A stretch of DNA of 64,000 bases from Bacteroidales bacterium Phil6 (GTDB lineage Bacteria; Bacteroidota; Bacteroidia; Bacteroidales; F082), in NCBI GenBank assembly GCA_002633315.1, contig NWBN01000031.1:1-64000 (forward strand), in the 5' to 3' direction. A program made the position numbers and the translations under genes. Of the stretch, positions 1-64,000 are shown piece after piece (the stretch's first letter is position 1; every line of letters begins with the position of its first letter). The notes under the pieces were generated by a model. The model saw only the letters and a list, made by a program, of their open reading frames with translations, was not told where the DNA came from and made no database searches.

Positions 1-1079
1 TACAGATAGCAAATACCTTTTGCAATGAAGATTTCATAAACACCAAAACAAAAAATTTTCTTGGCGATAATTCCGGCACAGGGTGATTATAAAGACAAGA
101 TGCATGAAATGTTGAAAAAAACATGAAAATGTATCCTGAATGTATCCATAAATCAGAAACGTGTATCCTGAATGTATCCTGTCATATAAATTAAACAAGT
201 TTAGTGTTGGCTGAAAAATGAATAAAATTTAATGGATTTTTTAAATTGGTATTATCCGATAAAAGTATGAGAAATAAGAATCATGGTGCGAAATATCATA
301 AATAAACTCAAGCCATTGGATTATCATTGCATTACTGTCGGATGTATTATAATAAATCATTGAATATCAATATAAAACATCTTACTGTTTGGTTTATTGG
401 CATGAAAGTCTGATTTTTAAAGCATTGAAGAGGAACTTATAAGTTTTATAGAGTCATAATGAAAAAACATCTTGTTTTCTTGACATGATGTAAAAATTGT
501 ATTAAAATTGCAAAGAAGAATAAATACCGAATCGCACATGAAAACCAAACTGAAATACATTCTGTAAAGTCTCCGCAATAAAAAGTGTGCTGCCGTTTGT
601 GGAGACGATGACAGATATTATAGAATTGATAAGCGTGAAAACACAGTGTTAATAAAAACGATAGAAAACAATGAAAAATGCCATAACAAATAAAATCATA
701 ACTTTATCTACATTGGCTTATCAATGCAATTCATGTGTATTGTGGAAAAATCAATTTTCTATTCTTTTGTTGTATAAATATTGGATATTAAATTTATTCT
801 GTACACATAAAAACAAAACGACAAACATATCATTGCCTTTCATACGATTTCGACATTCCATATTTTGGGTGGGCAAAAACAGGTTCATTCGAGTTGTTGC
901 CTCTGCTACTTGATATTGTTTTTAGGAGCAGTTTCAGCAGGATATGACGTTTTATCCGTCTTGCCGGAGATCCGATAGGATAGGCAAACAGGAAAGCATT
1001 ATCGAACTTTGTCATAAAATCGATAAAACAGGGCCAACTATTTTTTAATAAAGTATAAACAAATAAATTATATTGAGAG
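1..1079. other. Gene-poor left flank
   Basis: No convincing gene lies in this AT-rich kilobase. Short open stretches at 3-86 and 40-126 could be the frame-shifted tail of a gene entering from the left, but neither is recognisable. A 17-bp direct repeat (GTATCCTGAATGTATCC) occurs at 131-147 and 163-179. A plus-strand reading around 860-1045 looks loosely protein-like but is broken by stops, so it may be a worn-out pseudogene. The leader and promoter of the first precursor peptide gene must lie at the right end, but no clear TAnnTTTG element was found. Confidence 0.4.
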
Positions 1080-1364
1080 ATGAAAAAGGTGACGAAAAAA
1101 CTTGAATTAAATAAACAAGTAGTAGCAAATTTGAATAGTATCATGGGCGGAGATACTGTAAAGACTTCGAAATGTGTTTCAGGTCAATGTGTTTCAATGC
1201 TTTGTCCGGAACCAACAGTTACTTTTGCTTGTAATTCCGAGGTAACAAAGGTTGCATCAGGATGTATTTGGACTACTGATTATACATGTACGCCATCCAA
1301 TGGAGAAACTTGTGGAATAACTGAAACACATGTTAGTTGTCCATGTACAACTGCAGGATGCTAA
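1080..1364 (+). CDS. Class I lanthipeptide-type precursor peptide 1
   Basis: This 94-residue peptide has the layout of Bacteroidetes RiPP precursors. A basic leader carries an L-x-LNK-x3-ANLN motif (residues 8-19) and ends in Gly-Gly at 23-24. The core (25-94) has ten Cys and many Thr/Ser, the substrates for dehydration and thioether formation. The leader resembles that of the second precursor at 2773. A LanC-like pseudogene and a C39 peptidase fragment follow within 6 kb, which supports a lanthipeptide role, and the GG site would suit C39 cleavage. No LanB dehydratase is visible, so whether it is still modified is unknown. The class is inferred from the leader, composition and neighbours. 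Confidence 0.75.
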   Translation: MKKVTKKLELNKQVVANLNSIMGGDTVKTSKCVSGQCVSMLCPEPTVTFACNSEVTKVASGCIWTTDYTCTPSNGETCGITETHVSCPCTTAGC

Positions 1365-1368
1365 TTGT

Positions 1369-1390
1369 AAAGGTGACTCAGTCACCTTTT
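1369..1390 (+). terminator. Hairpin after precursor 1
   Basis: The arms AAAGGTGACT and AGTCACCTTT form a near-perfect inverted repeat with a minimal loop and end in TTTT. It lies 4 bases after the precursor stop and 31 bases before the next start. Such a hairpin may act as a partial terminator, or as a 3' stabiliser giving more precursor mRNA than downstream message. That role is inference. Confidence 0.65.
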
Positions 1391-1420
1391 CTAAACAAAA
1401 AAATAATTTTAATAACTACT

Positions 1421-2776
1421 ATGAAACAAAGAGTATTAATTGTTCTTGTGTATATTTTTTATTTCACAGATGTTTTTGCACAATCCCAAAATCAGTTTCT
1501 CATGGAAATCATCGTGTCCGACACTTTGGGAAATACGATATCGGGTGTAGGAATCTATGGTGAAGACAATTATATAAAAGGCGTCACCGACAAAAACGGA
1601 ATCTCCACTTTTCTTGCAAACAATGATGACATCTTTTATCTGTCGCATATCGGATTTGAGAGAATGCAAATAAAGATAACCGAAGATTCATATCTCAAAC
1701 GAGAAGACGGAAGCTGCATGATGGCTGTGATAATGCAGCAGAGAACCATTATCTTGCCGGAAGTCGTCATCACGGAACAGGCTCCGCAACATGCATACAA
1801 AAACGAAAAAGTTTGGGTCTCAGATTATAATATCGATAAAAACGGCATCTTCATGATATTGGACAGACCTTCCGAACATGTCCTGCTCTATCTGAGTCAC
1901 GAGCAGGATACCTTGGCCCGACTGAAAGTAAAATCAAAATTCGACAAGTTATATCAGGATGCTTTTGGCAACACTCATCTGTTATGTTCCGATTCGGCTT
2001 ATCAAATAGTATATGACGAAGTCGGGATGAAACTCTCTTTCGGCGTGAGTATGAAGACATTACATGAAACACTCGTGCCTGTAAAAATAATCACCGACAG
2101 CATTATGGTGCTTCAACAATATATGAACCGTGACCAGCAGGTGATTTATATGAGCGTGAACCGTAATAACAAAAAGATAACCATGCTTGCAAATCTGTAC
2201 GGCTCGACTTTGGAAATGGCGAGAGATCATGACAGTTATAGAAAAGAGATACAGAGAATGAAAGACAACAACACCCGTAGTTCAATGTTTTTCGACCCTC
2301 GTTCCGACTTTGAGAAAGAGACACGTGATTTTCAAAGAGAACTTTTAGACCGTCTGTTTTTCAAGCCCATCTATTGCCCCGCCATCTTGTCGAACGACAG
2401 CATCTTTATCTTTGATTTTCAAAATAACACATTATTCAAATTCACAAATACAGGCGAGTCTGCAGGAGAATGCGACATCACTTTTCATGAGACGGGATAT
2501 TTCAAGAAGTTGTTGATAAACAATCCATGGGACGAAAACATCATCGTTGATAAATCGACAGGAACTTGTTACGCGCAATTTTCGACCGACGGCATCGTAA
2601 CACTTAAAGAAATTAACACACGAACCGGGAAAATCGTCAGTGAGACGAAACTCGATTATCACAGCTTTCCCGAGAACATACAAATCTATGACGGCTTTGT
2701 ATATTATATCTTCCGAAACGACAAGAACACCGCAAAGAACAACCGTAGAAATTTATATAAGATGAATATAAGATGA
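1421..2776 (+). CDS. Secreted protein with N-terminal carboxypeptidase-regulatory-like domain
   Basis: The 451-residue product starts at the Met that gives a proper signal peptide (MKQRVLIVLVYIFYFTDVFAQ); upstream in-frame codons belong to the hairpin spacer. Residues about 28-110 resemble a carboxypeptidase-regulatory/CNA-B-like beta-sandwich (DTLGNTISGVGIYG, then a second-strand pattern ending LPEVVITE). The remainder is rich in beta strands with repeated D-S/I-F motifs and may be a propeller, but it is not recognised with confidence. Proteins of this general kind are often found beside Bacteroidetes RiPP precursors. It lies between the two precursor genes and its stop overlaps the next start by 4 bases, so it is probably translationally coupled. 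Function unknown. Confidence 0.7.
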   Translation: MKQRVLIVLVYIFYFTDVFAQSQNQFLMEIIVSDTLGNTISGVGIYGEDNYIKGVTDKNGISTFLANNDDIFYLSHIGFERMQIKITEDSYLKREDGSCMMAVIMQQRTIILPEVVITEQAPQHAYKNEKVWVSDYNIDKNGIFMILDRPSEHVLLYLSHEQDTLARLKVKSKFDKLYQDAFGNTHLLCSDSAYQIVYDEVGMKLSFGVSMKTLHETLVPVKIITDSIMVLQQYMNRDQQVIYMSVNRNNKKITMLANLYGSTLEMARDHDSYRKEIQRMKDNNTRSSMFFDPRSDFEKETRDFQRELLDRLFFKPIYCPAILSNDSIFIFDFQNNTLFKFTNTGESAGECDITFHETGYFKKLLINNPWDENIIVDKSTGTCYAQFSTDGIVTLKEINTRTGKIVSETKLDYHSFPENIQIYDGFVYYIFRNDKNTAKNNRRNLYKMNIR

Positions 2777-3066
2777 TTAGAAAAATAAAGAATGAAATTA
2801 AAAAGATAGCTATTGTATTAAAATGGAAGAAAATAATAAAGATAAAATTAAATAAAAAATTGGTGGCAAATTTGAATAATAATCAAATTGGCGATATTTA
2901 CGGTGGAGAAGGTCGTACTGCTGGTTGTACAAGTACTGAATCAATACAAACTGCTTTTAACTGTACAAAAGCAAATTGTACTGACGATTGCAGTTGTAAT
3001 TATTCTTTATGCATAACAATAGCAGAAAACCACAAAACATACGACAAAATAATGGTAATAAAATAA
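2773..3066 (+). CDS. Class I lanthipeptide-type precursor peptide 2
   Basis: This 97-residue ORF starts in an ATGA overlap with the preceding gene. Residues 24-35 repeat the leader motif of precursor 1 (IKLNKKLVANLN) and the leader ends in Gly-Gly at 44-45. The core has six Cys, four of them clustered near NCTDDCSCNYSLC, with several Thr/Ser. The N-terminal extension of about 20 residues is longer than in precursor 1, and the 16-residue Cys-free tail is unusual, so the true start or end may have been disturbed. An alternative ATG in another frame at about 2823 runs only 10 codons. Precursor identity rests on the shared leader and shared locus. Confidence 0.65.
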   Translation: MIRKIKNEIKKIAIVLKWKKIIKIKLNKKLVANLNNNQIGDIYGGEGRTAGCTSTESIQTAFNCTKANCTDDCSCNYSLCITIAENHKTYDKIMVIK

Positions 3067-3119
3067 AAAAAAGGCAGTGTAATGCTGCTCCTATTCTGCA
3101 TAAAAAATTATTTTCAATT

Positions 3120-4286
3120 ATGAAGCACAAAGATAAAATCGGATTTCTTCTTGTAGCATTACTTTTTATTGTGTCACTGTGTTGGCCTGTTTGCAAGTCC
3201 GATTTTGATGATTTCGGTAAATTTCAGTATGTATCTCATTTTAGCGACAGCATAGACATGAATTTAATCAGACAATCTATTGGAGACAATAAAATAGTGA
3301 TGCTTGGCGAACTGACTGATAATGATGGTACTGTGCTTGAAGTTAAAAGCGATTTGGTAAAGATGCTTCACAAAAAGCCGGGTTTCGATGCCATTATTTT
3401 CAAATCCGGTAATTACGATGTCTGGTTGATGAATTATCTATCCAAGATTGCCGATACCTGCATCAACCCGAAAATAGGCATAGAAGGGAAATGGTCTAAC
3501 CCGGAGGAGATGTCAGATTTTTGGAAATATATCTCAAACAATGAAATAAGCGTATCAGGTTATGGTTTTAATCCTTGTTCCGGCAATCTTTCCGATGAGC
3601 AAAGATTTTCCTTTTTAGAACAATATTTATCGACAAAAGAAATAAATCTAAATGATTATCATGATTTTATGAGTATGAAAGGCAGATTGCGCTGGTCTTT
3701 TTTTGATAAAATGTATTCTGATTCGGTAAAAATGCTGATTCTTGGAGATATAGAAGATATTGTAAAGTTGTGTGGGAAACCTGTGGACGATATAGACAGG
3801 GCATACATTAACTATTTGACAGGATTAGGGCAATGGTTGAATATGTCTTGGTTTAAAAATGGATCGGAATATGAAAACGACAGAGATTCCATTCTCGTTC
3901 AAAACATTTCACGAATCATTGGTGAATCTGACGAAAGAAAAGTCATTGTCTGGACTGATAATCTTGACTGTATCAATTTAAGGCAAAGGCTTGACAGTCT
4001 TTATCATAATAACTGCTATACGATTTGTTTCACTTCATATTGCAGAATGAACTCTGACAGGACGTTTTCTTATGGAGTCGGAAGCAATTCTTCATTGGAA
4101 AACCATTTACATAAACTTTCAAAATCGTCTGTCTTCATAGACTTCACCGATAGTATTATTGCAAATTCATTCGATGGAAAGTTTAAATTGAAGATTGAAG
4201 GCGGTTACGATATTAAGAATAATTGGCACGAGCGTATTGATGGTCTGATTTTTCTTGATACAATATATGATGTCGTTGAAAAATAA
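3120..4286 (+). CDS. Erythromycin-esterase-like protein of lanthipeptide locus
   Basis: The start at 3120 gives a 388-residue protein with an N-terminal hydrophobic anchor (IGFLLVALLFIVSLCW), so it is probably membrane-tethered or exported. The fold signature is that of the EreA/EreB family: a strand followed by VMLGELTDNDG near residue 60, then a helix and GFDAIIFKSGNYDVW. In active family members the first motif is GE-x2-HG. Here the Glu is kept but the catalytic His is replaced by Asp, so hydrolase activity is doubtful. Related genes do occur in Bacteroidetes lanthipeptide clusters (general knowledge). It is followed immediately by an ABC transporter pair. Confidence 0.6.
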   Translation: MKHKDKIGFLLVALLFIVSLCWPVCKSDFDDFGKFQYVSHFSDSIDMNLIRQSIGDNKIVMLGELTDNDGTVLEVKSDLVKMLHKKPGFDAIIFKSGNYDVWLMNYLSKIADTCINPKIGIEGKWSNPEEMSDFWKYISNNEISVSGYGFNPCSGNLSDEQRFSFLEQYLSTKEINLNDYHDFMSMKGRLRWSFFDKMYSDSVKMLILGDIEDIVKLCGKPVDDIDRAYINYLTGLGQWLNMSWFKNGSEYENDRDSILVQNISRIIGESDERKVIVWTDNLDCINLRQRLDSLYHNNCYTICFTSYCRMNSDRTFSYGVGSNSSLENHLHKLSKSSVFIDFTDSIIANSFDGKFKLKIEGGYDIKNNWHERIDGLIFLDTIYDVVEK

Positions 4287-5021
4287 ATGATTATGAATGC
4301 AATAGAAACAGTAAATATAACATTCAGGTACGGAAAGAATCTTGTATTGAATGATTTGAATATTAAGATTCCGGAAGGAAGCATATACGGCTTTGTGGGA
4401 TGCAATGGAGCCGGAAAAACCACTTCTATCAAACTGATGCTTGGGATTTTGCCTTTAAAGACAGGTTCCCTGTTTGTTTTTGGGGACAATATTAAAAAAA
4501 GCAATAGAAAGATAATGAATCAGATAGGGGCTTTTGTCGATGGTCCGTTTCTATATAGTCATTTCACATGTTATGAGCAGATGCAGTATCTTGATATGAT
4601 TTATAAAATGGGAAAAGACAGAATCAAGACGGTTCTTGAGATTGTAGGTCTTTGGAATGAAAGGGAAAAGAAAGTAAAGAGTCTGTCTTTCGGAATGAAG
4701 CAACGTCTTGGACTCGGTGTTGCGATATTTCACGACCCTAAGATTATATTGCTTGACGAGCCGCTTAACGGATTGGATCCGTTCGGTGTACACGATATGC
4801 GCGAATTATTCAGACGACTTAATGGCGAAGGTAAAACCTTGTTGATTTCCAGTCACATTTTGAGCGAACTCGAAAAGATATGCACTCATATCGGAATAAT
4901 CGATGGAGGAAATTTAGTTTACCAAGATACTTTGGAAAATATGTATAAAATAAATGACAGTTTGGAAACCACTTATATGGACTTAGTAAGACAAAATTAT
5001 GAAAACAGCAGGTATATATGA
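4287..5021 (+). CDS. ABC transporter ATP-binding protein (lantibiotic export/immunity type)
   Basis: This 244-residue ATPase has a Walker A motif GCNGAGKTT at 38-46, a signature LSFGMKQR near 133-140 and a Walker B IILLDEPLNGLDP near 151-163. It begins directly after the stop of the esterase-like gene and overlaps the permease gene by 23 bases, so the three are one operon. The short ATPase plus ABC-2 permease arrangement is typical of drug-export and lantibiotic self-immunity (LanFEG-like) transporters. In this locus immunity or export is the most likely role, though the substrate cannot be read from the sequence. Confidence 0.85.
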   Translation: MIMNAIETVNITFRYGKNLVLNDLNIKIPEGSIYGFVGCNGAGKTTSIKLMLGILPLKTGSLFVFGDNIKKSNRKIMNQIGAFVDGPFLYSHFTCYEQMQYLDMIYKMGKDRIKTVLEIVGLWNEREKKVKSLSFGMKQRLGLGVAIFHDPKIILLDEPLNGLDPFGVHDMRELFRRLNGEGKTLLISSHILSELEKICTHIGIIDGGNLVYQDTLENMYKINDSLETTYMDLVRQNYENSRYI

Positions 5022-5778
5022 TTTGTTCCTTTCGGAAATTTTCAAGGTCAGAAAGAGTAAGGTGATTTATGTGCTGATGCTCTTTCCTCTTGTGATAACA
5101 GTTTATGTAGGCATTAAACTAAATGACTCATGTAACGACCCTGATTTTGCACCTTTCTTTTGGCAAAGACTTGTGCAACTGATTTTTGGCTTTTATCAAT
5201 TGCTTTATCCATTGATAGTACCTCTTGTGGTGTCGATTTTCTTTTCCATGGAATTAAAGAATAATAATATTTACCGACTGTTCCTATTTCCCGTCTCGCG
5301 AATTAAGATATTCATTACCAAGATTTTGGTTTTAAGTTTATATATTGTCGGATCGTTGTTGTTGGCATATTCCGTTTTGATTATATCAGGAAATGTCTTG
5401 TCGGCTTTGCACCCTGGTTTGGAGATAAATACCTATGACATGAGACACTATATAAACTTACTGTTCTTACGTTCTTTTGTTCATGTAATTGCAATAATGT
5501 TTATACAATTCTTTTTGAGCATGGTCTTTGACGGAATAGCTTTGCCGATGAGTTTTGCAATGATGTGTACCATCGTATGTTTTGTCGCTTCAAAATGGAA
5601 ATTCAGATTTTTATTGCCTTATAGCGGATTATCAACGGCTTTTGAGAAATTCTTTTCGCAAGACCCTCGTTTTTTAAGTCTTGATATTGTGGTTGGCATT
5701 ATCTGGACAATTTTATTTTGTGCCATAAGTGCTTTTATGTTTTGCAAACTTAACTTTACTAAAAAACAAGGCGAATGA
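4999..5778 (+). CDS. ABC-2 type permease partner
   Basis: The 259-residue protein has about six hydrophobic segments, beginning with VIYVLMLFPLVITVYVGI, and the N-terminal cytosolic helix common in ABC-2 permeases of the LanE/LanG or CcmB type. It overlaps the ATPase gene by 23 bases and its stop overlaps the LanC pseudogene start (ATGA), a tightly coupled operon. It probably forms the membrane channel for the ATPase at 4287. Only one permease is present; if functional it would act as a homodimer. Confidence 0.8.
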   Translation: MKTAGIYDLFLSEIFKVRKSKVIYVLMLFPLVITVYVGIKLNDSCNDPDFAPFFWQRLVQLIFGFYQLLYPLIVPLVVSIFFSMELKNNNIYRLFLFPVSRIKIFITKILVLSLYIVGSLLLAYSVLIISGNVLSALHPGLEINTYDMRHYINLLFLRSFVHVIAIMFIQFFLSMVFDGIALPMSFAMMCTIVCFVASKWKFRFLLPYSGLSTAFEKFFSQDPRFLSLDIVVGIIWTILFCAISAFMFCKLNFTKKQGE

Positions 5779-6276
5779 ATGATGTTTTTAAAGATAAAAT
5801 CAAAGAGATAGCTGCTTTCTTTAAAGATTATATTGAAAACGGAGTTTATGAGAATAACATCAATAATTTTGGGTTGTTATCAGGTTCTTGTGGAATTTCT
5901 TTGTTCTTAAACGTTTATTCTGAGTATCTTGAGATAGTGCATTGAATGATTTGTCCATGAAGTATTTGGACATTACAATGGAACAGATCTCGAATGACAA
6001 AACAGCATTACCATGTTATTGTTCTGGCATTACATGGATGTGGTGGAATACAAGGACACCTGATTTTAAGTATGCTTCTGATTACTGGTTTAATGAGACG
6101 CTTAATATGTCAAAGTTTGAAGACGGATTGGCTGGATTCAAATTCTTTAGTGTTGGATATGGATTTATTCCTAATTATAGTCTTTTAGAAGGCATCGCAG
6201 GTATCGGTCTTGCACTTACAACATATATGCGTATAATATTGAACCCGTTTGGGACGAATGTTTACTATTAAGTTAA
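5775..6276 (+). pseudogene. LanC-like lanthionine cyclase, broken
   Basis: Three reading-frame pieces together resemble a much shortened LanC. Frame 1 (5775-5945) gives the N-terminal helix and LLSGSCGISLFL, then stops. A shifted frame (5942-6271) gives CYCSGITW followed directly by the C-terminal FEDGLAGFK and SLLEGIAGIGLAL. A further shift near 6230 restores the family ending VWDECLLLS (stop at 6274-6276). The middle of the protein, with the Zn-binding Cys and Cys-His ligands, is deleted. A normal family member has about 400 residues; about 165 codons remain. The gene cannot make a working cyclase. Confidence 0.8.
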
Positions 6277-6298
6277 TTGAAAAAATACATAACATGTA

Positions 6299-6625
6299 TT
6301 AAATAAAATATATTTTCCCTACTACACCCAACTTGATGTTACGGACTGCTGTTCTGCTTGTTTGCGAATGATAGCAAAACATTATGGCAGGCATTATCGC
6401 TTGGATACACTGAGGCAAAAATGTCATAACAGTCGTGAGGGGGTGAGTATGCTCGGTATAAGCGAGGCTGCAGAAAATATATGATTCAAGACACTCGGCG
6501 TTCATATCACCGCCGAACAGCTTAAACAATCACTGTCTCTTTTTCTGATGATTGTCGTTATGCCATTTTGTCTCTATATTATGGCAATATTTTTTTCATT
6601 TGAGAAAATGATGTTTAACGACTAA
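6299..6625 (+). pseudogene. C39 peptidase domain remnant of a bacteriocin ABC exporter
   Basis: Translation from about 6308 gives FPYYTQLDVTDCCSACLRMI, the N-terminus of the C39 leader peptidase domain that cuts after GG, with the catalytic Cys present. It continues with the EGVSMLGISEAAENI segment and then meets an in-frame TGA at 6482. After that the match goes on (FKTLGVHITAEQL) to about 6535. The HFV segment with the catalytic His is visible only in another frame near 6560. The transmembrane and ATPase domains of the exporter are absent. This is the stump of the processing transporter expected for the two precursors. Confidence 0.75.
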
Positions 6626-6754
6626 ATGATATTCGTTAAGAGGGAAGATACCAAAGAATGGCTAAAGAAAGGTTAAGAAATACCAATATGATGGTATTGT
6701 ACAGCTATAGGCGTGCCGGTAATTTTGCAAGCGAAAATTATAAAATTTACTGAT

Positions 6755-7582
6755 ATGAGAATTAAATCTATTTTTATGTTGCCTTTGGTGGCTCTTTGTT
6801 TGATGGCATGCAAAAAAGAAAACGCGGTGTCGGTGTCACCCGATATATCCGGCAGTTATGAAGGTTATTCTTTGGCAAGTTGTGCTTATTTTCAAAACAA
6901 TTGTTCAATAAATGAGACAGTTACTATAACGAAAAATTCCGATGGTACGGCAAATATCGCATTTTCATCTGGTTCATGGGGAGAGTTTACTGTAGCTTCG
7001 GCACAGATAGATGAAAATGGCGGTGTCAGCAATCTCTCGGGTAATGGGCAGACTCAAATGGGAATGGGTGGTAATGTATCTTCCTATGATTGTTCCTTCA
7101 CGGCAGTGATAAAATCGAAAGAAGATGCCCAAATGCAGTTTGTGGTTCCGGCTGTTATGGGAGGGATGACGATTGATTTTTCAACGGGCGAAGCTCCGGC
7201 AGATCTGCTGTTGGCTGGTACTTACGAGGGATATACTGATGCCGACTGTGCTTATTTTCAAGACCAATATAGTGACAATGAAAGTCTTACTTTGACTCCT
7301 AATGGTGATGGTACTGTTGCTCTTGTCTTCGAGTCTGCTATGTGGGGAAAATTCGATGTGGCATCAATGACAATTTCCAAAGATGGTGAAAACTATGCTT
7401 TCTCAGGAAATGGCATTGTGGCAATGGGCATGGGAGAAGTGACGAATAATTACGATTTTACCATGACAGGAATAACTGATGCAGCAAAAGATGTTTATTC
7501 TTTTGTATTCAATGTTCCGGCAGTCATGGGAGGTCTTACCATAACCTTGTTGCCGGGTACTTCTCCTGTTGTGGTTAATTGA
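6755..7582 (+). CDS. Calycin-like lipoprotein, tandem repeat, upstream of hmu operon
   Basis: The 275-residue product has a lipoprotein signal (LVALCLMAC, Cys at about 19). Two similar units of roughly 115 residues follow, each opening with YEGY...CAYFQ, containing W-G-x-F and a GMG turn, and closing with a PAVMGG strand. This matches the calycin-like domain found beside Bacteroides HmuY genes. It would be a surface or periplasmic beta-barrel-like binding protein. It lies 18 bases before hmuY on the same strand, so a role in haem or porphyrin binding is plausible but inferred. The start at 6755 is preferred over upstream in-frame codons because it begins the signal peptide. Confidence 0.75.
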   Translation: MRIKSIFMLPLVALCLMACKKENAVSVSPDISGSYEGYSLASCAYFQNNCSINETVTITKNSDGTANIAFSSGSWGEFTVASAQIDENGGVSNLSGNGQTQMGMGGNVSSYDCSFTAVIKSKEDAQMQFVVPAVMGGMTIDFSTGEAPADLLLAGTYEGYTDADCAYFQDQYSDNESLTLTPNGDGTVALVFESAMWGKFDVASMTISKDGENYAFSGNGIVAMGMGEVTNNYDFTMTGITDAAKDVYSFVFNVPAVMGGLTITLLPGTSPVVVN

Positions 7583-7600
7583 TAATGTATAACATATCGA

Positions 7601-8266
7601 ATGATGTCCGGAATTTTTGAACGAATGGGGATGTTCATGTTCGGAGTGACAGTCATGCTGTCGCTCTGTGCATGCAACGGCATATTCGAAAATATTTATG
7701 ACGAGCCGTCGCAGGAAGAAAAAAACGAGTTTGGATTCATTATTGTCGATGATGCTACACGTACCGGTACAATTTATATAGATGCTACGGATTATACCGA
7801 ATGGCATTATATAGATTTGCATGACAAGCAGGTGACAACGACATCGGTATATGACAGTACTCCTGACAACTGGGATTTTGCCATACACCGTTATGATGCC
7901 AAAACCAATAATGGTGCTGTTTTGGAGAGCACTGCCGTTGATTTCAACTCGCTTCCTGATATGGCTTCTTTGCCTCAGGAGTCTTTTGTTGCCGACGAAT
8001 GGACTACAGACCGCATAACAGTTGACATGTCGCAGATGATGGATGGAATAATAATATATGCAGAAGATTATTACAATCCTTGTCTGTCGCGTTGGCTCGA
8101 TGTGGATACTTCTACAATGCCTCCAATATATACGCTTTCGAATAAGGTATATGTTCTTCGGTTTTCTGACGGCACGTATGCTGCATTGCGTCTCTCCAAT
8201 TTTATGAATGATGCTGCAGTAAAGGGCTTTATGACAGTTGACTATTTATATCCTGTAGAGTTATGA
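7601..8266 (+). CDS. hmuY: HmuY family haem-binding lipoprotein
   Basis: This 221-residue lipoprotein has a signal ending in SLCAC and the HmuY fold signature: GTIYIDATDYTEWHYIDL, then the WDFAIHRYDAKTNNG segment typical of the family, and a C-terminal RFSDGTYAALRLSNF strand pair. HmuY of Porphyromonas gingivalis is an outer-surface haemophore that hands haem to HmuR. Homologues in other Bacteroidales bind haem with Met instead of His; the MSQMMDG segment near 145 offers Met candidates here, which is inference. The gene overlaps hmuR by 4 bases. The true start may be at 7625, closer to the signal peptide. Confidence 0.88.
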   Translation: MMSGIFERMGMFMFGVTVMLSLCACNGIFENIYDEPSQEEKNEFGFIIVDDATRTGTIYIDATDYTEWHYIDLHDKQVTTTSVYDSTPDNWDFAIHRYDAKTNNGAVLESTAVDFNSLPDMASLPQESFVADEWTTDRITVDMSQMMDGIIIYAEDYYNPCLSRWLDVDTSTMPPIYTLSNKVYVLRFSDGTYAALRLSNFMNDAAVKGFMTVDYLYPVEL

Positions 8267-10434
8267 TGATTAGATTTATTTTGGTTTTACTGTTCGGCAT
8301 ATTTTTCTCAGCAGAAGTTTTTTCTCAACGTGTGATATACGGTACAGTTAAAGATATTAATGATAATCCGCTTCCGGGTGCGACTGTTTCAGTAAAGGAA
8401 TTGACGTCTGTTGGCACTGTCAGCGACGTTGACGGTCGTTATGAACTGGAGCTTCCTGATAATAAGACATATACTTTAAAGATATCGTTTGTAGGCTATT
8501 ATGATGTCATTAAGAAAACAAGTAATGTCGATGATGCAGAGTTGAATTTTCGGTTGGAAGAAAATTCTACGATGTTGGAGCAGGTGGTTGTTACCGGGAC
8601 ACGAACGCCCAAGTTGTTGAAAGATGTTCCTATTGTAACACGTGTCATATCTGAGATAGACATTAAAAATGTAGATGCAGTAAACATTGGAGATTTGTTG
8701 CAGTCCGAGTTGCCGGGAATAGAGTTCACATATTCCATGAATCAGCAACTGTCGCTCAACATGTCAGGTTTTGGCGGCAACTCGGTGTTGTTTTTAGTGG
8801 ATGGCGAGCGTCTGGCGGGTGAAACACTCGATAATGTGGATTACAACCGTCTTAATATGGATAATGTAGAACGTATCGAGATTGTCAAAGGTGCTGTCTC
8901 GTCGCTCTACGGGTCCAATGCCATAGGTGGTGTGGTTAATATCATCAGCAAGGATTCGAAGGAACCATGGTCCGTGAATGTAAATGGTCGTTATGGGTCT
9001 CATAATGAGCAACGTTATGGAGGGTCTGTAGGTTTTAATCAAGGCAGATTCAATTCCATGACTAATGTGCAGTACACCTCTATCGATGCTATTGATCTGT
9101 CGGAAGGTACAGACAATGAAGATGTTGGTGATTATAGTCTGATATATGGAAATTCAACACTTAATATCAAGGAACGGTTGGTGTTCACTGCCATTGACGA
9201 TTTGAAATTTACAGCTCGTGCAGGTTATTTCTTTCGTGAGAGAAATTCTTCTGAAAGCATAAAGGAAAGATATCGAAGTTATTCATCAGGATTGAAAGGC
9301 AATTACAGCATTACCGATAATGATGATATGGAGTTGTCGTATTCTTTTGACCAATATGACAAGAGTGATTATCTCGTACCCAATGACCGTGATGTGCGTG
9401 ATTACAGCAATGTGCAACATACACTCCGCACACTTTATAACTATTCCATTGCCGACAAGCACATTATCACGGTCGGGGGCGATTATATGCGTGATTATCT
9501 TATGTCGTATCAATTCGAAGATAACGGCAGTCATGTCCAGCATACTGCCGATGCTTTCGCGCAGTTCGACTGGAATCCGCACAAAAGGTTTAATGTTATT
9601 ACCGGCTTGCGTTTTGATTATTATTCGGTATCAAAACTCAAACACCTCTCACCTAAAATAGGACTGATGTATAAATTGAACAATTTTTCTCTGCGTGGTT
9701 CCTATGCCGGAGGCTTTCGTGCTCCTACTCTGAAAGAGATGTATATGGATTTCTTCATGGGCAATATTTTTATGATATATGGCAATCCGGACTTGAAAGC
9801 CGAGACAAGTCACAACTTCTCGCTTTCCGGTGAGTATATGAAAGGAAGACATAGTTTTACCGTTACAGGATTTTACAACCTTGTAGATGACCGTATTACC
9901 ACGGTTTGGAATATGGCACTTGCAGGACAGGTATATACCAACATGTCGAGACTTCAAGTGACAGGAGTTGAAGCCAATGCGACGGGACGATATCCTTTCG
10001 GCCTGTCATGGCGTTTGTCGTATGCTTATACTTATGAGCATATAAAAAAAGGAGAGCCTCTGCTGTCATCTACACGTCCCCATGCTGCCACTGCTCGTCT
10101 GGCATACGACAAAACATGGAAAAACTATGCTCTGAGTGTGGCACTCTCAGGTCGTTATCTTTCAAGATTGACGACAGATGTTTATACGGAGATGACTTCT
10201 TATGAGGAGACAGTGGAACAAACATATCCCGGTTATACTATTTGGAAGTTGAGTGTCACTCAGCAACTGCTGAATGGTATCGCTATTTCTTTGGCGATAG
10301 ATAATATTTTCAACTATCGTCCTGATTATTATTACAGCAATTCTCCGACTACCACAGGTACGACTTTTTTGATGGGATTGTCAATGGATGTAGAACAGTT
10401 ATGTAGGAAAAAACAGGAAAACAATAATATATGA
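8263..10434 (+). CDS. hmuR: TonB-dependent haem receptor HmuR
   Basis: The 723-residue outer-membrane receptor has a signal peptide, a carboxypeptidase-regulatory-like domain (about 23-105, GTVKDINDNPLPGATV), a plug (about 115-230, with GGVVNIISK) and a 22-strand barrel. In the barrel, FRAP and NPDL occur about 30 residues apart. Those are the haem-uptake signature motifs described for HmuR (YRAP/NPDL). It would pass haem from HmuY into the periplasm using TonB energy. It overlaps both hmuY and hmuS by 4 bases, so the operon is translationally coupled. Confidence 0.9.
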   Translation: MMIRFILVLLFGIFFSAEVFSQRVIYGTVKDINDNPLPGATVSVKELTSVGTVSDVDGRYELELPDNKTYTLKISFVGYYDVIKKTSNVDDAELNFRLEENSTMLEQVVVTGTRTPKLLKDVPIVTRVISEIDIKNVDAVNIGDLLQSELPGIEFTYSMNQQLSLNMSGFGGNSVLFLVDGERLAGETLDNVDYNRLNMDNVERIEIVKGAVSSLYGSNAIGGVVNIISKDSKEPWSVNVNGRYGSHNEQRYGGSVGFNQGRFNSMTNVQYTSIDAIDLSEGTDNEDVGDYSLIYGNSTLNIKERLVFTAIDDLKFTARAGYFFRERNSSESIKERYRSYSSGLKGNYSITDNDDMELSYSFDQYDKSDYLVPNDRDVRDYSNVQHTLRTLYNYSIADKHIITVGGDYMRDYLMSYQFEDNGSHVQHTADAFAQFDWNPHKRFNVITGLRFDYYSVSKLKHLSPKIGLMYKLNNFSLRGSYAGGFRAPTLKEMYMDFFMGNIFMIYGNPDLKAETSHNFSLSGEYMKGRHSFTVTGFYNLVDDRITTVWNMALAGQVYTNMSRLQVTGVEANATGRYPFGLSWRLSYAYTYEHIKKGEPLLSSTRPHAATARLAYDKTWKNYALSVALSGRYLSRLTTDVYTEMTSYEETVEQTYPGYTIWKLSVTQQLLNGIAISLAIDNIFNYRPDYYYSNSPTTTGTTFLMGLSMDVEQLCRKKQENNNI

Positions 10435-13400
10435 AACGTAAAGGAATATTTTGGGTAGGTGCAGTACTGCTGGTTGTGGTTTTGGGCTTTGTGTCTTGGA
10501 AGATATGGTTTTCCACCACACGTGTTGCATTTATTAATTATCAAGTCATAACACTTGGTCAGATTGCAAGAGCCAATGATAATGACCGTATTAAAATATT
10601 ATCGTTGGATGTTGACGAACTTGAACATATAAACAGATACGATATGATATTGATAAATGGCATGGGTCTTCGTATCACGGAGGAACAGCGTTCTATGATA
10701 CAAGATGCGGCGAACAAAGGACTTGCAGTGATAACGACCATGGCTACTAATCCTGCCAATGAGATTATCTCGGCGGATTCTGCGACAGTAGCTACAATTA
10801 CTGCATACCTCAATGGAGGCGGACGTCGCAATTATCGTAACATGTTGACTTATATACGACGCTCGGTTGATGGCAAGACTTTCGACAGCGAGAATCCCGA
10901 TGCTCCGATAATGCGTGAGTTGAAACAGTTTTACCATGCTGACCCGGAAAATCCTGATGATGATGAGACAGATTTTGAAAGCGTGGCGGAATATGATGCA
11001 TTTCTCCTGAAACATAATCTTTTGAAAAAGGATGCTCCACGAATCATTATCGCAGGTCAGATGGGGGAGCCTCAAGACTTGATAAGACGTTTGGAAGAGA
11101 CCGGCAATGTGGTATATCCGGTACGTAATATGCAGACTTTGTTGCAGAATCGTCAGATAGACTCCATATCTCCTGTTGCTGTCATCAACATGGCGCACGG
11201 TCGTATGGGTGATTATATGGTGGATTATCTTAAGAGACAGAATATTCCGCTCTTTGCTCCTCTCAATGTCAATCAGTTGGTCGATGAATGGGAAGCGGAC
11301 AAGATGGGCATGAGCGGAGGGTTCATGTCTCAAAGCATAGTGATGCCGGAGATAGACGGTGCCATACGTCCTTATGCTCTTTTCGGTCATTATCTCGATG
11401 AAGAAGGATTACAGTATGCATCTGCCATTCCGGAACGGTTGGAGTCTTTCGTTCAGATGGTGAATAATCATATTGCATTGAAAAATAAGCCTAACAGTGA
11501 GAAACGTGTTGCCATTTACTATTATAAGGGCCCCGGTCAGAATGCGCTTACAGCAGCCGGCATGGAGGTTGTTCCTTCTCTTTATAATCTTCTGACAAGA
11601 ATGAGGGATGAAGGTTATGATGTTGAAGGGTTGCCGTCATCGCCCGCGGGATTGGAAGATCTTATCCGGCGGCAGGGTGCTGTCTTCAACGCGTATGCCT
11701 TAGGGGCAAAGGATGACTTCCTGAGGACCGGCAATCCGGAACTCATCACCGCCGATGATTATGCCGAATGGACGTCAAAGGCGTTACGTCCTGCCATGAT
11801 GTCGGATGTGGTAGCTGTAGATGATGAGTTCCCCGGCAGCTATTTATCTGCCGATGACGGACGTTTGGCTCTGCCGCGTGTCGAGCTTGGCAATGTGGTG
11901 CTGCTGCCTCAGCTGGCTGCCGGCGCGGGCGATGACGACTTCGCCATAGTACATGGCACCGACGCTGCTCCGCCTCATGCTTATATAGCATCGTATCTGT
12001 GGGCTCGATATGGATTCGGCGCTGATGTGATGATTCATTTCGGTACCCATGGCAGTCTGGAGTTCACTCCTGAAAAACAAGTTGCATTGAGTGATAACGA
12101 CTGGGCGGATGTCCTCGTGGGTCCTTTGCCGCATCTGTATGTTTATTCTATTGGCAATGTGGGCGAAGGTATCATAGCTAAACGCCGCTCCTATGCCACG
12201 TTGCAGTCTTATCTGACACCTCCCTTCATGGAGAGTGACGTGCGTACCATTTACCACGATCTTAATGTATCCATACAAGATTATAACGACTTGCTGTATG
12301 CAGAGGGAAAGCCAAATACTCAAGATGCTGCCTTGAAAGTGAAACGTCTGACTGTGGAGTTGGGCATACATCGTGAGTTGCGTCTCGACAGCGTCTTATC
12401 TGTACCTTATTCCGAGAAAGAAATTGCCCGTATTGAGACTTTCGCTGAAGAACTCGCCAACGAGAAGGTGACAGGTGAGCTTTATACCATGGGCAAGCCA
12501 TATACGGAAGAACGTATCCGCAGCAGCGTATTTGCAATGTCGGCAGAGCCTATTGCATATTCTGTTCTGGCATTGGATAAGTTGCGTGGCAAGGCGACGG
12601 AAGATACGGAGAAACATAAGTCATTGTTTTCCCGCCGTTATCTGTCTCCTGCCAACGACATGGTCGCGAGCTTGTTGAATGGTACTGTACTGCCTTCAGA
12701 TGATGTTATATGTACGGCAGCAGGTATTACTGTAGAAGAGTTGGAAAAAGCACGTACAATAGAACGTTCTTTGTCGATGCCGCAGGATATGATGTCGAGG
12801 ATGATGGCCATGATGTCGTCTGCCGGTACTATGCAACATCCTGCCGGAGTGTCTAAGTCGAATAACAGTGGAGCAAAACATCCTTCCTGGATCCCAAAAA
12901 TAGGCTCTCGTCCGGAAAATACTAAAAAAGAATATGAAGAGTCGGTTGATGATGAGTCAGCCGCCATGCCTTCAAAAGCCATGTCGGTTTTGATGGGTGC
13001 TGCAAATGACTATACTAAAGAAGAAAAAGAGTTTGCTCGCGTGGTGATGGAAATAGAACGTACCATACGTAATGTGGGCAATTATAAAATGGCGTTGGAG
13101 AACAGTCCGGAAGTCGAGTTGTCTTCCCTCATCAACGCTATGAACGGAGGTTATACTGCTCCTTCTCCCGGAGGAGACCCTATAGCTAATCCCAATACAA
13201 TACCTACAGGACGTAATCTCTATGCTGTGAATGCTGAGGCGACGCCGAGTGAGATGGCATGGGAGAGAGGTAAAGAGTTGGCTGAAAATACTATAAAAAT
13301 GTATCGTGAGCGTCATAACGACTCTGTACCGCGTAAGGTGAGTTATACGTTATGGAGTGGTGAGTTTGTGGAGACGGAGGGCGCCACTGTGGCACAGGTG

Positions 13401-14702
13401 CTTTATATGTTGGGCGTTGAGCCTGTCCGCGATGTCTTTGGCAGAGTCAACGACATACGTCTTATCCCTTCCGAACAGTTGGGACGTCCGCGTATCGATG
13501 TGGTGGTGCAGACCAGCGGACAGCTGCGCGACATTGCGGCTTCGCGTCTCTTCCTGATATCACGTGCTGTCGAGATGGCTGCTGCAGCGAGAAATGACAA
13601 ATATCGTAATTATGTCGCTGAGAGTGTGGTGGATGCAGAACATTCATTGATAGAAAAAGGTCTGTCGCCTAAGGTCGCACGCGAGGTATCTGCTTATCGT
13701 GTTTTCGGCGGGGTTAATGGCAACTATGGTACGGGAATCACCGGGATGGTGCAGAGTGGAGACCGTTGGGAGAGTGCTTCGGAGATAGCAGACGTGTATT
13801 TGAATAACATGGGAGCATATTACGGCAGTGAGAAAGACTGGGAACAGGTGCAACAGTACGCTCTCGAGGCTGCATTGATGAATACGGATGCCGTAATACA
13901 ACCGCGTCAGAGTAACACCTGGGGCGCCTTGAGCCTCGACCATGTATATGAGTTTATGGGTGGAATGAACCTCGCCGTGCGTGAGGTGACAGGCAAAGAC
14001 CCGGATGCCTATATGAGCGACTATCGTAACCGTAACAATATGCGTATGCAGGAACTTAAAGAGGCAATAGGTGTTGAGAGCCGTACCACAATATTCAATC
14101 CTAACTATATAAAGGAAAAGATGAAAGGTGATGCCGGTTCGGCTGCCGGTTTTGCCGAGATAATACAAAATACGTACGCGTGGAATGTGATGAAACCGGA
14201 AGTGATTGACGATGAGATGTGGGACGAGGTATATGATATCTATGTTCAGGATAAGTTCGACATTGGAGTTAAAGGTTATTTTGAACAGAAAAATCCCGCT
14301 GCCTTAGAAGAGATGACTGCCGTGATGATGGAAACGGCTCGCAAAGGTATGTGGAAGGCTTCGCCGGAACAGTTGGAGGCTATAGCTGAACTGCATACCG
14401 AACTTATTGATAAATATAAGCCTTCTTGCTCCGGCTTTGTCTGCGATAATGCGAAGTTGCACGATTTTATTGCTTCCAAGACTTCTGTGGAAACTGCTCG
14501 TCGATACGAACAGAATATACGTGAGATACGCGAGGCATCGCTCAACAGTGACAAAGGTACGGTACTGAAACGGCAAGACTTGTCCAACAATGACAATATG
14601 ACAACTCTTGTCAGTAATACCGTAGTGATAATACTTATTGTCGTTGCTGTCGTTGTATTTGTCATAGTGGTTCGTCGTCGCCGTAAGAAAATGGAGGAAT
14701 AA
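10431..14702 (+). CDS. hmuS: CobN/BchH-like protein HmuS
   Basis: The 1423-residue protein belongs to the cobaltochelatase CobN/magnesium chelatase H family, shown by IHFGTHGSLEFTPEKQ near residue 535 and NVGEGIIAKRRSYATL near 577. Unlike soluble CobN it has an N-terminal transmembrane helix (residues 6-25) and a C-terminal one (about 1392-1413) followed by an RRRRKK tail, so the large domain is probably periplasmic and doubly anchored. HmuS of gut Bacteroidetes has been reported to remove iron from haem anaerobically. Cobalamin synthesis genes are absent here, while hmuY/hmuR are adjacent, favouring HmuS over CobN. A Met/Ser-rich insert lies near 780-870. Confidence 0.88.
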   Translation: MKRKGIFWVGAVLLVVVLGFVSWKIWFSTTRVAFINYQVITLGQIARANDNDRIKILSLDVDELEHINRYDMILINGMGLRITEEQRSMIQDAANKGLAVITTMATNPANEIISADSATVATITAYLNGGGRRNYRNMLTYIRRSVDGKTFDSENPDAPIMRELKQFYHADPENPDDDETDFESVAEYDAFLLKHNLLKKDAPRIIIAGQMGEPQDLIRRLEETGNVVYPVRNMQTLLQNRQIDSISPVAVINMAHGRMGDYMVDYLKRQNIPLFAPLNVNQLVDEWEADKMGMSGGFMSQSIVMPEIDGAIRPYALFGHYLDEEGLQYASAIPERLESFVQMVNNHIALKNKPNSEKRVAIYYYKGPGQNALTAAGMEVVPSLYNLLTRMRDEGYDVEGLPSSPAGLEDLIRRQGAVFNAYALGAKDDFLRTGNPELITADDYAEWTSKALRPAMMSDVVAVDDEFPGSYLSADDGRLALPRVELGNVVLLPQLAAGAGDDDFAIVHGTDAAPPHAYIASYLWARYGFGADVMIHFGTHGSLEFTPEKQVALSDNDWADVLVGPLPHLYVYSIGNVGEGIIAKRRSYATLQSYLTPPFMESDVRTIYHDLNVSIQDYNDLLYAEGKPNTQDAALKVKRLTVELGIHRELRLDSVLSVPYSEKEIARIETFAEELANEKVTGELYTMGKPYTEERIRSSVFAMSAEPIAYSVLALDKLRGKATEDTEKHKSLFSRRYLSPANDMVASLLNGTVLPSDDVICTAAGITVEELEKARTIERSLSMPQDMMSRMMAMMSSAGTMQHPAGVSKSNNSGAKHPSWIPKIGSRPENTKKEYEESVDDESAAMPSKAMSVLMGAANDYTKEEKEFARVVMEIERTIRNVGNYKMALENSPEVELSSLINAMNGGYTAPSPGGDPIANPNTIPTGRNLYAVNAEATPSEMAWERGKELAENTIKMYRERHNDSVPRKVSYTLWSGEFVETEGATVAQVLYMLGVEPVRDVFGRVNDIRLIPSEQLGRPRIDVVVQTSGQLRDIAASRLFLISRAVEMAAAARNDKYRNYVAESVVDAEHSLIEKGLSPKVAREVSAYRVFGGVNGNYGTGITGMVQSGDRWESASEIADVYLNNMGAYYGSEKDWEQVQQYALEAALMNTDAVIQPRQSNTWGALSLDHVYEFMGGMNLAVREVTGKDPDAYMSDYRNRNNMRMQELKEAIGVESRTTIFNPNYIKEKMKGDAGSAAGFAEIIQNTYAWNVMKPEVIDDEMWDEVYDIYVQDKFDIGVKGYFEQKNPAALEEMTAVMMETARKGMWKASPEQLEAIAELHTELIDKYKPSCSGFVCDNAKLHDFIASKTSVETARRYEQNIREIREASLNSDKGTVLKRQDLSNNDNMTTLVSNTVVIILIVVAVVVFVIVVRRRRKKMEE

Positions 14703-15406
14703 TGGAGACTGTGGTACTTGTAATGATGATTATGGTCTGCTTCAATTATATCTTGAAGCAGACTTATCGCAAAGTCTCTTTTGTGGCATTGTCCTCTGTT
14801 ATATGTGCCTTGTTTGTAGGTTTGATGTGGCAATATGCCATAGAACAGTCGAAAAGCAGAATTTCGGATTGGCTTGCCGACACGACTCTGATGCTTGATA
14901 TCTCAGTGATACTTACTTTGGAAGTGCTTGTACAGATGACGTTTTGTATTTTGGCTGCTCATATTCATTCTTCCGGTAAAGTAAAACATTATATCATACA
15001 GATATACCGTGTTTTGCGATGGTTTCCCGGAATATTGATATTCCCGGTGTTGTTCAGTGTGTTGGTGGCTGCTATTTTTGCCTTTCCCGGAGTGTCATTC
15101 CCCTTGGTGGCATGGTGTCTTGCTGCTTTGGTTCTTGTTGTTGTGCCACTATCGACATGGTTATTGAAACGACTTTTGCCGGAAAAAGAGATACGCCTTG
15201 AATTGCTGTTCCTGTCCAATGCCTTGATGGCGATATTGAGTATAGTGGCTACTGTAAATGGCAGGACGGCAGTCGCCGGTAATACCGAGGTGGACTGGTT
15301 GGCATTGGGAACTGTTTTGTTGTTAGTCGCAGCCGGTCTTGTATGCGGTATTGTGACATACAAAATAAAATTGAAAAAAATAATAAAAAAACAAATAATA
15401 AAATGA
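14702..15406 (+). CDS. hmuT: HmuT-like integral membrane protein
   Basis: The 234-residue protein is almost wholly hydrophobic, with about six to seven membrane helices (for example SVICALFVGLMWQYAI) and a Lys-rich C-terminus. It starts one base before the hmuS stop ends and overlaps hmuU by 4 bases. By position it corresponds to HmuT of the Porphyromonas gingivalis hmuYRSTUV operon; no ABC substrate-binding signature is present, so the name does not imply one. Its biochemical role is unknown. It probably forms an inner-membrane complex with HmuU and HmuV that serves HmuS. Confidence 0.75.
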   Translation: METVVLVMMIMVCFNYILKQTYRKVSFVALSSVICALFVGLMWQYAIEQSKSRISDWLADTTLMLDISVILTLEVLVQMTFCILAAHIHSSGKVKHYIIQIYRVLRWFPGILIFPVLFSVLVAAIFAFPGVSFPLVAWCLAALVLVVVPLSTWLLKRLLPEKEIRLELLFLSNALMAILSIVATVNGRTAVAGNTEVDWLALGTVLLLVAAGLVCGIVTYKIKLKKIIKKQIIK

Positions 15407-15993
15407 ATTACATTTCAGACATTCTTTATTGGATTTCGACGGGTCTTCTGGTTCCTGTCATAGTGTTGCTTATCTTTTTCTTCGGACGTTCATTGCTGCT
15501 GATTGGCAATTTTTTCGGACAGTATCTTTCTATACGTCGTACTGCCTCGCTTATAAGTAAAGAATTGGACTCCCTCGACAGTGAAACGGTGTTGACTCTT
15601 GCTGAACGGCTGCCTAAAAAGAACCCTTCTGTTGTGGTGACTTATCTGAATCGACTGTTGGAGGCTAAAGACAATGCTGCCATGCGTCAACGTCTTCTTG
15701 CTGATTTCGAGGTGGAAATTGACAAGGACCTTTCATCTTCAAAGATCCTTTGTAAGATGGGTCCTATGCTCGGCCTCATGGGTACTCTGATACCTATGGG
15801 ACCTGCTTTGGTGGGACTGTCAACAGGCGATATAGCTTCTATGGCTTATAACATGCAGGTGGCATTTGCTACTACCGTCGTAGGACTGTTTGCCGCAGCT
15901 GTTGGCTTTATCACACAACAGGTTAAACAACGATGGTATTTTAAAGACATGGCAAATCTTGAATTCGTGTCGGAATTGTTGAATGAAAAGTAA
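15403..15993 (+). CDS. hmuU: MotA/TolQ/ExbB proton channel family protein HmuU
   Basis: This 196-residue protein has three membrane helices in MotA/ExbB arrangement. The conserved block is KMGPMLGLMGTLIPMGPAL, followed by the AFATTVVGLFAAAVGF helix typical of the family. The start at 15403 overlaps the hmuT stop; the upstream in-frame ATG at 15343 lies inside hmuT and is less likely. With the HmuV single-span protein it resembles an ExbB/ExbD-type pair that could couple proton flow to HmuR or HmuS. That coupling is inferred from family and order. Confidence 0.85.
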   Translation: MNYISDILYWISTGLLVPVIVLLIFFFGRSLLLIGNFFGQYLSIRRTASLISKELDSLDSETVLTLAERLPKKNPSVVVTYLNRLLEAKDNAAMRQRLLADFEVEIDKDLSSSKILCKMGPMLGLMGTLIPMGPALVGLSTGDIASMAYNMQVAFATTVVGLFAAAVGFITQQVKQRWYFKDMANLEFVSELLNEK

Positions 15994-16327
15994 TTATAAA
16001 ATGAGACGAAGACTTTTGAATAAAGACGAAGACAACGACCCTATGAGTGTAGTGGGTAACTTGTTCGATGTAGCAATGGTTTTTGCCCTTGCTCTCATGG
16101 TGGCTTTGGTGAGCCGTTATAATATGACGGAAATGTTTAGTAAAGAGGATTTTACCATGGTGAAAAATCCGGGTAAGGAAAATATGGAGATTATCACCAA
16201 AGAGGGAGAGAAAATAAATCGTTATACACCTTCCGAAAATCAAGATGTGAAAAACGGTAAACGTGGCAGAAAAGTTGGCATTGCTTATGAGTTGGAGAAT
16301 GGTGAAATAATTTATGTCCCGGAATGA
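15983..16327 (+). CDS. hmuV: DUF2149 family protein HmuV
   Basis: The 114-residue protein has one transmembrane helix (NLFDVAMVFALALMVALVS) preceded by a short basic cytosolic tail and followed by a periplasmic domain, an ExbD/TolR-like layout. Its sequence fits the DUF2149 family found next to CobN-like proteins and MotA/ExbB channels. It overlaps hmuU by 11 bases; translation might instead begin at 16001 (MRRRLL), just after the hmuU stop. It closes the hmu operon. Confidence 0.8.
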   Translation: MKSNYKMRRRLLNKDEDNDPMSVVGNLFDVAMVFALALMVALVSRYNMTEMFSKEDFTMVKNPGKENMEIITKEGEKINRYTPSENQDVKNGKRGRKVGIAYELENGEIIYVPE

Positions 16328-16516
16328 CTTTAGCAGATGATAATTTAATGATTGTTTCTAAAAAAACAGTATTTCTTTCCGAAAAAGAAATGAGAGTAAA
16401 TTAAATGAATGTGAGCTTTAATGATACAATGTATTATATTGTAAATTATGATTTCTGTGGTTGGTATTTGATTCATTTGTTTTTTTAACAAAAAAGATTT
16501 TTTTACTTTTCAAAAC

Positions 16517-16548
16517 TTGATAAATCTTAAATAACAGTAGTATCTTTG
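16517..16548 (+). promoter_or_regulatory. Promoter of CDF transporter gene
   Basis: A TTG at 16517 and a TATCTTTG box at 16541-16548 fit the Bacteroidetes sigma consensus (TTTG, 19-21 bp, TAnnTTTG). Transcription would start near 16554, leaving a leader of about 20 bases before the ATG at 16576. This argues against a TTG start at 16552. Confidence 0.7.
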
Positions 16549-16575
16549 TAATTGAATTATTATATGAATTGTTTT

Positions 16576-17469
16576 ATGGAACATCATCACGGACATCAAC
16601 AAATAACCGGCTCACTGAATAATATTTTCATTATCAGCATTGTGCTGAACCTGCTTTTTGTCATTACGGAAGCAGCTGTCGGATTCGTTTACAACTCATT
16701 GGGATTGCTTTCCGATGCCGGTCACAACCTGAGCGATGTGTTCAGCCTGCTGCTGGCTTTGTTTGCGTTCCGCATGTCGCGACGGCAGGGCAACCGTCAT
16801 TTCACATACGGATACAAGAAAATCACGGTGCTCGCCTCATTGACGAATGCCATCATACTGTTGATAGCCGTAGGCGCTATTATCACCGAAAGCGTGTACA
16901 AGCTGCAACATCCGGAACCTGTCTCCGGAGCAGCCGTATCCTGGACAGCCGGCGTCGGTATTGTGATTAATGGTTTCACTACATGGTTGTTGATGAAAAA
17001 CCGCAAGCACGACCTCAACGTGCATGGCGCGTTCCTGCACATGGCAATGGACACGCTCGTGTCCGTCGGCGTGGTCATTTCCGGCATTATTATCATCTAC
17101 ACCGGTTTCGTACTTATCGATACGCTTGTCAGTATTGTCATTGCCATTATTATTTTGGTGTCAACATGGAATTTGCTGAAAGAGAGTATTTTCATGTCGC
17201 TCGATGCCGTGCCTGCCGGCATCGATATGGACGAAGTGGAACAATGTATCAGCCGGACGGATGGCGTGAAATGTTGGCATCACCTGCACGTGTGGGCGGT
17301 CAGCACAACGGAAAATGCCGCCACGGTGCATATCGTAATAGAAGATGTCGGAAAAATGGAACACATCAAACACGAACTGAAACACTCTCTTGCCGAAAAA
17401 GGCATACAGCACAGCACCATAGAATGCGAACTTGCCGGCACGGACTGCTGCGACAAAGGCTGTTGCTGA
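16576..17469 (+). CDS. Cation diffusion facilitator (CzcD/ZitB-type) metal exporter
   Basis: The 297-residue protein begins MEHHHGHQQ, a His-rich metal-catching end, followed by six membrane helices. The metal site motifs are SDAGHNLSD in helix 2 and HMAMDTLVS in helix 5 (the HxxxD pairs of Zn-type CDFs). The cytosolic domain ends in a Cys-rich tail (CCDKGCC). It should export Zn2+ or a similar divalent ion in exchange for protons. It is noticeably GC-richer than its neighbours, and 78 bp of it (17062-17139) is duplicated at 19518, so recent recombination here is likely. Start chosen from the promoter and the family N-terminus. Confidence 0.88.
   Translation: MEHHHGHQQITGSLNNIFIISIVLNLLFVITEAAVGFVYNSLGLLSDAGHNLSDVFSLLLALFAFRMSRRQGNRHFTYGYKKITVLASLTNAIILLIAVGAIITESVYKLQHPEPVSGAAVSWTAGVGIVINGFTTWLLMKNRKHDLNVHGAFLHMAMDTLVSVGVVISGIIIIYTGFVLIDTLVSIVIAIIILVSTWNLLKESIFMSLDAVPAGIDMDEVEQCISRTDGVKCWHHLHVWAVSTTENAATVHIVIEDVGKMEHIKHELKHSLAEKGIQHSTIECELAGTDCCDKGCC
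17062..17139 (+). repeat. Direct repeat copy 1, inside the CDF gene
   Basis: These 78 bases encode SVGVVISGIIIIYTGFVLID-type helix 5/6 sequence and match 19518-19595 at 74 of 78 positions. The differences are two silent third-position changes and two Ile/Val codon changes. Confidence 0.9.
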
Positions 17470-17843
17470 AAAGGTGAAAATTTATTTATCCAAAAAAATC
17501 AGGAAGAAGCGGTGTTTAAGCCCGTTGCCATATATCAATATGAACAGGTCTCAAAGAGCTGACGTACAAATCCATAAACTATTGTTATTCAAAATCAACA
17601 CGAGTCCTAAAGGAAAAATAAGATTTCCCACACAAAAAAAAGAATTTTTCATAACATCGCACTCCCTGTATGGAAAAAGCAAGGTTGAAAAGATGTTTAG
17701 ACTGAATGGACTTCAGGAGTTGCTTTTATTTGGTGTAACTATACTAAAAGTTTATTATCACAAAATAAAATCAACCTTTATGGTGTAAAGAAAGAGGAAA
17801 TTATTATATCTTTGCAGTTGAATATGGAAGTTTATAATAAACC
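17470..17843. other. Intergenic stretch with AbiE promoter
   Basis: No supported gene is seen in these 374 bases. A possible 118-codon ORF has no family resemblance and overlaps the CDF end in another frame. A TATCTTTG box at 17807-17814 lies 30 bases before the AbiEi start and is the likely -7 element. The matching -33 box (about 17778-17785) is poor. Confidence 0.6.
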
Positions 17844-18617
17844 ATGAGTATAGATCATGCAAATAAAATAGACCTTTTGCTGCGAATGGGAACAAAAAAC
17901 GGTCTTTACTTTTCAGAATGGCTGAAAAGAAACGGGTATTCGGATCAACTGATAAGCAAATACAGACAATCAGGGTGGTTGACGGCATTGACAAAAGGCG
18001 TTATGTACCGGACTGGTGATAAGTTATCCGCGTATGCCGCTGTATCATGTTATAACAGTCAACTGAACAGGCAACTGCGTGTGTCTGCACATTCTGCATT
18101 GGAATTGTTCGGGTTCAACCACTACGTTCCGATGGGTAAACCGGTTCTGATGGTGGCATGTTCAGGAACGAGTATTCCCAAATGGATGATTGCCGATTAT
18201 TTTGACAAAACCATAAAACCGTTCGAAACAAACATATTTACCACAATTCAAACAGCGTCCGTTCAAGTGGAAGGAGTAAACCTGCTGGTATCTTCTCCGG
18301 AACAGGCTTTCATGGAATGCCTGTTGCTTGCCCCCGGCCGATACAGCTATATGGATTTGTATTACATTATGGAACAGCTGACTTCCCTTCGTGCGGATGT
18401 CGTTCAGACGCTGCTGGAAACAATAAAGAACCTGCGTGTAAAACGTATGTTCCTTTATATGGCTGAGAAAGCCGGTCACTATTGGTTTGAAATACTGGAT
18501 ATAAAGAAGATAGATATTGGAACATCCAAATTGCAACTGGTGGAAAACGGAACATACATAGGCAAGTATAGAATAACCGTCCCTAAAGAATTGATTGATT
18601 ATGAATGCTTTATATAA
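17844..18617 (+). CDS. AbiEi family antitoxin (type IV toxin-antitoxin)
   Basis: The 257-residue protein fits AbiEi antitoxins: an N-terminal winged-helix segment (FSEWLKRNGYSDQLISKYRQ, then GWLTALTKGVMYRTGD) and a C-terminal domain with SAHSALELFGFNHYVP and VSSPEQAFMECLLL motifs. AbiEi binds its own promoter and neutralises the AbiEii nucleotidyltransferase. The toxin gene follows after 6 bases, as in known AbiE operons. The pair is probably a phage-defence or plasmid-type stability module acquired together with the adjacent CDF recombination. Confidence 0.85.
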   Translation: MSIDHANKIDLLLRMGTKNGLYFSEWLKRNGYSDQLISKYRQSGWLTALTKGVMYRTGDKLSAYAAVSCYNSQLNRQLRVSAHSALELFGFNHYVPMGKPVLMVACSGTSIPKWMIADYFDKTIKPFETNIFTTIQTASVQVEGVNLLVSSPEQAFMECLLLAPGRYSYMDLYYIMEQLTSLRADVVQTLLETIKNLRVKRMFLYMAEKAGHYWFEILDIKKIDIGTSKLQLVENGTYIGKYRITVPKELIDYECFI

Positions 18618-18623
18618 AAGCAG

Positions 18624-19511
18624 GTGGCATTGTTGATTCGTATCATGCCCTCCGTGTACCGTATCAAGGATTTCGCCGTACACGGGGGTACAGCTATAAA
18701 TCTCTTTTACAAAAATATGCCCCGCTATTCGGTTGATATAGACTTGACATATATTCCCATACAAGGAAGGAAAGAAAGTATTATGACTATAAAAACGCAT
18801 CTTGTGACATTGAAAGGATATATTGAGAAATCCATACCCGGAATAAGTGTCATTCCCAAATATGATGTATGGAAATTGCAATGTACTTTAAATGGAGCAA
18901 TGGTAAAAATAGAGGTGAACGGTACTAAAAGGGGGATTATTGGAAGTACAGAGGAGAGAATGCTTTGCAAGAAATCCCAACAGGAATTCAGTATGGCATG
19001 TAAAGCTCGAACCGTATCCTACTCCCAATTGTATGGAGGTAAGATTGTTGCTGCATTAAATCGTCAGCATCCCAGAGACTTGTTTGACTGTAAATACATG
19101 GATTTGTCTTCTTTTGATGATGTTAAAGACGGTTTTATTCTCAGCCTGCTCGGCAGTGACAAGCCGATAATAGAGTCTTTACAACCGAACCCGATTGACC
19201 AAAGTGAAGCTCTTGAAAAACAGTTCAAAGGGATGTCCGATGTGGATTTTACCTATTCGGATTATCAAGAAATACGTAAGAATCTGATTGCTTTAGTCAA
19301 TGATTCTTTGACTGATACAGACAGAGAATTTCTGTTGTCTTTCGAGAAAGGTACACCGGACTGGAATAAATGCTGCGCTGGAAATCTGAGCGAATATCCA
19401 TCCGTCAAATGGAAACTTCAGAATATAGCAAATCTGAAAAAGGTAAATCCGGGGAAGCACCGTCAGGGTATAGAAAAGTTACGACATTTTTTTGAGGATA
19501 AAAAGCAATAA
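18624..19511 (+). CDS. AbiEii/AbiGii family nucleotidyltransferase toxin (N-terminus disturbed)
   Basis: The 295-residue ORF has the DNA polymerase beta-like active-site layout of AbiEii toxins: HGGTAINLFYK near residue 20 and YSVDIDLTY near 35, then the TVSYSQLYGGKIVAALNRQHPRDLFD block. It opens with GTG at 18624, with no ATG before residue 8. An ATG at 18601 encodes MNALYK in another frame; adding one A to the AAAA run at 18616-18619 would join it to KQVALLIRIMP, giving the usual family N-terminus. The toxin is therefore either translated from GTG without its first seven or eight residues, made by slippage, or inactivated. The catalytic motifs are intact. Confidence 0.82.
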   Translation: MALLIRIMPSVYRIKDFAVHGGTAINLFYKNMPRYSVDIDLTYIPIQGRKESIMTIKTHLVTLKGYIEKSIPGISVIPKYDVWKLQCTLNGAMVKIEVNGTKRGIIGSTEERMLCKKSQQEFSMACKARTVSYSQLYGGKIVAALNRQHPRDLFDCKYMDLSSFDDVKDGFILSLLGSDKPIIESLQPNPIDQSEALEKQFKGMSDVDFTYSDYQEIRKNLIALVNDSLTDTDREFLLSFEKGTPDWNKCCAGNLSEYPSVKWKLQNIANLKKVNPGKHRQGIEKLRHFFEDKKQ

Positions 19512-19517
19512 TTCTTT

Positions 19518-19595
19518 TCCGTCGGTGTGGTCGTTTCCGGCATCATTATCATCTACACCGGTTTCGTACTTGTCGATACGCTTGTCAGTATTGTC
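19518..19595 (+). repeat. Direct repeat copy 2: isolated fragment of a CDF gene
   Basis: This 78-base stretch, 6 bases after the AbiEii stop, is 95% identical to 17062-17139 in the CDF gene and still reads in frame as a CDF helix 5/6. Nothing else of a CDF gene surrounds it. The divergence is conservative, suggesting it is the scar of a related CDF allele rather than a fresh copy. Confidence 0.9.
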
Positions 19596-19636
19596 GATTC
19601 TATAATTCATGAAGAATCAAGAAAACATCCGCAATG

Positions 19637-19670
19637 TTTGCAAATTTAGTTTTTAATCGTAAATTTGCAA
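19637..19670 (+). promoter_or_regulatory. Promoter embedded in a perfect inverted repeat
   Basis: TTTG at 19637-19640, 19 bases, then TAAATTTG at 19660-19667 is an ideal Bacteroidetes promoter. The same bases form 11-bp arms (TTGCAAATTTA at 19638-19648 and TAAATTTGCAA at 19660-19670), so a dimeric repressor could sit directly on both elements. Start of transcription would be about 15 bases before the ATG at 19687. Confidence 0.7.
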
Positions 19671-19686
19671 GAAAATAAAAAAGGCT

Positions 19687-19899
19687 ATGATTCAGAGGTT
19701 ATTGCAAACGAAACTTTCAGAGTTGATACAAAAATATCCGATTGTAACCTTGACAGGTCCCAGACAATCCGGTAAATCGACATTATTGCGATATTCGTTT
19801 CCCGACTACAAATATGTTTCACTTGAGGATCCTGATATACGTTTGTTTGCTACTGACGATCCTCGGGGATTTCTGTCAACATATCCGGATAAAATATAA
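19687..19899 (+). pseudogene. Truncated AAA ATPase (DUF4143-associated AAA_14 type)
   Basis: Only 70 codons remain. They match the N-terminus of the large family of predicted AAA ATPases that carry a C-terminal DUF4143: YPIVTLTGPRQSGKSTLLR with a full Walker A (GPRQSGKST), then YKYVSLEDPDIRLFA. Normal members are about 380-400 residues. The reading frame ends in TAA directly after GFLSTYPDKI, where Walker B should follow, and no continuation was seen downstream. It keeps a strong promoter, so a short product may still be made. Confidence 0.8.
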
Positions 19900-20239
19900 A
19901 AAATATAGCTATAGTTGTTTTTTCTTGTTTGCCTAAAAATTAATGTGTAAATTTGTACACGAATGTAAAGTTGATTTTTTTAAGAAAAAAGAAGGAGTAT
20001 ATAAATCCATTCGAGTTATATAGACTGAGAATATGGTCACAAATACATATTTGTCCGAACAGTTTGGGGTATTGAAGATGACAATAAGCCTGTGGTTTAC
20101 TAATGCTACACAGCCTGCTGCCCCGCAATTGATTGAAATTTCAAGGGTGCAACAATGATTTGAAGGACTTATATAAACCGTATGAATAGACACAGTAGTT
20201 TTTGCATAAAATGCAGGATATAGAATAATTTGGAATATA
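19900..20239. other. Gene-free stretch with promoter-like element
   Basis: No coding remnant of the ATPase was found here. TTG at 19925 and TAAATTTG at 19948-19955, 20 bases apart, resemble a promoter and overlap the partly palindromic GTGTAAATTTGTACAC. It could start the transcript of the nuclease gene at 20240 with a leader of about 275 bases. No riboswitch fold was recognised. Confidence 0.45.
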
Positions 20240-21415
20240 ATGGAAGAAAACAAGTCAACAATTGTTCAATATAACCGGGCTGCTGAAGTTATAAAGACCG
20301 CAATCCTTCAAGGACAATATGAAGCCTTGAAGAACGAAAACAGAATACAATTAGCGGTATATTTCAGCATAGGTAAATATGTGTCGGAAAATTCCAGGTC
20401 AGGGAAATGGGGAACAGGCGCACTGGCTGCAATAAGCAGTCGCCTCAAAAAAATACTGCCTGGTTTACGAGGCTTCTCTGCCGAGAATCTTAAAAAGATG
20501 AGATTGTTTTATGAAGCGTGGACAATGCTTGACAATGTTTCTTTATCGCCTGATAATGATAATTCGGTAATCGCAATTACCGAATTGAATCATGTGCCGA
20601 ACCCGGTAATTGATGTTCCTGAAACACAAGGAATTGATATTTATCATACTATGTCTATTCCGAACACGGTGGATTTTCCTGCCATAGAATTTTTAGCTGT
20701 TCCATTTACTCATCATTCAAGAATTCTGAGCAAGGCTAAAACTCTGTCCGAGCGTTATTATTACATCAGGCGTTGTGCCATAGAACATTTGTCTGTCGAT
20801 GCAATAGTTCGTTTAATGGATAGGGATGCATATAATAATGAGATCTTGCCAAATAACTTTTCTAAAAATATTCTGGACGCAAAAGAGGCTCGGAAAGCAG
20901 TAATGATGTTCAAAGATGAATATACTCTTGATTTCCTGAATGTGGAGGAAATTGGCGAGCGTGATGCTGAAGACATTGACGAGCGTGTGGTTGAGCAAAA
21001 GATTGTACAGAACATCAAGAAATTCATTATGACTTTCGGACATGATTTTGCTTTTATCGGAAATCAGTATCACCTTGAAGTATATGGAGTTGAGCATTTC
21101 CCTGACTTGCTTTTCTTTAACAGAGAACTGAATTCTATGGTTTGTGTGGAATTAAAAACAGGTGCATTCAAGACAGGATACCTTGGACAATTGATGACAT
21201 ATCTGCGAATACTTGATGACTACGTAAAGAAACCGCATGAAAATCCGACAATTGGTATAATTTTATGTAAAGAAGCAAATAAAGAATATGTGGAATATGT
21301 AATACAGGACTATGACAAACCTATGGGAGTAGCAACATATAACACATCTGAAGAAATGCCGGAAAGATTACGCAACGCTTTACCCGATATAGATGAACTG
21401 AAAAAAATACTATGA
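20240..21415 (+). CDS. YhcG/DUF1016-type PDDEXK nuclease
   Basis: The 391-residue protein has an N-terminal DUF1016 helical domain (YFSIGKYVSENS...GTGALAAIS, GFSAENLKKMRLFYEAW) and a C-terminal PD-(D/E)XK nuclease domain. The latter shows HFPDLLFF (Asp), CVELKTGAFK (E-x-K) and GQLMTYLR. A low-complexity stretch of roughly 55 residues between about 100 and 155 looks like a linker insertion. Members are linked to mobile elements, Holliday-junction-type cleavage and defence islands. It stands alone beside other defence remnants; no partner methyltransferase or helicase is present. Confidence 0.85.
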   Translation: MEENKSTIVQYNRAAEVIKTAILQGQYEALKNENRIQLAVYFSIGKYVSENSRSGKWGTGALAAISSRLKKILPGLRGFSAENLKKMRLFYEAWTMLDNVSLSPDNDNSVIAITELNHVPNPVIDVPETQGIDIYHTMSIPNTVDFPAIEFLAVPFTHHSRILSKAKTLSERYYYIRRCAIEHLSVDAIVRLMDRDAYNNEILPNNFSKNILDAKEARKAVMMFKDEYTLDFLNVEEIGERDAEDIDERVVEQKIVQNIKKFIMTFGHDFAFIGNQYHLEVYGVEHFPDLLFFNRELNSMVCVELKTGAFKTGYLGQLMTYLRILDDYVKKPHENPTIGIILCKEANKEYVEYVIQDYDKPMGVATYNTSEEMPERLRNALPDIDELKKIL

Positions 21416-21431
21416 TGAAAATATAATTTGT

Positions 21432-22307
21432 ATGAACCATTTGAATAGAATTGTCATGCGCTACAAAAACTTAAAAACAGGAGAAGTATCAGAAAATGGT
21501 CAAGTAGAAATTATTGATCAAGATAGATTGTGTTATAAAATAATATCACGTAGTAAAGGGGCTGTTGGAATCAGAACAATTTCTAAAGACTTGTTGGAAG
21601 AATTTTATAAATTGTATCAAAAAAAGCCTGATATAACAGCAAATGAAGCACGTGATATTATTATGCGGTCAATCAGATATTGATAAGTTTGAATATGGCT
21701 ATGCTTCTACACTTTGGGTAATGGCTAAAATGTTAGATGTAAAAAGAAAAAAACATTAAACCAAATTCATTACAATGCTTCTACACTTTGGGTAATGGCT
21801 AAAATGTTAGATGTAGTTAGAAAAAACAACAAATCAAATTCATTACATCAAATAATCTTTTACGGGGCTCCAGGAACTGGAAAATCTCATAAAATTAAGG
21901 AGCAATTAGACGGAGTTTCAAAAGAAAACATTATTAGAACTACATTCCATTCGGATTGTGACTATTCTACGTTTGTTGGGGAATATAAGCCAACTAAAGG
22001 AAGTAAGCCATTTTATGGTTTAAATGGTGGTCTTACTGTTAGGCTGAATGATGGTGGAGATTTAAGTGAAGATATAATTACATATAAATTCATTCCTCAA
22101 GTTTTTCTTAATGCATATATGCAAGCATACAGGAAACCTGATGAAAATGTTTATCTTATTATAGAAGAAATCAACAGAGGTAACAGTGCCCAGATATTCG
22201 GTGATTTATTCCAACTGCATGATAGAGATGAGAATGCCATTTTTTATTTTTCTTTCTTTTCCCCTTTGAAAATATTAATCCACAAAATAAGCCCTGCTTC
22301 TGGGTGA
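21432..22307 (+). pseudogene. McrB-like AAA ATPase gene, frameshifted, duplicated and truncated
   Basis: Three pieces form one gene. The first frame (21432-21683) encodes an 83-residue N-terminal domain. A +1 shift near 21660 leads to CGQSDIDKFEYGYASTLWVM, which ends in a stop at 21757 caused by a tandem duplication. The reading resumes in the second repeat copy (21795 onward) with the P-loop FYGAPGTGKSH and the McrB-type IIEEINRGNSAQIFGDLFQL. Homology stops near 22235 at HDRDENA, after which come unrelated codons. Sensor and C-terminal parts are missing. McrB normally powers McrC restriction of modified DNA; no mcrC is seen. The downstream 170-codon piece might still be translated, but as a fragment. 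Confidence 0.75.
21701..21848 (+). repeat. 74-bp tandem duplication
   Basis: Units 21701-21774 and 21775-21848 are adjacent. The first 41 bases are identical and the rest is similar with several substitutions. The duplication lies inside the McrB-like gene, repeats the segment encoding ASTLWVMAKMLDV, and introduces the stop at 21757-21759. Confidence 0.88.
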
Positions 22308-22318
22308 AGTCAGGGCTT
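22289..22318 (-). terminator. Terminator of the T9SS cargo gene
   Basis: AAGCCCTG at 22289-22296 pairs with CAGGGCTT at 22311-22318, extended by an inner CTTC/GAAG. On the minus strand it lies 36 bases after the stop of the cargo gene and is followed by ATTTTG. It also ends any reading from the truncated McrB-like gene. Confidence 0.75.
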
Positions 22319-22353
22319 GAAATTGACAAATAAATAAAATTAAAAGATTATTA

Positions 22354-23070
22354 TCAGTGAATGATAATCTTGTTGGATTTTACAGTCTTGTTGTTGACAA
22401 CCAAACTGTAGAAGTAAATTCCATCATTGAGGTTGTTTACATCTATTACCAACTGTCCGAAATGGCTGTTGATGTCTTTTCTGATAACCTCTTGTCCCAT
22501 CATGTTGTAAATTACGACCATGGCTTTGTTTACATCTGTCGGGAAGTCATAATCGAAACAGATCTTGTCTGTTGCCGGGCTTGGATAAGCGTTGCTGAAT
22601 ACCTCGTTGCTGAAATAATCTGTGACAGAGATGGTGTTAGGATAGATGAAGTTGATGTTGATGACAAATTCTTCTGTATTTACTGCATCTGTAAATATAT
22701 ACTTCATCGAGGTTATGCCTTCCATCTCCAATGGCATGTAATGAGCGCTGAACTCTGCCGGTACACCGGGTTCCATCCTCGTGGTGCTTTCGTAAACTTC
22801 AGGGCTGAGGCATTGTCCCCAACAGAAATAATTCAAAGTGTTTTCTACAGTGGAGACTTCTACTTTGACACAAGTTATTGCAAGAGCTTCAGACGTGCCG
22901 TTAACAACTTCAAAGGCAATGTTGAGTTCTTCAACCATACCTTCTGCCGATACCTCAAAGGTACTGCCGCTTTCTACAGGCTGTCCTTCATGTGTCACAA
23001 TGAGATTCTGTGCCGACAAAGCACCGACAAACATCATGGCAAAAAGTAAGAGTGATAATTTTTTTAACAT
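22354..23070 (-). CDS. Type IX secretion cargo protein with C-terminal sorting domain
   Basis: The 238-residue product starts at MLKKLSLLLFAMMFVGALSAQ, a clean Sec signal peptide. Residues about 25-145 form an unrecognised beta-rich domain. The last 80 residues are a Por-secretion tail (type A CTD): SNAYPSPATDKICFDYDF, then VVIYNMMGQEV, DVNNLNDGIYFYSLV and the basic end KSNKIIIH. Such tails direct export across the outer membrane by the type IX system. The N-terminal function is unknown. An ATG two codons upstream (23076) is possible. It is monocistronic, with its own promoter and terminator. Confidence 0.85.
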   Translation of the reverse strand: MLKKLSLLLFAMMFVGALSAQNLIVTHEGQPVESGSTFEVSAEGMVEELNIAFEVVNGTSEALAITCVKVEVSTVENTLNYFCWGQCLSPEVYESTTRMEPGVPAEFSAHYMPLEMEGITSMKYIFTDAVNTEEFVININFIYPNTISVTDYFSNEVFSNAYPSPATDKICFDYDFPTDVNKAMVVIYNMMGQEVIRKDINSHFGQLVIDVNNLNDGIYFYSLVVNNKTVKSNKIIIH

Positions 23071-23109
23071 AGGCAAATAGTTTTTTAATTTATAATCATT
23101 TTAACGTTA

Positions 23110-23138
23110 CAAAATTATAATTTTTAATGATACAACAA
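23110..23138 (-). promoter_or_regulatory. Promoter of the T9SS cargo gene
   Basis: Minus-strand TAATTTTG at 23110-23117 matches TAnnTTTG, with TTG about 18 bases upstream (23136-23138). The start codon at 23070 follows about 40 bases later. Confidence 0.6.
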
Positions 23139-23356
23139 CAAATATCGTGCAAAAATATATTAATCGACACATAAAAATTTTTGATGAGGATATTTGTTGA
23201 GATGTGGAGGTGTTTCACAATGACAGAATGTTGTGATATTGTCAAAATTATGGGGCTTTAATGTCGATGTTGTTGTTGTGGGCATTGAAATACGATGTGG
23301 GTGCGCTGTATCCGATGGAACGGCGCACCCACTGATAATGTCAAGATTATATTTTC

Positions 23357-25363
<2,007 letters not shown>

Positions 25364-25745
25364 ATATCTGTTTTTTTATAAATTTCTAATTAATAAGTTT
25401 GCAAAATTATACATTTTTGTCGATTGTTACAACAAATTTTTTCTTTTTCAATAAGAAAGAAGTATGAAATATTATGTGCTAAATACGCTGCCGCGATTTT
25501 GATATGAATGGCTTTGTCAATGTTTTTTCTGTTTTAAAAATTGTTGTCCGGTGACATTTTTATTTGAAGGTGAAAAACTCTTTTTATGAAAAGAAGACAA
25601 TGTTTATCTGTTATTAATGTAGATAAAATCATATTGTCTTGCGTATGATAATGAAAGTTCTATATCTATCTGTAAATCATAAAATCAGTATAAAAAACGA
25701 TTTTACGAAGATATCTTTTGATATGGAAATACATGATAAGGTGTA
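25364..25745. other. Intergenic stretch with hutU promoter
   Basis: The minus-strand hutU promoter is TAATTTTG at 25402-25409 with TTG/TTTG at about 25430-25436 (20-base gap). The remainder is AT-rich. A 60-codon ORF (25639-25821) runs into the end of the glycosyltransferase on the other strand and has no family features, so it is not called. Confidence 0.6.
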
Positions 25746-26918
25746 TTACCAGCCTTTGGGTTTGGAAATCTTGTTCCTTAGTCCGAGCAATGTGGTGAAT
25801 ATCATGAAGAAAAAGTCATAAAATGGTGAAAAGGCAAGAAAAAGTTTTTTCTCACCGAGATTTTTGGCTGATTTTACATAAATCATAACCATTGATGTAT
25901 AATGAATAATCAATAATAATGAAATAAATATATAATAGTATAATATGTTGTCATTGAAGATGCAAGAGGATGGCAATATGAATAGAAAAGGCAACAATAT
26001 ATAGTAAAACAGTCTGTTTAACAGTAGGTTACCCAATACGAAACTTGTAAAAGGTTTATACATGTTGGCAGTGGAATAATGACGTCTTTTCTGATGTATC
26101 CATTCTGACCATGACCTTTTGGGATGGGATTCCACTCTGATATTGGGATCTATGAAAACATTGGTATTGTTTTTGGTTGCTACTTGACTTATGAACAGGT
26201 CGTCATCGCCTGACGGTATTGTATAATGAGAGGTAAAGCCTTTGTTTTTATAGAAAGTAGTCCTTCTGTAAGAAAGGTTTCTTCCCACTCCCATATAGGT
26301 TTTTTTCGCCAATGCCATGGAGAGATACTGTATGCCGGTGTATAAGGTGTCGAAACGTATAAGTTTGTTCAGCAATCCTTTTCTTTTGGCGTACGGACCA
26401 TAGCCAACAACTATCTCTATTTTGTCGTTATTGTAGGCACTCATCATACCTTTTATCCATTGATCGTTGTTTGGTTTGCAGTCAGCGTCGGTGAGTAGCA
26501 GCAAGTCGTATTTTGCGGATTTGATGCCCATGCTGAGGGGGAATTTCTTGCCTTTGAAGAAGTTGAGACTTTGACTGAGTGTTACTACATTGACTTCCGG
26601 GTGTTCTATGAGCAGGCGTTTCAGATAGGCACTCGTCTCATCCTGGGAACAGTCGTTGACTATTACGAGTTCAAATTCCGGATAATCCTGCGACAATATT
26701 GCGGGCACCAACTCTTTTAAATAGCTGTATGAATCTCTTGAACACACTATCACGGACACAGGCTCATAAGTGCCTTTTTTTCTGTCAATGTTTTTGTTTT
26801 TATAGAATGCCAAACGACTGAAAAGTCCCCAAATATATGCCATTTGTATCAGCCAGGCAATGACAAAGCAACAAAAAATAATGAAATCCAATCGGTTCAA
26901 GTACTGAAAAATATCCAT
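25746..26918 (-). CDS. Membrane-bound family 2 glycosyltransferase
   Basis: The 390-residue protein has an N-terminal membrane helix (FIIFCCFVIAWLIQMAYIWG), a GT-A domain and two or three C-terminal helices. The domain shows VSVIVCSRDSYSYL, the nucleotide-sugar Asp in LVIVNDCSQDET and the DxD-type TDADCKP. QKRRHYS near 285 resembles the Q/RxxRW region of processive GT2 enzymes. It probably adds sugars to a lipid or surface polymer at the inner membrane; the substrate is not evident. It stands alone and shares its upstream region with tgt. Confidence 0.85.
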   Translation of the reverse strand: MDIFQYLNRLDFIIFCCFVIAWLIQMAYIWGLFSRLAFYKNKNIDRKKGTYEPVSVIVCSRDSYSYLKELVPAILSQDYPEFELVIVNDCSQDETSAYLKRLLIEHPEVNVVTLSQSLNFFKGKKFPLSMGIKSAKYDLLLLTDADCKPNNDQWIKGMMSAYNNDKIEIVVGYGPYAKRKGLLNKLIRFDTLYTGIQYLSMALAKKTYMGVGRNLSYRRTTFYKNKGFTSHYTIPSGDDDLFISQVATKNNTNVFIDPNIRVESHPKRSWSEWIHQKRRHYSTANMYKPFTSFVLGNLLLNRLFYYILLPFLFILPSSCIFNDNILYYYIFISLLLIIHYTSMVMIYVKSAKNLGEKKLFLAFSPFYDFFFMIFTTLLGLRNKISKPKGW

Positions 26919-26940
26919 CTGAGGAATCTGTTTTATTGAG

Positions 26941-26978
26941 CAAAGGTAGTGATTATCTTTGAAAAATTACTATCTTTG
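26941..26978. promoter_or_regulatory. Divergent promoter boxes between glycosyltransferase and tgt
   Basis: Three TAnnTTTG boxes occur in 38 bases. Minus-strand TACCTTTG at 26941-26948 suits the glycosyltransferase, and plus-strand TATCTTTG at 26954-26961 and 26971-26978 suit tgt. The -33 boxes are weak. The second plus box would leave tgt with a leader under 20 bases. Confidence 0.55.
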
Positions 26979-27001
26979 CTCAAATTTTTTAAATATTTTT
27001 T

Positions 27002-28135
27002 ATGAACTTTTCCATTGAGAAAAACGATGCACGCAGTAACGCCAGAGCTGCTGTCCTGACGACAGACCATGGTGAGATAAAAACGCCCGTGTTTATGCCT
27101 GTCGGCACTGTAGGAAGTGTTAAGGCTGTACATGTGAGAGACCTTGAAGAGGCTGTCAAGGCTCAGATAATATTAGGCAACACTTATCATTTGTATCTTC
27201 GTCCGGGATTGGATGTGATAAAGGCTGCCGGCGGGTTGCATCAGTTCAACGGCTGGCATCATCCTATACTTACCGACAGCGGCGGCTTTCAGGTGTTCTC
27301 ATTAAACGATATAAGAAAGATGAAAGAAGATGGTGTGGTGTTTCGTTCTCATATCGACGGCTCCAAGCATCTGTTTACTCCGGAACGTGTCATGGATATA
27401 GAAAGGGTGATAGGTGCCGATATCATGATGGCTTTTGATGAGTGTGCCCCTGGCACTTCTGAATATGGTTATGCCAAGGAAGCTATGGAGAGGACACACC
27501 GCTGGCTCGACCGTTGTGTGCAGCAGTTTTGTGCCACGGAACCGCTTTATGGATATAAACAGTCGTTGTTTCCCATAGTACAGGGTTGTACTTTTAAAGA
27601 TTTGAGAATACAATCTGCCGAGTTCGTCGCATCAAAAAACTGCGACGGCAATGCTATAGGCGGTCTTGCCGTGGGTGAACCTACAGAGGTGATGTATGAG
27701 ATGATAGAAGTCGTCAACAGCGTGTTGCCCGAAAATAAACCGCGTTATCTTATGGGCGTGGGTACTCCTGCCAATCTTTTGGAGGCTGTCTCGCGCGGCG
27801 TCGATATGTTCGACTGCGTGATGCCTACCCGTAACGGCCGTAATGGCATGATATTTACTTCACAAGGTATTATAAATATCAAAAATGAAAGATGGAAATA
27901 CGACTTCTCTCCTGTTGACGAGGATGGACATGTCTATGCAGATACTCAGTATTCCAAGGCATATCTTCGTCATCTCATCATCTCCAAGGAGATACTCGGT
28001 CCTATGATAGCTACCGTTCATAATCTCGGGTTTTATGTTTGGCTCGTCGATGAGGCTCGTCGCCATATCATCGAAGGTGATTTTGCAGAATGGCGCGATA
28101 TGATGCTTCCGAAGATAACTCATCGAATATCTTGA
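27002..28135 (+). CDS. tgt: tRNA-guanine transglycosylase
   Basis: The 377-residue enzyme swaps guanine-34 for the queuine precursor in GUN-anticodon tRNAs. Active-site blocks are present: LTDSGGFQVFS (Asp), the substrate-binding GGLAVGE, and MPTRNGRNG with the catalytic Asp in DCVMPTR. The C-terminal zinc site of typical TGT (CxCxxC plus His) is not visible: the corresponding segment reads DEDGHVYADTQYSKAYLRHL without cysteines, a variant I recall from other Bacteroidetes. The LptF/G gene follows after 56 bases with its own promoter. Confidence 0.93.
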   Translation: MNFSIEKNDARSNARAAVLTTDHGEIKTPVFMPVGTVGSVKAVHVRDLEEAVKAQIILGNTYHLYLRPGLDVIKAAGGLHQFNGWHHPILTDSGGFQVFSLNDIRKMKEDGVVFRSHIDGSKHLFTPERVMDIERVIGADIMMAFDECAPGTSEYGYAKEAMERTHRWLDRCVQQFCATEPLYGYKQSLFPIVQGCTFKDLRIQSAEFVASKNCDGNAIGGLAVGEPTEVMYEMIEVVNSVLPENKPRYLMGVGTPANLLEAVSRGVDMFDCVMPTRNGRNGMIFTSQGIINIKNERWKYDFSPVDEDGHVYADTQYSKAYLRHLIISKEILGPMIATVHNLGFYVWLVDEARRHIIEGDFAEWRDMMLPKITHRIS

Positions 28136-28136
28136 T

Positions 28137-28167
28137 TTTGATATCTCATGGAAGTTTTGTATTTTTG
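28137..28167 (+). promoter_or_regulatory. Promoter of LptF/G-type permease gene
   Basis: TTTG at 28137-28140, exactly 19 bases, then TATTTTTG at 28160-28167. It begins 2 bases after the tgt stop and lies 24 bases before the ATG at 28192. Confidence 0.75.
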
Positions 28168-28191
28168 CAGTGATTTTTTGAACATCGCCGG

Positions 28192-29265
28192 ATGAAGAAA
28201 CTCGATTGGTACATTTTCAAGAAGTTTATTGGCACTTTCTTTTTTGCCATCAGTCTCTTGATTGTCGTGGTCATAGTATTCGACTTGTCGGAGAATGTCA
28301 GCGACTTTATCAAAAATAAAGCTTCGGTGAGGGAGATTATATTTCAATATTATGTCCCTTTCATACCTTATTTTATCAATCTGTTCATCTATCTTTTTAC
28401 ATTTATTTCAGTCATATTTTTCACATCCAATATGGCGGGACATACCGAGATTATCGCCATTTTGAGCAGCGGCATCAGTTTCAGAAGATTCCTTTATCCA
28501 TATTTCCTTGCCTCATTGATGTTGGCGGTAGGCTCGTTTTATCTGGGTAATTTCTTGATTCCTCATACGGATTCTTTGCGACGGCAGTTTAAAAATCAGT
28601 ATATGGAGAACCTTACCAAGAGTTCGGGTGCTAATATCCATGTACAGATAGAACGTGACGTCTATATCTATGTGGGTAATTATGATACCAAAAGACATAC
28701 AGGTTTCAAGTTCTCTCTTGAAAGATTTGATGAAGGGAAGATGAAATATAAACTGACAGGCGATAAATTGGTATATGATACTATCAATGAAAGATGGAAG
28801 ATTACCAATTATGTGGAACGTGTTATGGAAGACAAGGAGTATATTGTCAAAGGAAAGGAGATGGATACTGTGCTGAATCTGAAACCATCAGATTTGTATA
28901 GAGTGAAAGAAGATTTTGAAGAGATGAATCTCATAGAGTTGAGAAACTATATCTCCGATTTGAAAATGAAAGGTGCAGACAATACTTTGTCTTATGAGAT
29001 GGAGATGCAGAAACGTCTTGCTTCTCCGGCTGCCATTATCATCTTGACTTTCATTGGAGCAGCTTTGTCGAGTCGTAAGGTGCGGGGTGGCATGGGATTG
29101 CACCTCGGCATTGGTATCGCCATAACATTTACATATATAGTATTCATGGAGTTTTCACGGGTCTTCGCTCTCTCCGGTGCAATATCGCCTTTTTTGGCAG
29201 CCTGGCTCCCGAACCTCATATTTGCTTCCATAGGTGTTTATTTCTTGATAAAAGCTCCTAAATGA
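28192..29265 (+). CDS. LptF/LptG family LPS export permease
   Basis: The 357-residue protein has the YjgP/YjgQ architecture. Three helices at the N-terminus (FFFAISLLIVVVIVFDL; YFINLFIYLFTFISVIFF) are followed by a periplasmic beta-jellyroll at about 125-270 and three C-terminal helices ending in FASIGVYFLIKAP. It forms the membrane part of the ABC machine that extracts lipopolysaccharide from the inner membrane. Only one of the F/G pair is here. kdsB nearby serves the same lipopolysaccharide pathway. Confidence 0.88.
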   Translation: MKKLDWYIFKKFIGTFFFAISLLIVVVIVFDLSENVSDFIKNKASVREIIFQYYVPFIPYFINLFIYLFTFISVIFFTSNMAGHTEIIAILSSGISFRRFLYPYFLASLMLAVGSFYLGNFLIPHTDSLRRQFKNQYMENLTKSSGANIHVQIERDVYIYVGNYDTKRHTGFKFSLERFDEGKMKYKLTGDKLVYDTINERWKITNYVERVMEDKEYIVKGKEMDTVLNLKPSDLYRVKEDFEEMNLIELRNYISDLKMKGADNTLSYEMEMQKRLASPAAIIILTFIGAALSSRKVRGGMGLHLGIGIAITFTYIVFMEFSRVFALSGAISPFLAAWLPNLIFASIGVYFLIKAPK

Positions 29266-29392
29266 TATAATATATTGATAATTAGATTATTGCAATATAA
29301 AACTCTGTATTGTGTCTTTCATGATTAAAAAATTGTGAGTTTTTTTGTCGTGATACTTGACATTTTATTATTTTAGCAGAAAAATTAAAAGT

Positions 29393-30007
29393 ATGCATAT
29401 AGCAGTGTCAGGTAATATTGGCTCCGGTAAGACGACATTGACACGTCTGTTGTCCAAACATTTCGGCTGGAGACCTCATTTTGAGGATGTTGACAACAAT
29501 CCGTATCTCAACAGTTTTTATGAAGACATGCAGCGTTGGTCTTTCAATCTGCAGATTTATTTTTTGAACAGCCGCTTCAGACAAGTGCAGGATATTAGAA
29601 AAAGTGGCGATACAGTGGTGCAGGACAGGACAATATATGAAGATGCTTATATCTTTGCAACGAATCTTTATGAGATGGGTTTGATGGAGACTCGTGATTT
29701 TAAAAACTACAGGGATTTGTTCGAACTGATGAGCTCGTTCCTTCAACCTCCGGACTTGCTGATATATCTGCGGGCATCGGTGCCTACCTTGGTAAGGCAG
29801 ATACAGAAACGTAACCGCGACTATGAACAGACTATACGTCTCGATTATCTTCAGGCTCTCAACAAATACTATGAAGAGTGGATTGCCAACTATGACTTGG
29901 GTAAATTGCTTATCATCGACAGCGATAACATAGAACTTGATAACCCGGATGACCTTAGTCATATTATTGACAATATCAATTCATCGTTGAACGGATTGTT
30001 CGGTTAA
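29393..30007 (+). CDS. Deoxynucleoside kinase (dAdo/dGuo kinase family)
   Basis: Start at 29393 places the P-loop GNIGSGKTTL at residues 7-16; the 36 bases of open frame upstream carry no family sequence. The 204-residue protein has the family motifs: DNNPYL, the catalytic/base-binding VQDRTIYEDAYIF, and a LID-type arginine segment QKRNRDYEQTIRLDYL. It phosphorylates purine deoxynucleosides in dNTP salvage; exact specificity is unclear. kdsB follows after 14 bases, probably in the same transcript. Confidence 0.88.
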   Translation: MHIAVSGNIGSGKTTLTRLLSKHFGWRPHFEDVDNNPYLNSFYEDMQRWSFNLQIYFLNSRFRQVQDIRKSGDTVVQDRTIYEDAYIFATNLYEMGLMETRDFKNYRDLFELMSSFLQPPDLLIYLRASVPTLVRQIQKRNRDYEQTIRLDYLQALNKYYEEWIANYDLGKLLIIDSDNIELDNPDDLSHIIDNINSSLNGLFG

Positions 30008-30021
30008 TTAATTATCAAGGT

Positions 30022-30765
30022 ATGAAGATTTTGGGAATAATACCGGCACGTTATGCTTCTACCCGTTTCCCGGGAAAACCGCTCGTTGATATCAGGGGCA
30101 AGTCTATGATACAAAGGGTTTATGAACAGTCGTGCAAGGCATCGTTGCTCTCTGATGTCGTTGTTGCCACTGATGATGAAAGAATAGAAGCCGCTGTCAA
30201 ACGTTTCGGCGGTAAGGTGGTAATGACTTCTTCCTCGCACCGTAGCGGCACCGATAGATGTTGTCAGGTTGTTAATGAACATGACAATCAATATGATGCT
30301 GTCGTCAATATACAGGGCGACGAGCCTTTCATCAATCCTTCTCAGATAGACCTCGTGGCTGAGATAATATCCGGCAATGCCGACATAGCATCATTATGTA
30401 AACCTATTGTGGATATCCGTGAACTTGTCTCGGAAAATGCCGTCAAGGTGGTGTTCGATAATGATGGCAATGCTCTGTATTTCAGTAGATATGCCATACC
30501 TTTCCTGAGAAATGGAGGCGACATGGATACCTGGCTCGCAAAAAGGACATTTTATAAACATATTGGTATTTATGCTTATAAGACAGAGGTTTTGAAAACC
30601 ATAGCAGCCTTGCCGCAATCTGGCCTTGAGATGGCAGAGTCGCTCGAACAGCTGCGTTGGCTCGAAAATGGCTTCGAAATACGTATGGGCATCACGGAGT
30701 TCGAAAGTTATTCGATAGATGTTCCCGATGATGTGCAAAATGTTCTTAAGTATTTTATGAATTAA
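30022..30765 (+). CDS. kdsB: 3-deoxy-manno-octulosonate cytidylyltransferase
   Basis: The 247-residue enzyme activates Kdo as CMP-Kdo for lipid A core synthesis. Signature motifs are IIPARYASTRFPGKPL at the N-terminus, the VVVATDDERI strand, SGTDRC, and NIQGDEPFI with the metal-binding Asp. Length matches the family (about 250). It follows the deoxynucleoside kinase by 14 bases. Presence of kdsB and the LptF/G permease shows a Gram-negative envelope with Kdo-bearing lipopolysaccharide. Confidence 0.95.
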   Translation: MKILGIIPARYASTRFPGKPLVDIRGKSMIQRVYEQSCKASLLSDVVVATDDERIEAAVKRFGGKVVMTSSSHRSGTDRCCQVVNEHDNQYDAVVNIQGDEPFINPSQIDLVAEIISGNADIASLCKPIVDIRELVSENAVKVVFDNDGNALYFSRYAIPFLRNGGDMDTWLAKRTFYKHIGIYAYKTEVLKTIAALPQSGLEMAESLEQLRWLENGFEIRMGITEFESYSIDVPDDVQNVLKYFMN

Positions 30766-31083
30766 AGATTCTTAAATGAAGTCGTTGAACTTGTTTTTAT
30801 CTGATGGCAATGATTATTCATTGAGATGAGAATATATTGAAATACCATATAATGGTATGTCTTCCATCCGGCCTTGATCTTGATGTCCCTACATTGATAT
30901 CCTCAGACCTTTGATGAATTTTGAGGATGACTTTTGATGTATTCATTCATCGGTTTTGAATGAATTATCGGTTTTGAATTTTTTTGAAAACATAAAACAA
31001 AATGTTCTGAAAATTTTTGATGATTGAAAATAATGTTGTAATTTAGCAGTCGGTACAATAAAACAAATAATTTTTTTAAGACT
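30766..31083. other. Intergenic region with promoter of the HU/SPOR gene
   Basis: No gene is seen in 318 bases. A palindrome TACCAT-ATA-ATGGTA occurs at 30843-30857 and an 18-base-period direct repeat (ATCGGTTTTGAAT) at 30949-30961 and 30967-30979. TTTG at 31016-31019, 19 bases, then TAATTTAG at 31039-31046 is a near-consensus promoter for the gene at 31084. Confidence 0.55.
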
Positions 31084-32295
31084 ATGATAATCAGAAGTGT
31101 ACAAGAATTGTTGTATAATCATGAGTGCGTAATCATTCCTGAGTTCGGTGCTTTTATTACCAAATATGTCCCGGCGAAGATCGACAGCGTCACACATAGA
31201 TTTACACCTCCGTCAAAAGAAATGGTGTTTAACCGTTTCCTGTCAAATGACGATTCTTTGCTTGTGGATTATATTAGTCTTAAACAAGGAATTGCCAAAG
31301 AAGAGGCAAGACTGTCAGTACACAATTTCGTCTTGGATATGACGAGGTCTTTGCAGGATGACAAAAAAATCGATTTGGAAGGTCTTGGAACATTAAGTCT
31401 TGTCAATGATGATGATTATGTGTTTGACAGTGACGTCAATGTCAATTTCCTGGGTGATGCTTTCGGATTGACAACATTCACTATGTTGCCGGTGTTCCGT
31501 ATTGAGAACCTTTCCGGTATAGGTGTTGCAGATTCCGGACAAGGTAAAGATAATGCCGATATTTTTACTTTCGAGAGTGTAAATAACAAAAGTCGCATGA
31601 AAGGCAGATTCAGATGGTTGCATCCTATAGGCTATGCCGCTGCTGCTTGTGCTTTAATGTTTTGTCTGTGTTGGGGAGTGGAGGAGTCGTCTTCAAATCT
31701 CGCCGGATGGAACTTGTTTTCATTCTCTTCTCCTAACAGATTCTTGGCTCATCATTGTAATGCTTTTGATGCTCAAAATGATAAAACTGTTACTTTGAAT
31801 GAATCAGTGCATGCATTTTCAGAAGAAATTCCAGAGATTGTTAATGATATTGCAAATGAAATACTTGTCCCTGATGTCGTAGTTACTCCTGAGACTACTG
31901 TTGTACAAGATGTTGAGGAAACTCCGGAAGTCGCTACTGCAACTGATGCAACCGATATTGGAGACCCGGTTAATGTGTCGGATAATGTTGCTGCTGCGGA
32001 ATACGTCATATCGAATGGCGAGGATATGCAGAAGATACAGGAACCTGTTGTCGTCGAGAAAGACAATCGTTATTTTGTTATTGCCGGTTCCTTTAAGGAA
32101 AGGGCACGTGCCGAGCGTTGTCTTTCAAATATTGACAAGAAAGTTTTTTCAGATGCCGAAATACTTGATATGACTTCAACCGGCTTTTGGAGAGTGGCTT
32201 ATTCTGCTTTCCCGGATAAAACTCCGGCTCTCGTGTCTTTGGAAATGGTAAGAGCAGAATATGACAGCACCGCATGGCTGTTGTTCTTGAAATGA
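31084..32295 (+). CDS. HU-like (CCDC81-type) and SPOR domain membrane protein
   Basis: The 403-residue protein starts with two HU-like domains of the CCDC81-type prokaryotic family (residues about 1-140; IIRSVQELLYNHECVIIPEFGAFI, then a second with LSVHNF...GLGTL). A membrane helix lies at about 181-198 (IGYAAAACALMFCLCWGV), followed by an acidic/Thr-Val-rich linker. A C-terminal SPOR domain (about 328-403; YFVIAGSFKERARAERCL) ends the protein. SPOR domains bind denuded peptidoglycan at the septum. The layout implies a cytosolic HU part and a periplasmic SPOR part, possibly linking nucleoid or division proteins with the cell wall; that is inference. Confidence 0.87.
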   Translation: MIIRSVQELLYNHECVIIPEFGAFITKYVPAKIDSVTHRFTPPSKEMVFNRFLSNDDSLLVDYISLKQGIAKEEARLSVHNFVLDMTRSLQDDKKIDLEGLGTLSLVNDDDYVFDSDVNVNFLGDAFGLTTFTMLPVFRIENLSGIGVADSGQGKDNADIFTFESVNNKSRMKGRFRWLHPIGYAAAACALMFCLCWGVEESSSNLAGWNLFSFSSPNRFLAHHCNAFDAQNDKTVTLNESVHAFSEEIPEIVNDIANEILVPDVVVTPETTVVQDVEETPEVATATDATDIGDPVNVSDNVAAAEYVISNGEDMQKIQEPVVVEKDNRYFVIAGSFKERARAERCLSNIDKKVFSDAEILDMTSTGFWRVAYSAFPDKTPALVSLEMVRAEYDSTAWLLFLK

Positions 32296-32374
32296 TATTG
32301 TTGTCGTATAAATCCTTGTATTAAAAATAATGTTCAAAAAGTTGTAATTCAACTTGTCATAAATAAATATTAAG

Positions 32375-33040
32375 GTGAGTAAGAATAAATTAGAGCGTTT
32401 TGCAGAAAATCTGACATTTGACAATTTGTTTCAGTATTCATACGAGCGTATTCAGAAAGAAGGATTCCCTTTTAAGGGAAGATGGCATGAATTTTTTAAT
32501 AATGATAACCCATTGGTGTTGGAACTTGGCTGCGGCAAAGGTGAATATACTGTGGGTCTTGCTCGTGCTCATCGTGATATGAATTTTATAGGTGTCGATA
32601 TCAAGGGCGCCAGAATGTGGGTGGGATTGAAACAGGCACGAGAAGAGAAATTGGATAATGTGGCTTTTATTAGAACTCGTATTGAGTTGATAGACAATTT
32701 CTTCGATAAAAATGAGGTGTCCGAGATATGGGTGACATTCCCTGACCCCCAGCCTCAAAAATCAAGGGAAAGAAAACGTCTTACTGGTCCTAACTTTCTT
32801 GCTCGTTATAGGAACTTTTTGAAAGAAAACGGTGTGGTTAACCTCAAAACCGACAGCGACCTGTTGTATGAGTTTACTTTGAAAACCTTACATGATGCCA
32901 ATTATCCTGTTTATTGTCAATATGATAACCTTTATGATAATGATGATGACATGGAAGTGAAGTCCATACGTACTTTTTATGAACAAATGTGGTTGGATAT
33001 GGGCCTGACAATCAAATATCTACGTTTCGGGATTCGTTAA
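32375..33040 (+). CDS. trmB: tRNA (guanine-N7-)-methyltransferase
   Basis: The 221-residue enzyme begins at GTG 32375 (MSKNKLERFAE), the only reasonable start. It carries the SAM-binding motif LELGCGKGEYTVGLA, the second-strand FIGVDIKGARMW and the TrmB catalytic block VTFPDPQPQKSRERKRL. It makes m7G46 in tRNA variable loops. Monocistronic; the gene upstream ends 79 bases before. Confidence 0.94.
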   Translation: MSKNKLERFAENLTFDNLFQYSYERIQKEGFPFKGRWHEFFNNDNPLVLELGCGKGEYTVGLARAHRDMNFIGVDIKGARMWVGLKQAREEKLDNVAFIRTRIELIDNFFDKNEVSEIWVTFPDPQPQKSRERKRLTGPNFLARYRNFLKENGVVNLKTDSDLLYEFTLKTLHDANYPVYCQYDNLYDNDDDMEVKSIRTFYEQMWLDMGLTIKYLRFGIR

Positions 33041-33099
33041 ATCATTGTTAGTTAAAACTTTTTTACTTCTCATTTGCTTTTCACTTAAATAGTGTGAAG

Positions 33100-36000
33100 A
33101 TGAGAGTTTTTAAGTTTTTTATTGTCATTTGTTCTATTCTGATACATTCAATGTTGTGTAATTGTCTGTTGGCACAACAGATGGAGGTTAAAGGTCAGGT
33201 TACCGATGCTTTCGATGGCTCGACTCTTCCAGGTGTCACAGTCTTGATAAAAGGGACCTCACAAGGTACAGCTACAGATTTGGATGGTTATTTTTCCATT
33301 AAAGTCAATCAGGATGCAATATTGCAATTTTCTTTTATCGGTTATGTTACGCAAGATGTTGTGATTAAGGATTCTAAATTCTTGAATATCAGTCTTGAAC
33401 CATCGGTGACATATCTTGACGAGGTCGTTGTGATAGGTTATGGCGAGGTAAAGAAAGGAGATGCTACTGGAGCAGTGACGGCTATAGGTGAAGAGGATTT
33501 TAACAAAGGTGCCATTATCAATCCTCTTGAACTTGTTGCAGGAAAGACGGCCGGAGTACAAGTAACACCTAACAGTGGTGCCCCGGGTAGTGGGGCTACA
33601 ATAAGAATACGTGGTGGCTCTTCCTTGTCGGCAAGTAACGACCCTCTTTATGTCATTGACGGCATACCGGTAGATAATGATGGCATTGCCGGTACAAGAA
33701 ATCCTCTCAGTATGCTTAACCCTAACGATATTGAGAGTTTTACCATTTTGAAAGATGCTTCGGCGTCGGCAATATACGGTTCTCGCGCTTCTAATGGTGT
33801 TGTCATTATTACTACTAAGAAAGGTAAAGCAACAGGCTATGGAGCGAAATTGCCTTTCTCTGTTGATTATAATGGTTCGGTTTCTTTATATGCTCTTCCT
33901 AAACTGCATAAGGTGTTGGATGGTGATGAGTTTCGCGAGTTGATGCTGCAGCGTTATTCTGATGACCCGGCTATCATTGGAATGATAGGCTCTTATAATA
34001 CTGATTGGCAGAAACAGATTTACCGTAATGCCATTGGCATTGACCAAAATATAAGTGTCGGAGGCAAATATAAGTCCTTGCCTTATCGTTTTTCGTTGAG
34101 TTATGCTGATTATGAGGGCGTCTTAAAGACTGATGACATGCAACGTACCACTTTGGGCTTGAACCTGAATCCTTCCTTGTTTAAAGATAGGTTGAAAGTC
34201 AATATCAGTACTAAGGGATTGTTTACCAACAATAACTTTGGCAATACTGCTGCTATAGGAGCTGCTGTCATGATGGACCCTACAAAACCGGTCTATGACC
34301 CTGATAATGCTTTTGGCGGTTATTGGGCTTGGACTCAGAGTAATGGAGAGCCTGTCAAACAGGCGACGGCAAACCCGGTGGCTCTTCTTTATCAACAGAA
34401 AGACAAATCTGATGTCGGTCGCTTCATTGGCAATATGCAATTGAATTATACTATGCCGTTCCTCCCGGAACTGAGTGCCAATATGGATATAGGTCTCGAT
34501 TATTCCCATTCCCATGGTACGGTCTTTGTGCCTGCTGATGCCGCTTTCGCATACGATAATCTTTACGGAGGAGGTGTCAACAGTGAATATGAACAGAGAA
34601 AATGGAATGAATTGTTTAATTTCACTGTGAATTATTCAAAAGAGTTGAAAGCAGTGGATGGGAAGTTGGATGCATTGGCAGGTTATTCATGGCAACATTT
34701 CCAGAGAAGTGGCAATAACTTTAAAACCAATGATTTGACAAGTCCGTTACTCGTGGAAAGAAGAGTGCTTGACAGTACGGACTATAATACTGAAAATTAT
34801 ATCGTTTCTTTCTTCGGAAGAGTGAATTATGTGATGAAAGACCGTTATCTTCTTACTGTAACGGCTCGAGGTGACGGTTCTTCACGTTTTGCTCCTGACA
34901 ACAGATGGGGATTTTTCCCTTCTACTGCCCTGGCATGGAGAATAGACAAAGAAAAATGGATGCAGAAATATGACAACATCACGGAATTGAAACTACGTCT
35001 CGGCTGGGGCATTACCGGACAACAAAATATCACGGATGATGATTATCCATACCTTGCCAATTATACATATAGTCAACAAAATGCACTGTATCAGATTGGT
35101 AATCAGTATATTGTGACCTTGCGCCCCGATGGCTACGACGCTAATATCAAATGGGAAGAAACATATACTTATAATATGGGGTTTGACTATGGTTTTTTCA
35201 ATCAACGTCTTTACGGCTCTTTGGATGTCTATCTGCGTCATACCAAAGATTTGATAAACTTTATTCCGGTGCCGGCAGGCTCCAATTTGACGAATTATGT
35301 CCTGACTAATGTTGGAGACCTCGAGAATAAGGGTTTTGAGTTTTCTATTGTTGGGATTCCACTGAGTAATAAAGATATGTATTGGGAGATTGGGACTAAT
35401 TTTACTTATAACGTGAACAAAATCACTAAGTTGACTGCTTCCGACAATCCTGACTATTTGGGCGTGTTGGTGGGCGGAATATCCGGTGGTACCGGCAATA
35501 CCGTCGAGATTCACGCCGTTGGATATCCTTCATATACCTTTTTCGTTTATGAACAGGTCTATGATGAAAACGGTAAACCGGTAGAAGGCCTGTATGTTGA
35601 CCGCAACGGTGACGGCGTCATCAATGCAGGGGATTTATATTATTATAAAGATGCAGTGCCTGATTTTTATTTCGGCATATCATCGAGGTTTTCTTATAAA
35701 AATTGGGATTTCTCTTTAGGCGGCAGGGCATGTTTCGGTAATTATGTTTATAACAATTTCAGTTCCAACAATGCCGTTTACAGCCGTCTGTATCGCTCAG
35801 AAGGACCTTATCTGAGCAATATTGCTGAAAATACTGATGTTGCCGGCTTTTATTCTCCCCAATATCTCAGCGATTATTATGTTCAACGTGCTGATTTCTT
35901 TAAATTGGATTATATGACAATAGGATATGATTTTACTGATTTGTTGAAAAACAAATTCAAACTGAAAGCTACGTTTACAGTGAATAATGTCTTTACCATA

Positions 36001-36102
36001 ACACCTTATAAGGGTATAGACCCTGAGGTGTTTGGCGGAATAGACAATAATATTTATCCTTCAACACGCGCTTTTGTTTTTGGTGTAAATCTTGGACTGT
36101 AA
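33100..36102 (+). CDS. SusC-like TonB-dependent outer-membrane transporter
   Basis: The 1000-residue protein has a signal peptide ending LLAQQ, a carboxypeptidase-regulatory-like domain (GQVTDAFDGSTLPGVTVLIKGT), a SusC plug with the linker LDEVVVIGYGEVKKGD and RIRGGSSLSASNDPLYVIDG, and a large barrel. A GTG two codons upstream is an alternative start. With the SusD gene 18 bases downstream it forms a pedal-bin importer for glycans or peptides. The SusE neighbour points to a glycan, possibly alpha-glucan-like, but no hydrolase is encoded here to confirm it. Confidence 0.92.
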   Translation: MRVFKFFIVICSILIHSMLCNCLLAQQMEVKGQVTDAFDGSTLPGVTVLIKGTSQGTATDLDGYFSIKVNQDAILQFSFIGYVTQDVVIKDSKFLNISLEPSVTYLDEVVVIGYGEVKKGDATGAVTAIGEEDFNKGAIINPLELVAGKTAGVQVTPNSGAPGSGATIRIRGGSSLSASNDPLYVIDGIPVDNDGIAGTRNPLSMLNPNDIESFTILKDASASAIYGSRASNGVVIITTKKGKATGYGAKLPFSVDYNGSVSLYALPKLHKVLDGDEFRELMLQRYSDDPAIIGMIGSYNTDWQKQIYRNAIGIDQNISVGGKYKSLPYRFSLSYADYEGVLKTDDMQRTTLGLNLNPSLFKDRLKVNISTKGLFTNNNFGNTAAIGAAVMMDPTKPVYDPDNAFGGYWAWTQSNGEPVKQATANPVALLYQQKDKSDVGRFIGNMQLNYTMPFLPELSANMDIGLDYSHSHGTVFVPADAAFAYDNLYGGGVNSEYEQRKWNELFNFTVNYSKELKAVDGKLDALAGYSWQHFQRSGNNFKTNDLTSPLLVERRVLDSTDYNTENYIVSFFGRVNYVMKDRYLLTVTARGDGSSRFAPDNRWGFFPSTALAWRIDKEKWMQKYDNITELKLRLGWGITGQQNITDDDYPYLANYTYSQQNALYQIGNQYIVTLRPDGYDANIKWEETYTYNMGFDYGFFNQRLYGSLDVYLRHTKDLINFIPVPAGSNLTNYVLTNVGDLENKGFEFSIVGIPLSNKDMYWEIGTNFTYNVNKITKLTASDNPDYLGVLVGGISGGTGNTVEIHAVGYPSYTFFVYEQVYDENGKPVEGLYVDRNGDGVINAGDLYYYKDAVPDFYFGISSRFSYKNWDFSLGGRACFGNYVYNNFSSNNAVYSRLYRSEGPYLSNIAENTDVAGFYSPQYLSDYYVQRADFFKLDYMTIGYDFTDLLKNKFKLKATFTVNNVFTITPYKGIDPEVFGGIDNNIYPSTRAFVFGVNLGL

Positions 36103-36120
36103 TAATGAAAAAATAAAGTT

Positions 36121-37707
36121 ATGAAAAAAATAATATTGTTGCTGGCTGTTGGTTTGCTGTTTTCTTCATGTGTCAAGGACCTCGATGTGGAACCTTTGGA
36201 TAAGGACGTTGTGACTTCTGCCTCTGTTTTTGATGATGAGTCGAGTTATTATCAAATTTTGGCAAAGATATATGCCGGACTTGCTGTCTCAGGACAAAAC
36301 GGTCCTTCAGGTGAAGTGGATATCTATGGTGTGGACCCGGGTTATGGTCAATATCTCAGGGCATTGTTTTACCTTCAGGAGTTTACTACCGATGAGGCTG
36401 TTACCGGCTGGGATGACCAGACTATCAGAGACTTGCATTATCAGGCGTGGAGCTCCTCTGATGTATTTATTACAGCCATGTATTACAGGATATTTTATCA
36501 GATAGGTGTCGTCAATGAGTTCCTAAGACAGACAACGCAAGAACTGCTTGATGAACGTGGCGTCAGTGAGAGCATGCAACAGACAATTGCTGTTTATCGC
36601 GCAGAGGCACGTTTCATGAGGGCTTTGAGTTATTATCATGCTATCGATATGTTTGCCAATGTCCCTTTTGTAACGGAAAATGATGAAGTGGGATCTTTCT
36701 TTCCTCCTCAGATTTCTCGTGCTGCATTATTCGATTATATAGAGTCTGAATTGTTGGATATTGAAAACCAAATGATAGCTCCTCGCATGAATGAGTATGG
36801 AAGGGCAGATAAGGCATGTGTATGGACTCTTCTCGCAAAACTTTATCTCAATGCTGAAATATATACCGGCATTCCTCATTATTCGGAATGCGTCACCTAT
36901 TCTCGTAAAGTCATAGATGCGGGCTATTCATTGTCGCCTGAATATCAGTATCTTTTTCTTGCTGATAATCATTATCTCGATGAGGTGATATTTTCAGTCA
37001 ATTTTGATGGTACATTTACAAAATCTTATGGCGGTACAACCTTTATCATTCATGCTGCCATAGGTGGAAATATAAATCCTCAGGAATTTGGCGTCAATGG
37101 GGGTTGGAGCGGTATGCGTTCGACTTCAGCTTTGGTACGCAAATTTTATCCGGATTTGAAAAATATTAATGAAACGAAAGATAAAAGAGCACTCTTCTAT
37201 AATGAAGATCAGACTCTTGAGATAGAAGATGTTGGTGATTTCAATCAGGGTTGGGCTGTTACAAAATGGAAGAATGTTGATAGAAACGGTAATAATGGCT
37301 CTGATTTGGAATTTGCTGACACTGATTTTCCATTGTTCCGTCTTGCCGATGTATATCTGATGTATGCCGAAGCAGTTCTCAGAGGTGGAGGCGGTAGTAT
37401 TTCTGATGCCTTGGATTATGTTAATGAATTGAGATACAGAGCATACGGAGATAATAGCGGAGATATTGCATTAGGTGATCTTACTCTCGACTTTATTCTT
37501 GATGAACGAGCGAGAGAATTGTATTGGGAGATGTACCGTCGTACTGATTTGATACGTTTCGGTCAGTTTACCAATGGCAGTTATGTATGGCCATGGAAAG
37601 GCAGAGTTATGGAAGGTATTACCACGTCTCCTGTTTACAATGTCTTTCCTATCCCGGCTTCAGACCTTACGGCAAATCCTAATCTCAAACAAAATATTGG
37701 CTATTAA
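36121..37707 (+). CDS. SusD-like nutrient-binding lipoprotein
   Basis: The 528-residue lipoprotein (GLLFSSC, Cys at about 17) is the lid partner of the SusC-like channel. It has the RagB/SusD layout: an N-terminal TPR helical part (ARFMRALSYYHAIDMFANVPFV, the most conserved SusD block) and the C-terminal FPLFRLADVYLMYAEA and RARELYWEMYRRTDLIRFG segments. It would sit on the outer surface and capture the ligand. Spacing of 18 bases to the SusC gene and 8 to the SusE gene indicates one operon. Confidence 0.92.
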   Translation: MKKIILLLAVGLLFSSCVKDLDVEPLDKDVVTSASVFDDESSYYQILAKIYAGLAVSGQNGPSGEVDIYGVDPGYGQYLRALFYLQEFTTDEAVTGWDDQTIRDLHYQAWSSSDVFITAMYYRIFYQIGVVNEFLRQTTQELLDERGVSESMQQTIAVYRAEARFMRALSYYHAIDMFANVPFVTENDEVGSFFPPQISRAALFDYIESELLDIENQMIAPRMNEYGRADKACVWTLLAKLYLNAEIYTGIPHYSECVTYSRKVIDAGYSLSPEYQYLFLADNHYLDEVIFSVNFDGTFTKSYGGTTFIIHAAIGGNINPQEFGVNGGWSGMRSTSALVRKFYPDLKNINETKDKRALFYNEDQTLEIEDVGDFNQGWAVTKWKNVDRNGNNGSDLEFADTDFPLFRLADVYLMYAEAVLRGGGGSISDALDYVNELRYRAYGDNSGDIALGDLTLDFILDERARELYWEMYRRTDLIRFGQFTNGSYVWPWKGRVMEGITTSPVYNVFPIPASDLTANPNLKQNIGY

Positions 37708-37715
37708 AATTTATA

Positions 37716-38525
37716 ATGATGAAGACATTGCATTTTTTTCTGTTGACATTATGTATTTTTTGTATTTCATGCAGAAATGACGATGGTCCGGTAATTTATC
37801 TTGACAATACTGTTCCGCCGCGTTTTCTAACCCCTGAAGTGGATTCTGTGGTGTTGAAAGAAGAAATGGCTGATATGCTGTTTCCGGAATTTTCCTGGAC
37901 TGCCACTCGATATGATTTCGAATATGGACTTGCCAATATCACTTATTCTTTGCAGATGGATATAGAAGATGGCTGTTTTTACAGATATACTACCTTGACA
38001 AATACCGATACTACCGTATATTCATTGACACAGGCGGCCATGAATACAAGACTTTTGATGTCTGACGTGCCATACGGACAGCCTGCAGATGTTTATTTTC
38101 GCATTGCATCCTATATAGTATCGCTTGGTAGTCGTGAGACTTGTATGTCAGAAGTGTTTAAGATGAGCATTACACCTTATCAGACAGATATTACATATCC
38201 GCCGATATATTTGTTGGGTGATGCCACTGTCGCTGGTTGGGATAATACCAAAGCTGTCGAGGTGCCCCATCATTCCGGAAGTACTTTCTCTGTAATACAA
38301 CCTCTATCTTCTTCAGGCTCATTGAAATTTATTGCAGATATAGGCAGTTGGGTGCCACAATGGGGGACAAATGCCAATGGAACATGGGAAAATGGTTCGC
38401 TCGTTTACAGAGCCGTAGAGTCAGACCCGGACCCCTCGGCTATTCCTGCTCCTCCTCAAGATGGAATATATCAAATAACAGTAGATACCTTGAATATGTT
38501 TTACAATATATCCTTTATGGAATGA
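37716..38525 (+). CDS. SusE/SusF-like surface glycan-binding lipoprotein
   Basis: The 269-residue lipoprotein (LCIFCISC) has an N-terminal SusE domain with fibronectin-like strands (PEFSWTATRYDFEYG) and one C-terminal starch-binding-like module. That module opens IYLLGDATVAGWDN and includes LKFIADIGSWVPQWGTNANG, the repeat unit of SusE/SusF. Canonical SusE has two such modules and SusF three, so this is a short version. The family suggests binding of alpha-glucans, but specificity is inferred. An ATG one codon later is possible. It ends the operon; no glycoside hydrolase or regulator is adjacent. Confidence 0.82.
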   Translation: MMKTLHFFLLTLCIFCISCRNDDGPVIYLDNTVPPRFLTPEVDSVVLKEEMADMLFPEFSWTATRYDFEYGLANITYSLQMDIEDGCFYRYTTLTNTDTTVYSLTQAAMNTRLLMSDVPYGQPADVYFRIASYIVSLGSRETCMSEVFKMSITPYQTDITYPPIYLLGDATVAGWDNTKAVEVPHHSGSTFSVIQPLSSSGSLKFIADIGSWVPQWGTNANGTWENGSLVYRAVESDPDPSAIPAPPQDGIYQITVDTLNMFYNISFME

Positions 38526-38757
38526 ATCATTAATCTTTTTTGTTTTTCAAGATGTAAATTTGCCGGATATAGGTTTTGAAGATTTGTGATATTAGTCGAT
38601 GTATAAGTGAATGAATAATAGAGCTTTAATAGAGGGATTTGCTTTTGAAACCTTGTCCGATGTCTTATATTTAAAGTGAGGCTGCATTTGTGCTTTTAAA
38701 TAGACTTTGCATTTAAGTAAGGAAAAGCAAATGTTTATGAAGGAATGTCTTGAGTAA

Positions 38758-39411
38758 TCAGTCATTGCCTATTTCTTTCAGCATAGGAACAAAACGGAAG
38801 TTGCCGAATTCTTCTTTGCTGAGGCTGCCGTCTGAGTTTTTGGTTATGCGTAACATTTTCTGTTCGTTATTGTCATCGTTAAGAGGCAATACCATGATAC
38901 CGTTAGGTTTCAACTGGTCTATCAATATTTCGGGTATTTCCGGAGCTGCTGCTGTGATAATAATACGGTCGAATGGAGAATATGTGGGCAAGCCCTTATT
39001 GCCGTCTCCGAGGAAAGTCTTGATATGATAAGGAAATTCAGTAAGCAAAGCCTTGGTTTTCAAGAATAAGTTGCGTTGACGTTCTATTGTAAAAACTTTC
39101 GCCCCCATTTGAGCAAGTACACATGCCTGGTAGCCGGATCCTGTGCCAATCTCCAAAATTTTCATATCTTTTTTTACCATAAGTAATTGAGATTGATAGG
39201 CAACGGTTGAAGGTTGGGAGATGGTCTGTCCTGAACCAATGGGAAAAGCGGTGTCTTGATATGCAAACTCCACAAACGAAGAATCGAGAAAGACATGGCG
39301 AGGCACAACATTGATTGCGCAGAGTACAGATTCATCGCTAATGCCTTTGTTTCTAAGCAATTCGGTCATCTTAAGCCTCATTCCCTTATGTCTGTATGTG
39401 TCAGCTTGCAT
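38758..39411 (-). CDS. pcm: Protein-L-isoaspartate O-methyltransferase
   Basis: The 217-residue enzyme repairs isoaspartyl residues in damaged proteins. Motifs are VPRHVFLDSSF, the GSGQTISQPSTVA substrate block, and the SAM-binding ILEIGTGSGYQACVLA. The start at 39411 (MQADTYRHKGMR) is chosen over one 9 codons upstream because the promoter -7 box lies at 39428-39435, leaving a leader of about 10 bases. It shares its control region with the divergent Gfo/Idh gene. Confidence 0.93.
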   Translation of the reverse strand: MQADTYRHKGMRLKMTELLRNKGISDESVLCAINVVPRHVFLDSSFVEFAYQDTAFPIGSGQTISQPSTVAYQSQLLMVKKDMKILEIGTGSGYQACVLAQMGAKVFTIERQRNLFLKTKALLTEFPYHIKTFLGDGNKGLPTYSPFDRIIITAAAPEIPEILIDQLKPNGIMVLPLNDDNNEQKMLRITKNSDGSLSKEEFGNFRFVPMLKEIGND

Positions 39412-39423
39412 GTCTTTTTTTAT

Positions 39424-39458
39424 TTTGCGAAGATACAAAAAATAACTATATTTGCAAA
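39424..39458. promoter_or_regulatory. Overlapping divergent promoters of pcm and the Gfo/Idh gene
   Basis: Plus strand: TTTG at 39424-39427, 19 bases, TATATTTG at 39447-39454. Minus strand: TTTG at 39455-39458, 19 bases, TATCTTCG at 39428-39435 (one mismatch from TAnnTTTG). The two promoters interleave over 35 bases, so polymerase could occupy only one at a time. Confidence 0.75.
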
Positions 39459-39469
39459 AAAATATATAT

Positions 39470-40459
39470 ATGTTAAAAATAGGTGTTTTAGGTGCCGGAC
39501 ATTTGGGGAAAATACATATTAATTGTATAAAACAAATTGCTAATTATCAACTTGTTGGCTTTTATGATCAGGATGTCGCAACCTCGGAAAAGGTGGCTGC
39601 CGATATGCAAGTCAAATGTTATAATACCATAGATGAATTGGTTGATGCTGTCGATGTTGTAGATATAGTTACTCCAACAATAGCACATTTCGAATGTGCT
39701 TCCAAGGCATTGTCAAAAGGACGTCATGTCTTTATTGAAAAGCCTATAGTTGCAACGGTAGTGGAGGCAAACCGCCTTATTGAGCTTGCAAAAAATGCAG
39801 GTGTCAAAGTTCAGGTTGGTCATGTGGAACGTTTCAATCCCGCTTTTATTGCTGCAGAACACAAGTTGAACAATCCTTTGTTTGTTGAGGCTCATCGTCT
39901 TGCAATGTTTAACCCTCGCGGTTGCGATGTGCCTGTGGTTCTCGACCTTATGGTACATGATATAGATATTATCCTCACTATCATAAAATCTCCTATTAAG
40001 ACAGTATCGGCAAGTGGCGTCTCCATAGTCAGTCCTACACCTGATATCGCCAATGCCCGCATTGAATTTGAGAATGGCGCTGTGGCTAATCTTACAGCAA
40101 GTCGTATCTCATTGAAGAACATGAGAAAACATCGTGTCTTCCAAAAAGATGCTTATATCACTATAGATTTTCTCGATAAAAAAACCGATATAGTTAGCAT
40201 TCATGATGTACAGGGAGAGCCTTCTCCTCTTGCCATGACATTGAACCTTCCGGATGGCTCATGTAAACAGATTACCATTGAACAGCAGGAAGTCGTACAA
40301 AATAATGCGATTAAAACAGAATTGGAACGTTTTCATGATGCAATAGTAAGCAATACGGAACCTCCTGTGACTATCGAAGACGGAGTCGAAGTACTTAAAG
40401 TTGCCTACATGATACTCGATGAGATGAAAAAACATCGGGAGTTGCTTGAAAATTTATAA
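39470..40459 (+). CDS. Gfo/Idh/MocA family oxidoreductase
   Basis: The 329-residue protein begins with a Rossmann NAD(P)-binding motif GVLGAGHLGKIH and has the family signature FIEKPIVATV (Glu-Lys-Pro) and an MVHDIDI histidine in the C-terminal domain. The ATG at 39470 is favoured because the promoter -7 box ends at 39454. The next genes encode a lipoprotein and a polyprenyl-phosphate sugar transferase, so it may modify a nucleotide sugar for surface glycan assembly, but the substrate cannot be read. Confidence 0.88.
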   Translation: MLKIGVLGAGHLGKIHINCIKQIANYQLVGFYDQDVATSEKVAADMQVKCYNTIDELVDAVDVVDIVTPTIAHFECASKALSKGRHVFIEKPIVATVVEANRLIELAKNAGVKVQVGHVERFNPAFIAAEHKLNNPLFVEAHRLAMFNPRGCDVPVVLDLMVHDIDIILTIIKSPIKTVSASGVSIVSPTPDIANARIEFENGAVANLTASRISLKNMRKHRVFQKDAYITIDFLDKKTDIVSIHDVQGEPSPLAMTLNLPDGSCKQITIEQQEVVQNNAIKTELERFHDAIVSNTEPPVTIEDGVEVLKVAYMILDEMKKHRELLENL

Positions 40460-40516
40460 TTTATTCGATAATACGACAATATATTTTTATTGTTTTCGTT
40501 TAAACAAAAAAAAGTA

Positions 40517-41419
40517 ATGAGAGGTATTAAGATTTTACTTGTTATATGTTGCATTTTGATTCTGGGGTCATGCAATAAATTTAAAGGAAATCAGGAGATC
40601 CCTGCATATTTGCATGTTGATGGGTTCAGTTTGAGAACCAACTATGCTGATGAAGGGGCTGCTACTCACAAAATTACTGATGTATGGCTCTATGTCGATG
40701 ACAGCTATCAAGGCTGTTATGAGTTGCCGGCTACGATACCGGTGTTGGAACATGGCAAACATAAAGTCACTTTATATCCCGGCATTAAAATGAACGGCAT
40801 AGCATCTACAAGAATAATATATCCGTTTTATAAACCTTATATTATTGATTCATACGATTTCGGCGATTTGGATAAACTTGTTGGACAAGTGGATACCATC
40901 TCTCCAAGTACACGTTATTATACTTCCGATGAATCTACAATTAAGTTCTGGTTTGAGGATTTTGAACAACCGTCGATTAAGTTCGAGAAAACGCATGCAA
41001 GCGATACTGCTATGATAAAAACAGAGAGAAATGACGAGAATGCCTGGTTGTCTGATGATTCTCAATATTCCGGTCATATTTGGATAGGTGATACACTTAA
41101 TTATGTCTGTGTGGCAACGCCGGAGTTGCCTGCTTTCCCCGGACAAGGCAATTATGTCCTGGTAGAAATGGATTATAAATGCGAGACGGAATTTCTGGTA
41201 GGTCTTTATGCAAGTATCACAGGTAGTATCAATGATATAGAACTTGTTTATGTTAATCCTTCTGAAGATTGGAATAAAATATATATCAATCTTGGACCAT
41301 CAATATCGGATAATGCCAACAATGCCCTTTATTTTAAACTGTATATAAGAGCATCTGTGGAAGAAGGACAAGAGGCTAATCTCTATTTTGACAATATAAA
41401 AATAGTTTATCGTGACTAA
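40517..41419 (+). CDS. Lipoprotein of unknown function
   Basis: The 300-residue protein has a lipoprotein signal (LLVICCILILGSC, Cys at about 19). It is beta-rich, with an N-terminal VWLYVDDSYQGCYELP sandwich-like part and a C-terminal strand set ending in YFDNIKIVYRD, a jelly-roll-like pattern seen in carbohydrate-binding modules. It lies 57 bases after the Gfo/Idh gene and just before the sugar transferase gene, so surface glycan export or assembly is possible. I do not recognise a named family. Confidence 0.65.
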   Translation: MRGIKILLVICCILILGSCNKFKGNQEIPAYLHVDGFSLRTNYADEGAATHKITDVWLYVDDSYQGCYELPATIPVLEHGKHKVTLYPGIKMNGIASTRIIYPFYKPYIIDSYDFGDLDKLVGQVDTISPSTRYYTSDESTIKFWFEDFEQPSIKFEKTHASDTAMIKTERNDENAWLSDDSQYSGHIWIGDTLNYVCVATPELPAFPGQGNYVLVEMDYKCETEFLVGLYASITGSINDIELVYVNPSEDWNKIYINLGPSISDNANNALYFKLYIRASVEEGQEANLYFDNIKIVYRD

Positions 41420-41429
41420 ATGTTCTAAA

Positions 41430-42845
41430 ATGAATAATTCGAGACAGACATTTAAATATGTCTTTTTCGATTGGTTGTCAGCGTTAGTGGCGTGGATTGC
41501 GTTTTTCTGTTTTAGGAAATATAACGATGACCCGACATTTTTTGACCATTATAATGATATTTTGGCAGATAAAAACTTTTGGATAGGTATTACCTGTATT
41601 CCTGTGGGATGGGTGGTGTTATATACTTTGGTGGGTACTTATAGAAACGCTTATTTCAAATCTCGTCTTAAAGAACTTGGACAGACATTGGTGAGTATTT
41701 TGATAGGCTGTTTAGTGTTATTTTTTGCCACTATATTGAACGATATCATTGTTACTTACAAGACATATTATCTTTTCTTTCTGATGCTGTTCGCATTACA
41801 GTTCATACTTACGTATATTCCACGTTTCATCATTACTACACGTACTACGAGACGCATACATAGAGGAGAGATAGGATATAACACTCTTATTATTGGAAGC
41901 AATGGCAACGCCTGTTCCATTTATGAGGAGATTCAAAATCAGATGTATTCATCCGGAAATAATTTTGTTGGCTTTGTCAATGTCTTCGATAAAAACTGTT
42001 ATAAGGTGAGTAAATATCTGCCTCATCTCGGTCATTATGACAATGTACTCAGTATAATTAAAGAATATGACGTTGAGGAAGTTATCATCGCTATAGAGCG
42101 TTCTGAAACAGAGACCATTGACAGAATCTTAGCTACTCTTGAAACTATTGATGTAAGAGTGAAGATAATACCTATCATGCAGGACATTGTGTTTGGAACC
42201 GTTAAACAGGATGGTATATGGCATGCTCCACTTATACAGGTTACTCCTGAGCCTATGCCGGTGTGGCAACAGGTGGTTAAACGCCTCGCGGATATCATTA
42301 TCTCAGTTTTGGTTATAGTGATACTCTCTCCTTTGTATCTTTTTGTTGCCATAATGGTGAAACGCTCTTCACCGGGTCCCGTATTTTACCGTCAGGAACG
42401 TATAGGACAACACGGGAAGCCTTTTAATATGTTGAAATTCAGGAGCATGTATATAAATGCAGAAGACATGGGTCCTCAGTTATCTAAAGACGATGACCCA
42501 AGAATCACCCCCTGGGGTAAATTTATGCGTAAAGTACGTCTTGATGAAATTCCCCAGTTTTTTACCGTCCTTCAGGGCAAAATGTCTATTGTAGGTTATC
42601 GTCCTGAACGTCAGTATTATATCGACCAAATTGTACAACGTGCTCCTCATTATAGGATGTTGCTTAAAATAAAACCCGGAATAACAAGTTGGGGTGAGGT
42701 GAAATTCGGTTATGCCTCCAATGTCGATGAGATGATAGAAAGATTGAGATACGATATTCTCTATATTGAGAATATGAGTCTCGCTCTTGATATTAAAATT
42801 CTAATATATACGGTATTGATAGTAATACAGGGAAGAGGAAAATAA
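41430..42845 (+). CDS. Polyprenyl-phosphate sugar-1-phosphate transferase (WbaP/WcaJ type)
   Basis: The 471-residue protein has four or five N-terminal membrane helices, a CoA-binding-like Rossmann domain (YNTLIIGSNGNA) and a C-terminal bacterial sugar transferase domain. The latter has KRLADIIISVLVIV, PGPVFYRQERIGQHGKPFNM, KFRSM, and RLDEIPQF with the catalytic Asp-Glu. It starts capsule or exopolysaccharide repeat synthesis by loading a sugar phosphate onto undecaprenyl phosphate. A GTG at 41412 overlapping the lipoprotein stop is an alternative start. Confidence 0.9.
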   Translation: MNNSRQTFKYVFFDWLSALVAWIAFFCFRKYNDDPTFFDHYNDILADKNFWIGITCIPVGWVVLYTLVGTYRNAYFKSRLKELGQTLVSILIGCLVLFFATILNDIIVTYKTYYLFFLMLFALQFILTYIPRFIITTRTTRRIHRGEIGYNTLIIGSNGNACSIYEEIQNQMYSSGNNFVGFVNVFDKNCYKVSKYLPHLGHYDNVLSIIKEYDVEEVIIAIERSETETIDRILATLETIDVRVKIIPIMQDIVFGTVKQDGIWHAPLIQVTPEPMPVWQQVVKRLADIIISVLVIVILSPLYLFVAIMVKRSSPGPVFYRQERIGQHGKPFNMLKFRSMYINAEDMGPQLSKDDDPRITPWGKFMRKVRLDEIPQFFTVLQGKMSIVGYRPERQYYIDQIVQRAPHYRMLLKIKPGITSWGEVKFGYASNVDEMIERLRYDILYIENMSLALDIKILIYTVLIVIQGRGK

Positions 42846-42854
42846 TTTATAAAT

Positions 42855-44081
42855 TCATTCTCCAAGACTTAACTGAGATACTTTTGCTTTCTTAAAAGCA
42901 TCTTCTGCATATTTAAGGTCTATAGTCAGCTTTTTGCAATTTTTAGAAGGCAGTTCAAACATGGCATCGTTAAGTATTGCCTCTAATATGGAGCGCAAAC
43001 CTCTGGCACCTAATTTGAACTCTATACTCTTGTCAACGATAAAATCATACACTTCTTCTTTAATGACGAGCTTGATGCCGTCCATCTCGAAAAGTTTTCC
43101 AAATTGTTTGGTGATGGCATTTTTGGGCTCGGTGAGTATGCGTTTCAAAGTATCTCTGTCGAGAGGGTCGAGATATGACAATACCGGGAACCGCCCCACA
43201 ATCTCAGGTATAAGACCGAATTTCTTAATGTCGGAAGGTGCGATATATTGAAGCAAGTTGTCGCGGTCAATATCTTCTTTTTTAGCTGAGTTGTATCCTA
43301 TTACATTGGAACCTACTCTGTTGGCTATTATCCTGTCGATACCTTCAAAGGCGCCTCCGGCAATGAACAGTATGTCTTTGGTGTTGACTTGTATCATTTT
43401 TTGTTCCGGGTGTTTTCTGCCACCTTGAGGCGGTACGTTGACAATGGCGCCTTCAAGAAGTTTCAACATTGCTTGTTGTACTCCTTCGCCGGATACGTCA
43501 CGTGTTATGCTGGGATTATCACCTTTACGTGCTATTTTGTCTATCTCGTCGATGAAAACAATGCCTTTCTCTGCCATTGCCACATTATAGTCGGCGGCTT
43601 GCAACAGTTTTACAAGTATATTTTCTACATCTTCTCCGACATAACCTGCTTCAGTCAAAACAGTGGCATCGGCGATGGCGAAAGGGACGTTTAGCATTCG
43701 AGCTATGGTGCGGGCAAGCAATGTCTTGCCGGTACCTGTCTCTCCAATAAGTATTACATTGGATTTTTCTATCTCAACATCATTGTCATCATTGGGTTGG
43801 TTGATACGTTTGTAATGATTATATACGGCAACAGATATAACCTTCTTGGCTTCATCCTGCCCTATGACATATTTGTCGAGAAAGCTTTTTATCTCCAATG
43901 GTTTAAGCAACTTGAAGTCAGGTATGTCTTTTTTTGACATGCCTGACATTTCTTCTTTCAAGATGGAATGAGCACGTTCTATGCAATCGACACATATATT
44001 GCCGTCTATACCGGCTATTAACAATCCTGTCTCTTTTTCAGTTCTTCCGCAGAATGAACAGTGGTTATACTTGGTTCCCAT
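42855..44081 (-). CDS. clpX: ClpX ATP-dependent unfoldase subunit
   Basis: The 408-residue AAA+ protein begins [17 protein letters not shown] with the C4 zinc finger (CxxC ... CVDC). It then shows Walker A GETGTGKT, pore-loop GYVGED, Walker [11 protein letters not shown] and the sensor-2 GARGLRSI. The start at 44081 is the family N-terminus; upstream codons only read through a hairpin. It unfolds tagged proteins and feeds them to ClpP, encoded 52 bases upstream on the same strand. The hairpin between them may set their ratio. Confidence 0.95.
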
Positions 44082-44093
44082 AATAAATAAAAA

Positions 44094-44112
44094 GGACAGG
44101 ATAAACCTGTCC
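44094..44112 (-). terminator. Hairpin between clpP and clpX
   Basis: On the minus strand GGACAGG and CCTGTCC form a 7-bp stem with a TTTAT loop, followed by TTTTTATTT. It has the form of an intrinsic terminator or attenuator and ends 12 bases before the clpX ATG. Confidence 0.7.
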
Positions 44113-44133
44113 TCATGAATTAAAATAAAAAAA

Positions 44134-44802
44134 TTATGTATTCTTGACAAGAATTTCATCTATCATGCCGTAACTGAGAGCTTCTTCGGATGTCATCCAA
44201 TAGTCACGGTCAGAGTCTGCCCATACCTTGTCATATTCCTGTCCGGTATGTGCAGCTATGATTTCATACAATTCTTTCTTTAGTTTTTGTATTTCTCTTG
44301 CTGTTATTTCTATGTCGGAAGCCTGTCCTTGCATACCGCCCATAGGCTGGTGTATCATGATGCGGGAATGTTTCAAGGCAGAGCGTTTGCCTTTTGTTCC
44401 GGCACACAACAGTACAGCCGCCATGGAAGCTGCCATGCCTGTGCAAATGGTGGAAACATCGGGTGCTATATACTGCATGGTGTCGTAAATGCCGAGTCCG
44501 GCATAAACAGAGCCGCCGGGCGAGTTGAGATATATCATAATATCACTCTTCTTGTCGGCAGATTCCAAAAATAACAGTTGCGCCTGAATGATGTTGGCGA
44601 CATAATCATCAATCTGATCGCCCAAAAAGATAATCCTGTCCATCATTAATCTTGAAAAGACATCCATCTGTGCCACGTTGAGTTGTCTTTCTTCAATGAT
44701 GGTGGGAGAGATGAAATTGGTTATGGATGATGTATATTTCTCTAACCCGAGACCATTGATGCCTCTGTGTTTGGTGGCATACTTGTAAAATTCGCTGTTC
44801 AT
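44134..44802 (-). CDS. clpP: ClpP serine protease subunit
   Basis: The 222-residue protease has the ClpP catalytic triad: Ser in [11 protein letters not shown], His in [11 protein letters not shown] and Asp in the [14 protein letters not shown] region. It would form the tetradecameric chamber used by ClpX. It lies 29 bases after tig, with clpX next, the order tig-clpP-clpX common in bacteria. The hairpin at 44094-44112 lies just after its stop codon. Confidence 0.96.
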
Positions 44803-44831
44803 AATGTTGTTTTTTTGTAATAACTTAAAAA

Positions 44832-45926
44832 CTATTCTTTTGTTTCCTCAACCTCTTCTTTTTTTGCAAGTTCCGGCATGGTCGCTTTCATAAACTCTTC
44901 ATAATTCACATTTACAGGTTCAACTTTGAGGTTCTCGTTGAAGAAAGCGGTGAGTTTGTTGCTGATGATTTGGTTGGTGATATAAGAACGTTGCTGTTGG
45001 TCTTTTAATACTGTATCAATAATGTTGTTCATTCTTTCTTTCATCTCATCATCCATAGTGTCATTGTTGAGATGTCCGAAATAACTTGTCTTGACGAAAT
45101 TACGTAAATCGTCTTCATTGACTGCCAACTCAGGATATTTGCCAACAATATAGTCTTCTATGAGTTGCCATTTCATGCCGGTGAGATAGTTTTTCTCATA
45201 GTTTTGATCGACTTCTTCTCTTGTGATTTTTCCTTCGCTGTTGGCAATTATAAGACGTTTAAGAAAATCGTCCGGTAAGTCGAAAGTGACATTATTGATG
45301 AGAGTGTCAACTGCATTGTTGTAAAACATCCTCTCACTTTCCTTGTTATATTGTATATCAAGTTCGTCGTATATTTTTTTTCTGAAAGAATCTATATCAT
45401 TGATATCGGAACCGGGGAATATCAGATTGAAAAATTCTTCATTGAGTTCCGGTAGTTGGTCATCCTTTTTGTTGTTTTCCCGGAGACGTAGTACGATATT
45501 GTCGATTTCTTTATCAGTAATGGAGATGTTGTATTTAATGACTTGAAAGTCGCTGAAATTTATATCTAACTTAGGTTTGTTGGCAACTTCAAAGTAGAAT
45601 GTCATGTTATCGTCTTTTGTTATGTCTATCACCTGCTCTTTTTCTTGATCAGGCAAAGGATACCCTATTATATCGAGTTTATTTTCAATGATTTGATTAT
45701 TGAGGGTCTCAGAGACCATTTTATTAATGACATCAAGTTTCACTGTTTGTCCGTGCATTCTTTCTATCATTCCAAACGGCACTTTACCCTGACGAAATCC
45801 CGGAAGTACGGCTTTATGTTGATATTGTTTTAAAGTTTTTTTTACTTCGTCTTCGTAATCTGCTTTCACTATATCGATTTGTATCGATGTTATCAAATCG
45901 TTTTTTGCTGTAAGTGTAGTATTCAT
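44832..45926 (-). CDS. tig: Trigger factor lacking the PPIase domain
   Basis: The 364-residue chaperone keeps the ribosome-docking domain (GFRQGKVP at 43-50) and the C-terminal arm domain, starting near [15 protein letters not shown] at about 158. The FKBP-type peptidyl-prolyl isomerase domain of about 90 residues that normally sits between them is missing. The linker [11 protein letters not shown] runs straight into the C-terminal domain, at about 45462-45474. Usual Bacteroidales trigger factors are around 450 residues. The frame is clean, so the protein is probably made and should still bind ribosomes and nascent chains. It heads the tig-clpP-clpX set. Confidence 0.9.
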
Positions 45927-45947
45927 TATATTAAGTGTTTATTTTTG

Positions 45948-46029
45948 TGCGGATGAAGGGACTCGAACCCCCACGCCTTTCGGCATCAGATCCTAAGTCT
46001 GACGCGTCTGCCAATTTCGCCACACCCGC
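45948..46029 (-). tRNA. tRNA-Leu (anticodon UAG)
   Basis: Read on the minus strand: acceptor GCGGGTG pairs with CATCCGC, the anticodon loop is CTTAGGA (TAG), and there are a long variable arm (GATGCCGAAAGGCGT region) and a GGTTCGAGTCC T-arm. A class II tRNA of 82 bases; CCA is not encoded. Confidence 0.95.
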
Positions 46030-46047
46030 GTTCGAAATTTCGAGTTG

Positions 46048-46055
46048 CAAAAATA
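46048..46055 (-). promoter_or_regulatory. -7 box upstream of tRNA-Leu
   Basis: Minus-strand TATTTTTG matches TAnnTTTG and lies 18 bases before the tRNA 5' end. A good -33 at the usual distance was not found. It may drive tRNA-Leu and tig together, since no clear promoter lies between them. Confidence 0.5.
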
Positions 46056-46224
46056 CTAATTTTTTGAAAACAAACCTCTTTTTATTCTTTTTGTTTTATA
46101 TCTTTTTTAGAAACGGTGTTTTTGTGGTGTTAGAAATGATTTTTTGTAAAAAAAAGTTTTGGAAAAACCTTGTAACAAGTAATAATCTTTTTTATAGTTT
46201 CGTTATTATCTGTAAAATATGTTG

Positions 46225-46232
46225 TACTTTTG
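46225..46232 (+). promoter_or_regulatory. -7 box of DUF5723 gene
   Basis: TACTTTTG matches TAnnTTTG and lies 23 bases before the ATG at 46256. The -33 element is weak. Confidence 0.5.
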
Positions 46233-46255
46233 TAAAGTAAAGAAAATTGAAAATC

Positions 46256-47758
46256 ATGGGTAGAAATGTTTGTGCTTCAGTGTTGTTGGCATTGATGTTG
46301 TTTTTTGGGGTTCCTTCTTTGGCATCTGCACAAAATATTATTGGAACACAATCCAATTATAGTGGGTCTAAAGCTTTAATGATTAACCCGGCGCTCATTT
46401 CTACTTCTTTTTTGTATTTTGATGCCGGTTTGAGTTTCGGAGTTTATTCTTATAATGATTTGATGTATCTGAAAAGCAGAGATTTTTCGAAGTTTTTGTT
46501 CTCAGGATATAACTCATGGAGCAGTTATGATTGGACTATGTATAATCAATATGGTGTGCCTCATGAGTTTTTGTATGTTAGAGATACAGTGCCAAATTCT
46601 CTGACAGAATCGATAGACCTTAATATTTTATCAATGTTTCTTAATATAGACTCTCGACAGTCTCTGGCTTTGTCGTTTAACAACAGAATATATTCAAGTG
46701 TTACGAATCTGCCTTGGGAGTTTGGACGTATTGCCATTGAAGGACTTGACTCTCTTTATTTTGATAGGTATTCATCAGAAGATATTCGTATTGCTACAAT
46801 GGAATGGTCGGAATTGGCATTGGGTTATTCAAGGACAGTTTATGATAGATTTCTTAGCAAGGTTGATGTTGGAATAAGTCTTAAAGGAATCATCGCATAC
46901 GGCGGTGCTGTGTTGAATGTCAATAACCTCGATTATGAGATTCTTTCAAAAGATACTTCCAATGTTTATGCTATTGATGCTGATATACATTATGCTGCAC
47001 CATTGAATTACAGTTCGCAGTTTTCTTCAAATGATGTCTTTATGTCTGATAAGTTGAAAAATGGTTTGGGTTTTGGTGTTGACTTTGGTTTTGTCTATAC
47101 TCACAGAAAATCGGTTGGCATGAATCGAAGAAGTGTCAGCAGTTGCGACATGGACCCAGTACTTTACAGGTGGAGACTTGGAGTCTCTGTCACTGATATC
47201 GGCTTTGTCAAGTTTAAAGGTAATGCTCGTTCACATCATTATTTTAATGATGAACCGACTTTGTTTATACATTCAGTTCTGGATGATGTGAATAGCATAG
47301 ATGATTTGTCAAAAACATTGAGTGCCATATATTTTCATGGCGACTCACTTGCTTCTGTAGTGGATGATGAGTTCACCATGACATTGCCTTCTTCTCTTAA
47401 TATGCAGTTGGATGTCAATATAAATGATAAATTTTATGTTGGAGCTATGTGGATTCAACCTTTCGCCTTGTCGGAAAATTCTGTGAGAAAAGCTGCGCAA
47501 ATTGTGGTGAGTCCCCGTTTTGAAAATGAATATTTCGATTTTATTTTGCCTGTTACTCTTTATGATTACAGTAAGATGTTTCTCGGAGCAGAAATGCGTC
47601 TTTGGTTTTTCAGCATAGGTACACAAAATATTTTGAGTTTCTGCGGTATAGGCGATTCCTATGGTATGGACCTTTATTTTTCACTTAAATTCAATATACT
47701 GAAGGGACGTTGTCTCGGCTCCGGTCGTGATGCTTGCTGGAATAGCGATTTCCGTTGA
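46256..47758 (+). CDS. DUF5723 family outer-membrane-like protein
   Basis: The 500-residue protein has a signal peptide (LLALMLFFGVPSLASAQ) and alternating aromatic beta-strands through its length, ending in strands such as MDLYFSLKFNIL, in keeping with an outer-membrane barrel. The GSKALMINPALIS opening and overall pattern fit the Bacteroidetes DUF5723 family. Function unknown. The ATG at 46256 is preferred to a TTG three codons upstream, because it leaves the signal peptide intact and follows the promoter box. It is monocistronic. Confidence 0.75.
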   Translation: MGRNVCASVLLALMLFFGVPSLASAQNIIGTQSNYSGSKALMINPALISTSFLYFDAGLSFGVYSYNDLMYLKSRDFSKFLFSGYNSWSSYDWTMYNQYGVPHEFLYVRDTVPNSLTESIDLNILSMFLNIDSRQSLALSFNNRIYSSVTNLPWEFGRIAIEGLDSLYFDRYSSEDIRIATMEWSELALGYSRTVYDRFLSKVDVGISLKGIIAYGGAVLNVNNLDYEILSKDTSNVYAIDADIHYAAPLNYSSQFSSNDVFMSDKLKNGLGFGVDFGFVYTHRKSVGMNRRSVSSCDMDPVLYRWRLGVSVTDIGFVKFKGNARSHHYFNDEPTLFIHSVLDDVNSIDDLSKTLSAIYFHGDSLASVVDDEFTMTLPSSLNMQLDVNINDKFYVGAMWIQPFALSENSVRKAAQIVVSPRFENEYFDFILPVTLYDYSKMFLGAEMRLWFFSIGTQNILSFCGIGDSYGMDLYFSLKFNILKGRCLGSGRDACWNSDFR

Positions 47759-47824
47759 TATATTCAATGCTTGCCACTTGTTGTCATGACATTATAACAT
47801 TGGCTTTACTTTAACTTCTGGCAA

Positions 47825-48964
47825 TTAAATTTCTCTGTTGTTCAATGCCTCGCGTAATGCGTTGCCCATGAGCATGAAAGCTAAGACTAAAATCATTATT
47901 GCCAAGCCCGGAAGGATGGCAAGATATGCTTCATTTAAAATGATATAAGCATAGTTTTCTTTTATCATACTGCCCCATGACGGTATGGGCGGCTGTACTC
48001 CTATGCCGAGAAAACTAAGTCCTGCTTCTAACAATATGGCGGTGGCAAAATTGGCTGCAGATATTACTATGATGGGATTCAATATGTTAGGTGTAATATG
48101 TCGTATTATTATACGAGAATTTTTAAAACCTAATGCTCTTCCTGCTTCAACAAAATTAGTCTCCCTGATCGATAATATCTGACCTCTGCATACACGTGCT
48201 ACTTCAACCCACATGGTGAAGCCTACCGCAATGAAAACCTGTACTACTCCCTTGCCTAAGACAAAGGTTATTGCAATGACAACGAGAAGTGTGGGGAGAG
48301 ACCATACTACATTGATAACCCACATTATGATATCATCTGTGAAACCTCTGAAATATCCTCCAATGCCTCCGATAAATAATCCTATTACAACACTTAACAT
48401 CACTGCAATGAAACCTACAGAAAGACTTATTCTGGTGCCGAGAAGCAGCCGACTGAGAAAGTCTCGCCCGAACTGATCGGTGCCTAAGAGAAATCTTTTG
48501 TGTATTGTGTTGTTATTCAGTATGTAATCTCGAGCTTCTTTATCATTGATGAAATGTGTCGATGTTAATTCGCTGTTTTTGATTGTCTCTATCCTCTGGC
48601 TGCTTCCCGGTTCGGGATTGAAGACATATACAGTGGTGTTGTCTGTAGTGATATTCAGTGAATCGTATGGTACGTATCTGTATCGACTTGGCTGTCCTTC
48701 AATGAGATGTTTCCAAAAATTGTTCTTCGGCACTGCGTTTGGCTTTGGAATCATCAGCATATCTACAGAAAATCCTGGTTTTTGTGTGCTTATCTCTAAA
48801 ATCTGATTGTTTGCATTGGGCGTATCGTCAGGAATAATATAATATGCAAAGATGGCGACAAAAGTACATAATATTATGAATGCTGATGATATGACGCCGG
48901 CTCTGTTTTTCTTGAAACGTTTCCATGCTATACTTGCCGGTGACTGTATCTTGTCTTTTTCCAT
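47825..48964 (-). CDS. Oligopeptide/dipeptide-type ABC transporter permease (OppC/DppC-like)
   Basis: The 379-residue permease has the N-terminal WKRFKKNRAGVIS helix start of OppC proteins and a hydrophilic periplasmic insert (about 45-150). The family core is GTDQFGRDFLSRLLLGTRISL, and the EAA loop is EAGRALGFKNSRIIIRHITPN. About six membrane helices end in ALREALNNRE. No OppB, ATPase or binding-protein gene is nearby, so partners must be elsewhere. Bacteroidetes often scatter these genes. Confidence 0.9.
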   Translation of the reverse strand: MEKDKIQSPASIAWKRFKKNRAGVISSAFIILCTFVAIFAYYIIPDDTPNANNQILEISTQKPGFSVDMLMIPKPNAVPKNNFWKHLIEGQPSRYRYVPYDSLNITTDNTTVYVFNPEPGSSQRIETIKNSELTSTHFINDKEARDYILNNNTIHKRFLLGTDQFGRDFLSRLLLGTRISLSVGFIAVMLSVVIGLFIGGIGGYFRGFTDDIIMWVINVVWSLPTLLVVIAITFVLGKGVVQVFIAVGFTMWVEVARVCRGQILSIRETNFVEAGRALGFKNSRIIIRHITPNILNPIIVISAANFATAILLEAGLSFLGIGVQPPIPSWGSMIKENYAYIILNEAYLAILPGLAIMILVLAFMLMGNALREALNNREI

Positions 48965-49297
48965 TATTGCTATTTTCTTTTACAAAAATAGAGAAAAAGG
49001 AGATATATTACTAATTGACATGTTAAATTTTTTTACTATGCCATTGGTTATGATGATTATAAAGTAAATTTTTATTTTATTGTCATGACTGTTTATGTGT
49101 TTTGTAATATCATGGTTTTAAGTAAATTAGGTTTTTTGTTATGGTTTTGGATATATTTCTGTCATGCTATAAATCTACAATGTTTTATTATGTTGATAAT
49201 TAAGTGATAAAGAAAAAATGTATCAATAATCAAAAAAAATCACGAAATGTTGTTGGCAAATTAAAAAATGTTGTAATTTTGCACGCATAAAACACAC
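48965..49297. other. Intergenic region with two promoters
   Basis: Minus-strand TATTTTTG at 48983-48990 is the likely -7 box of the permease gene. At the right end, TTG at 49253 and TAATTTTG at 49274-49281 form the tRNA-His promoter (18-base gap). The AT-rich middle (about 49000-49240) holds nothing recognised. Confidence 0.65.
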
Positions 49298-49373
49298 GGT
49301 GGATGTAGCTCAGTTGGTTAGAGTACCGGATTGTGGTTCCGTGGGTCGTGGGTTCGAGTCCCATCTTCCACCC
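49298..49373 (+). tRNA. tRNA-His (anticodon GUG)
   Basis: The sequence folds as a tRNA with the extra 5' G typical of tRNA-His. The anticodon loop is TTGTGGT, the D-arm AGCTCAGTTGGTTAGAG and the T-arm GGGTTCGAGTCCC. The acceptor stem has one T-T mismatch at the sixth pair. Confidence 0.95.
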
Positions 49374-49375
49374 GG

Positions 49376-49402
49376 AGGCGTTCTTCGAGGACGCCTTTTT
49401 TA
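49376..49402 (+). terminator. Terminator after tRNA-His
   Basis: AGGCGTTCT, loop TCG, then AGGACGCCT followed by TTTTTTAT. A strong nine-pair stem with one G-U pair, directly after the tRNA. Confidence 0.9.
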
Positions 49403-49437
49403 TTTGTGAAAATATAGAATATCAAAGTTTTAATATG

Positions 49438-50253
49438 TCATATTTTGACATCAAAAGTACGTAGTGCATCGTTTAAAGATGTCTTCTTGTCTGTAGATTC
49501 CTTTCGTTTTCCTATTATCAGGGCACAAGCCACCTGATAGTCGCCGGCAGGGAAATGTTTGGTATATGAACCTGGTATCACCACGGAGCGTGCCGGTATC
49601 CTTCCTCTGTATTCTATGGGTTCATTACCGCTGACGTCTATTATCTTGGTTGACTGCGTGATTACGGTGTTGGCGCCGAGTACTGCTTCCTCTTCTATTA
49701 TGACACCTTCCACCACTATGCAACGGGAACCGATAAAACAATTGTCTTCTATTATCACCGGTGATGCTTGTACGGGTTCGAGAACTCCACCAATGCCGAC
49801 GCCGCCGCTGAGATGAACGTCTTTCCCAATCTGCGCACATGACCCTACTGTAGCCCATGTGTCTATCATGGTGCCACTGTCGATATAAGCCCCGATGTTG
49901 ACATAAGAGGGCATCAGTACTACACCTTTATTAATAAAGGCACCATGACGTACTGTTGCCGGTGGCACGACCCTGATGCCGGCGTCCATGAAACCACGTT
50001 TCAGTGGTACCTTGTCGCAATATTCAAAAATACCGGATTCCAGAAGTTCCATCTTGTTGATGGGGAAATACATCAACACGGCTTTTTTTAGCCATTCATT
50101 GACAACCCATTTACCGTCAACTTTTTCGGCTATCCTGACCATGCCTTTGTCCAACATGTTTATTACTGTGTTGATGTCGTTTTTTGCTTCTTTACTTTCT
50201 GTGGTCTTACGGTCGTCCCAATAGCTTTCTATCTTTTCTTTCAAGGTGTTCAT
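49438..50253 (-). CDS. dapD: Tetrahydrodipicolinate N-succinyltransferase
   Basis: The 271-residue hexapeptide-repeat enzyme acylates tetrahydrodipicolinate in the succinylase route to meso-diaminopimelate and lysine. It shows the left-handed beta-helix with GAFINKGVVLMPSYVNIGAY, IDTWATVGSCAQIGKDVHLSGGVGIGGVLEP and the CFIGSRCIVVEG turns. The length matches the family (about 270). Its product feeds MurE in the dcw cluster 8 kb downstream. A minus-strand TATATTTG at 50272-50279 is the likely -7 box, leaving a short leader. Confidence 0.95.
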   Translation of the reverse strand: MNTLKEKIESYWDDRKTTESKEAKNDINTVINMLDKGMVRIAEKVDGKWVVNEWLKKAVLMYFPINKMELLESGIFEYCDKVPLKRGFMDAGIRVVPPATVRHGAFINKGVVLMPSYVNIGAYIDSGTMIDTWATVGSCAQIGKDVHLSGGVGIGGVLEPVQASPVIIEDNCFIGSRCIVVEGVIIEEEAVLGANTVITQSTKIIDVSGNEPIEYRGRIPARSVVIPGSYTKHFPAGDYQVACALIIGKRKESTDKKTSLNDALRTFDVKI

Positions 50254-50321
50254 GGCATTCTTATTTGTTTACAAATATACAAAAATTTGTCTAAAGTATG
50301 GAATCATTGCTCAATTAGTAT

Positions 50322-50329
50322 TATTTTTG
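50322..50329 (+). promoter_or_regulatory. -7 box of the ruvX-def operon
   Basis: TATTTTTG matches TAnnTTTG and lies 14 bases before the ATG at 50344, implying a very short leader. The -33 is weak. Confidence 0.55.
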
Positions 50330-50343
50330 CAAAAAAATGAAGT

Positions 50344-50775
50344 ATGGGTAGAATAATGGCAGTCGATTATGGTCAGAAACGATGCGGAATAGCGGTGACG
50401 GACCCTTTGCGCATCATAGCCAACAACCTCACTACCGTGCCTTCGAAAGATGCGGTGAGTTTTATATGCGATTATGTCAAAAAAGAACAGGTTGACGTTA
50501 TAGTTGTAGGCGAACCCAAAGATATGCACAACAACCCTTCGGATTCCACACGTTTTATCGAGCCTTTTCTTAATCAGTTGCGTAAGGCATTGCCTTCTGT
50601 TGAAATAAAACGCTTCGATGAACGTTTTACTTCAAGAATGGCATTCCAATCAATGATTGATGCAGGTTTGAGTAAAAAACAACGCCGGAACAAGGCTTTG
50701 GTTGATACCATCAGCGCTACTCTTATTCTTCAGTCATTTATGGAATATGAATCTGCAAAAAATAGAAATAAGTAA
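50344..50775 (+). CDS. ruvX: Holliday junction resolvase-like / pre-16S rRNA processing nuclease
   Basis: The 143-residue protein is the YqgF family: MAVDYGQKRCGIAVTDP with the first catalytic Asp, VGEPKDMHNN, and RFDERFTSRMA with the later acidic residues. YqgF matures the 5' end of 16S rRNA in E. coli and has an RNase H-like fold. Start could also be 50356 (MAVDYG). def follows 11 bases later, a pairing widespread in Bacteroidetes. Confidence 0.92.
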   Translation: MGRIMAVDYGQKRCGIAVTDPLRIIANNLTTVPSKDAVSFICDYVKKEQVDVIVVGEPKDMHNNPSDSTRFIEPFLNQLRKALPSVEIKRFDERFTSRMAFQSMIDAGLSKKQRRNKALVDTISATLILQSFMEYESAKNRNK

Positions 50776-50786
50776 AAAATAGAGAT

Positions 50787-51356
50787 ATGATATTACCTGT
50801 TGTTGCTTACGGTCATCCGGTTTTAAAACATGTTGCGGAAGAAATATCTCCGGATTATCCTGATTTTAAACAACTTGTCGATGATATGTTTGAGACTATG
50901 TATTATTCTGAAGGCGTTGGTCTTGCCGCACCTCAGATTAATAAATCCATACGTCTCTTTGTCATCGATACCGACCCTTTTTCGGAAAAGTATCCTGAGG
51001 GTAAAGGCATTAAAAAAGTCTTTGTAAATCCGGAAATCATCGAGGTGTCGGAGGAGATTTGGACATTCAGAGAAGGATGCCTCAGTCTTCCCAATCTTAA
51101 TGAAGAGGTGGTGCGACCAAGTAAGATAAAAATACGTTATCTTGATGAGAATTTTATCCGACATGAAGATGAATATGATGGCATAGTATCCCGGGTGATA
51201 CAGCATGAATATGACCATCTCGATGGCATAGTTTACGTCGATAGAATAAGTTCTATGCGTAAGTTGCTTTTGAAGAGTAAGTTGCGCGACATATCAGAAG
51301 GTAATGTCGATGTGGACTATCGTATGTTGTTTCCTGTTAAAAAAAGAAGAAGATAA
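50787..51356 (+). CDS. def: Peptide deformylase
   Basis: The 189-residue metalloenzyme removes formyl groups from new proteins. Its three motifs are GVGLAAPQI (near 44-52), EGCLSLPN with the metal-binding Cys, and QHEYDHLDG with the two metal-binding His and catalytic Glu. It lies between ruvX (11 bases) and a lipoprotein gene (3 bases) and is probably co-transcribed with both. Confidence 0.96.
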   Translation: MILPVVAYGHPVLKHVAEEISPDYPDFKQLVDDMFETMYYSEGVGLAAPQINKSIRLFVIDTDPFSEKYPEGKGIKKVFVNPEIIEVSEEIWTFREGCLSLPNLNEEVVRPSKIKIRYLDENFIRHEDEYDGIVSRVIQHEYDHLDGIVYVDRISSMRKLLLKSKLRDISEGNVDVDYRMLFPVKKRRR

Positions 51357-51359
51357 TTT

Positions 51360-51869
51360 ATGAGAGAATTGAAAACTTTATTTATTGCAGCGTTGATAAT
51401 GCTGATGACGGCTTGCCGGCCTTCCACTACAGCTGACAAGATTGCTAAACTTGAAAAAGAACTTCAGAAAAATGAAGGGGTGATAACCCCGGAACTCGGA
51501 GAAGACCTTGTAAACTATTATTGCAGTTATGCTACGAACAATCCTTATGATTCTTTGTCTCCGGAATATCTTTTTAAAGCGTTGGATGTTTCTTTGAATC
51601 TCAATACTCCACAGAGAACCATAGGCATAGCGGACCGGCTCCGTAAGGAATATCCCGACTATGCAAAGACACCGGTTGCCATGTTTGTGAAAGGTTTTGT
51701 ATATGAAACACAGTATGGTAACGAGGAGGCGGCACGTAATGCATACGAGGAATTTATTAAGGCTTATCCCGGCAGTGAACTCGTCAGTGATGCAAAGGCT
51801 TCTGTCGAAAACCTCGGCTTGACACCGGAGGAACTGATACGTAAATTCGAACAACAGAATGCTGAATGA
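51360..51869 (+). CDS. TPR-like lipoprotein
   Basis: The 169-residue protein has a lipoprotein signal (AALIMLMTAC, Cys about 19), a coiled-coil-like stretch (ADKIAKLEKELQKNEG) and two or three TPR-type helical pairs, the last AARNAYEEFIKAYPGSELVSDA. It starts 3 bases after def. TPR lipoproteins often scaffold envelope assembly, but no specific role can be assigned. Confidence 0.75.
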   Translation: MRELKTLFIAALIMLMTACRPSTTADKIAKLEKELQKNEGVITPELGEDLVNYYCSYATNNPYDSLSPEYLFKALDVSLNLNTPQRTIGIADRLRKEYPDYAKTPVAMFVKGFVYETQYGNEEAARNAYEEFIKAYPGSELVSDAKASVENLGLTPEELIRKFEQQNAE

Positions 51870-51872
51870 TTA

Positions 51873-52496
51873 TTATATGGGACTTTCTTCCTGTTGTTGA
51901 TAAAACAGTTTGTTGTTTTCTTCAATGAAGGAAAGGAGTTCTTCTCTTCCTGTTTTGCTTTCTGAAGATGTAATGAATATTTCCGGCAGTTCTTCCCATG
52001 TCTCGAGAAGAGTGTTTTTGTAAATTGCGACATTCGTTTCTGCCTGCTTCTTACTTATTTTGTCTGATTTGGTGAATACCAAGACAAAGGGTATACCGTC
52101 CTCTCCAAGTTGATTGATAAAGTCGAGATCTATCTTTTGAGGTCGGAGTCTGATGTCTATGAGTACAAAGGTACAGATGAGATTTTTGCGTTTGCAAAGA
52201 TAATCTTTAAGCATCTTTCTCCATAACTCTCTTTCTTTCTGGGAGCGTTTGGCAAACCCGTAACCCGGGAGATCTACGAGATACCAGTTGCTGTTGATGA
52301 TGAAATGGTTGATGGTGATTGTCTTGCCCGGTGTGGCGGATGTTTTTGCCAATTGTTTACGTTGAGTCAGCATGTTGATTAATGACGATTTGCCGACATT
52401 GGAACGTCCTATGAAAGCATATTCCGCCATGTTGGGTGCCGGTAGTTTGTCAACGGAAATGTTGCTTTGAAAGAAATCTGCGCTTTTTATTATCAT
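51873..52496 (-). CDS. engB: Ribosome biogenesis GTPase EngB (YsxC/YihA)
   Basis: The 207-residue TRAFAC GTPase has G1 GRSNVGKSS, G3 DLPGYG and G4 TKSDK motifs and the family T-PGKTITIN switch. It assists 50S subunit maturation. It overlaps the upstream acyltransferase gene by 4 bases on the minus strand, so engB is the last gene of a glsA-glsB-engB operon. It converges with the TPR lipoprotein gene, only 3 bases apart. Confidence 0.95.
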   Translation of the reverse strand: MIIKSADFFQSNISVDKLPAPNMAEYAFIGRSNVGKSSLINMLTQRKQLAKTSATPGKTITINHFIINSNWYLVDLPGYGFAKRSQKERELWRKMLKDYLCKRKNLICTFVLIDIRLRPQKIDLDFINQLGEDGIPFVLVFTKSDKISKKQAETNVAIYKNTLLETWEELPEIFITSSESKTGREELLSFIEENNKLFYQQQEESPI

Positions 52497-53449
52497 TTCA
52501 AATGTGATGGTTTTTCTGTTTTGTCGTAAATAAGGTGACGTTCGATTTTCTCCATGTAAATATCTTCTATGGTGATAAGGATACCTGTCTCCTCCACATT
52601 GCCGAAAGGTTCATTGATTGCAGTGCCGAAAGTCTTCATGGTGGGTGAGAGATTCATGTAGGCATTGACTAATGGCGGAATGGTGGCACCGTGTTCTCTG
52701 ACGAATTTGCTCAGTATACGGTGGTTGTTCTGATAATTGAGCCCGACCAAACGCAATTCCATGATGAGTTTTGAAGTCTTGATGTGAAGTTCTTTGGAAG
52801 GATAAGGATATACTAAGTTGTCATAATCCGGGAAATATTTCTTCATGAAATACAAGATCATATCTCTTAACATGGGATTGTATTGAGGATACATGGTAAC
52901 TTTCCCGAAATAATATTTGGTGTCCGGATATTTGCACCACAGACTGCCAAGTCCATCCCAAAGATTGTCAAGAGTATAAAGACTTTTCCTTGTTTCTCCG
53001 GTGGTTTGGTGTTTGGGTTGTACGAAAGAACGTCCGAGTTCTATGGTGTATGGTAGATAATCGGTAATAAATTTGTTTGTATAATAAAAAAGTTCTGATG
53101 TAGGAGTATCCACCTGTCCTGCATTGTTGAGGGGTAGTCCTTTGCAGTTTAAAAATCTGTATCCGCCAAGAATTTCTTTGGCGACAGGATCCCAAACTAT
53201 CAGTTGTTCAAAGAAGTGTTCACTGCGTGTGTCGAAGTCATCGATATCTATACTTTTACCTGTACCGCCTCCTGCCTCTCTGAATGCCAGCTCCCTAAGA
53301 CGACCTATCTCGGTCATGGTATGGGGAGCATTATGTGCTGTGACGATATATAGCTCGTTATTGCCAAAGTTTGTCTTTCTGACAAAACGTTCTTCTGTCA
53401 GTTCTTTTATAATGTCATCAGCAGGTACCGGTGATATGATTTTTTCCAT
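52493..53449 (-). CDS. glsB: GNAT-like N-acyltransferase, glycine-lipid GlsB type
   Basis: The 318-residue protein matches the PF13444-type N-acyltransferases (OlsB relatives): MTEIGRLRELAFREAGGGTGKSIDIDDFD, then WDPVAKEILGGYRFL and the ELGRSFVQPKHQ block. In Bacteroides the GlsB/GlsA pair makes glycine lipids: GlsB N-acylates glycine, GlsA adds the second acyl chain. The pairing with a PlsC-like gene 3 bases upstream favours this, though an ornithine-lipid role is possible. It overlaps engB by 4 bases. Confidence 0.75.
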   Translation of the reverse strand: MEKIISPVPADDIIKELTEERFVRKTNFGNNELYIVTAHNAPHTMTEIGRLRELAFREAGGGTGKSIDIDDFDTRSEHFFEQLIVWDPVAKEILGGYRFLNCKGLPLNNAGQVDTPTSELFYYTNKFITDYLPYTIELGRSFVQPKHQTTGETRKSLYTLDNLWDGLGSLWCKYPDTKYYFGKVTMYPQYNPMLRDMILYFMKKYFPDYDNLVYPYPSKELHIKTSKLIMELRLVGLNYQNNHRILSKFVREHGATIPPLVNAYMNLSPTMKTFGTAINEPFGNVEETGILITIEDIYMEKIERHLIYDKTEKPSHLK

Positions 53450-53452
53450 TTT

Positions 53453-54310
53453 TTATATTGTATAATCTTCGTCAGGGTTAAATTCAATATTATAATTGTC
53501 TGCAATCTTATAGGAAAACTTCCTGAGTTTGTCAGCCCATACGGTGTCACTGTATCTCTTGTCAAAAGTTTGCCAGGGTATAGGCTTGCCGAAAGTGATT
53601 TTCAAAGTCTTGTTTTTCTGTTTGTAAAATTCGTTGACAAGAAAAAGCATCTCGATATTGGCTTTAATATGCAAAGTTTTGCGTAAATTCGACAAGTTGT
53701 AGAAGAAATTGCTGTTTTTGCCGGAAATGTGTGTGGGTACTATGTCTCGTTTATAGGTCCTTGCCTTGGATATAAAGGTCTTTTTCCACTCCAGGTCTAT
53801 GATTTTGCCGTTCCTTTTTCTTGAACATAAACCGAAAGGATAATAGCATATCGTCTTGTCCCCGGCAAAGGTGTCGTTGAAAAGTTTTATGTTTTCGGCA
53901 TTGCTGCCGTGTTTGTTCACCGGTATGAATAATGGCCTCAGATTGGGGACAAATAGCAAGATGTCGTTGACGGGAGTGACAACATCAGGATAAAATCTGC
54001 CTACGGTATCTATTAAAGCTATACCATCCAACCCTCCCATGGGATGGTTGGATGCAAACAATAAACGGTTGCCTTTGATGTTTTCACTGCCTTCCGTTTC
54101 TACTTTGGTGTTGAATTCTTTCAATACAATGTCAACAAAAGGAAGTCCGTATAATCCTTCACCCCTGCTAATCATACTGTTAATCTCATCCTGATGAAGT
54201 ATCTTTTTTAAATATTTGAAGACAAAAGAAGGAATCCATTTGGCTGTTTTGGGTGCTTTGCTCTTGAAAACCTCTTCAACATCAATATAAAAATTGCCTG
54301 AGTCTCCCAT
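53453..54310 (-). CDS. glsA: PlsC-like O-acyltransferase, glycine-lipid GlsA type
   Basis: The 285-residue acyltransferase has the active-site motif NHPMGGLDG (His and Asp) near residue 87, CYYPFGLCSRKRNGKI as the substrate-binding block, and a late GKPIPW. That fits the lysophospholipid acyltransferase family in its Bacteroidetes form. With the GlsB-like gene 3 bases downstream it probably completes glycine (or related amino-acid) lipids in the membrane. It heads the glsA-glsB-engB operon. Confidence 0.75.
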   Translation of the reverse strand: MGDSGNFYIDVEEVFKSKAPKTAKWIPSFVFKYLKKILHQDEINSMISRGEGLYGLPFVDIVLKEFNTKVETEGSENIKGNRLLFASNHPMGGLDGIALIDTVGRFYPDVVTPVNDILLFVPNLRPLFIPVNKHGSNAENIKLFNDTFAGDKTICYYPFGLCSRKRNGKIIDLEWKKTFISKARTYKRDIVPTHISGKNSNFFYNLSNLRKTLHIKANIEMLFLVNEFYKQKNKTLKITFGKPIPWQTFDKRYSDTVWADKLRKFSYKIADNYNIEFNPDEDYTI

Positions 54311-54547
54311 TTCCGAACACTTTTATTTTAAATACAAAGATATACAAAAATGAAATTAATGATGCCATTTTTTTGAAGATTATCATAGTGTGATTTTTAA
54401 TTTATTGAATATCAAAATATTAAATAAAAATAGTTTTCGCATTTATCTCGAATTTTTGATGCTGTATTAGTATATGATTGATTTTGTGACAAAATACAAT
54501 GTGTTGATTAATATGTTGATAACTTTTTTAAAAAATATTGTGTAAAA

Positions 54548-54581
54548 GTGGTAAGAAGTGGGAAAAAATGTATTATTTTTA
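54548..54581 (+). promoter_or_regulatory. Candidate MraZ box and promoter of the dcw cluster
   Basis: GTGG occurs at 54548-54551 and GTGGG at 54558-54562, a 10-base period like the TGGG repeats bound by MraZ in other bacteria. TATTTTTA just downstream (about 54574-54581) is a near-consensus -7 box, so MraZ could repress its own cluster here. The role is inferred from spacing and position. Confidence 0.55.
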
Positions 54582-54604
54582 CAACTTGAAACAATTAAGG
54601 ATAA

Positions 54605-55072
54605 ATGGAATACCCGATAGGTGAATATTATTGTAAATTAGACGCAAAGGGTCGTTTGTTGCTGCCGAGCAGTTTTAAAGAACAACTCGGAGAGGCGATA
54701 GAAGAGGGGTTTGTGTTGCGTCAGGGTATCTCTGTAAAGTGTTTGGAATTATATAGTATGGCGGACTGGCGTGATATTCAATCTAAATTAGGGAAACTCA
54801 ATTCTTTTAAACGGGAAAATATCATGTTGATCCGTAGATTCAATGCCGGTGCCCGTTTGGTTAAAATTGACGGTAACGGGCGTCTTCAGTTGCCGAAAGA
54901 TCTTCTTGAGAAAAGCGGAATAACAAGAGATGTTGTCATTACGGCATTGACAGACAGAATGCAAATCTGGGATAAGGAACTTGCAGAGAAAGAAGATGGA
55001 TTGATGTCGGATGAGCAATTTGCCGAACTGCTTGATGCCAAGTTGGGTGATATAGATTTTAATGACAGATAG
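54605..55072 (+). CDS. mraZ: MraZ transcriptional regulator of the dcw cluster
   Basis: The 155-residue protein has two AbrB-like halves, each with the DxxGR motif: LDAKGRLLLPSSFK near residue 13 and IDGNGRLQLPKDLL near 93. MraZ binds direct repeats upstream of its gene and controls the cell-wall/division operon. It is the first gene of the dcw cluster, 22 bases before rsmH. Confidence 0.95.
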   Translation: MEYPIGEYYCKLDAKGRLLLPSSFKEQLGEAIEEGFVLRQGISVKCLELYSMADWRDIQSKLGKLNSFKRENIMLIRRFNAGARLVKIDGNGRLQLPKDLLEKSGITRDVVITALTDRMQIWDKELAEKEDGLMSDEQFAELLDAKLGDIDFNDR

Positions 55073-55094
55073 ATTGATTTAGGAAATTTATATT

Positions 55095-55994
55095 ATGTAT
55101 CACATTCCGGTATTATTGAATGAGAGTGTCGATGGGTTGAATATCAATCCTGATGGCGTTTATGTCGATGTTACTTTCGGCGGAGGCGGCCATTCTCGTC
55201 GTATATTGGAATGTCTCGACAAAGGTCATTTGTATGCATTTGACCAGGATGAAGATGCTGCTGCCAATATTATTGATGATGAGCGTTTCACTTTCATACC
55301 GCAGAACTTCTGTTATATGAAAAACTTTCTTCGTCTTTATTATGGCGGTAAAGTGGACGGTATTATAGCTGACCTCGGGGTTTCTTCGTATCAGTTCGAT
55401 ACTCCCGAAAAAGGCTTTTCTACACGCTTCGAAGGGCGACTCGACATGCGAATGAGCCGTAAATCTCCGCTTGACGCCGCTGCCGTGGTAAATACTTATG
55501 ACGAGGCTTCTCTTGCTGATGTGATATGGCGTTATGGAGAACTGAAAAACGCAAAAATATTGGCTTCTGCTATCGTCAATGCCAGACAGTATAAACCTGT
55601 AGAGACAACATCCGATTTGAAAGATATAGTCTCTTCACATCTTTCAAAAGGTTCTGAAAACAAGATGTTGGCGCAACTTTTCCAGGCTCTTAGAATAGAA
55701 GTCAATAGAGAGATGGAGACTTTGGAGATGTTTTTGTCGCAATGTGCTGAAATCCTTAATGTTGGAGGGCGACTTGTGGTGCTTTCGTATCATTCTCTTG
55801 AGGACCGTATGGTGAAAAATTTCATGAAAACAGGTAATGCTGAGGGTAAGATGGAAAAGGACTTTTTCGGTAATAATTTATCTCCATATTCTCTTGTTAC
55901 ACGTAAACCTATAGTGCCTGACGATGATGAGATTGCTGCCAATAACAGAGCGAGAAGCGCAAAATTGAGAGTGGCGGAAAGGAGGGCATTATGA
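55095..55994 (+). CDS. rsmH: 16S rRNA (cytosine1402-N4)-methyltransferase
   Basis: The 299-residue enzyme (MraW) methylates C1402 in 16S rRNA. It has VDVTFGGGGHSRRIL (SAM motif), IIADLGVSSYQFD, and the family blocks FEGRLDMRMSRKSPLDAA and LVVLSYHSLEDRMVKNFM. It overlaps the next gene by 4 bases. Confidence 0.96.
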   Translation: MYHIPVLLNESVDGLNINPDGVYVDVTFGGGGHSRRILECLDKGHLYAFDQDEDAAANIIDDERFTFIPQNFCYMKNFLRLYYGGKVDGIIADLGVSSYQFDTPEKGFSTRFEGRLDMRMSRKSPLDAAAVVNTYDEASLADVIWRYGELKNAKILASAIVNARQYKPVETTSDLKDIVSSHLSKGSENKMLAQLFQALRIEVNREMETLEMFLSQCAEILNVGGRLVVLSYHSLEDRMVKNFMKTGNAEGKMEKDFFGNNLSPYSLVTRKPIVPDDDEIAANNRARSAKLRVAERRAL

Positions 55995-56413
55995 AGGTGA
56001 TGTTTGCTAACGATATCGATTCCGGACAACAGAATAATATAAAGTTTGCTGTTGGTGCTAAAAAGAGAAGGTACAGTCTTAATAATTTCTTCTTTGCCTT
56101 TTTCGGTGGCGGCATGTTGTCGAGTGACAGATTCCTGAAATGGTTTCCGTTTCTTATATATCTGGTTTTCTTGGGAATGCTTTATATCACCAATACTTTT
56201 ATCGCGGAAGATATGAGTGCCGAGATAGTCAAAACGAAAGAATTGATACAGGTGTATCATTATGAGTATTCTGCTAATGCGTCGAGAATAGTGGAGTTGT
56301 CAAAACGTACATCTTTGGGCGAACGTCTCGCTCCGAAAGGTATTGCGGATTCTGAAGAATCGGTACGAATATTTGTGAATGACTATTTTGATGATATTAT
56401 AGGAAAGGAGTGA
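55991..56413 (+). CDS. FtsL-like division protein
   Basis: The 140-residue bitopic protein has a basic cytosolic tail, one membrane helix (about 53-70; FPFLIYLVFLGMLYITNTF) and a coiled-coil-like periplasmic part. Size, topology and place between rsmH and ftsI are those of FtsL; the sequence is poorly conserved, as usual. It probably joins the FtsQLB complex. It overlaps both neighbours by 4 bases. Confidence 0.8.
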   Translation: MKVMFANDIDSGQQNNIKFAVGAKKRRYSLNNFFFAFFGGGMLSSDRFLKWFPFLIYLVFLGMLYITNTFIAEDMSAEIVKTKELIQVYHYEYSANASRIVELSKRTSLGERLAPKGIADSEESVRIFVNDYFDDIIGKE

Positions 56414-58560
56414 TTATGGATAAAAGTGGTTTATGGCGTGTCTTTCTTATATATTTCGCCTTTTTGCTTTTTGCTCTCTTTGTGATAGGTAAGATAGTGT
56501 ATATTCAGATTTGTGAGAAAGAGGATTTACAGGAATTTATTGAGAAAAATGAACAGAAAAAATTTGTCGTGATGGCGGCAAGAGGTAATGTCTTGTCGAA
56601 AGATGACAGTCCGCTCGCTATTACTATACCTACATACGACATTTTTTTTGATACCCAAGTGGCACAGGATACTTTTAAGTATAAAGGTAAACAGTATATA
56701 CTTGAAAATGAATATAAAAAACTCGCTGACAGCCTTGCTGTCATGATTGGAAAATATGATAGCAGGACATATCTGAGAGAGTTGAAAAAGGCAAAGGCCC
56801 AAAAAAACAGATATTATAAAATTGCCGGTAAACTGACATTGGATGAGTATAGAAGAATATCGAAGTTTCCTCTTTTCGAATTGAATAAATTCAAAGGTGG
56901 TTTTATCGCTGAGAAAAGATATACAAGGGAGTTGCCTTACGGCACTCTTGCCAAGAGGACGATTGGCTATGTAAGAGAAGGTAAAGACAGCATATATGTA
57001 GGTTTAGAAGGTGCTTATAATAAATATCTTACAGGTGTTGACGGAGTGGAATATCGCCGTCGTCTTAACGGTGGTACATTTATTCCTGTGGAATCTTCAT
57101 ATAATATACCGGCTAAGGATGGATGTGATATATGTACGACAATAGATGTCGATGTTCAGGATATTGTGGAAAAATCTCTTGCTCAGTGTCTGGCAGATAA
57201 TAAGGCGGAACAGGGATGCGTGATAATAATGGATGTAAAAACCGGCTATATCGAGGCTATCTCTTCGTTGAAATATGATGAGAAAACAGGTGAATATGAC
57301 GAGAAATATAATTTTGCCATTGCTGAGTTGGTGGAGCCCGGCTCTACTTTTAAGGCGGCTACTATGCTCGCCCTTCTTGAGAATGACCCCAACTTCGATG
57401 TGAATCGTGTAATCAATACCGGCGCAGCCGGAGTTAAATATTTCCATGGTCATGCTTTGAAAGACTCTCATGTCGTCAATAAAGGTAATCCGACAATACG
57501 ACAGGCTTTTGAACATTCGTCCAATATAGCAATGGCACAACTTGTGGAAGAGGCTTTCATCGACAAACCGCAGCGTTTTATTGACTTGCTTTACAAGAGT
57601 TGTATCAACGTGCCATTGAATCTTTCCTTGAAAGGAGGCGGCAAGGCTTATATCAAGACAACAGATAGTCGCAGTTGGAGCAAATTGTCACTGCCTTGGA
57701 TGGCTATGGGTTATGAACTGCAACTGACGCCTCTGCACATTCTCACTTTTTATAATGCCATAGCTAATGACGGCGTCATGATGAAACCTCAATTTGTTAG
57801 AGAGATTCGCGACGGTAAAGATGTCATTGAGACATTCCCGCCTGTTGTGATTAGTGACAGCATTGCTTCTCCCAAGAATATCAGAATAATACAGGAACTG
57901 CTCCGTGGTGTGGTGAAAGAAGGTACTGCCAAGTCGTTGAACGACCTTCCTTTCTCTGTGGCAGGAAAGACCGGTACTGCCCAGATAGCTCAGGGTAAAA
58001 GCGGATATTCCAATAAAAGATATACTGCCACTTTTGTTGGATTCTTTCCTTATGAGAATCCAAAATATTCTTGTATCGTCATGGTAAGTAATCCTAAAGG
58101 TGGTGCGTATTATGGCTCAATGGTGTCAGCTCCTGTGTTTAAAGAAGTTGCTAAAAGAGTCTATGCCAATAAGATACCTAATACTGACAATGTATTTATG
58201 CAGTCTGACCCTGATTGTGAGGTCTATGCAGAGACTTCAATGGCATACCTTGATGATGTTGACAAATATTGCGACTTGATGAATATCGATTTGTATGATA
58301 CCGATATTGGAACGGAATGGGTGAAAGTGAAAAGAAATATCAATGGTTATTATGTGGAACCTGTCAATGTTAACTATTCTTTGGTCCCGGATTTTACCGG
58401 CATGAATGTCACTGATGCTGTGTTCCTTATAGAATCATTGGGTTGGAAAGCACAGTTTGAAGGACATGGCAGAGTGTTGAAACAGTCTGTTGTACCTGAT
58501 GAAGAACTTGAAAAAGGAAAGACGATAAAACTTGTTTTGGGTTATGGGAAAAAGCGTTAA
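56410..58560 (+). CDS. ftsI: Septal penicillin-binding protein (FtsI/PBP3)
   Basis: The 716-residue transpeptidase has one N-terminal helix (FLIYFAFLLFALFVIGKIVYI), a dimerisation domain and a transpeptidase domain. The active-site motifs are EPGSTFKAAT (S-x-x-K), HSSNIA (SxN) and KTGTAQIA. A single C-terminal PASTA-like module starts at LVPDFTGMNVTDAVFLI. It cross-links septal peptidoglycan and works with FtsW. An ATG at 56416 is another possible start. It overlaps murE by 17 bases. Confidence 0.95.
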   Translation: MIMDKSGLWRVFLIYFAFLLFALFVIGKIVYIQICEKEDLQEFIEKNEQKKFVVMAARGNVLSKDDSPLAITIPTYDIFFDTQVAQDTFKYKGKQYILENEYKKLADSLAVMIGKYDSRTYLRELKKAKAQKNRYYKIAGKLTLDEYRRISKFPLFELNKFKGGFIAEKRYTRELPYGTLAKRTIGYVREGKDSIYVGLEGAYNKYLTGVDGVEYRRRLNGGTFIPVESSYNIPAKDGCDICTTIDVDVQDIVEKSLAQCLADNKAEQGCVIIMDVKTGYIEAISSLKYDEKTGEYDEKYNFAIAELVEPGSTFKAATMLALLENDPNFDVNRVINTGAAGVKYFHGHALKDSHVVNKGNPTIRQAFEHSSNIAMAQLVEEAFIDKPQRFIDLLYKSCINVPLNLSLKGGGKAYIKTTDSRSWSKLSLPWMAMGYELQLTPLHILTFYNAIANDGVMMKPQFVREIRDGKDVIETFPPVVISDSIASPKNIRIIQELLRGVVKEGTAKSLNDLPFSVAGKTGTAQIAQGKSGYSNKRYTATFVGFFPYENPKYSCIVMVSNPKGGAYYGSMVSAPVFKEVAKRVYANKIPNTDNVFMQSDPDCEVYAETSMAYLDDVDKYCDLMNIDLYDTDIGTEWVKVKRNINGYYVEPVNVNYSLVPDFTGMNVTDAVFLIESLGWKAQFEGHGRVLKQSVVPDEELEKGKTIKLVLGYGKKR

Positions 58561-60004
58561 AGATATATTTAGAAATTATAAAACAATAAGTATCATAGGC
58601 TCATGCGAGGTTGTGGTCGATTATATTGCTTTCGATTCGAGATGCTGTGCAGCGAAATGTATCTTTTTTGCAGTAAGAGGTACTCAGGTCGATGGACATG
58701 ACTATATAGATAAAGCTATCTGTAATGGAGCTGTCGTCGTGGTGTGTGAGAAACTTCCTGTAGAATGTCGAGATGATGTCGTCTATGTTCTTGTTGATGA
58801 TTGTTCTGTGGCTCTTGGTTTTGCAGCTTCCGAGTTTTATGATAATCCGTCATATAAAATGCATTTGGTGGGTGTTACCGGTACTAATGGCAAGACAACC
58901 ATAGCAACTTTGTTGTACCGTTTGTTTACCGATGCCGGCTATCCATGCGGTTTGTTGTCAACTATTGAGAATCTTATCAATGGCAAAGTCGTGCCTTCTA
59001 CTCATACTACAGGCGACCAGATAGAACTTAATGCCTTGATGAGCAAGATGGTGGATGCAGGTTGCGAATATGTTTTCATGGAGGTGAGCTCTCATGCAGT
59101 GGCGCAAAACCGTATTGCCGGACTACATTTTGAAGGTGGCATATTTACTAATTTGACACACGATCATCTTGATTATCATAAAACGGTGACTGCTTATCGT
59201 GATGCAAAAAAAATGTTTTTCGATAATTTACCGGAAACTGCTTTTGCTCTTACAAATCTTGACGATAAAAACGGTCTCTTCATGTTGCAGAATACCAAAG
59301 CACGTAAGATGTCGTATTCTTTGAAAACAATGGCAGACTTTAAAGGACTTGTGTTGGAGAGTTGTTTCGAAGGAATGCAGATGAAGATAAACGGCAGCTA
59401 TGTGTTTACACGTCTTGTCGGTAATTATAACGCTTCTAACATCCTTGCTATTTATGGTGCTGCTTCTTTGCTTGGCATGGATGATGAAGAGATACTCTTG
59501 GGTATAAGTAAGTTGCATGGCGCTCCGGGACGTTTTCAGGTGGTGCGTTCCGACAGTGGCATAATCGGTATAGTGGATTATGCTCATACTCCTGATGCTT
59601 TGAAAAACATACTTGCAGCAATCAACGAGATACGTACCCATAATGAGATGCTTATCACGGTGGCAGGTGCCGGAGGCAATCGTGATACTACAAAACGCCC
59701 TGAGATGGCTGATGTGGCTGTGAGAAATTGCGATAAACTGATACTTACAAGCGACAACCCCCGTTTTGAGGAACCTGATACCATAATAAATGATATGAAA
59801 AAAGGTGTTGAGACGGCTTTTTGTAAAAAACTGTTGTGTATCACTGACCGCCGTGAGGCCATACGTACTGCCGTGGCTTTGTCGAAAAAAAACGATATTA
59901 TACTCGTGGCAGGGAAAGGTCATGAGAATTATCAGGAAATAAAAGGTGTGAAACATCATTTCGATGATGTGGAAGAATTAAAAAAGGCATTTGAGGAACA
60001 ATGA
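58544..60004 (+). CDS. murE: UDP-MurNAc-Ala-Glu:meso-diaminopimelate ligase
   Basis: The 486-residue Mur ligase has P-loop GVTGTNGKTT, the THTTGDQIEL substrate block and the C-terminal DNPR motif (in LTSDNPRFEEP), which marks meso-DAP rather than lysine as the added amino acid. dapD at 49438 fits. The ATG at 58544 (MGKSVKDIF) is chosen; a TTG four codons earlier is less likely. Length is normal, so this MurE has all three domains, unlike the MurD remnant downstream. Confidence 0.95.
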   Translation: MGKSVKDIFRNYKTISIIGSCEVVVDYIAFDSRCCAAKCIFFAVRGTQVDGHDYIDKAICNGAVVVVCEKLPVECRDDVVYVLVDDCSVALGFAASEFYDNPSYKMHLVGVTGTNGKTTIATLLYRLFTDAGYPCGLLSTIENLINGKVVPSTHTTGDQIELNALMSKMVDAGCEYVFMEVSSHAVAQNRIAGLHFEGGIFTNLTHDHLDYHKTVTAYRDAKKMFFDNLPETAFALTNLDDKNGLFMLQNTKARKMSYSLKTMADFKGLVLESCFEGMQMKINGSYVFTRLVGNYNASNILAIYGAASLLGMDDEEILLGISKLHGAPGRFQVVRSDSGIIGIVDYAHTPDALKNILAAINEIRTHNEMLITVAGAGGNRDTTKRPEMADVAVRNCDKLILTSDNPRFEEPDTIINDMKKGVETAFCKKLLCITDRREAIRTAVALSKKNDIILVAGKGHENYQEIKGVKHHFDDVEELKKAFEEQ

Positions 60005-60019
60005 GTAATATAAGACACT

Positions 60020-61300
60020 ATGTTGTACTATCTGTTTAATTATTTGCAAGATAAATTCGATTTGCCGGGGTCGAGATTGTTTGAATATGTGACTGTCAGA
60101 GCCATGTTGGCGATAATACTGTCATTGATATTGTCGATATGGTTGGGTAAATCCTTTATCAGAATGTTGAAAAAGTACCAGATTAGCGAGGTGCAACGTG
60201 ATGTCAAAATAGACCCGTTTAACGTGAATAAAGTGGGTGTTCCTACTATGGGCGGACTTGTAATAATAACTTCTATTCTTATTCCTTGCCTGTTGGTGGG
60301 TAAAATCTTGAATGTTTATATGATATTGATGATAATTACTACGGTAATACTCGGTTTGACAGGTTTTGCAGATGATTATATCAAGACTTTTAAGAAGAAA
60401 AAAGATGGTTTGAAAGGGTGGTACAAAATCTTTGCTCAGGTGCTGTTGGGTCTCATAGTCGCAATGACATTGCGCTTTAGTCCTGCTGTGGTGATGAATG
60501 AGACAGTGGATGTTAGAATAGAAGATAATAAAGAAGTGGTCGTGAAATCACCGGATGTTAAATCTACACGTACCACAATCCCGTTCTTCAAAAATCACAA
60601 TCTTAATTATTCAGATTTATTCAATTTTATTAAGAGTCCATGGAAATATTGGGTCACTTGGATATTTTTTACCTTAGTGGTGGTATTTGTTGTGACAGCA
60701 GTGTCTAATGGCTCCAACCTCAACGACGGAATGGATGGCATGGCGGCAGGTAACTCTGCAATTATGGGAGTGGCACTTTGTATATTGGCTTATGTGTCGA
60801 GTAATGTCATCATGGCGGATTATCTCAATATCATGTTTATTCCAGGTTCAGAAGAGGTGGTGGTATTTCTATGTGCTTTCGTGGGAGCTTTGATAGGCTT
60901 CTTGTGGTATAACGCTTTCCCGGCACAGATTTTTATGGGTGATACCGGAAGTCTTACGATAGGAGGAATCATCGCCGTGTCGGCAATAATAATTCATAAA
61001 GAATTGTTGCTTCCGATAATTTGCGGCGTCTTCCTCATAGAAAGTCTTTCCGTGATATTGCAGAGACTGTATTTTAAAAAAGGTAAGAGAAAAGGACATC
61101 CACAACGTATATGGAAAAGAACGCCCATACATGACCATTATAGAACAGATCTCAGTTGGGTGGAACAGGTAACTCCGGGCTGTACAGTGCTTTTTAAAGG
61201 TTCAGATGAGAAACTTCATGAAAGCAAGATAACATTGCGCTTCTGGATTATAAGCATCATTTTGGCAGCTTTTGCTATTTTGACATTGAAGATTAGATAA
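60020..61300 (+). CDS. mraY: Phospho-MurNAc-pentapeptide translocase
   Basis: The 426-residue enzyme makes lipid I. About ten membrane helices carry VPTMGGLVII, the GFADDYIK Asp-Asp motif, and SNGSNLNDGMDGMAAG with the catalytic Asp. A hydrophilic insert (about 160-200) makes it longer than the proteobacterial form (360), as in other Bacteroidetes. The MurD remnant follows after 10 bases. Confidence 0.95.
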   Translation: MLYYLFNYLQDKFDLPGSRLFEYVTVRAMLAIILSLILSIWLGKSFIRMLKKYQISEVQRDVKIDPFNVNKVGVPTMGGLVIITSILIPCLLVGKILNVYMILMIITTVILGLTGFADDYIKTFKKKKDGLKGWYKIFAQVLLGLIVAMTLRFSPAVVMNETVDVRIEDNKEVVVKSPDVKSTRTTIPFFKNHNLNYSDLFNFIKSPWKYWVTWIFFTLVVVFVVTAVSNGSNLNDGMDGMAAGNSAIMGVALCILAYVSSNVIMADYLNIMFIPGSEEVVVFLCAFVGALIGFLWYNAFPAQIFMGDTGSLTIGGIIAVSAIIIHKELLLPIICGVFLIESLSVILQRLYFKKGKRKGHPQRIWKRTPIHDHYRTDLSWVEQVTPGCTVLFKGSDEKLHESKITLRFWIISIILAAFAILTLKIR

Positions 61301-61310
61301 ACAAGATATT

Positions 61311-61877
61311 ATGACATTAGAACAATTGGCAAAACAAGGAAAAAGAAACTCGATGACAAGAGCAGCATCTATATCATCGCAGGTGGGGCAGATTAAAAAA
61401 CAAAGTATAAAAGACGCTTTCGTGGATTTGCAACATTGGAGACATAGAAGCGAACTCGTGTATTCTCATAATGCAGTGGATTATATAGACGATTCCGGAG
61501 CTGTCAGCCCGGTGGCGACCTGGTTTACTATGGAGAATATAAACGCTCCTCTGGTTTGGATTACGGGTTGTGGAGAGAAATGTCTTGACTATGAGGATCT
61601 CGTCACTATGGCACACCGTTATGTGAAATATCTTATCTTTGTTGGAGACGATATGACAATAGTTAATGATACTTTTGGCGATGTGCTGAATGATAGAATA
61701 TTACATGCTAAGACACTTGACGAGGCTGTCATAATGGCTTCAGAATTGGCTTCACCCTCAGAAAAGGTACTTTTTTCTCCTTCTACAGATGTCGATGACT
61801 CATTTGTTGATAGCTCTCAACGTGGAGATATGTTTCAGAATATTGTAAGAAACCTTAATATTTTATATGGAAAATGA
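61311..61877 (+). CDS. MurD remnant: C-terminal domain only
   Basis: This uninterrupted 188-codon ORF sits at the murD position between mraY and ftsW. From residue about 13 it follows the last part of MurD: RNSMTRAASIS corresponds to the NxxN-x-AA helix, then HRSELV (HRLE in MurD), INAPLVWITGCGEK (the GGxxKG loop region), and KVLFSPSTDVDDSF followed by RGDMFQNIVRNL (the LLSPACASFD...RGxxF end). The N-terminal UDP-binding and central ATPase domains (about 270 residues) are absent, and the DSKATN motif reads DSGAV, losing the Lys. It cannot be a ligase. It overlaps ftsW by 4 bases, so it may persist as a structural or coupling element. Confidence 0.8.
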   Translation: MTLEQLAKQGKRNSMTRAASISSQVGQIKKQSIKDAFVDLQHWRHRSELVYSHNAVDYIDDSGAVSPVATWFTMENINAPLVWITGCGEKCLDYEDLVTMAHRYVKYLIFVGDDMTIVNDTFGDVLNDRILHAKTLDEAVIMASELASPSEKVLFSPSTDVDDSFVDSSQRGDMFQNIVRNLNILYGK

Positions 61878-63043
61878 GACTCTTTGACAGGATATTCCAA
61901 GGCGATAGAGGTATCTGGATGGTTGCATGGATATTGGCACTGATATCCTTGTTGTGCGTCTATAGTGCAACAAGTGTAGTCGCTATTAAAGATTACGGAG
62001 GTAATAATACTTTCGTTCTCATGAAACATGCTGTATTTGTTGTCGCCGCTCTTGTCCTTATGTTTGGAGCCTCTCGTGTGAAATATACATATTATTCTAA
62101 TATCTTCAATCTGCTGTTTTTTGTTGCCATTGTCTTGTTGATACTTACTCAACTGTTTGGTACGGAAAGCGATGATGCAAGAAGGTCATTGTCAATATCA
62201 AAAATATTACCCTTCATAGGTCCTAATGCTTCGTTTATGCCAAATGAGTTTGTCAAAATAATTCTTATTGGATTTATTGCCAGAAAAATAGCGTTGAGAA
62301 AAGATAATCCTGACCCTGGCTGGAAGGATATTTGTCTTAATATTATGCTTCCGGTGATATTTGTGGTAGGCCTGATAGCAACGGAGAATCTTTCTACAGC
62401 TGTGCTGCTTTTTGCTACATGTATTGCCATGATGTTTGTTGGAAAGATAAAGATGAAGTATATTTTGTCTTTCGTCGGAATTGCCGTATTATTCCTTGCA
62501 TTGTTTATATGTATAAAGTTTATGACAGGTAGTAGCGGTCGTCAGACGACATGGAAAGCCCGTATTACAAATACGGATAATTATCAAAAGGATTATGCTA
62601 AGGCGGCTATCGCTACCGGTGGCATTTTTGGTAAACTGCCCGGCAAGAGTACAGAACGTAACTCCCTCCCTAAAGTGGAAAACGACTGTATCTATGCTAT
62701 AGTTGTCGAAGAATATGGACTTGTAGGTGGTGTAATTGTGCTGTCTTTGTATCTTATCTTGTTGTATCGTGTGGTAATGATAATGGTGAAACGTCCTGAT
62801 TCTTTCGGTGCTATTTTGTCATTTGGTCTGATATTGTGTATTGTCATGCAGGCTTTTATCAATATGGGCGTCTCAGTGGGATTGTTGCCTACGACAGGAC
62901 AAAATCTGCCTTTCGTGAGTAGAGGCGGTACTTCTATGATATGTACGGGTATATCCTTTGGAATAATATTGAGTGTGACAAGAGATATAAATAAAAACGA
63001 TGAAAAGAGAAAAGAACTCGAACAGGTACAGGCTGCTGATTAG
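61874..63043 (+). CDS. ftsW: Septal peptidoglycan polymerase FtsW
   Basis: The 389-residue SEDS protein has about ten membrane helices. Family marks are LLCVYSATSV near the first helix, PNEFVKIILIGFIA, ENLSTAVLLFATC, and the C-terminal GLLPTTGQNLPFVSRGGTS block. It polymerises glycan strands with FtsI at the septum. It overlaps the MurD remnant by 4 bases and murG by 44 bases. Confidence 0.95.
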   Translation: MRLFDRIFQGDRGIWMVAWILALISLLCVYSATSVVAIKDYGGNNTFVLMKHAVFVVAALVLMFGASRVKYTYYSNIFNLLFFVAIVLLILTQLFGTESDDARRSLSISKILPFIGPNASFMPNEFVKIILIGFIARKIALRKDNPDPGWKDICLNIMLPVIFVVGLIATENLSTAVLLFATCIAMMFVGKIKMKYILSFVGIAVLFLALFICIKFMTGSSGRQTTWKARITNTDNYQKDYAKAAIATGGIFGKLPGKSTERNSLPKVENDCIYAIVVEEYGLVGGVIVLSLYLILLYRVVMIMVKRPDSFGAILSFGLILCIVMQAFINMGVSVGLLPTTGQNLPFVSRGGTSMICTGISFGIILSVTRDINKNDEKRKELEQVQAAD

Positions 63044-64000
63044 CGGTGGTGGTACGGGAGGTCATATCTTTCCGGCCATTGCCATTGCAGATGCCTTTAA
63101 AAAACGCCATCCTGATGCGGAAATAATGTTTATTGGAGCAAAAGGCAGGATGGAGATGGATATGGTGCCTAAGGCAGGTTATCCTATTGAAGGCCTGTGG
63201 ATTAGCGGATTTAAAAGAAGTCTTTCTCTCGATAATCTTTTGTTCCCGTTGAAGTTGTTGTGCAGCCTGGTGAAAGCCGGAAAGATTATTCGTCGTTTTA
63301 ATCCGGATTTAGTCGTCGGGGTTGGCGGTTTTGCCAGTGGTCCAACAATGCGCCGCGCCGCTTCCATGAAAATACCTGTCATCATACAGGAACAGAATTC
63401 TTTTCCGGGTGTTACCAATAGAATGATGGCAAACAAGGCATCACGAATCTGCGTGGCTTATGATGCAATGGATAAGTGGTTTCCGGCAGAAAAAATTGTA
63501 TTGACCGGTAATCCGTTGAGAAACAATATAATGAATGTTAATGTTGACAGAGCGGAATCTGCTGCGTTTTTCAATCTTAACCCTGAAAAACCTGTGATAT
63601 TGTTGGTGGGAGGCAGTCAGGGTGCCTTGGGTATCAATAGAGGTGTTTTTGCTGCTTTGTCTTCATTCAAAGATAATGATGTGCAGTTGATATGGCAGAC
63701 GGGCAAACCTTATTTTGAGAAAGCATCTCAGGCAGTGGATGAAATGAACCTGTCGCATAAGATAAAATGTGTTGTGTTTATTGATAGAATGGATATGGCA
63801 TATTCTCTTGCTGATGTTGTGATATCAAGAGCAGGAGCTATCTCTATATCTGAACTTTCACTCATGCGCAAAACTGTCGTATTCGTGCCTTTGCCGACAG
63901 CGGCTGAAGACCATCAGACGAAAAATGCCCGCCGCCTCGTTGATGCCGACGCTGCTTTGCTCGTGCCTAATGATGCTACTGAGCAACAATTGATACCAAC
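63000..64000 (+). CDS. murG: UDP-GlcNAc:lipid I N-acetylglucosaminyltransferase, partial
   Basis: The gene runs off the right edge; 333 codons are visible. MurG turns lipid I into lipid II. The N-terminal loop SGGGTGGHIFPAIA lies at residues 15-28, with VGVGGFASGP and the C-terminal-domain ILLVGGSQGALGIN and SRAGAISISEL (UDP-GlcNAc binding) further on. The likely start is the ATG at 63000, which overlaps the ftsW end. No stop or damage appears before the window end. Confidence 0.94.
   Translation, partial: MKREKNSNRYRLLISGGGTGGHIFPAIAIADAFKKRHPDAEIMFIGAKGRMEMDMVPKAGYPIEGLWISGFKRSLSLDNLLFPLKLLCSLVKAGKIIRRFNPDLVVGVGGFASGPTMRRAASMKIPVIIQEQNSFPGVTNRMMANKASRICVAYDAMDKWFPAEKIVLTGNPLRNNIMNVNVDRAESAAFFNLNPEKPVILLVGGSQGALGINRGVFAALSSFKDNDVQLIWQTGKPYFEKASQAVDEMNLSHKIKCVVFIDRMDMAYSLADVVISRAGAISISELSLMRKTVVFVPLPTAAEDHQTKNARRLVDADAALLVPNDATEQQLIP

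Follow-up and report, generated by a model that had tools for sequence, protein, structure and literature searches.

A close described counterpart of the locus reported here is the MurD2/MurL pathway of Xanthomonas oryzae. In the available text of PMC8788868, MurD2 of X. oryzae is turned to D-Glu by exchange of the residues at positions D182 and K348, E. coli MurD accepts L-Glu after a change at K319, and K348 and the 414–416 loop lie near D-Glu in MurD. The distribution of the pathway described there comprises Gamma- and Alphaproteobacteria and rare Actinobacteria; Bacteroidota are not named in that text. A second related system is that of the Mur-ligase/MurG scaffolds. MurD, MurE and MurF of T. 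maritima are reported to bind MurG, the domain responsible not being given in the available text (PMC6420597). This binding is a precedent for docking of MurD, but it concerns whole enzymes, and neither a free domain nor an FtsW partner appears in the same text.

Bacteroidales bacterium Phil6 shares with X. oryzae a MurD with E, R and I at literature positions 182, 348 and 319, respectively, an adjacent MurL-like gene and a genome in which MurI was not found. It differs in that its order is absent from the list available in PMC8788868, that the MurL-like gene scores under the family cut-off, and that the murD of its dcw cluster is a free C-terminal domain, for which the available text of that paper has no mention. 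We put at about 0.9 the probability that this gene, hereafter referred to as murD-C, encodes a stand-alone domain that is under selection, is not a ligase and occurs in a genome of the MurD2/MurL type. The first-pass annotation of the DNA had known of no described case like it. For the literature searched (titles and beginnings of abstracts) this holds, since no description of a free MurD C-domain was found, but murD-C is not an isolated oddity: free MurD C-domains recur across many Bacteroidia families.

The free murD-C gene of the dcw cluster

Features of the window, i.e. the whole stretch of 64,000 nucleotides that was analysed, are collected in Table 1. The murD-C reading frame starts with ATG and contains no internal stops.

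Table 1. murD-C, its parts and its neighbours in the window
Feature	Coordinates	Strand	Basis
murE, dcw context	58532..60004	+	ORF, Pfam, NCBIfam
mraY, upstream neighbour, 10 bp gap to murD-C	60020..61300	+	ORF, Pfam, NCBIfam
murD-C, free-standing MurD C-terminal-domain gene, 188 aa	61311..61877	+	ORF, Pfam, NCBIfam, AlphaFold2, Foldseek, same-genus loci
Start segment MTLEQLAKQGKR of murD-C	61311..61346	+	aligns with internal stretch MTLEELALQGKHN of full-length MurD, related families
Mur_ligase_C domain, residues 45–158 of murD-C	61443..61784	+	Pfam
Degenerate DSKATN motif, DSGAV, residues 61–65 of murD-C	61491..61505	+	sequence and alignment
ftsW, next gene downstream, sharing 4 bases with murD-C; free MurD-C genes are usually followed by it	61874..63043	+	ORF, Pfam, NCBIfam, gene order
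murG, runs off the window, dcw context	63000..63998	+	ORF, Pfam, NCBIfam

Against the NCBIfam murD model TIGR01087 the product matched profile positions 279–440 of 441 only, with 84.4 bits (E 8.4e-24), far under the curated cut-off of 211.95 bits for the MurD ligase family. Positions 1–278 of the profile have no match, i.e. the UDP-MurNAc-Ala-binding and ATP-binding domains are absent; the Pfam search returned Mur_ligase_C only, and Mur_ligase_M was not found. The first-pass annotation had aligned the frame to the last part of MurD, with both substrate-binding domains gone and DSKATN turned into DSGAV. It was right on the missing domains and on the motif, and its assignment to the C-terminal domain agrees with TIGR01087 and Pfam but is incomplete, as the product also holds the last helical part of the MurD middle domain (approximately residues 10–40). 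In the literature numbering, which is one less than that of the gene, murD-C retains H301, R302, D317, K348 (the residue near D-Glu), P411, R425, G426 and F429 and is devoid of K319, T321 and S415, the last being replaced by V.

The AlphaFold2 model of murD-C has a mean pLDDT of 80; residues 1–21 are below 50, and the model is confident from approximately residue 41. Both the model and Foldseek analysis indicated the C-terminal domain fold of MurD; the best-described match, at 1.4 Å over ~141 columns, is to this domain in MurD of P. aeruginosa. Fold and sequence of this domain, together with the position between mraY and ftsW, are what murD-C has in common with the MurD ligase. Weak fold matches (TM-score ~0.5) were also obtained with plastid RNA polymerase chains 8ras_Q, 8r6s_Q and 8qma_O, which, unlike murD-C, are MurE-like and plastid; we take them to be structural subunits (PAP11).

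The free MurD C-domain gene in the window is confirmed as a real, selected protein. All 26 same-genus loci that were inspected, among them that of the window, have a free C-domain ORF with ftsW behind it; they are the genus loci within the best 30 matches of the homology search. The ORFs are 176–215 aa long, with one frame (L058) open upstream to 326 aa. Of 36 genus genomes, 33 contain the ORF, and the three without it are 62–72% complete. The closest named records are from uncultured Bacteroidales, chiefly of ruminant and horse guts; the 80 named loci retrieved via MraY comprised 23 with a free ORF, 53 with a long murD and 4 unclassed. Pairs of free ORFs were filtered for shared words, which left 43 of the 276 possible pairs for alignment. 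For the 25 closest of these dN was 0–0.19, dS 0.04–2.2 and dN/dS 0–0.21, and in 23 of these 25 pairs dN of the free ORF exceeded that of mraY and that of ftsW. The free ORF is under purifying selection as a protein, somewhat weaker than that acting on its neighbours. These values support the earlier suggestion of selection for something other than ligase activity; purifying selection was seen in place of the neutral decay in close relatives that would have spoken against it.

As a neutral remnant, or as a product of a sequencing or assembly error, the ORF would be expected to lack parts of MurD, and it does lack two domains; besides, 23 of the 42 genomes of the order that have a MurL-like gene still possess a long frame of murD (see below). 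However, only 10 bp separate mraY from the murD-C ATG, and the missing two thirds of MurD therefore cannot fit there. Since the genome also has a complete MurD on another contig, the ORF is not an error, and a frameshift or assembly split of murD is ruled out by the same two observations and by conservation in relatives. With the free ORF in every one of the genus loci and purifying selection acting on it, we consider this explanation as having next to no probability.

Residues of the ligase were compared in nine free ORFs of the genus and 15 others. T321 is kept in 0/9 and 10/15, K319 in 2/9 and 11/15, K348 in 4/9 and 4/15 (8/24 in total), and S415 in 5/9 and 11/15, whereas D317 is kept in 9/9 and 15/15 and P411 in 9/9 and 14/15. 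In these alignments, positions important for the ligase are relaxed and others are retained.

MurD2/MurL-type genes in Phil6 and in other Bacteroidales

The genome to which the window belongs (34 contigs totalling 2.59 Mb, completeness given as 100%) contains one full-length MurD above the family cut-off. It is located on contig C7 (L009:9754-11028) and scored 294.5 bits against TIGR01087. A gene adjoining it upstream with an overlap of 26 bp (L009:11003-12373) matched the MurL model NF041275 over residues 11–412 with 248.7 bits (E 8e-74). Because this is below the cut-off of 700 bits, set for a Xanthomonadales model, we refer to the gene as MurL-like and not as MurL. The C7 ligase has E, R and I at positions 182, 348 and 319, which bear on the choice of L-Glu. 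The same three replacements of D182, K348 and K319 were found in 41/41 MurD2 loci, corresponding to 39 distinct genes (two are represented twice), 31 of the genus and 8 from other families, the window's genome included. MurI was not found in 36/36 same-genus genomes, Phil6 among them, several of which are incomplete. Of the two possibilities named in the first-pass annotation, a complete murD elsewhere or takeover by another Mur ligase, the former was borne out; the full-length copy is of the MurD2 type and lies beside a MurL-like gene. A pathway of the MurD2/MurL type is probably what now incorporates D-Glu in Phil6.

Five of the 36 genus genomes (G019, G021, G024, G028 and G031) have MurL-like and MurD2 matches in frames of equal length, 901–996 aa. 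One frame of 885–996 aa for both proteins was noted at L026 and L039 and in G019, G024, G028, G138 and G165, the same frame being confirmed in two. Such a single frame is likely a fusion of the two enzymes.

A sample of 119 Bacteroidales genomes representing 118 families was searched for the C-domain, MurL and MurI. MurL-like genes were present in 42 genomes, in a phylum that the list available in PMC8788868 does not include, and MurI in 72; no genome had both and 5 had neither. This genomic pattern suggests that the MurL-like gene takes the place of glutamate racemase, and that a MurD2/MurL-type route extends over much of the Bacteroidales, among them gut bacteria.

In the 42 MurL-like genomes the dcw C-domain is free in 17 (16 families) and part of a longer frame in 23, two of which (G154, G165) run into a contig end. 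In the other two, G079 and G136, it was not among the matches listed, and G136 has one weak match beyond these; the dcw C-domain is therefore not always kept in MurL-like Bacteroidales. Of the 72 MurI genomes, 71 had a C-domain match and none was listed with a free ORF. One of them, G065, has a 111-aa end fragment next to a copy cut at its end, which is probably one murD split over contigs. The difference in occurrence of the free ORF, 17/42 versus 0/72, corresponds to a Fisher p of 3e-9 with kinship ignored. The free ORFs of the order are 176–190 aa long, eight of them exactly 182 aa.

Several single genomes were noted in the course of this survey. In G074 (L112/L160), which is 98% complete, a free MurD C-domain was present and MurI, MurL-like and full-length MurD were not found. 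G023 is an exception among the genomes with a free ORF in that full-length MurD and MurL-like were not found in it; in G113 full-length MurD was not found, and the MurL-like gene has one stop. The dcw murD of G071 (L108), one of the 23 longer frames of MurL-like genomes, is near a contig end; its first part is devoid of a start codon, and after a stop the frame opens on MurD-like sequence.

In long dcw murD copies of MurL-like genomes K115, N138 and E157 are kept in 21/21 readable rows and D182, H183, K198, K319, T321, K348 and S415 in 23/23; N271 is replaced by D in two copies. Since nearly all checked ligase residues are kept, these copies (L110, L167-L185) look active although MurI was not found.

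Recurrence and origin of free MurD C-domains

The search was extended, with the same query, to 129 genomes of the class Bacteroidia. The loci of 37 of them were analysed, namely 31 in which an additional or free copy was indicated and, as controls, 6 with a single match; 7 more two-match genomes were left out. In 29 genomes a long murD is followed by a free C-domain ORF (hereafter, tandem), so that in other orders of the class the free C-domain gene is flanked by an intact murD on one side and ftsW on the other. In G217 and G225 the free copy is not part of a tandem, and a free copy is absent in 6/6 controls. The 33 free copies of the class set keep K348 in 5 cases, H301 in 30, D317 in 28, P411 in 33, G426 in 32 and F429 in 31. 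A stand-alone C-domain ORF immediately 5' of ftsW is the trait by which Bacteroidia MurD-C genes are grouped here, and murD-C of the window has it.

On a tree of MraY, FtsW, MurG and MurE (92 rows, with 40 of the 72 MurI genomes included) the pathway label changes 3 times and the free/full label 12 times. With rpoB alone the corresponding numbers are 3 and 11, and with rpoB and dcw genes together 3 and 13 (58 rows). A C-domain-only tree gave 6 free/full changes and is weak, 5/90 inner branches being starred. In the AU test, one clade of free ORFs was not rejected by the dcw genes alone (p 0.312), which are compatible with one origin, and was rejected by rpoB together with dcw genes (p 0.0007). 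We therefore favour several truncations and give no number for them.

Most of the free ORFs begin near the same place. In 20/25 rows the start positions differ by no more than two columns of the alignment and coincide with a Met inside full-length MurD, and many of these ORFs have a similar peptide after that Met. The MTLEELALQG-like start of many free ORFs, including that of the window, matches inside full-length MurD and matches none of the 33 class-set copies. For 9 of the 15 non-genus free ORFs (G064, G091, G098, G108, G117, G120, G132, G153 and G159) a profile of full-length copies from MurL genomes beats the tandem profile by 16–57 bits, and truncation is well supported for them. In the most diverged ORFs (G000, G011, G017, G060, G113 and G138) the tandem profile scores 8–14 bits higher than the full-length Bacteroidales profile. 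The window murD-C, itself among the most diverged, gave 119.4 bits with the tandem profile versus 108.8 bits with the full-length one, and since the former is slightly better, the argument for truncation there comes from the start peptide.

These scores bear on a different history, though not on function, of the free domain, namely that it descends from a free copy behind murD, the full-length gene having been deleted, and is not a truncated murD. Such tandems exist in the class set, the most diverged ORFs lean to the tandem profile, and one clade of free ORFs is tolerated by dcw genes alone. However, both genes were seen together in none of the order genomes, nine ORFs prefer the full-length profile, even if part of this may be kinship, as the tandem rows are from other orders, and the start peptide points to the inside of full-length MurD. 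We consider descent from a tandem copy unlikely and favour truncation.

The internal ATG at which free ORFs start is kept in long dcw murD of 23/23 MurL-like and 37/41 MurI genomes. In comparisons whose statistics ignore kinship, the residue after this Met is Thr in 18/23 MurL-like versus 4/37 MurI genomes, the upstream excess of A over the gene mean is 0.147 versus 0.049 (p 0.006), and position −13 differs (p 0.003). Against internal initiation, no difference was observed for A at −3 (16/23 versus 22/37, p 0.58), which is the translation start signal stressed in the available text of PMC6847099, or for positions −6 and −12 (p 0.47 and 0.37, respectively), and the internal Met is old in the class (34/36 long rows). 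We conjecture that translation may also be initiated internally within full-length murD.

Possible roles of MurD-C beside ftsW

Free MurD-C genes are located immediately 5' of ftsW in 25/25 rows of the order set and in 29/33 copies of the class set; of the remaining four copies, one borders a contig end and three are solitary. The dcw cluster of G217 is split, with murE-mraY-murD on one contig and MurD-C-ftsW on another. This synteny ties the domain to ftsW. A function other than that of a ligase, connected with FtsW, is probable for the C-domain, and the scaffold role at FtsW/MurG/MraY that the first-pass annotation had brought up is plausible; the adjacency to ftsW may also reflect only the old position of murD.

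Our proposed explanation is as follows. With UDP-MurNAc-Ala-D-Glu coming from a MurD2/MurL-type pair, the ligase activity of an ancestral full-length dcw murD would have become dispensable. The first two MurD domains would then have been lost, with translation beginning at an ATG already present inside murD, and the C-domain would have been spared because it does a second job. The likeliest such job would be that of a protein-protein adaptor. MurD-C would bind FtsW, or a complex that FtsW forms with MurG and MraY, and so contribute to keeping cytoplasmic precursor enzymes at the membrane. Several of the observations above weigh against this explanation: a long dcw murD frame exists in 23 of the 42 MurL-like genomes and no dcw C-domain was listed in two, four class-set copies are without ftsW behind them, dN of the free ORF mostly exceeds that of its neighbours, K348 is kept in the window, and the MurL-like gene scores under the family cut-off. 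Taken as a whole, with the adaptor step, this chain falls a little short of an even chance. In a broader version, offered tentatively and with the odds against it, MurD would have a second, non-ligase C-domain job tied to FtsW, and Bacteroidia would supply the free domain in up to three ways: by a tandem copy, by truncation after takeover by MurD2/MurL and, perhaps, by an internal start.

The constant position before ftsW and the 4-base overlap in the window could be expected, too, if the stretch were kept in cis, as an RNA, a promoter or a coupling element for ftsW, with the protein as a by-product. This is very improbable, as dN is far below dS, amino acids and fold are conserved, and the distance between the ORF and ftsW is anywhere between −23 and +79 among rows of the order set. 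Even in nine rows of the genus it ranges from −23 to +11. Since the overlap with ftsW is not conserved within the genus, translational coupling, the other role brought up for the overlap, fits poorly and was rejected as the main reason for murD-C.

Much of the D-Glu site of MurD is carried by its C-terminal domain. A sensor or regulator that binds UDP-MurNAc-peptide or glutamate and tunes MurE, MurF, MurD2 or the MurL-like protein could therefore be envisaged. The window ORF keeps K348, which leaves room for such a role and for a possible remnant of substrate binding, and S415 is kept in many free ORFs (see above); K348 and the 414–416 loop are the elements placed near D-Glu in the available text of PMC8788868. 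On the other hand, there is no UDP-binding domain, K319, T321 and S415 are all replaced in the window ORF, and no more than 8/24 free ORFs from MurL-type lineages have K348 and 10/24 T321, with K348 present in 5/33 copies of the class set. We regard a sensor as improbable, although it is the main rival of the adaptor.

A role of MurD-C as a dedicated subunit of MurD2 or MurL was also considered. Exactly two matches, murD and MurD-C, were obtained in 25/29 tandem carriers, which therefore had no MurD2 hit, whereas the same query gave a second match in 37/40 MurL-like order genomes with a dcw match. This makes the subunit role unlikely.

The old question of what keeps the cytoplasmic Mur enzymes at the division machinery becomes testable with one small protein. 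The C-domain often stays alone in lineages in which another enzyme seems to have taken over the ligase step, and where the ligase stays, some orders add a free C-domain; the pattern points to a function of MurD that is not visible in enzyme assays. In this sense murD-C is a natural experiment in which an essential enzyme and antibiotic target is split into catalytic and non-catalytic parts.

Two further observations concern gene order. In G015 (L046) murE is immediately 5' of the free ORF and mraY is displaced, MurD-C and ftsW being still together. The three solitary free MurD C-domains (L385:1695-2333, L405:2102-2644 and L406:1733-2395) are diverged and lie outside the dcw cluster; at two of these three loci the next gene, as judged by eye, resembles aldehyde dehydrogenase.
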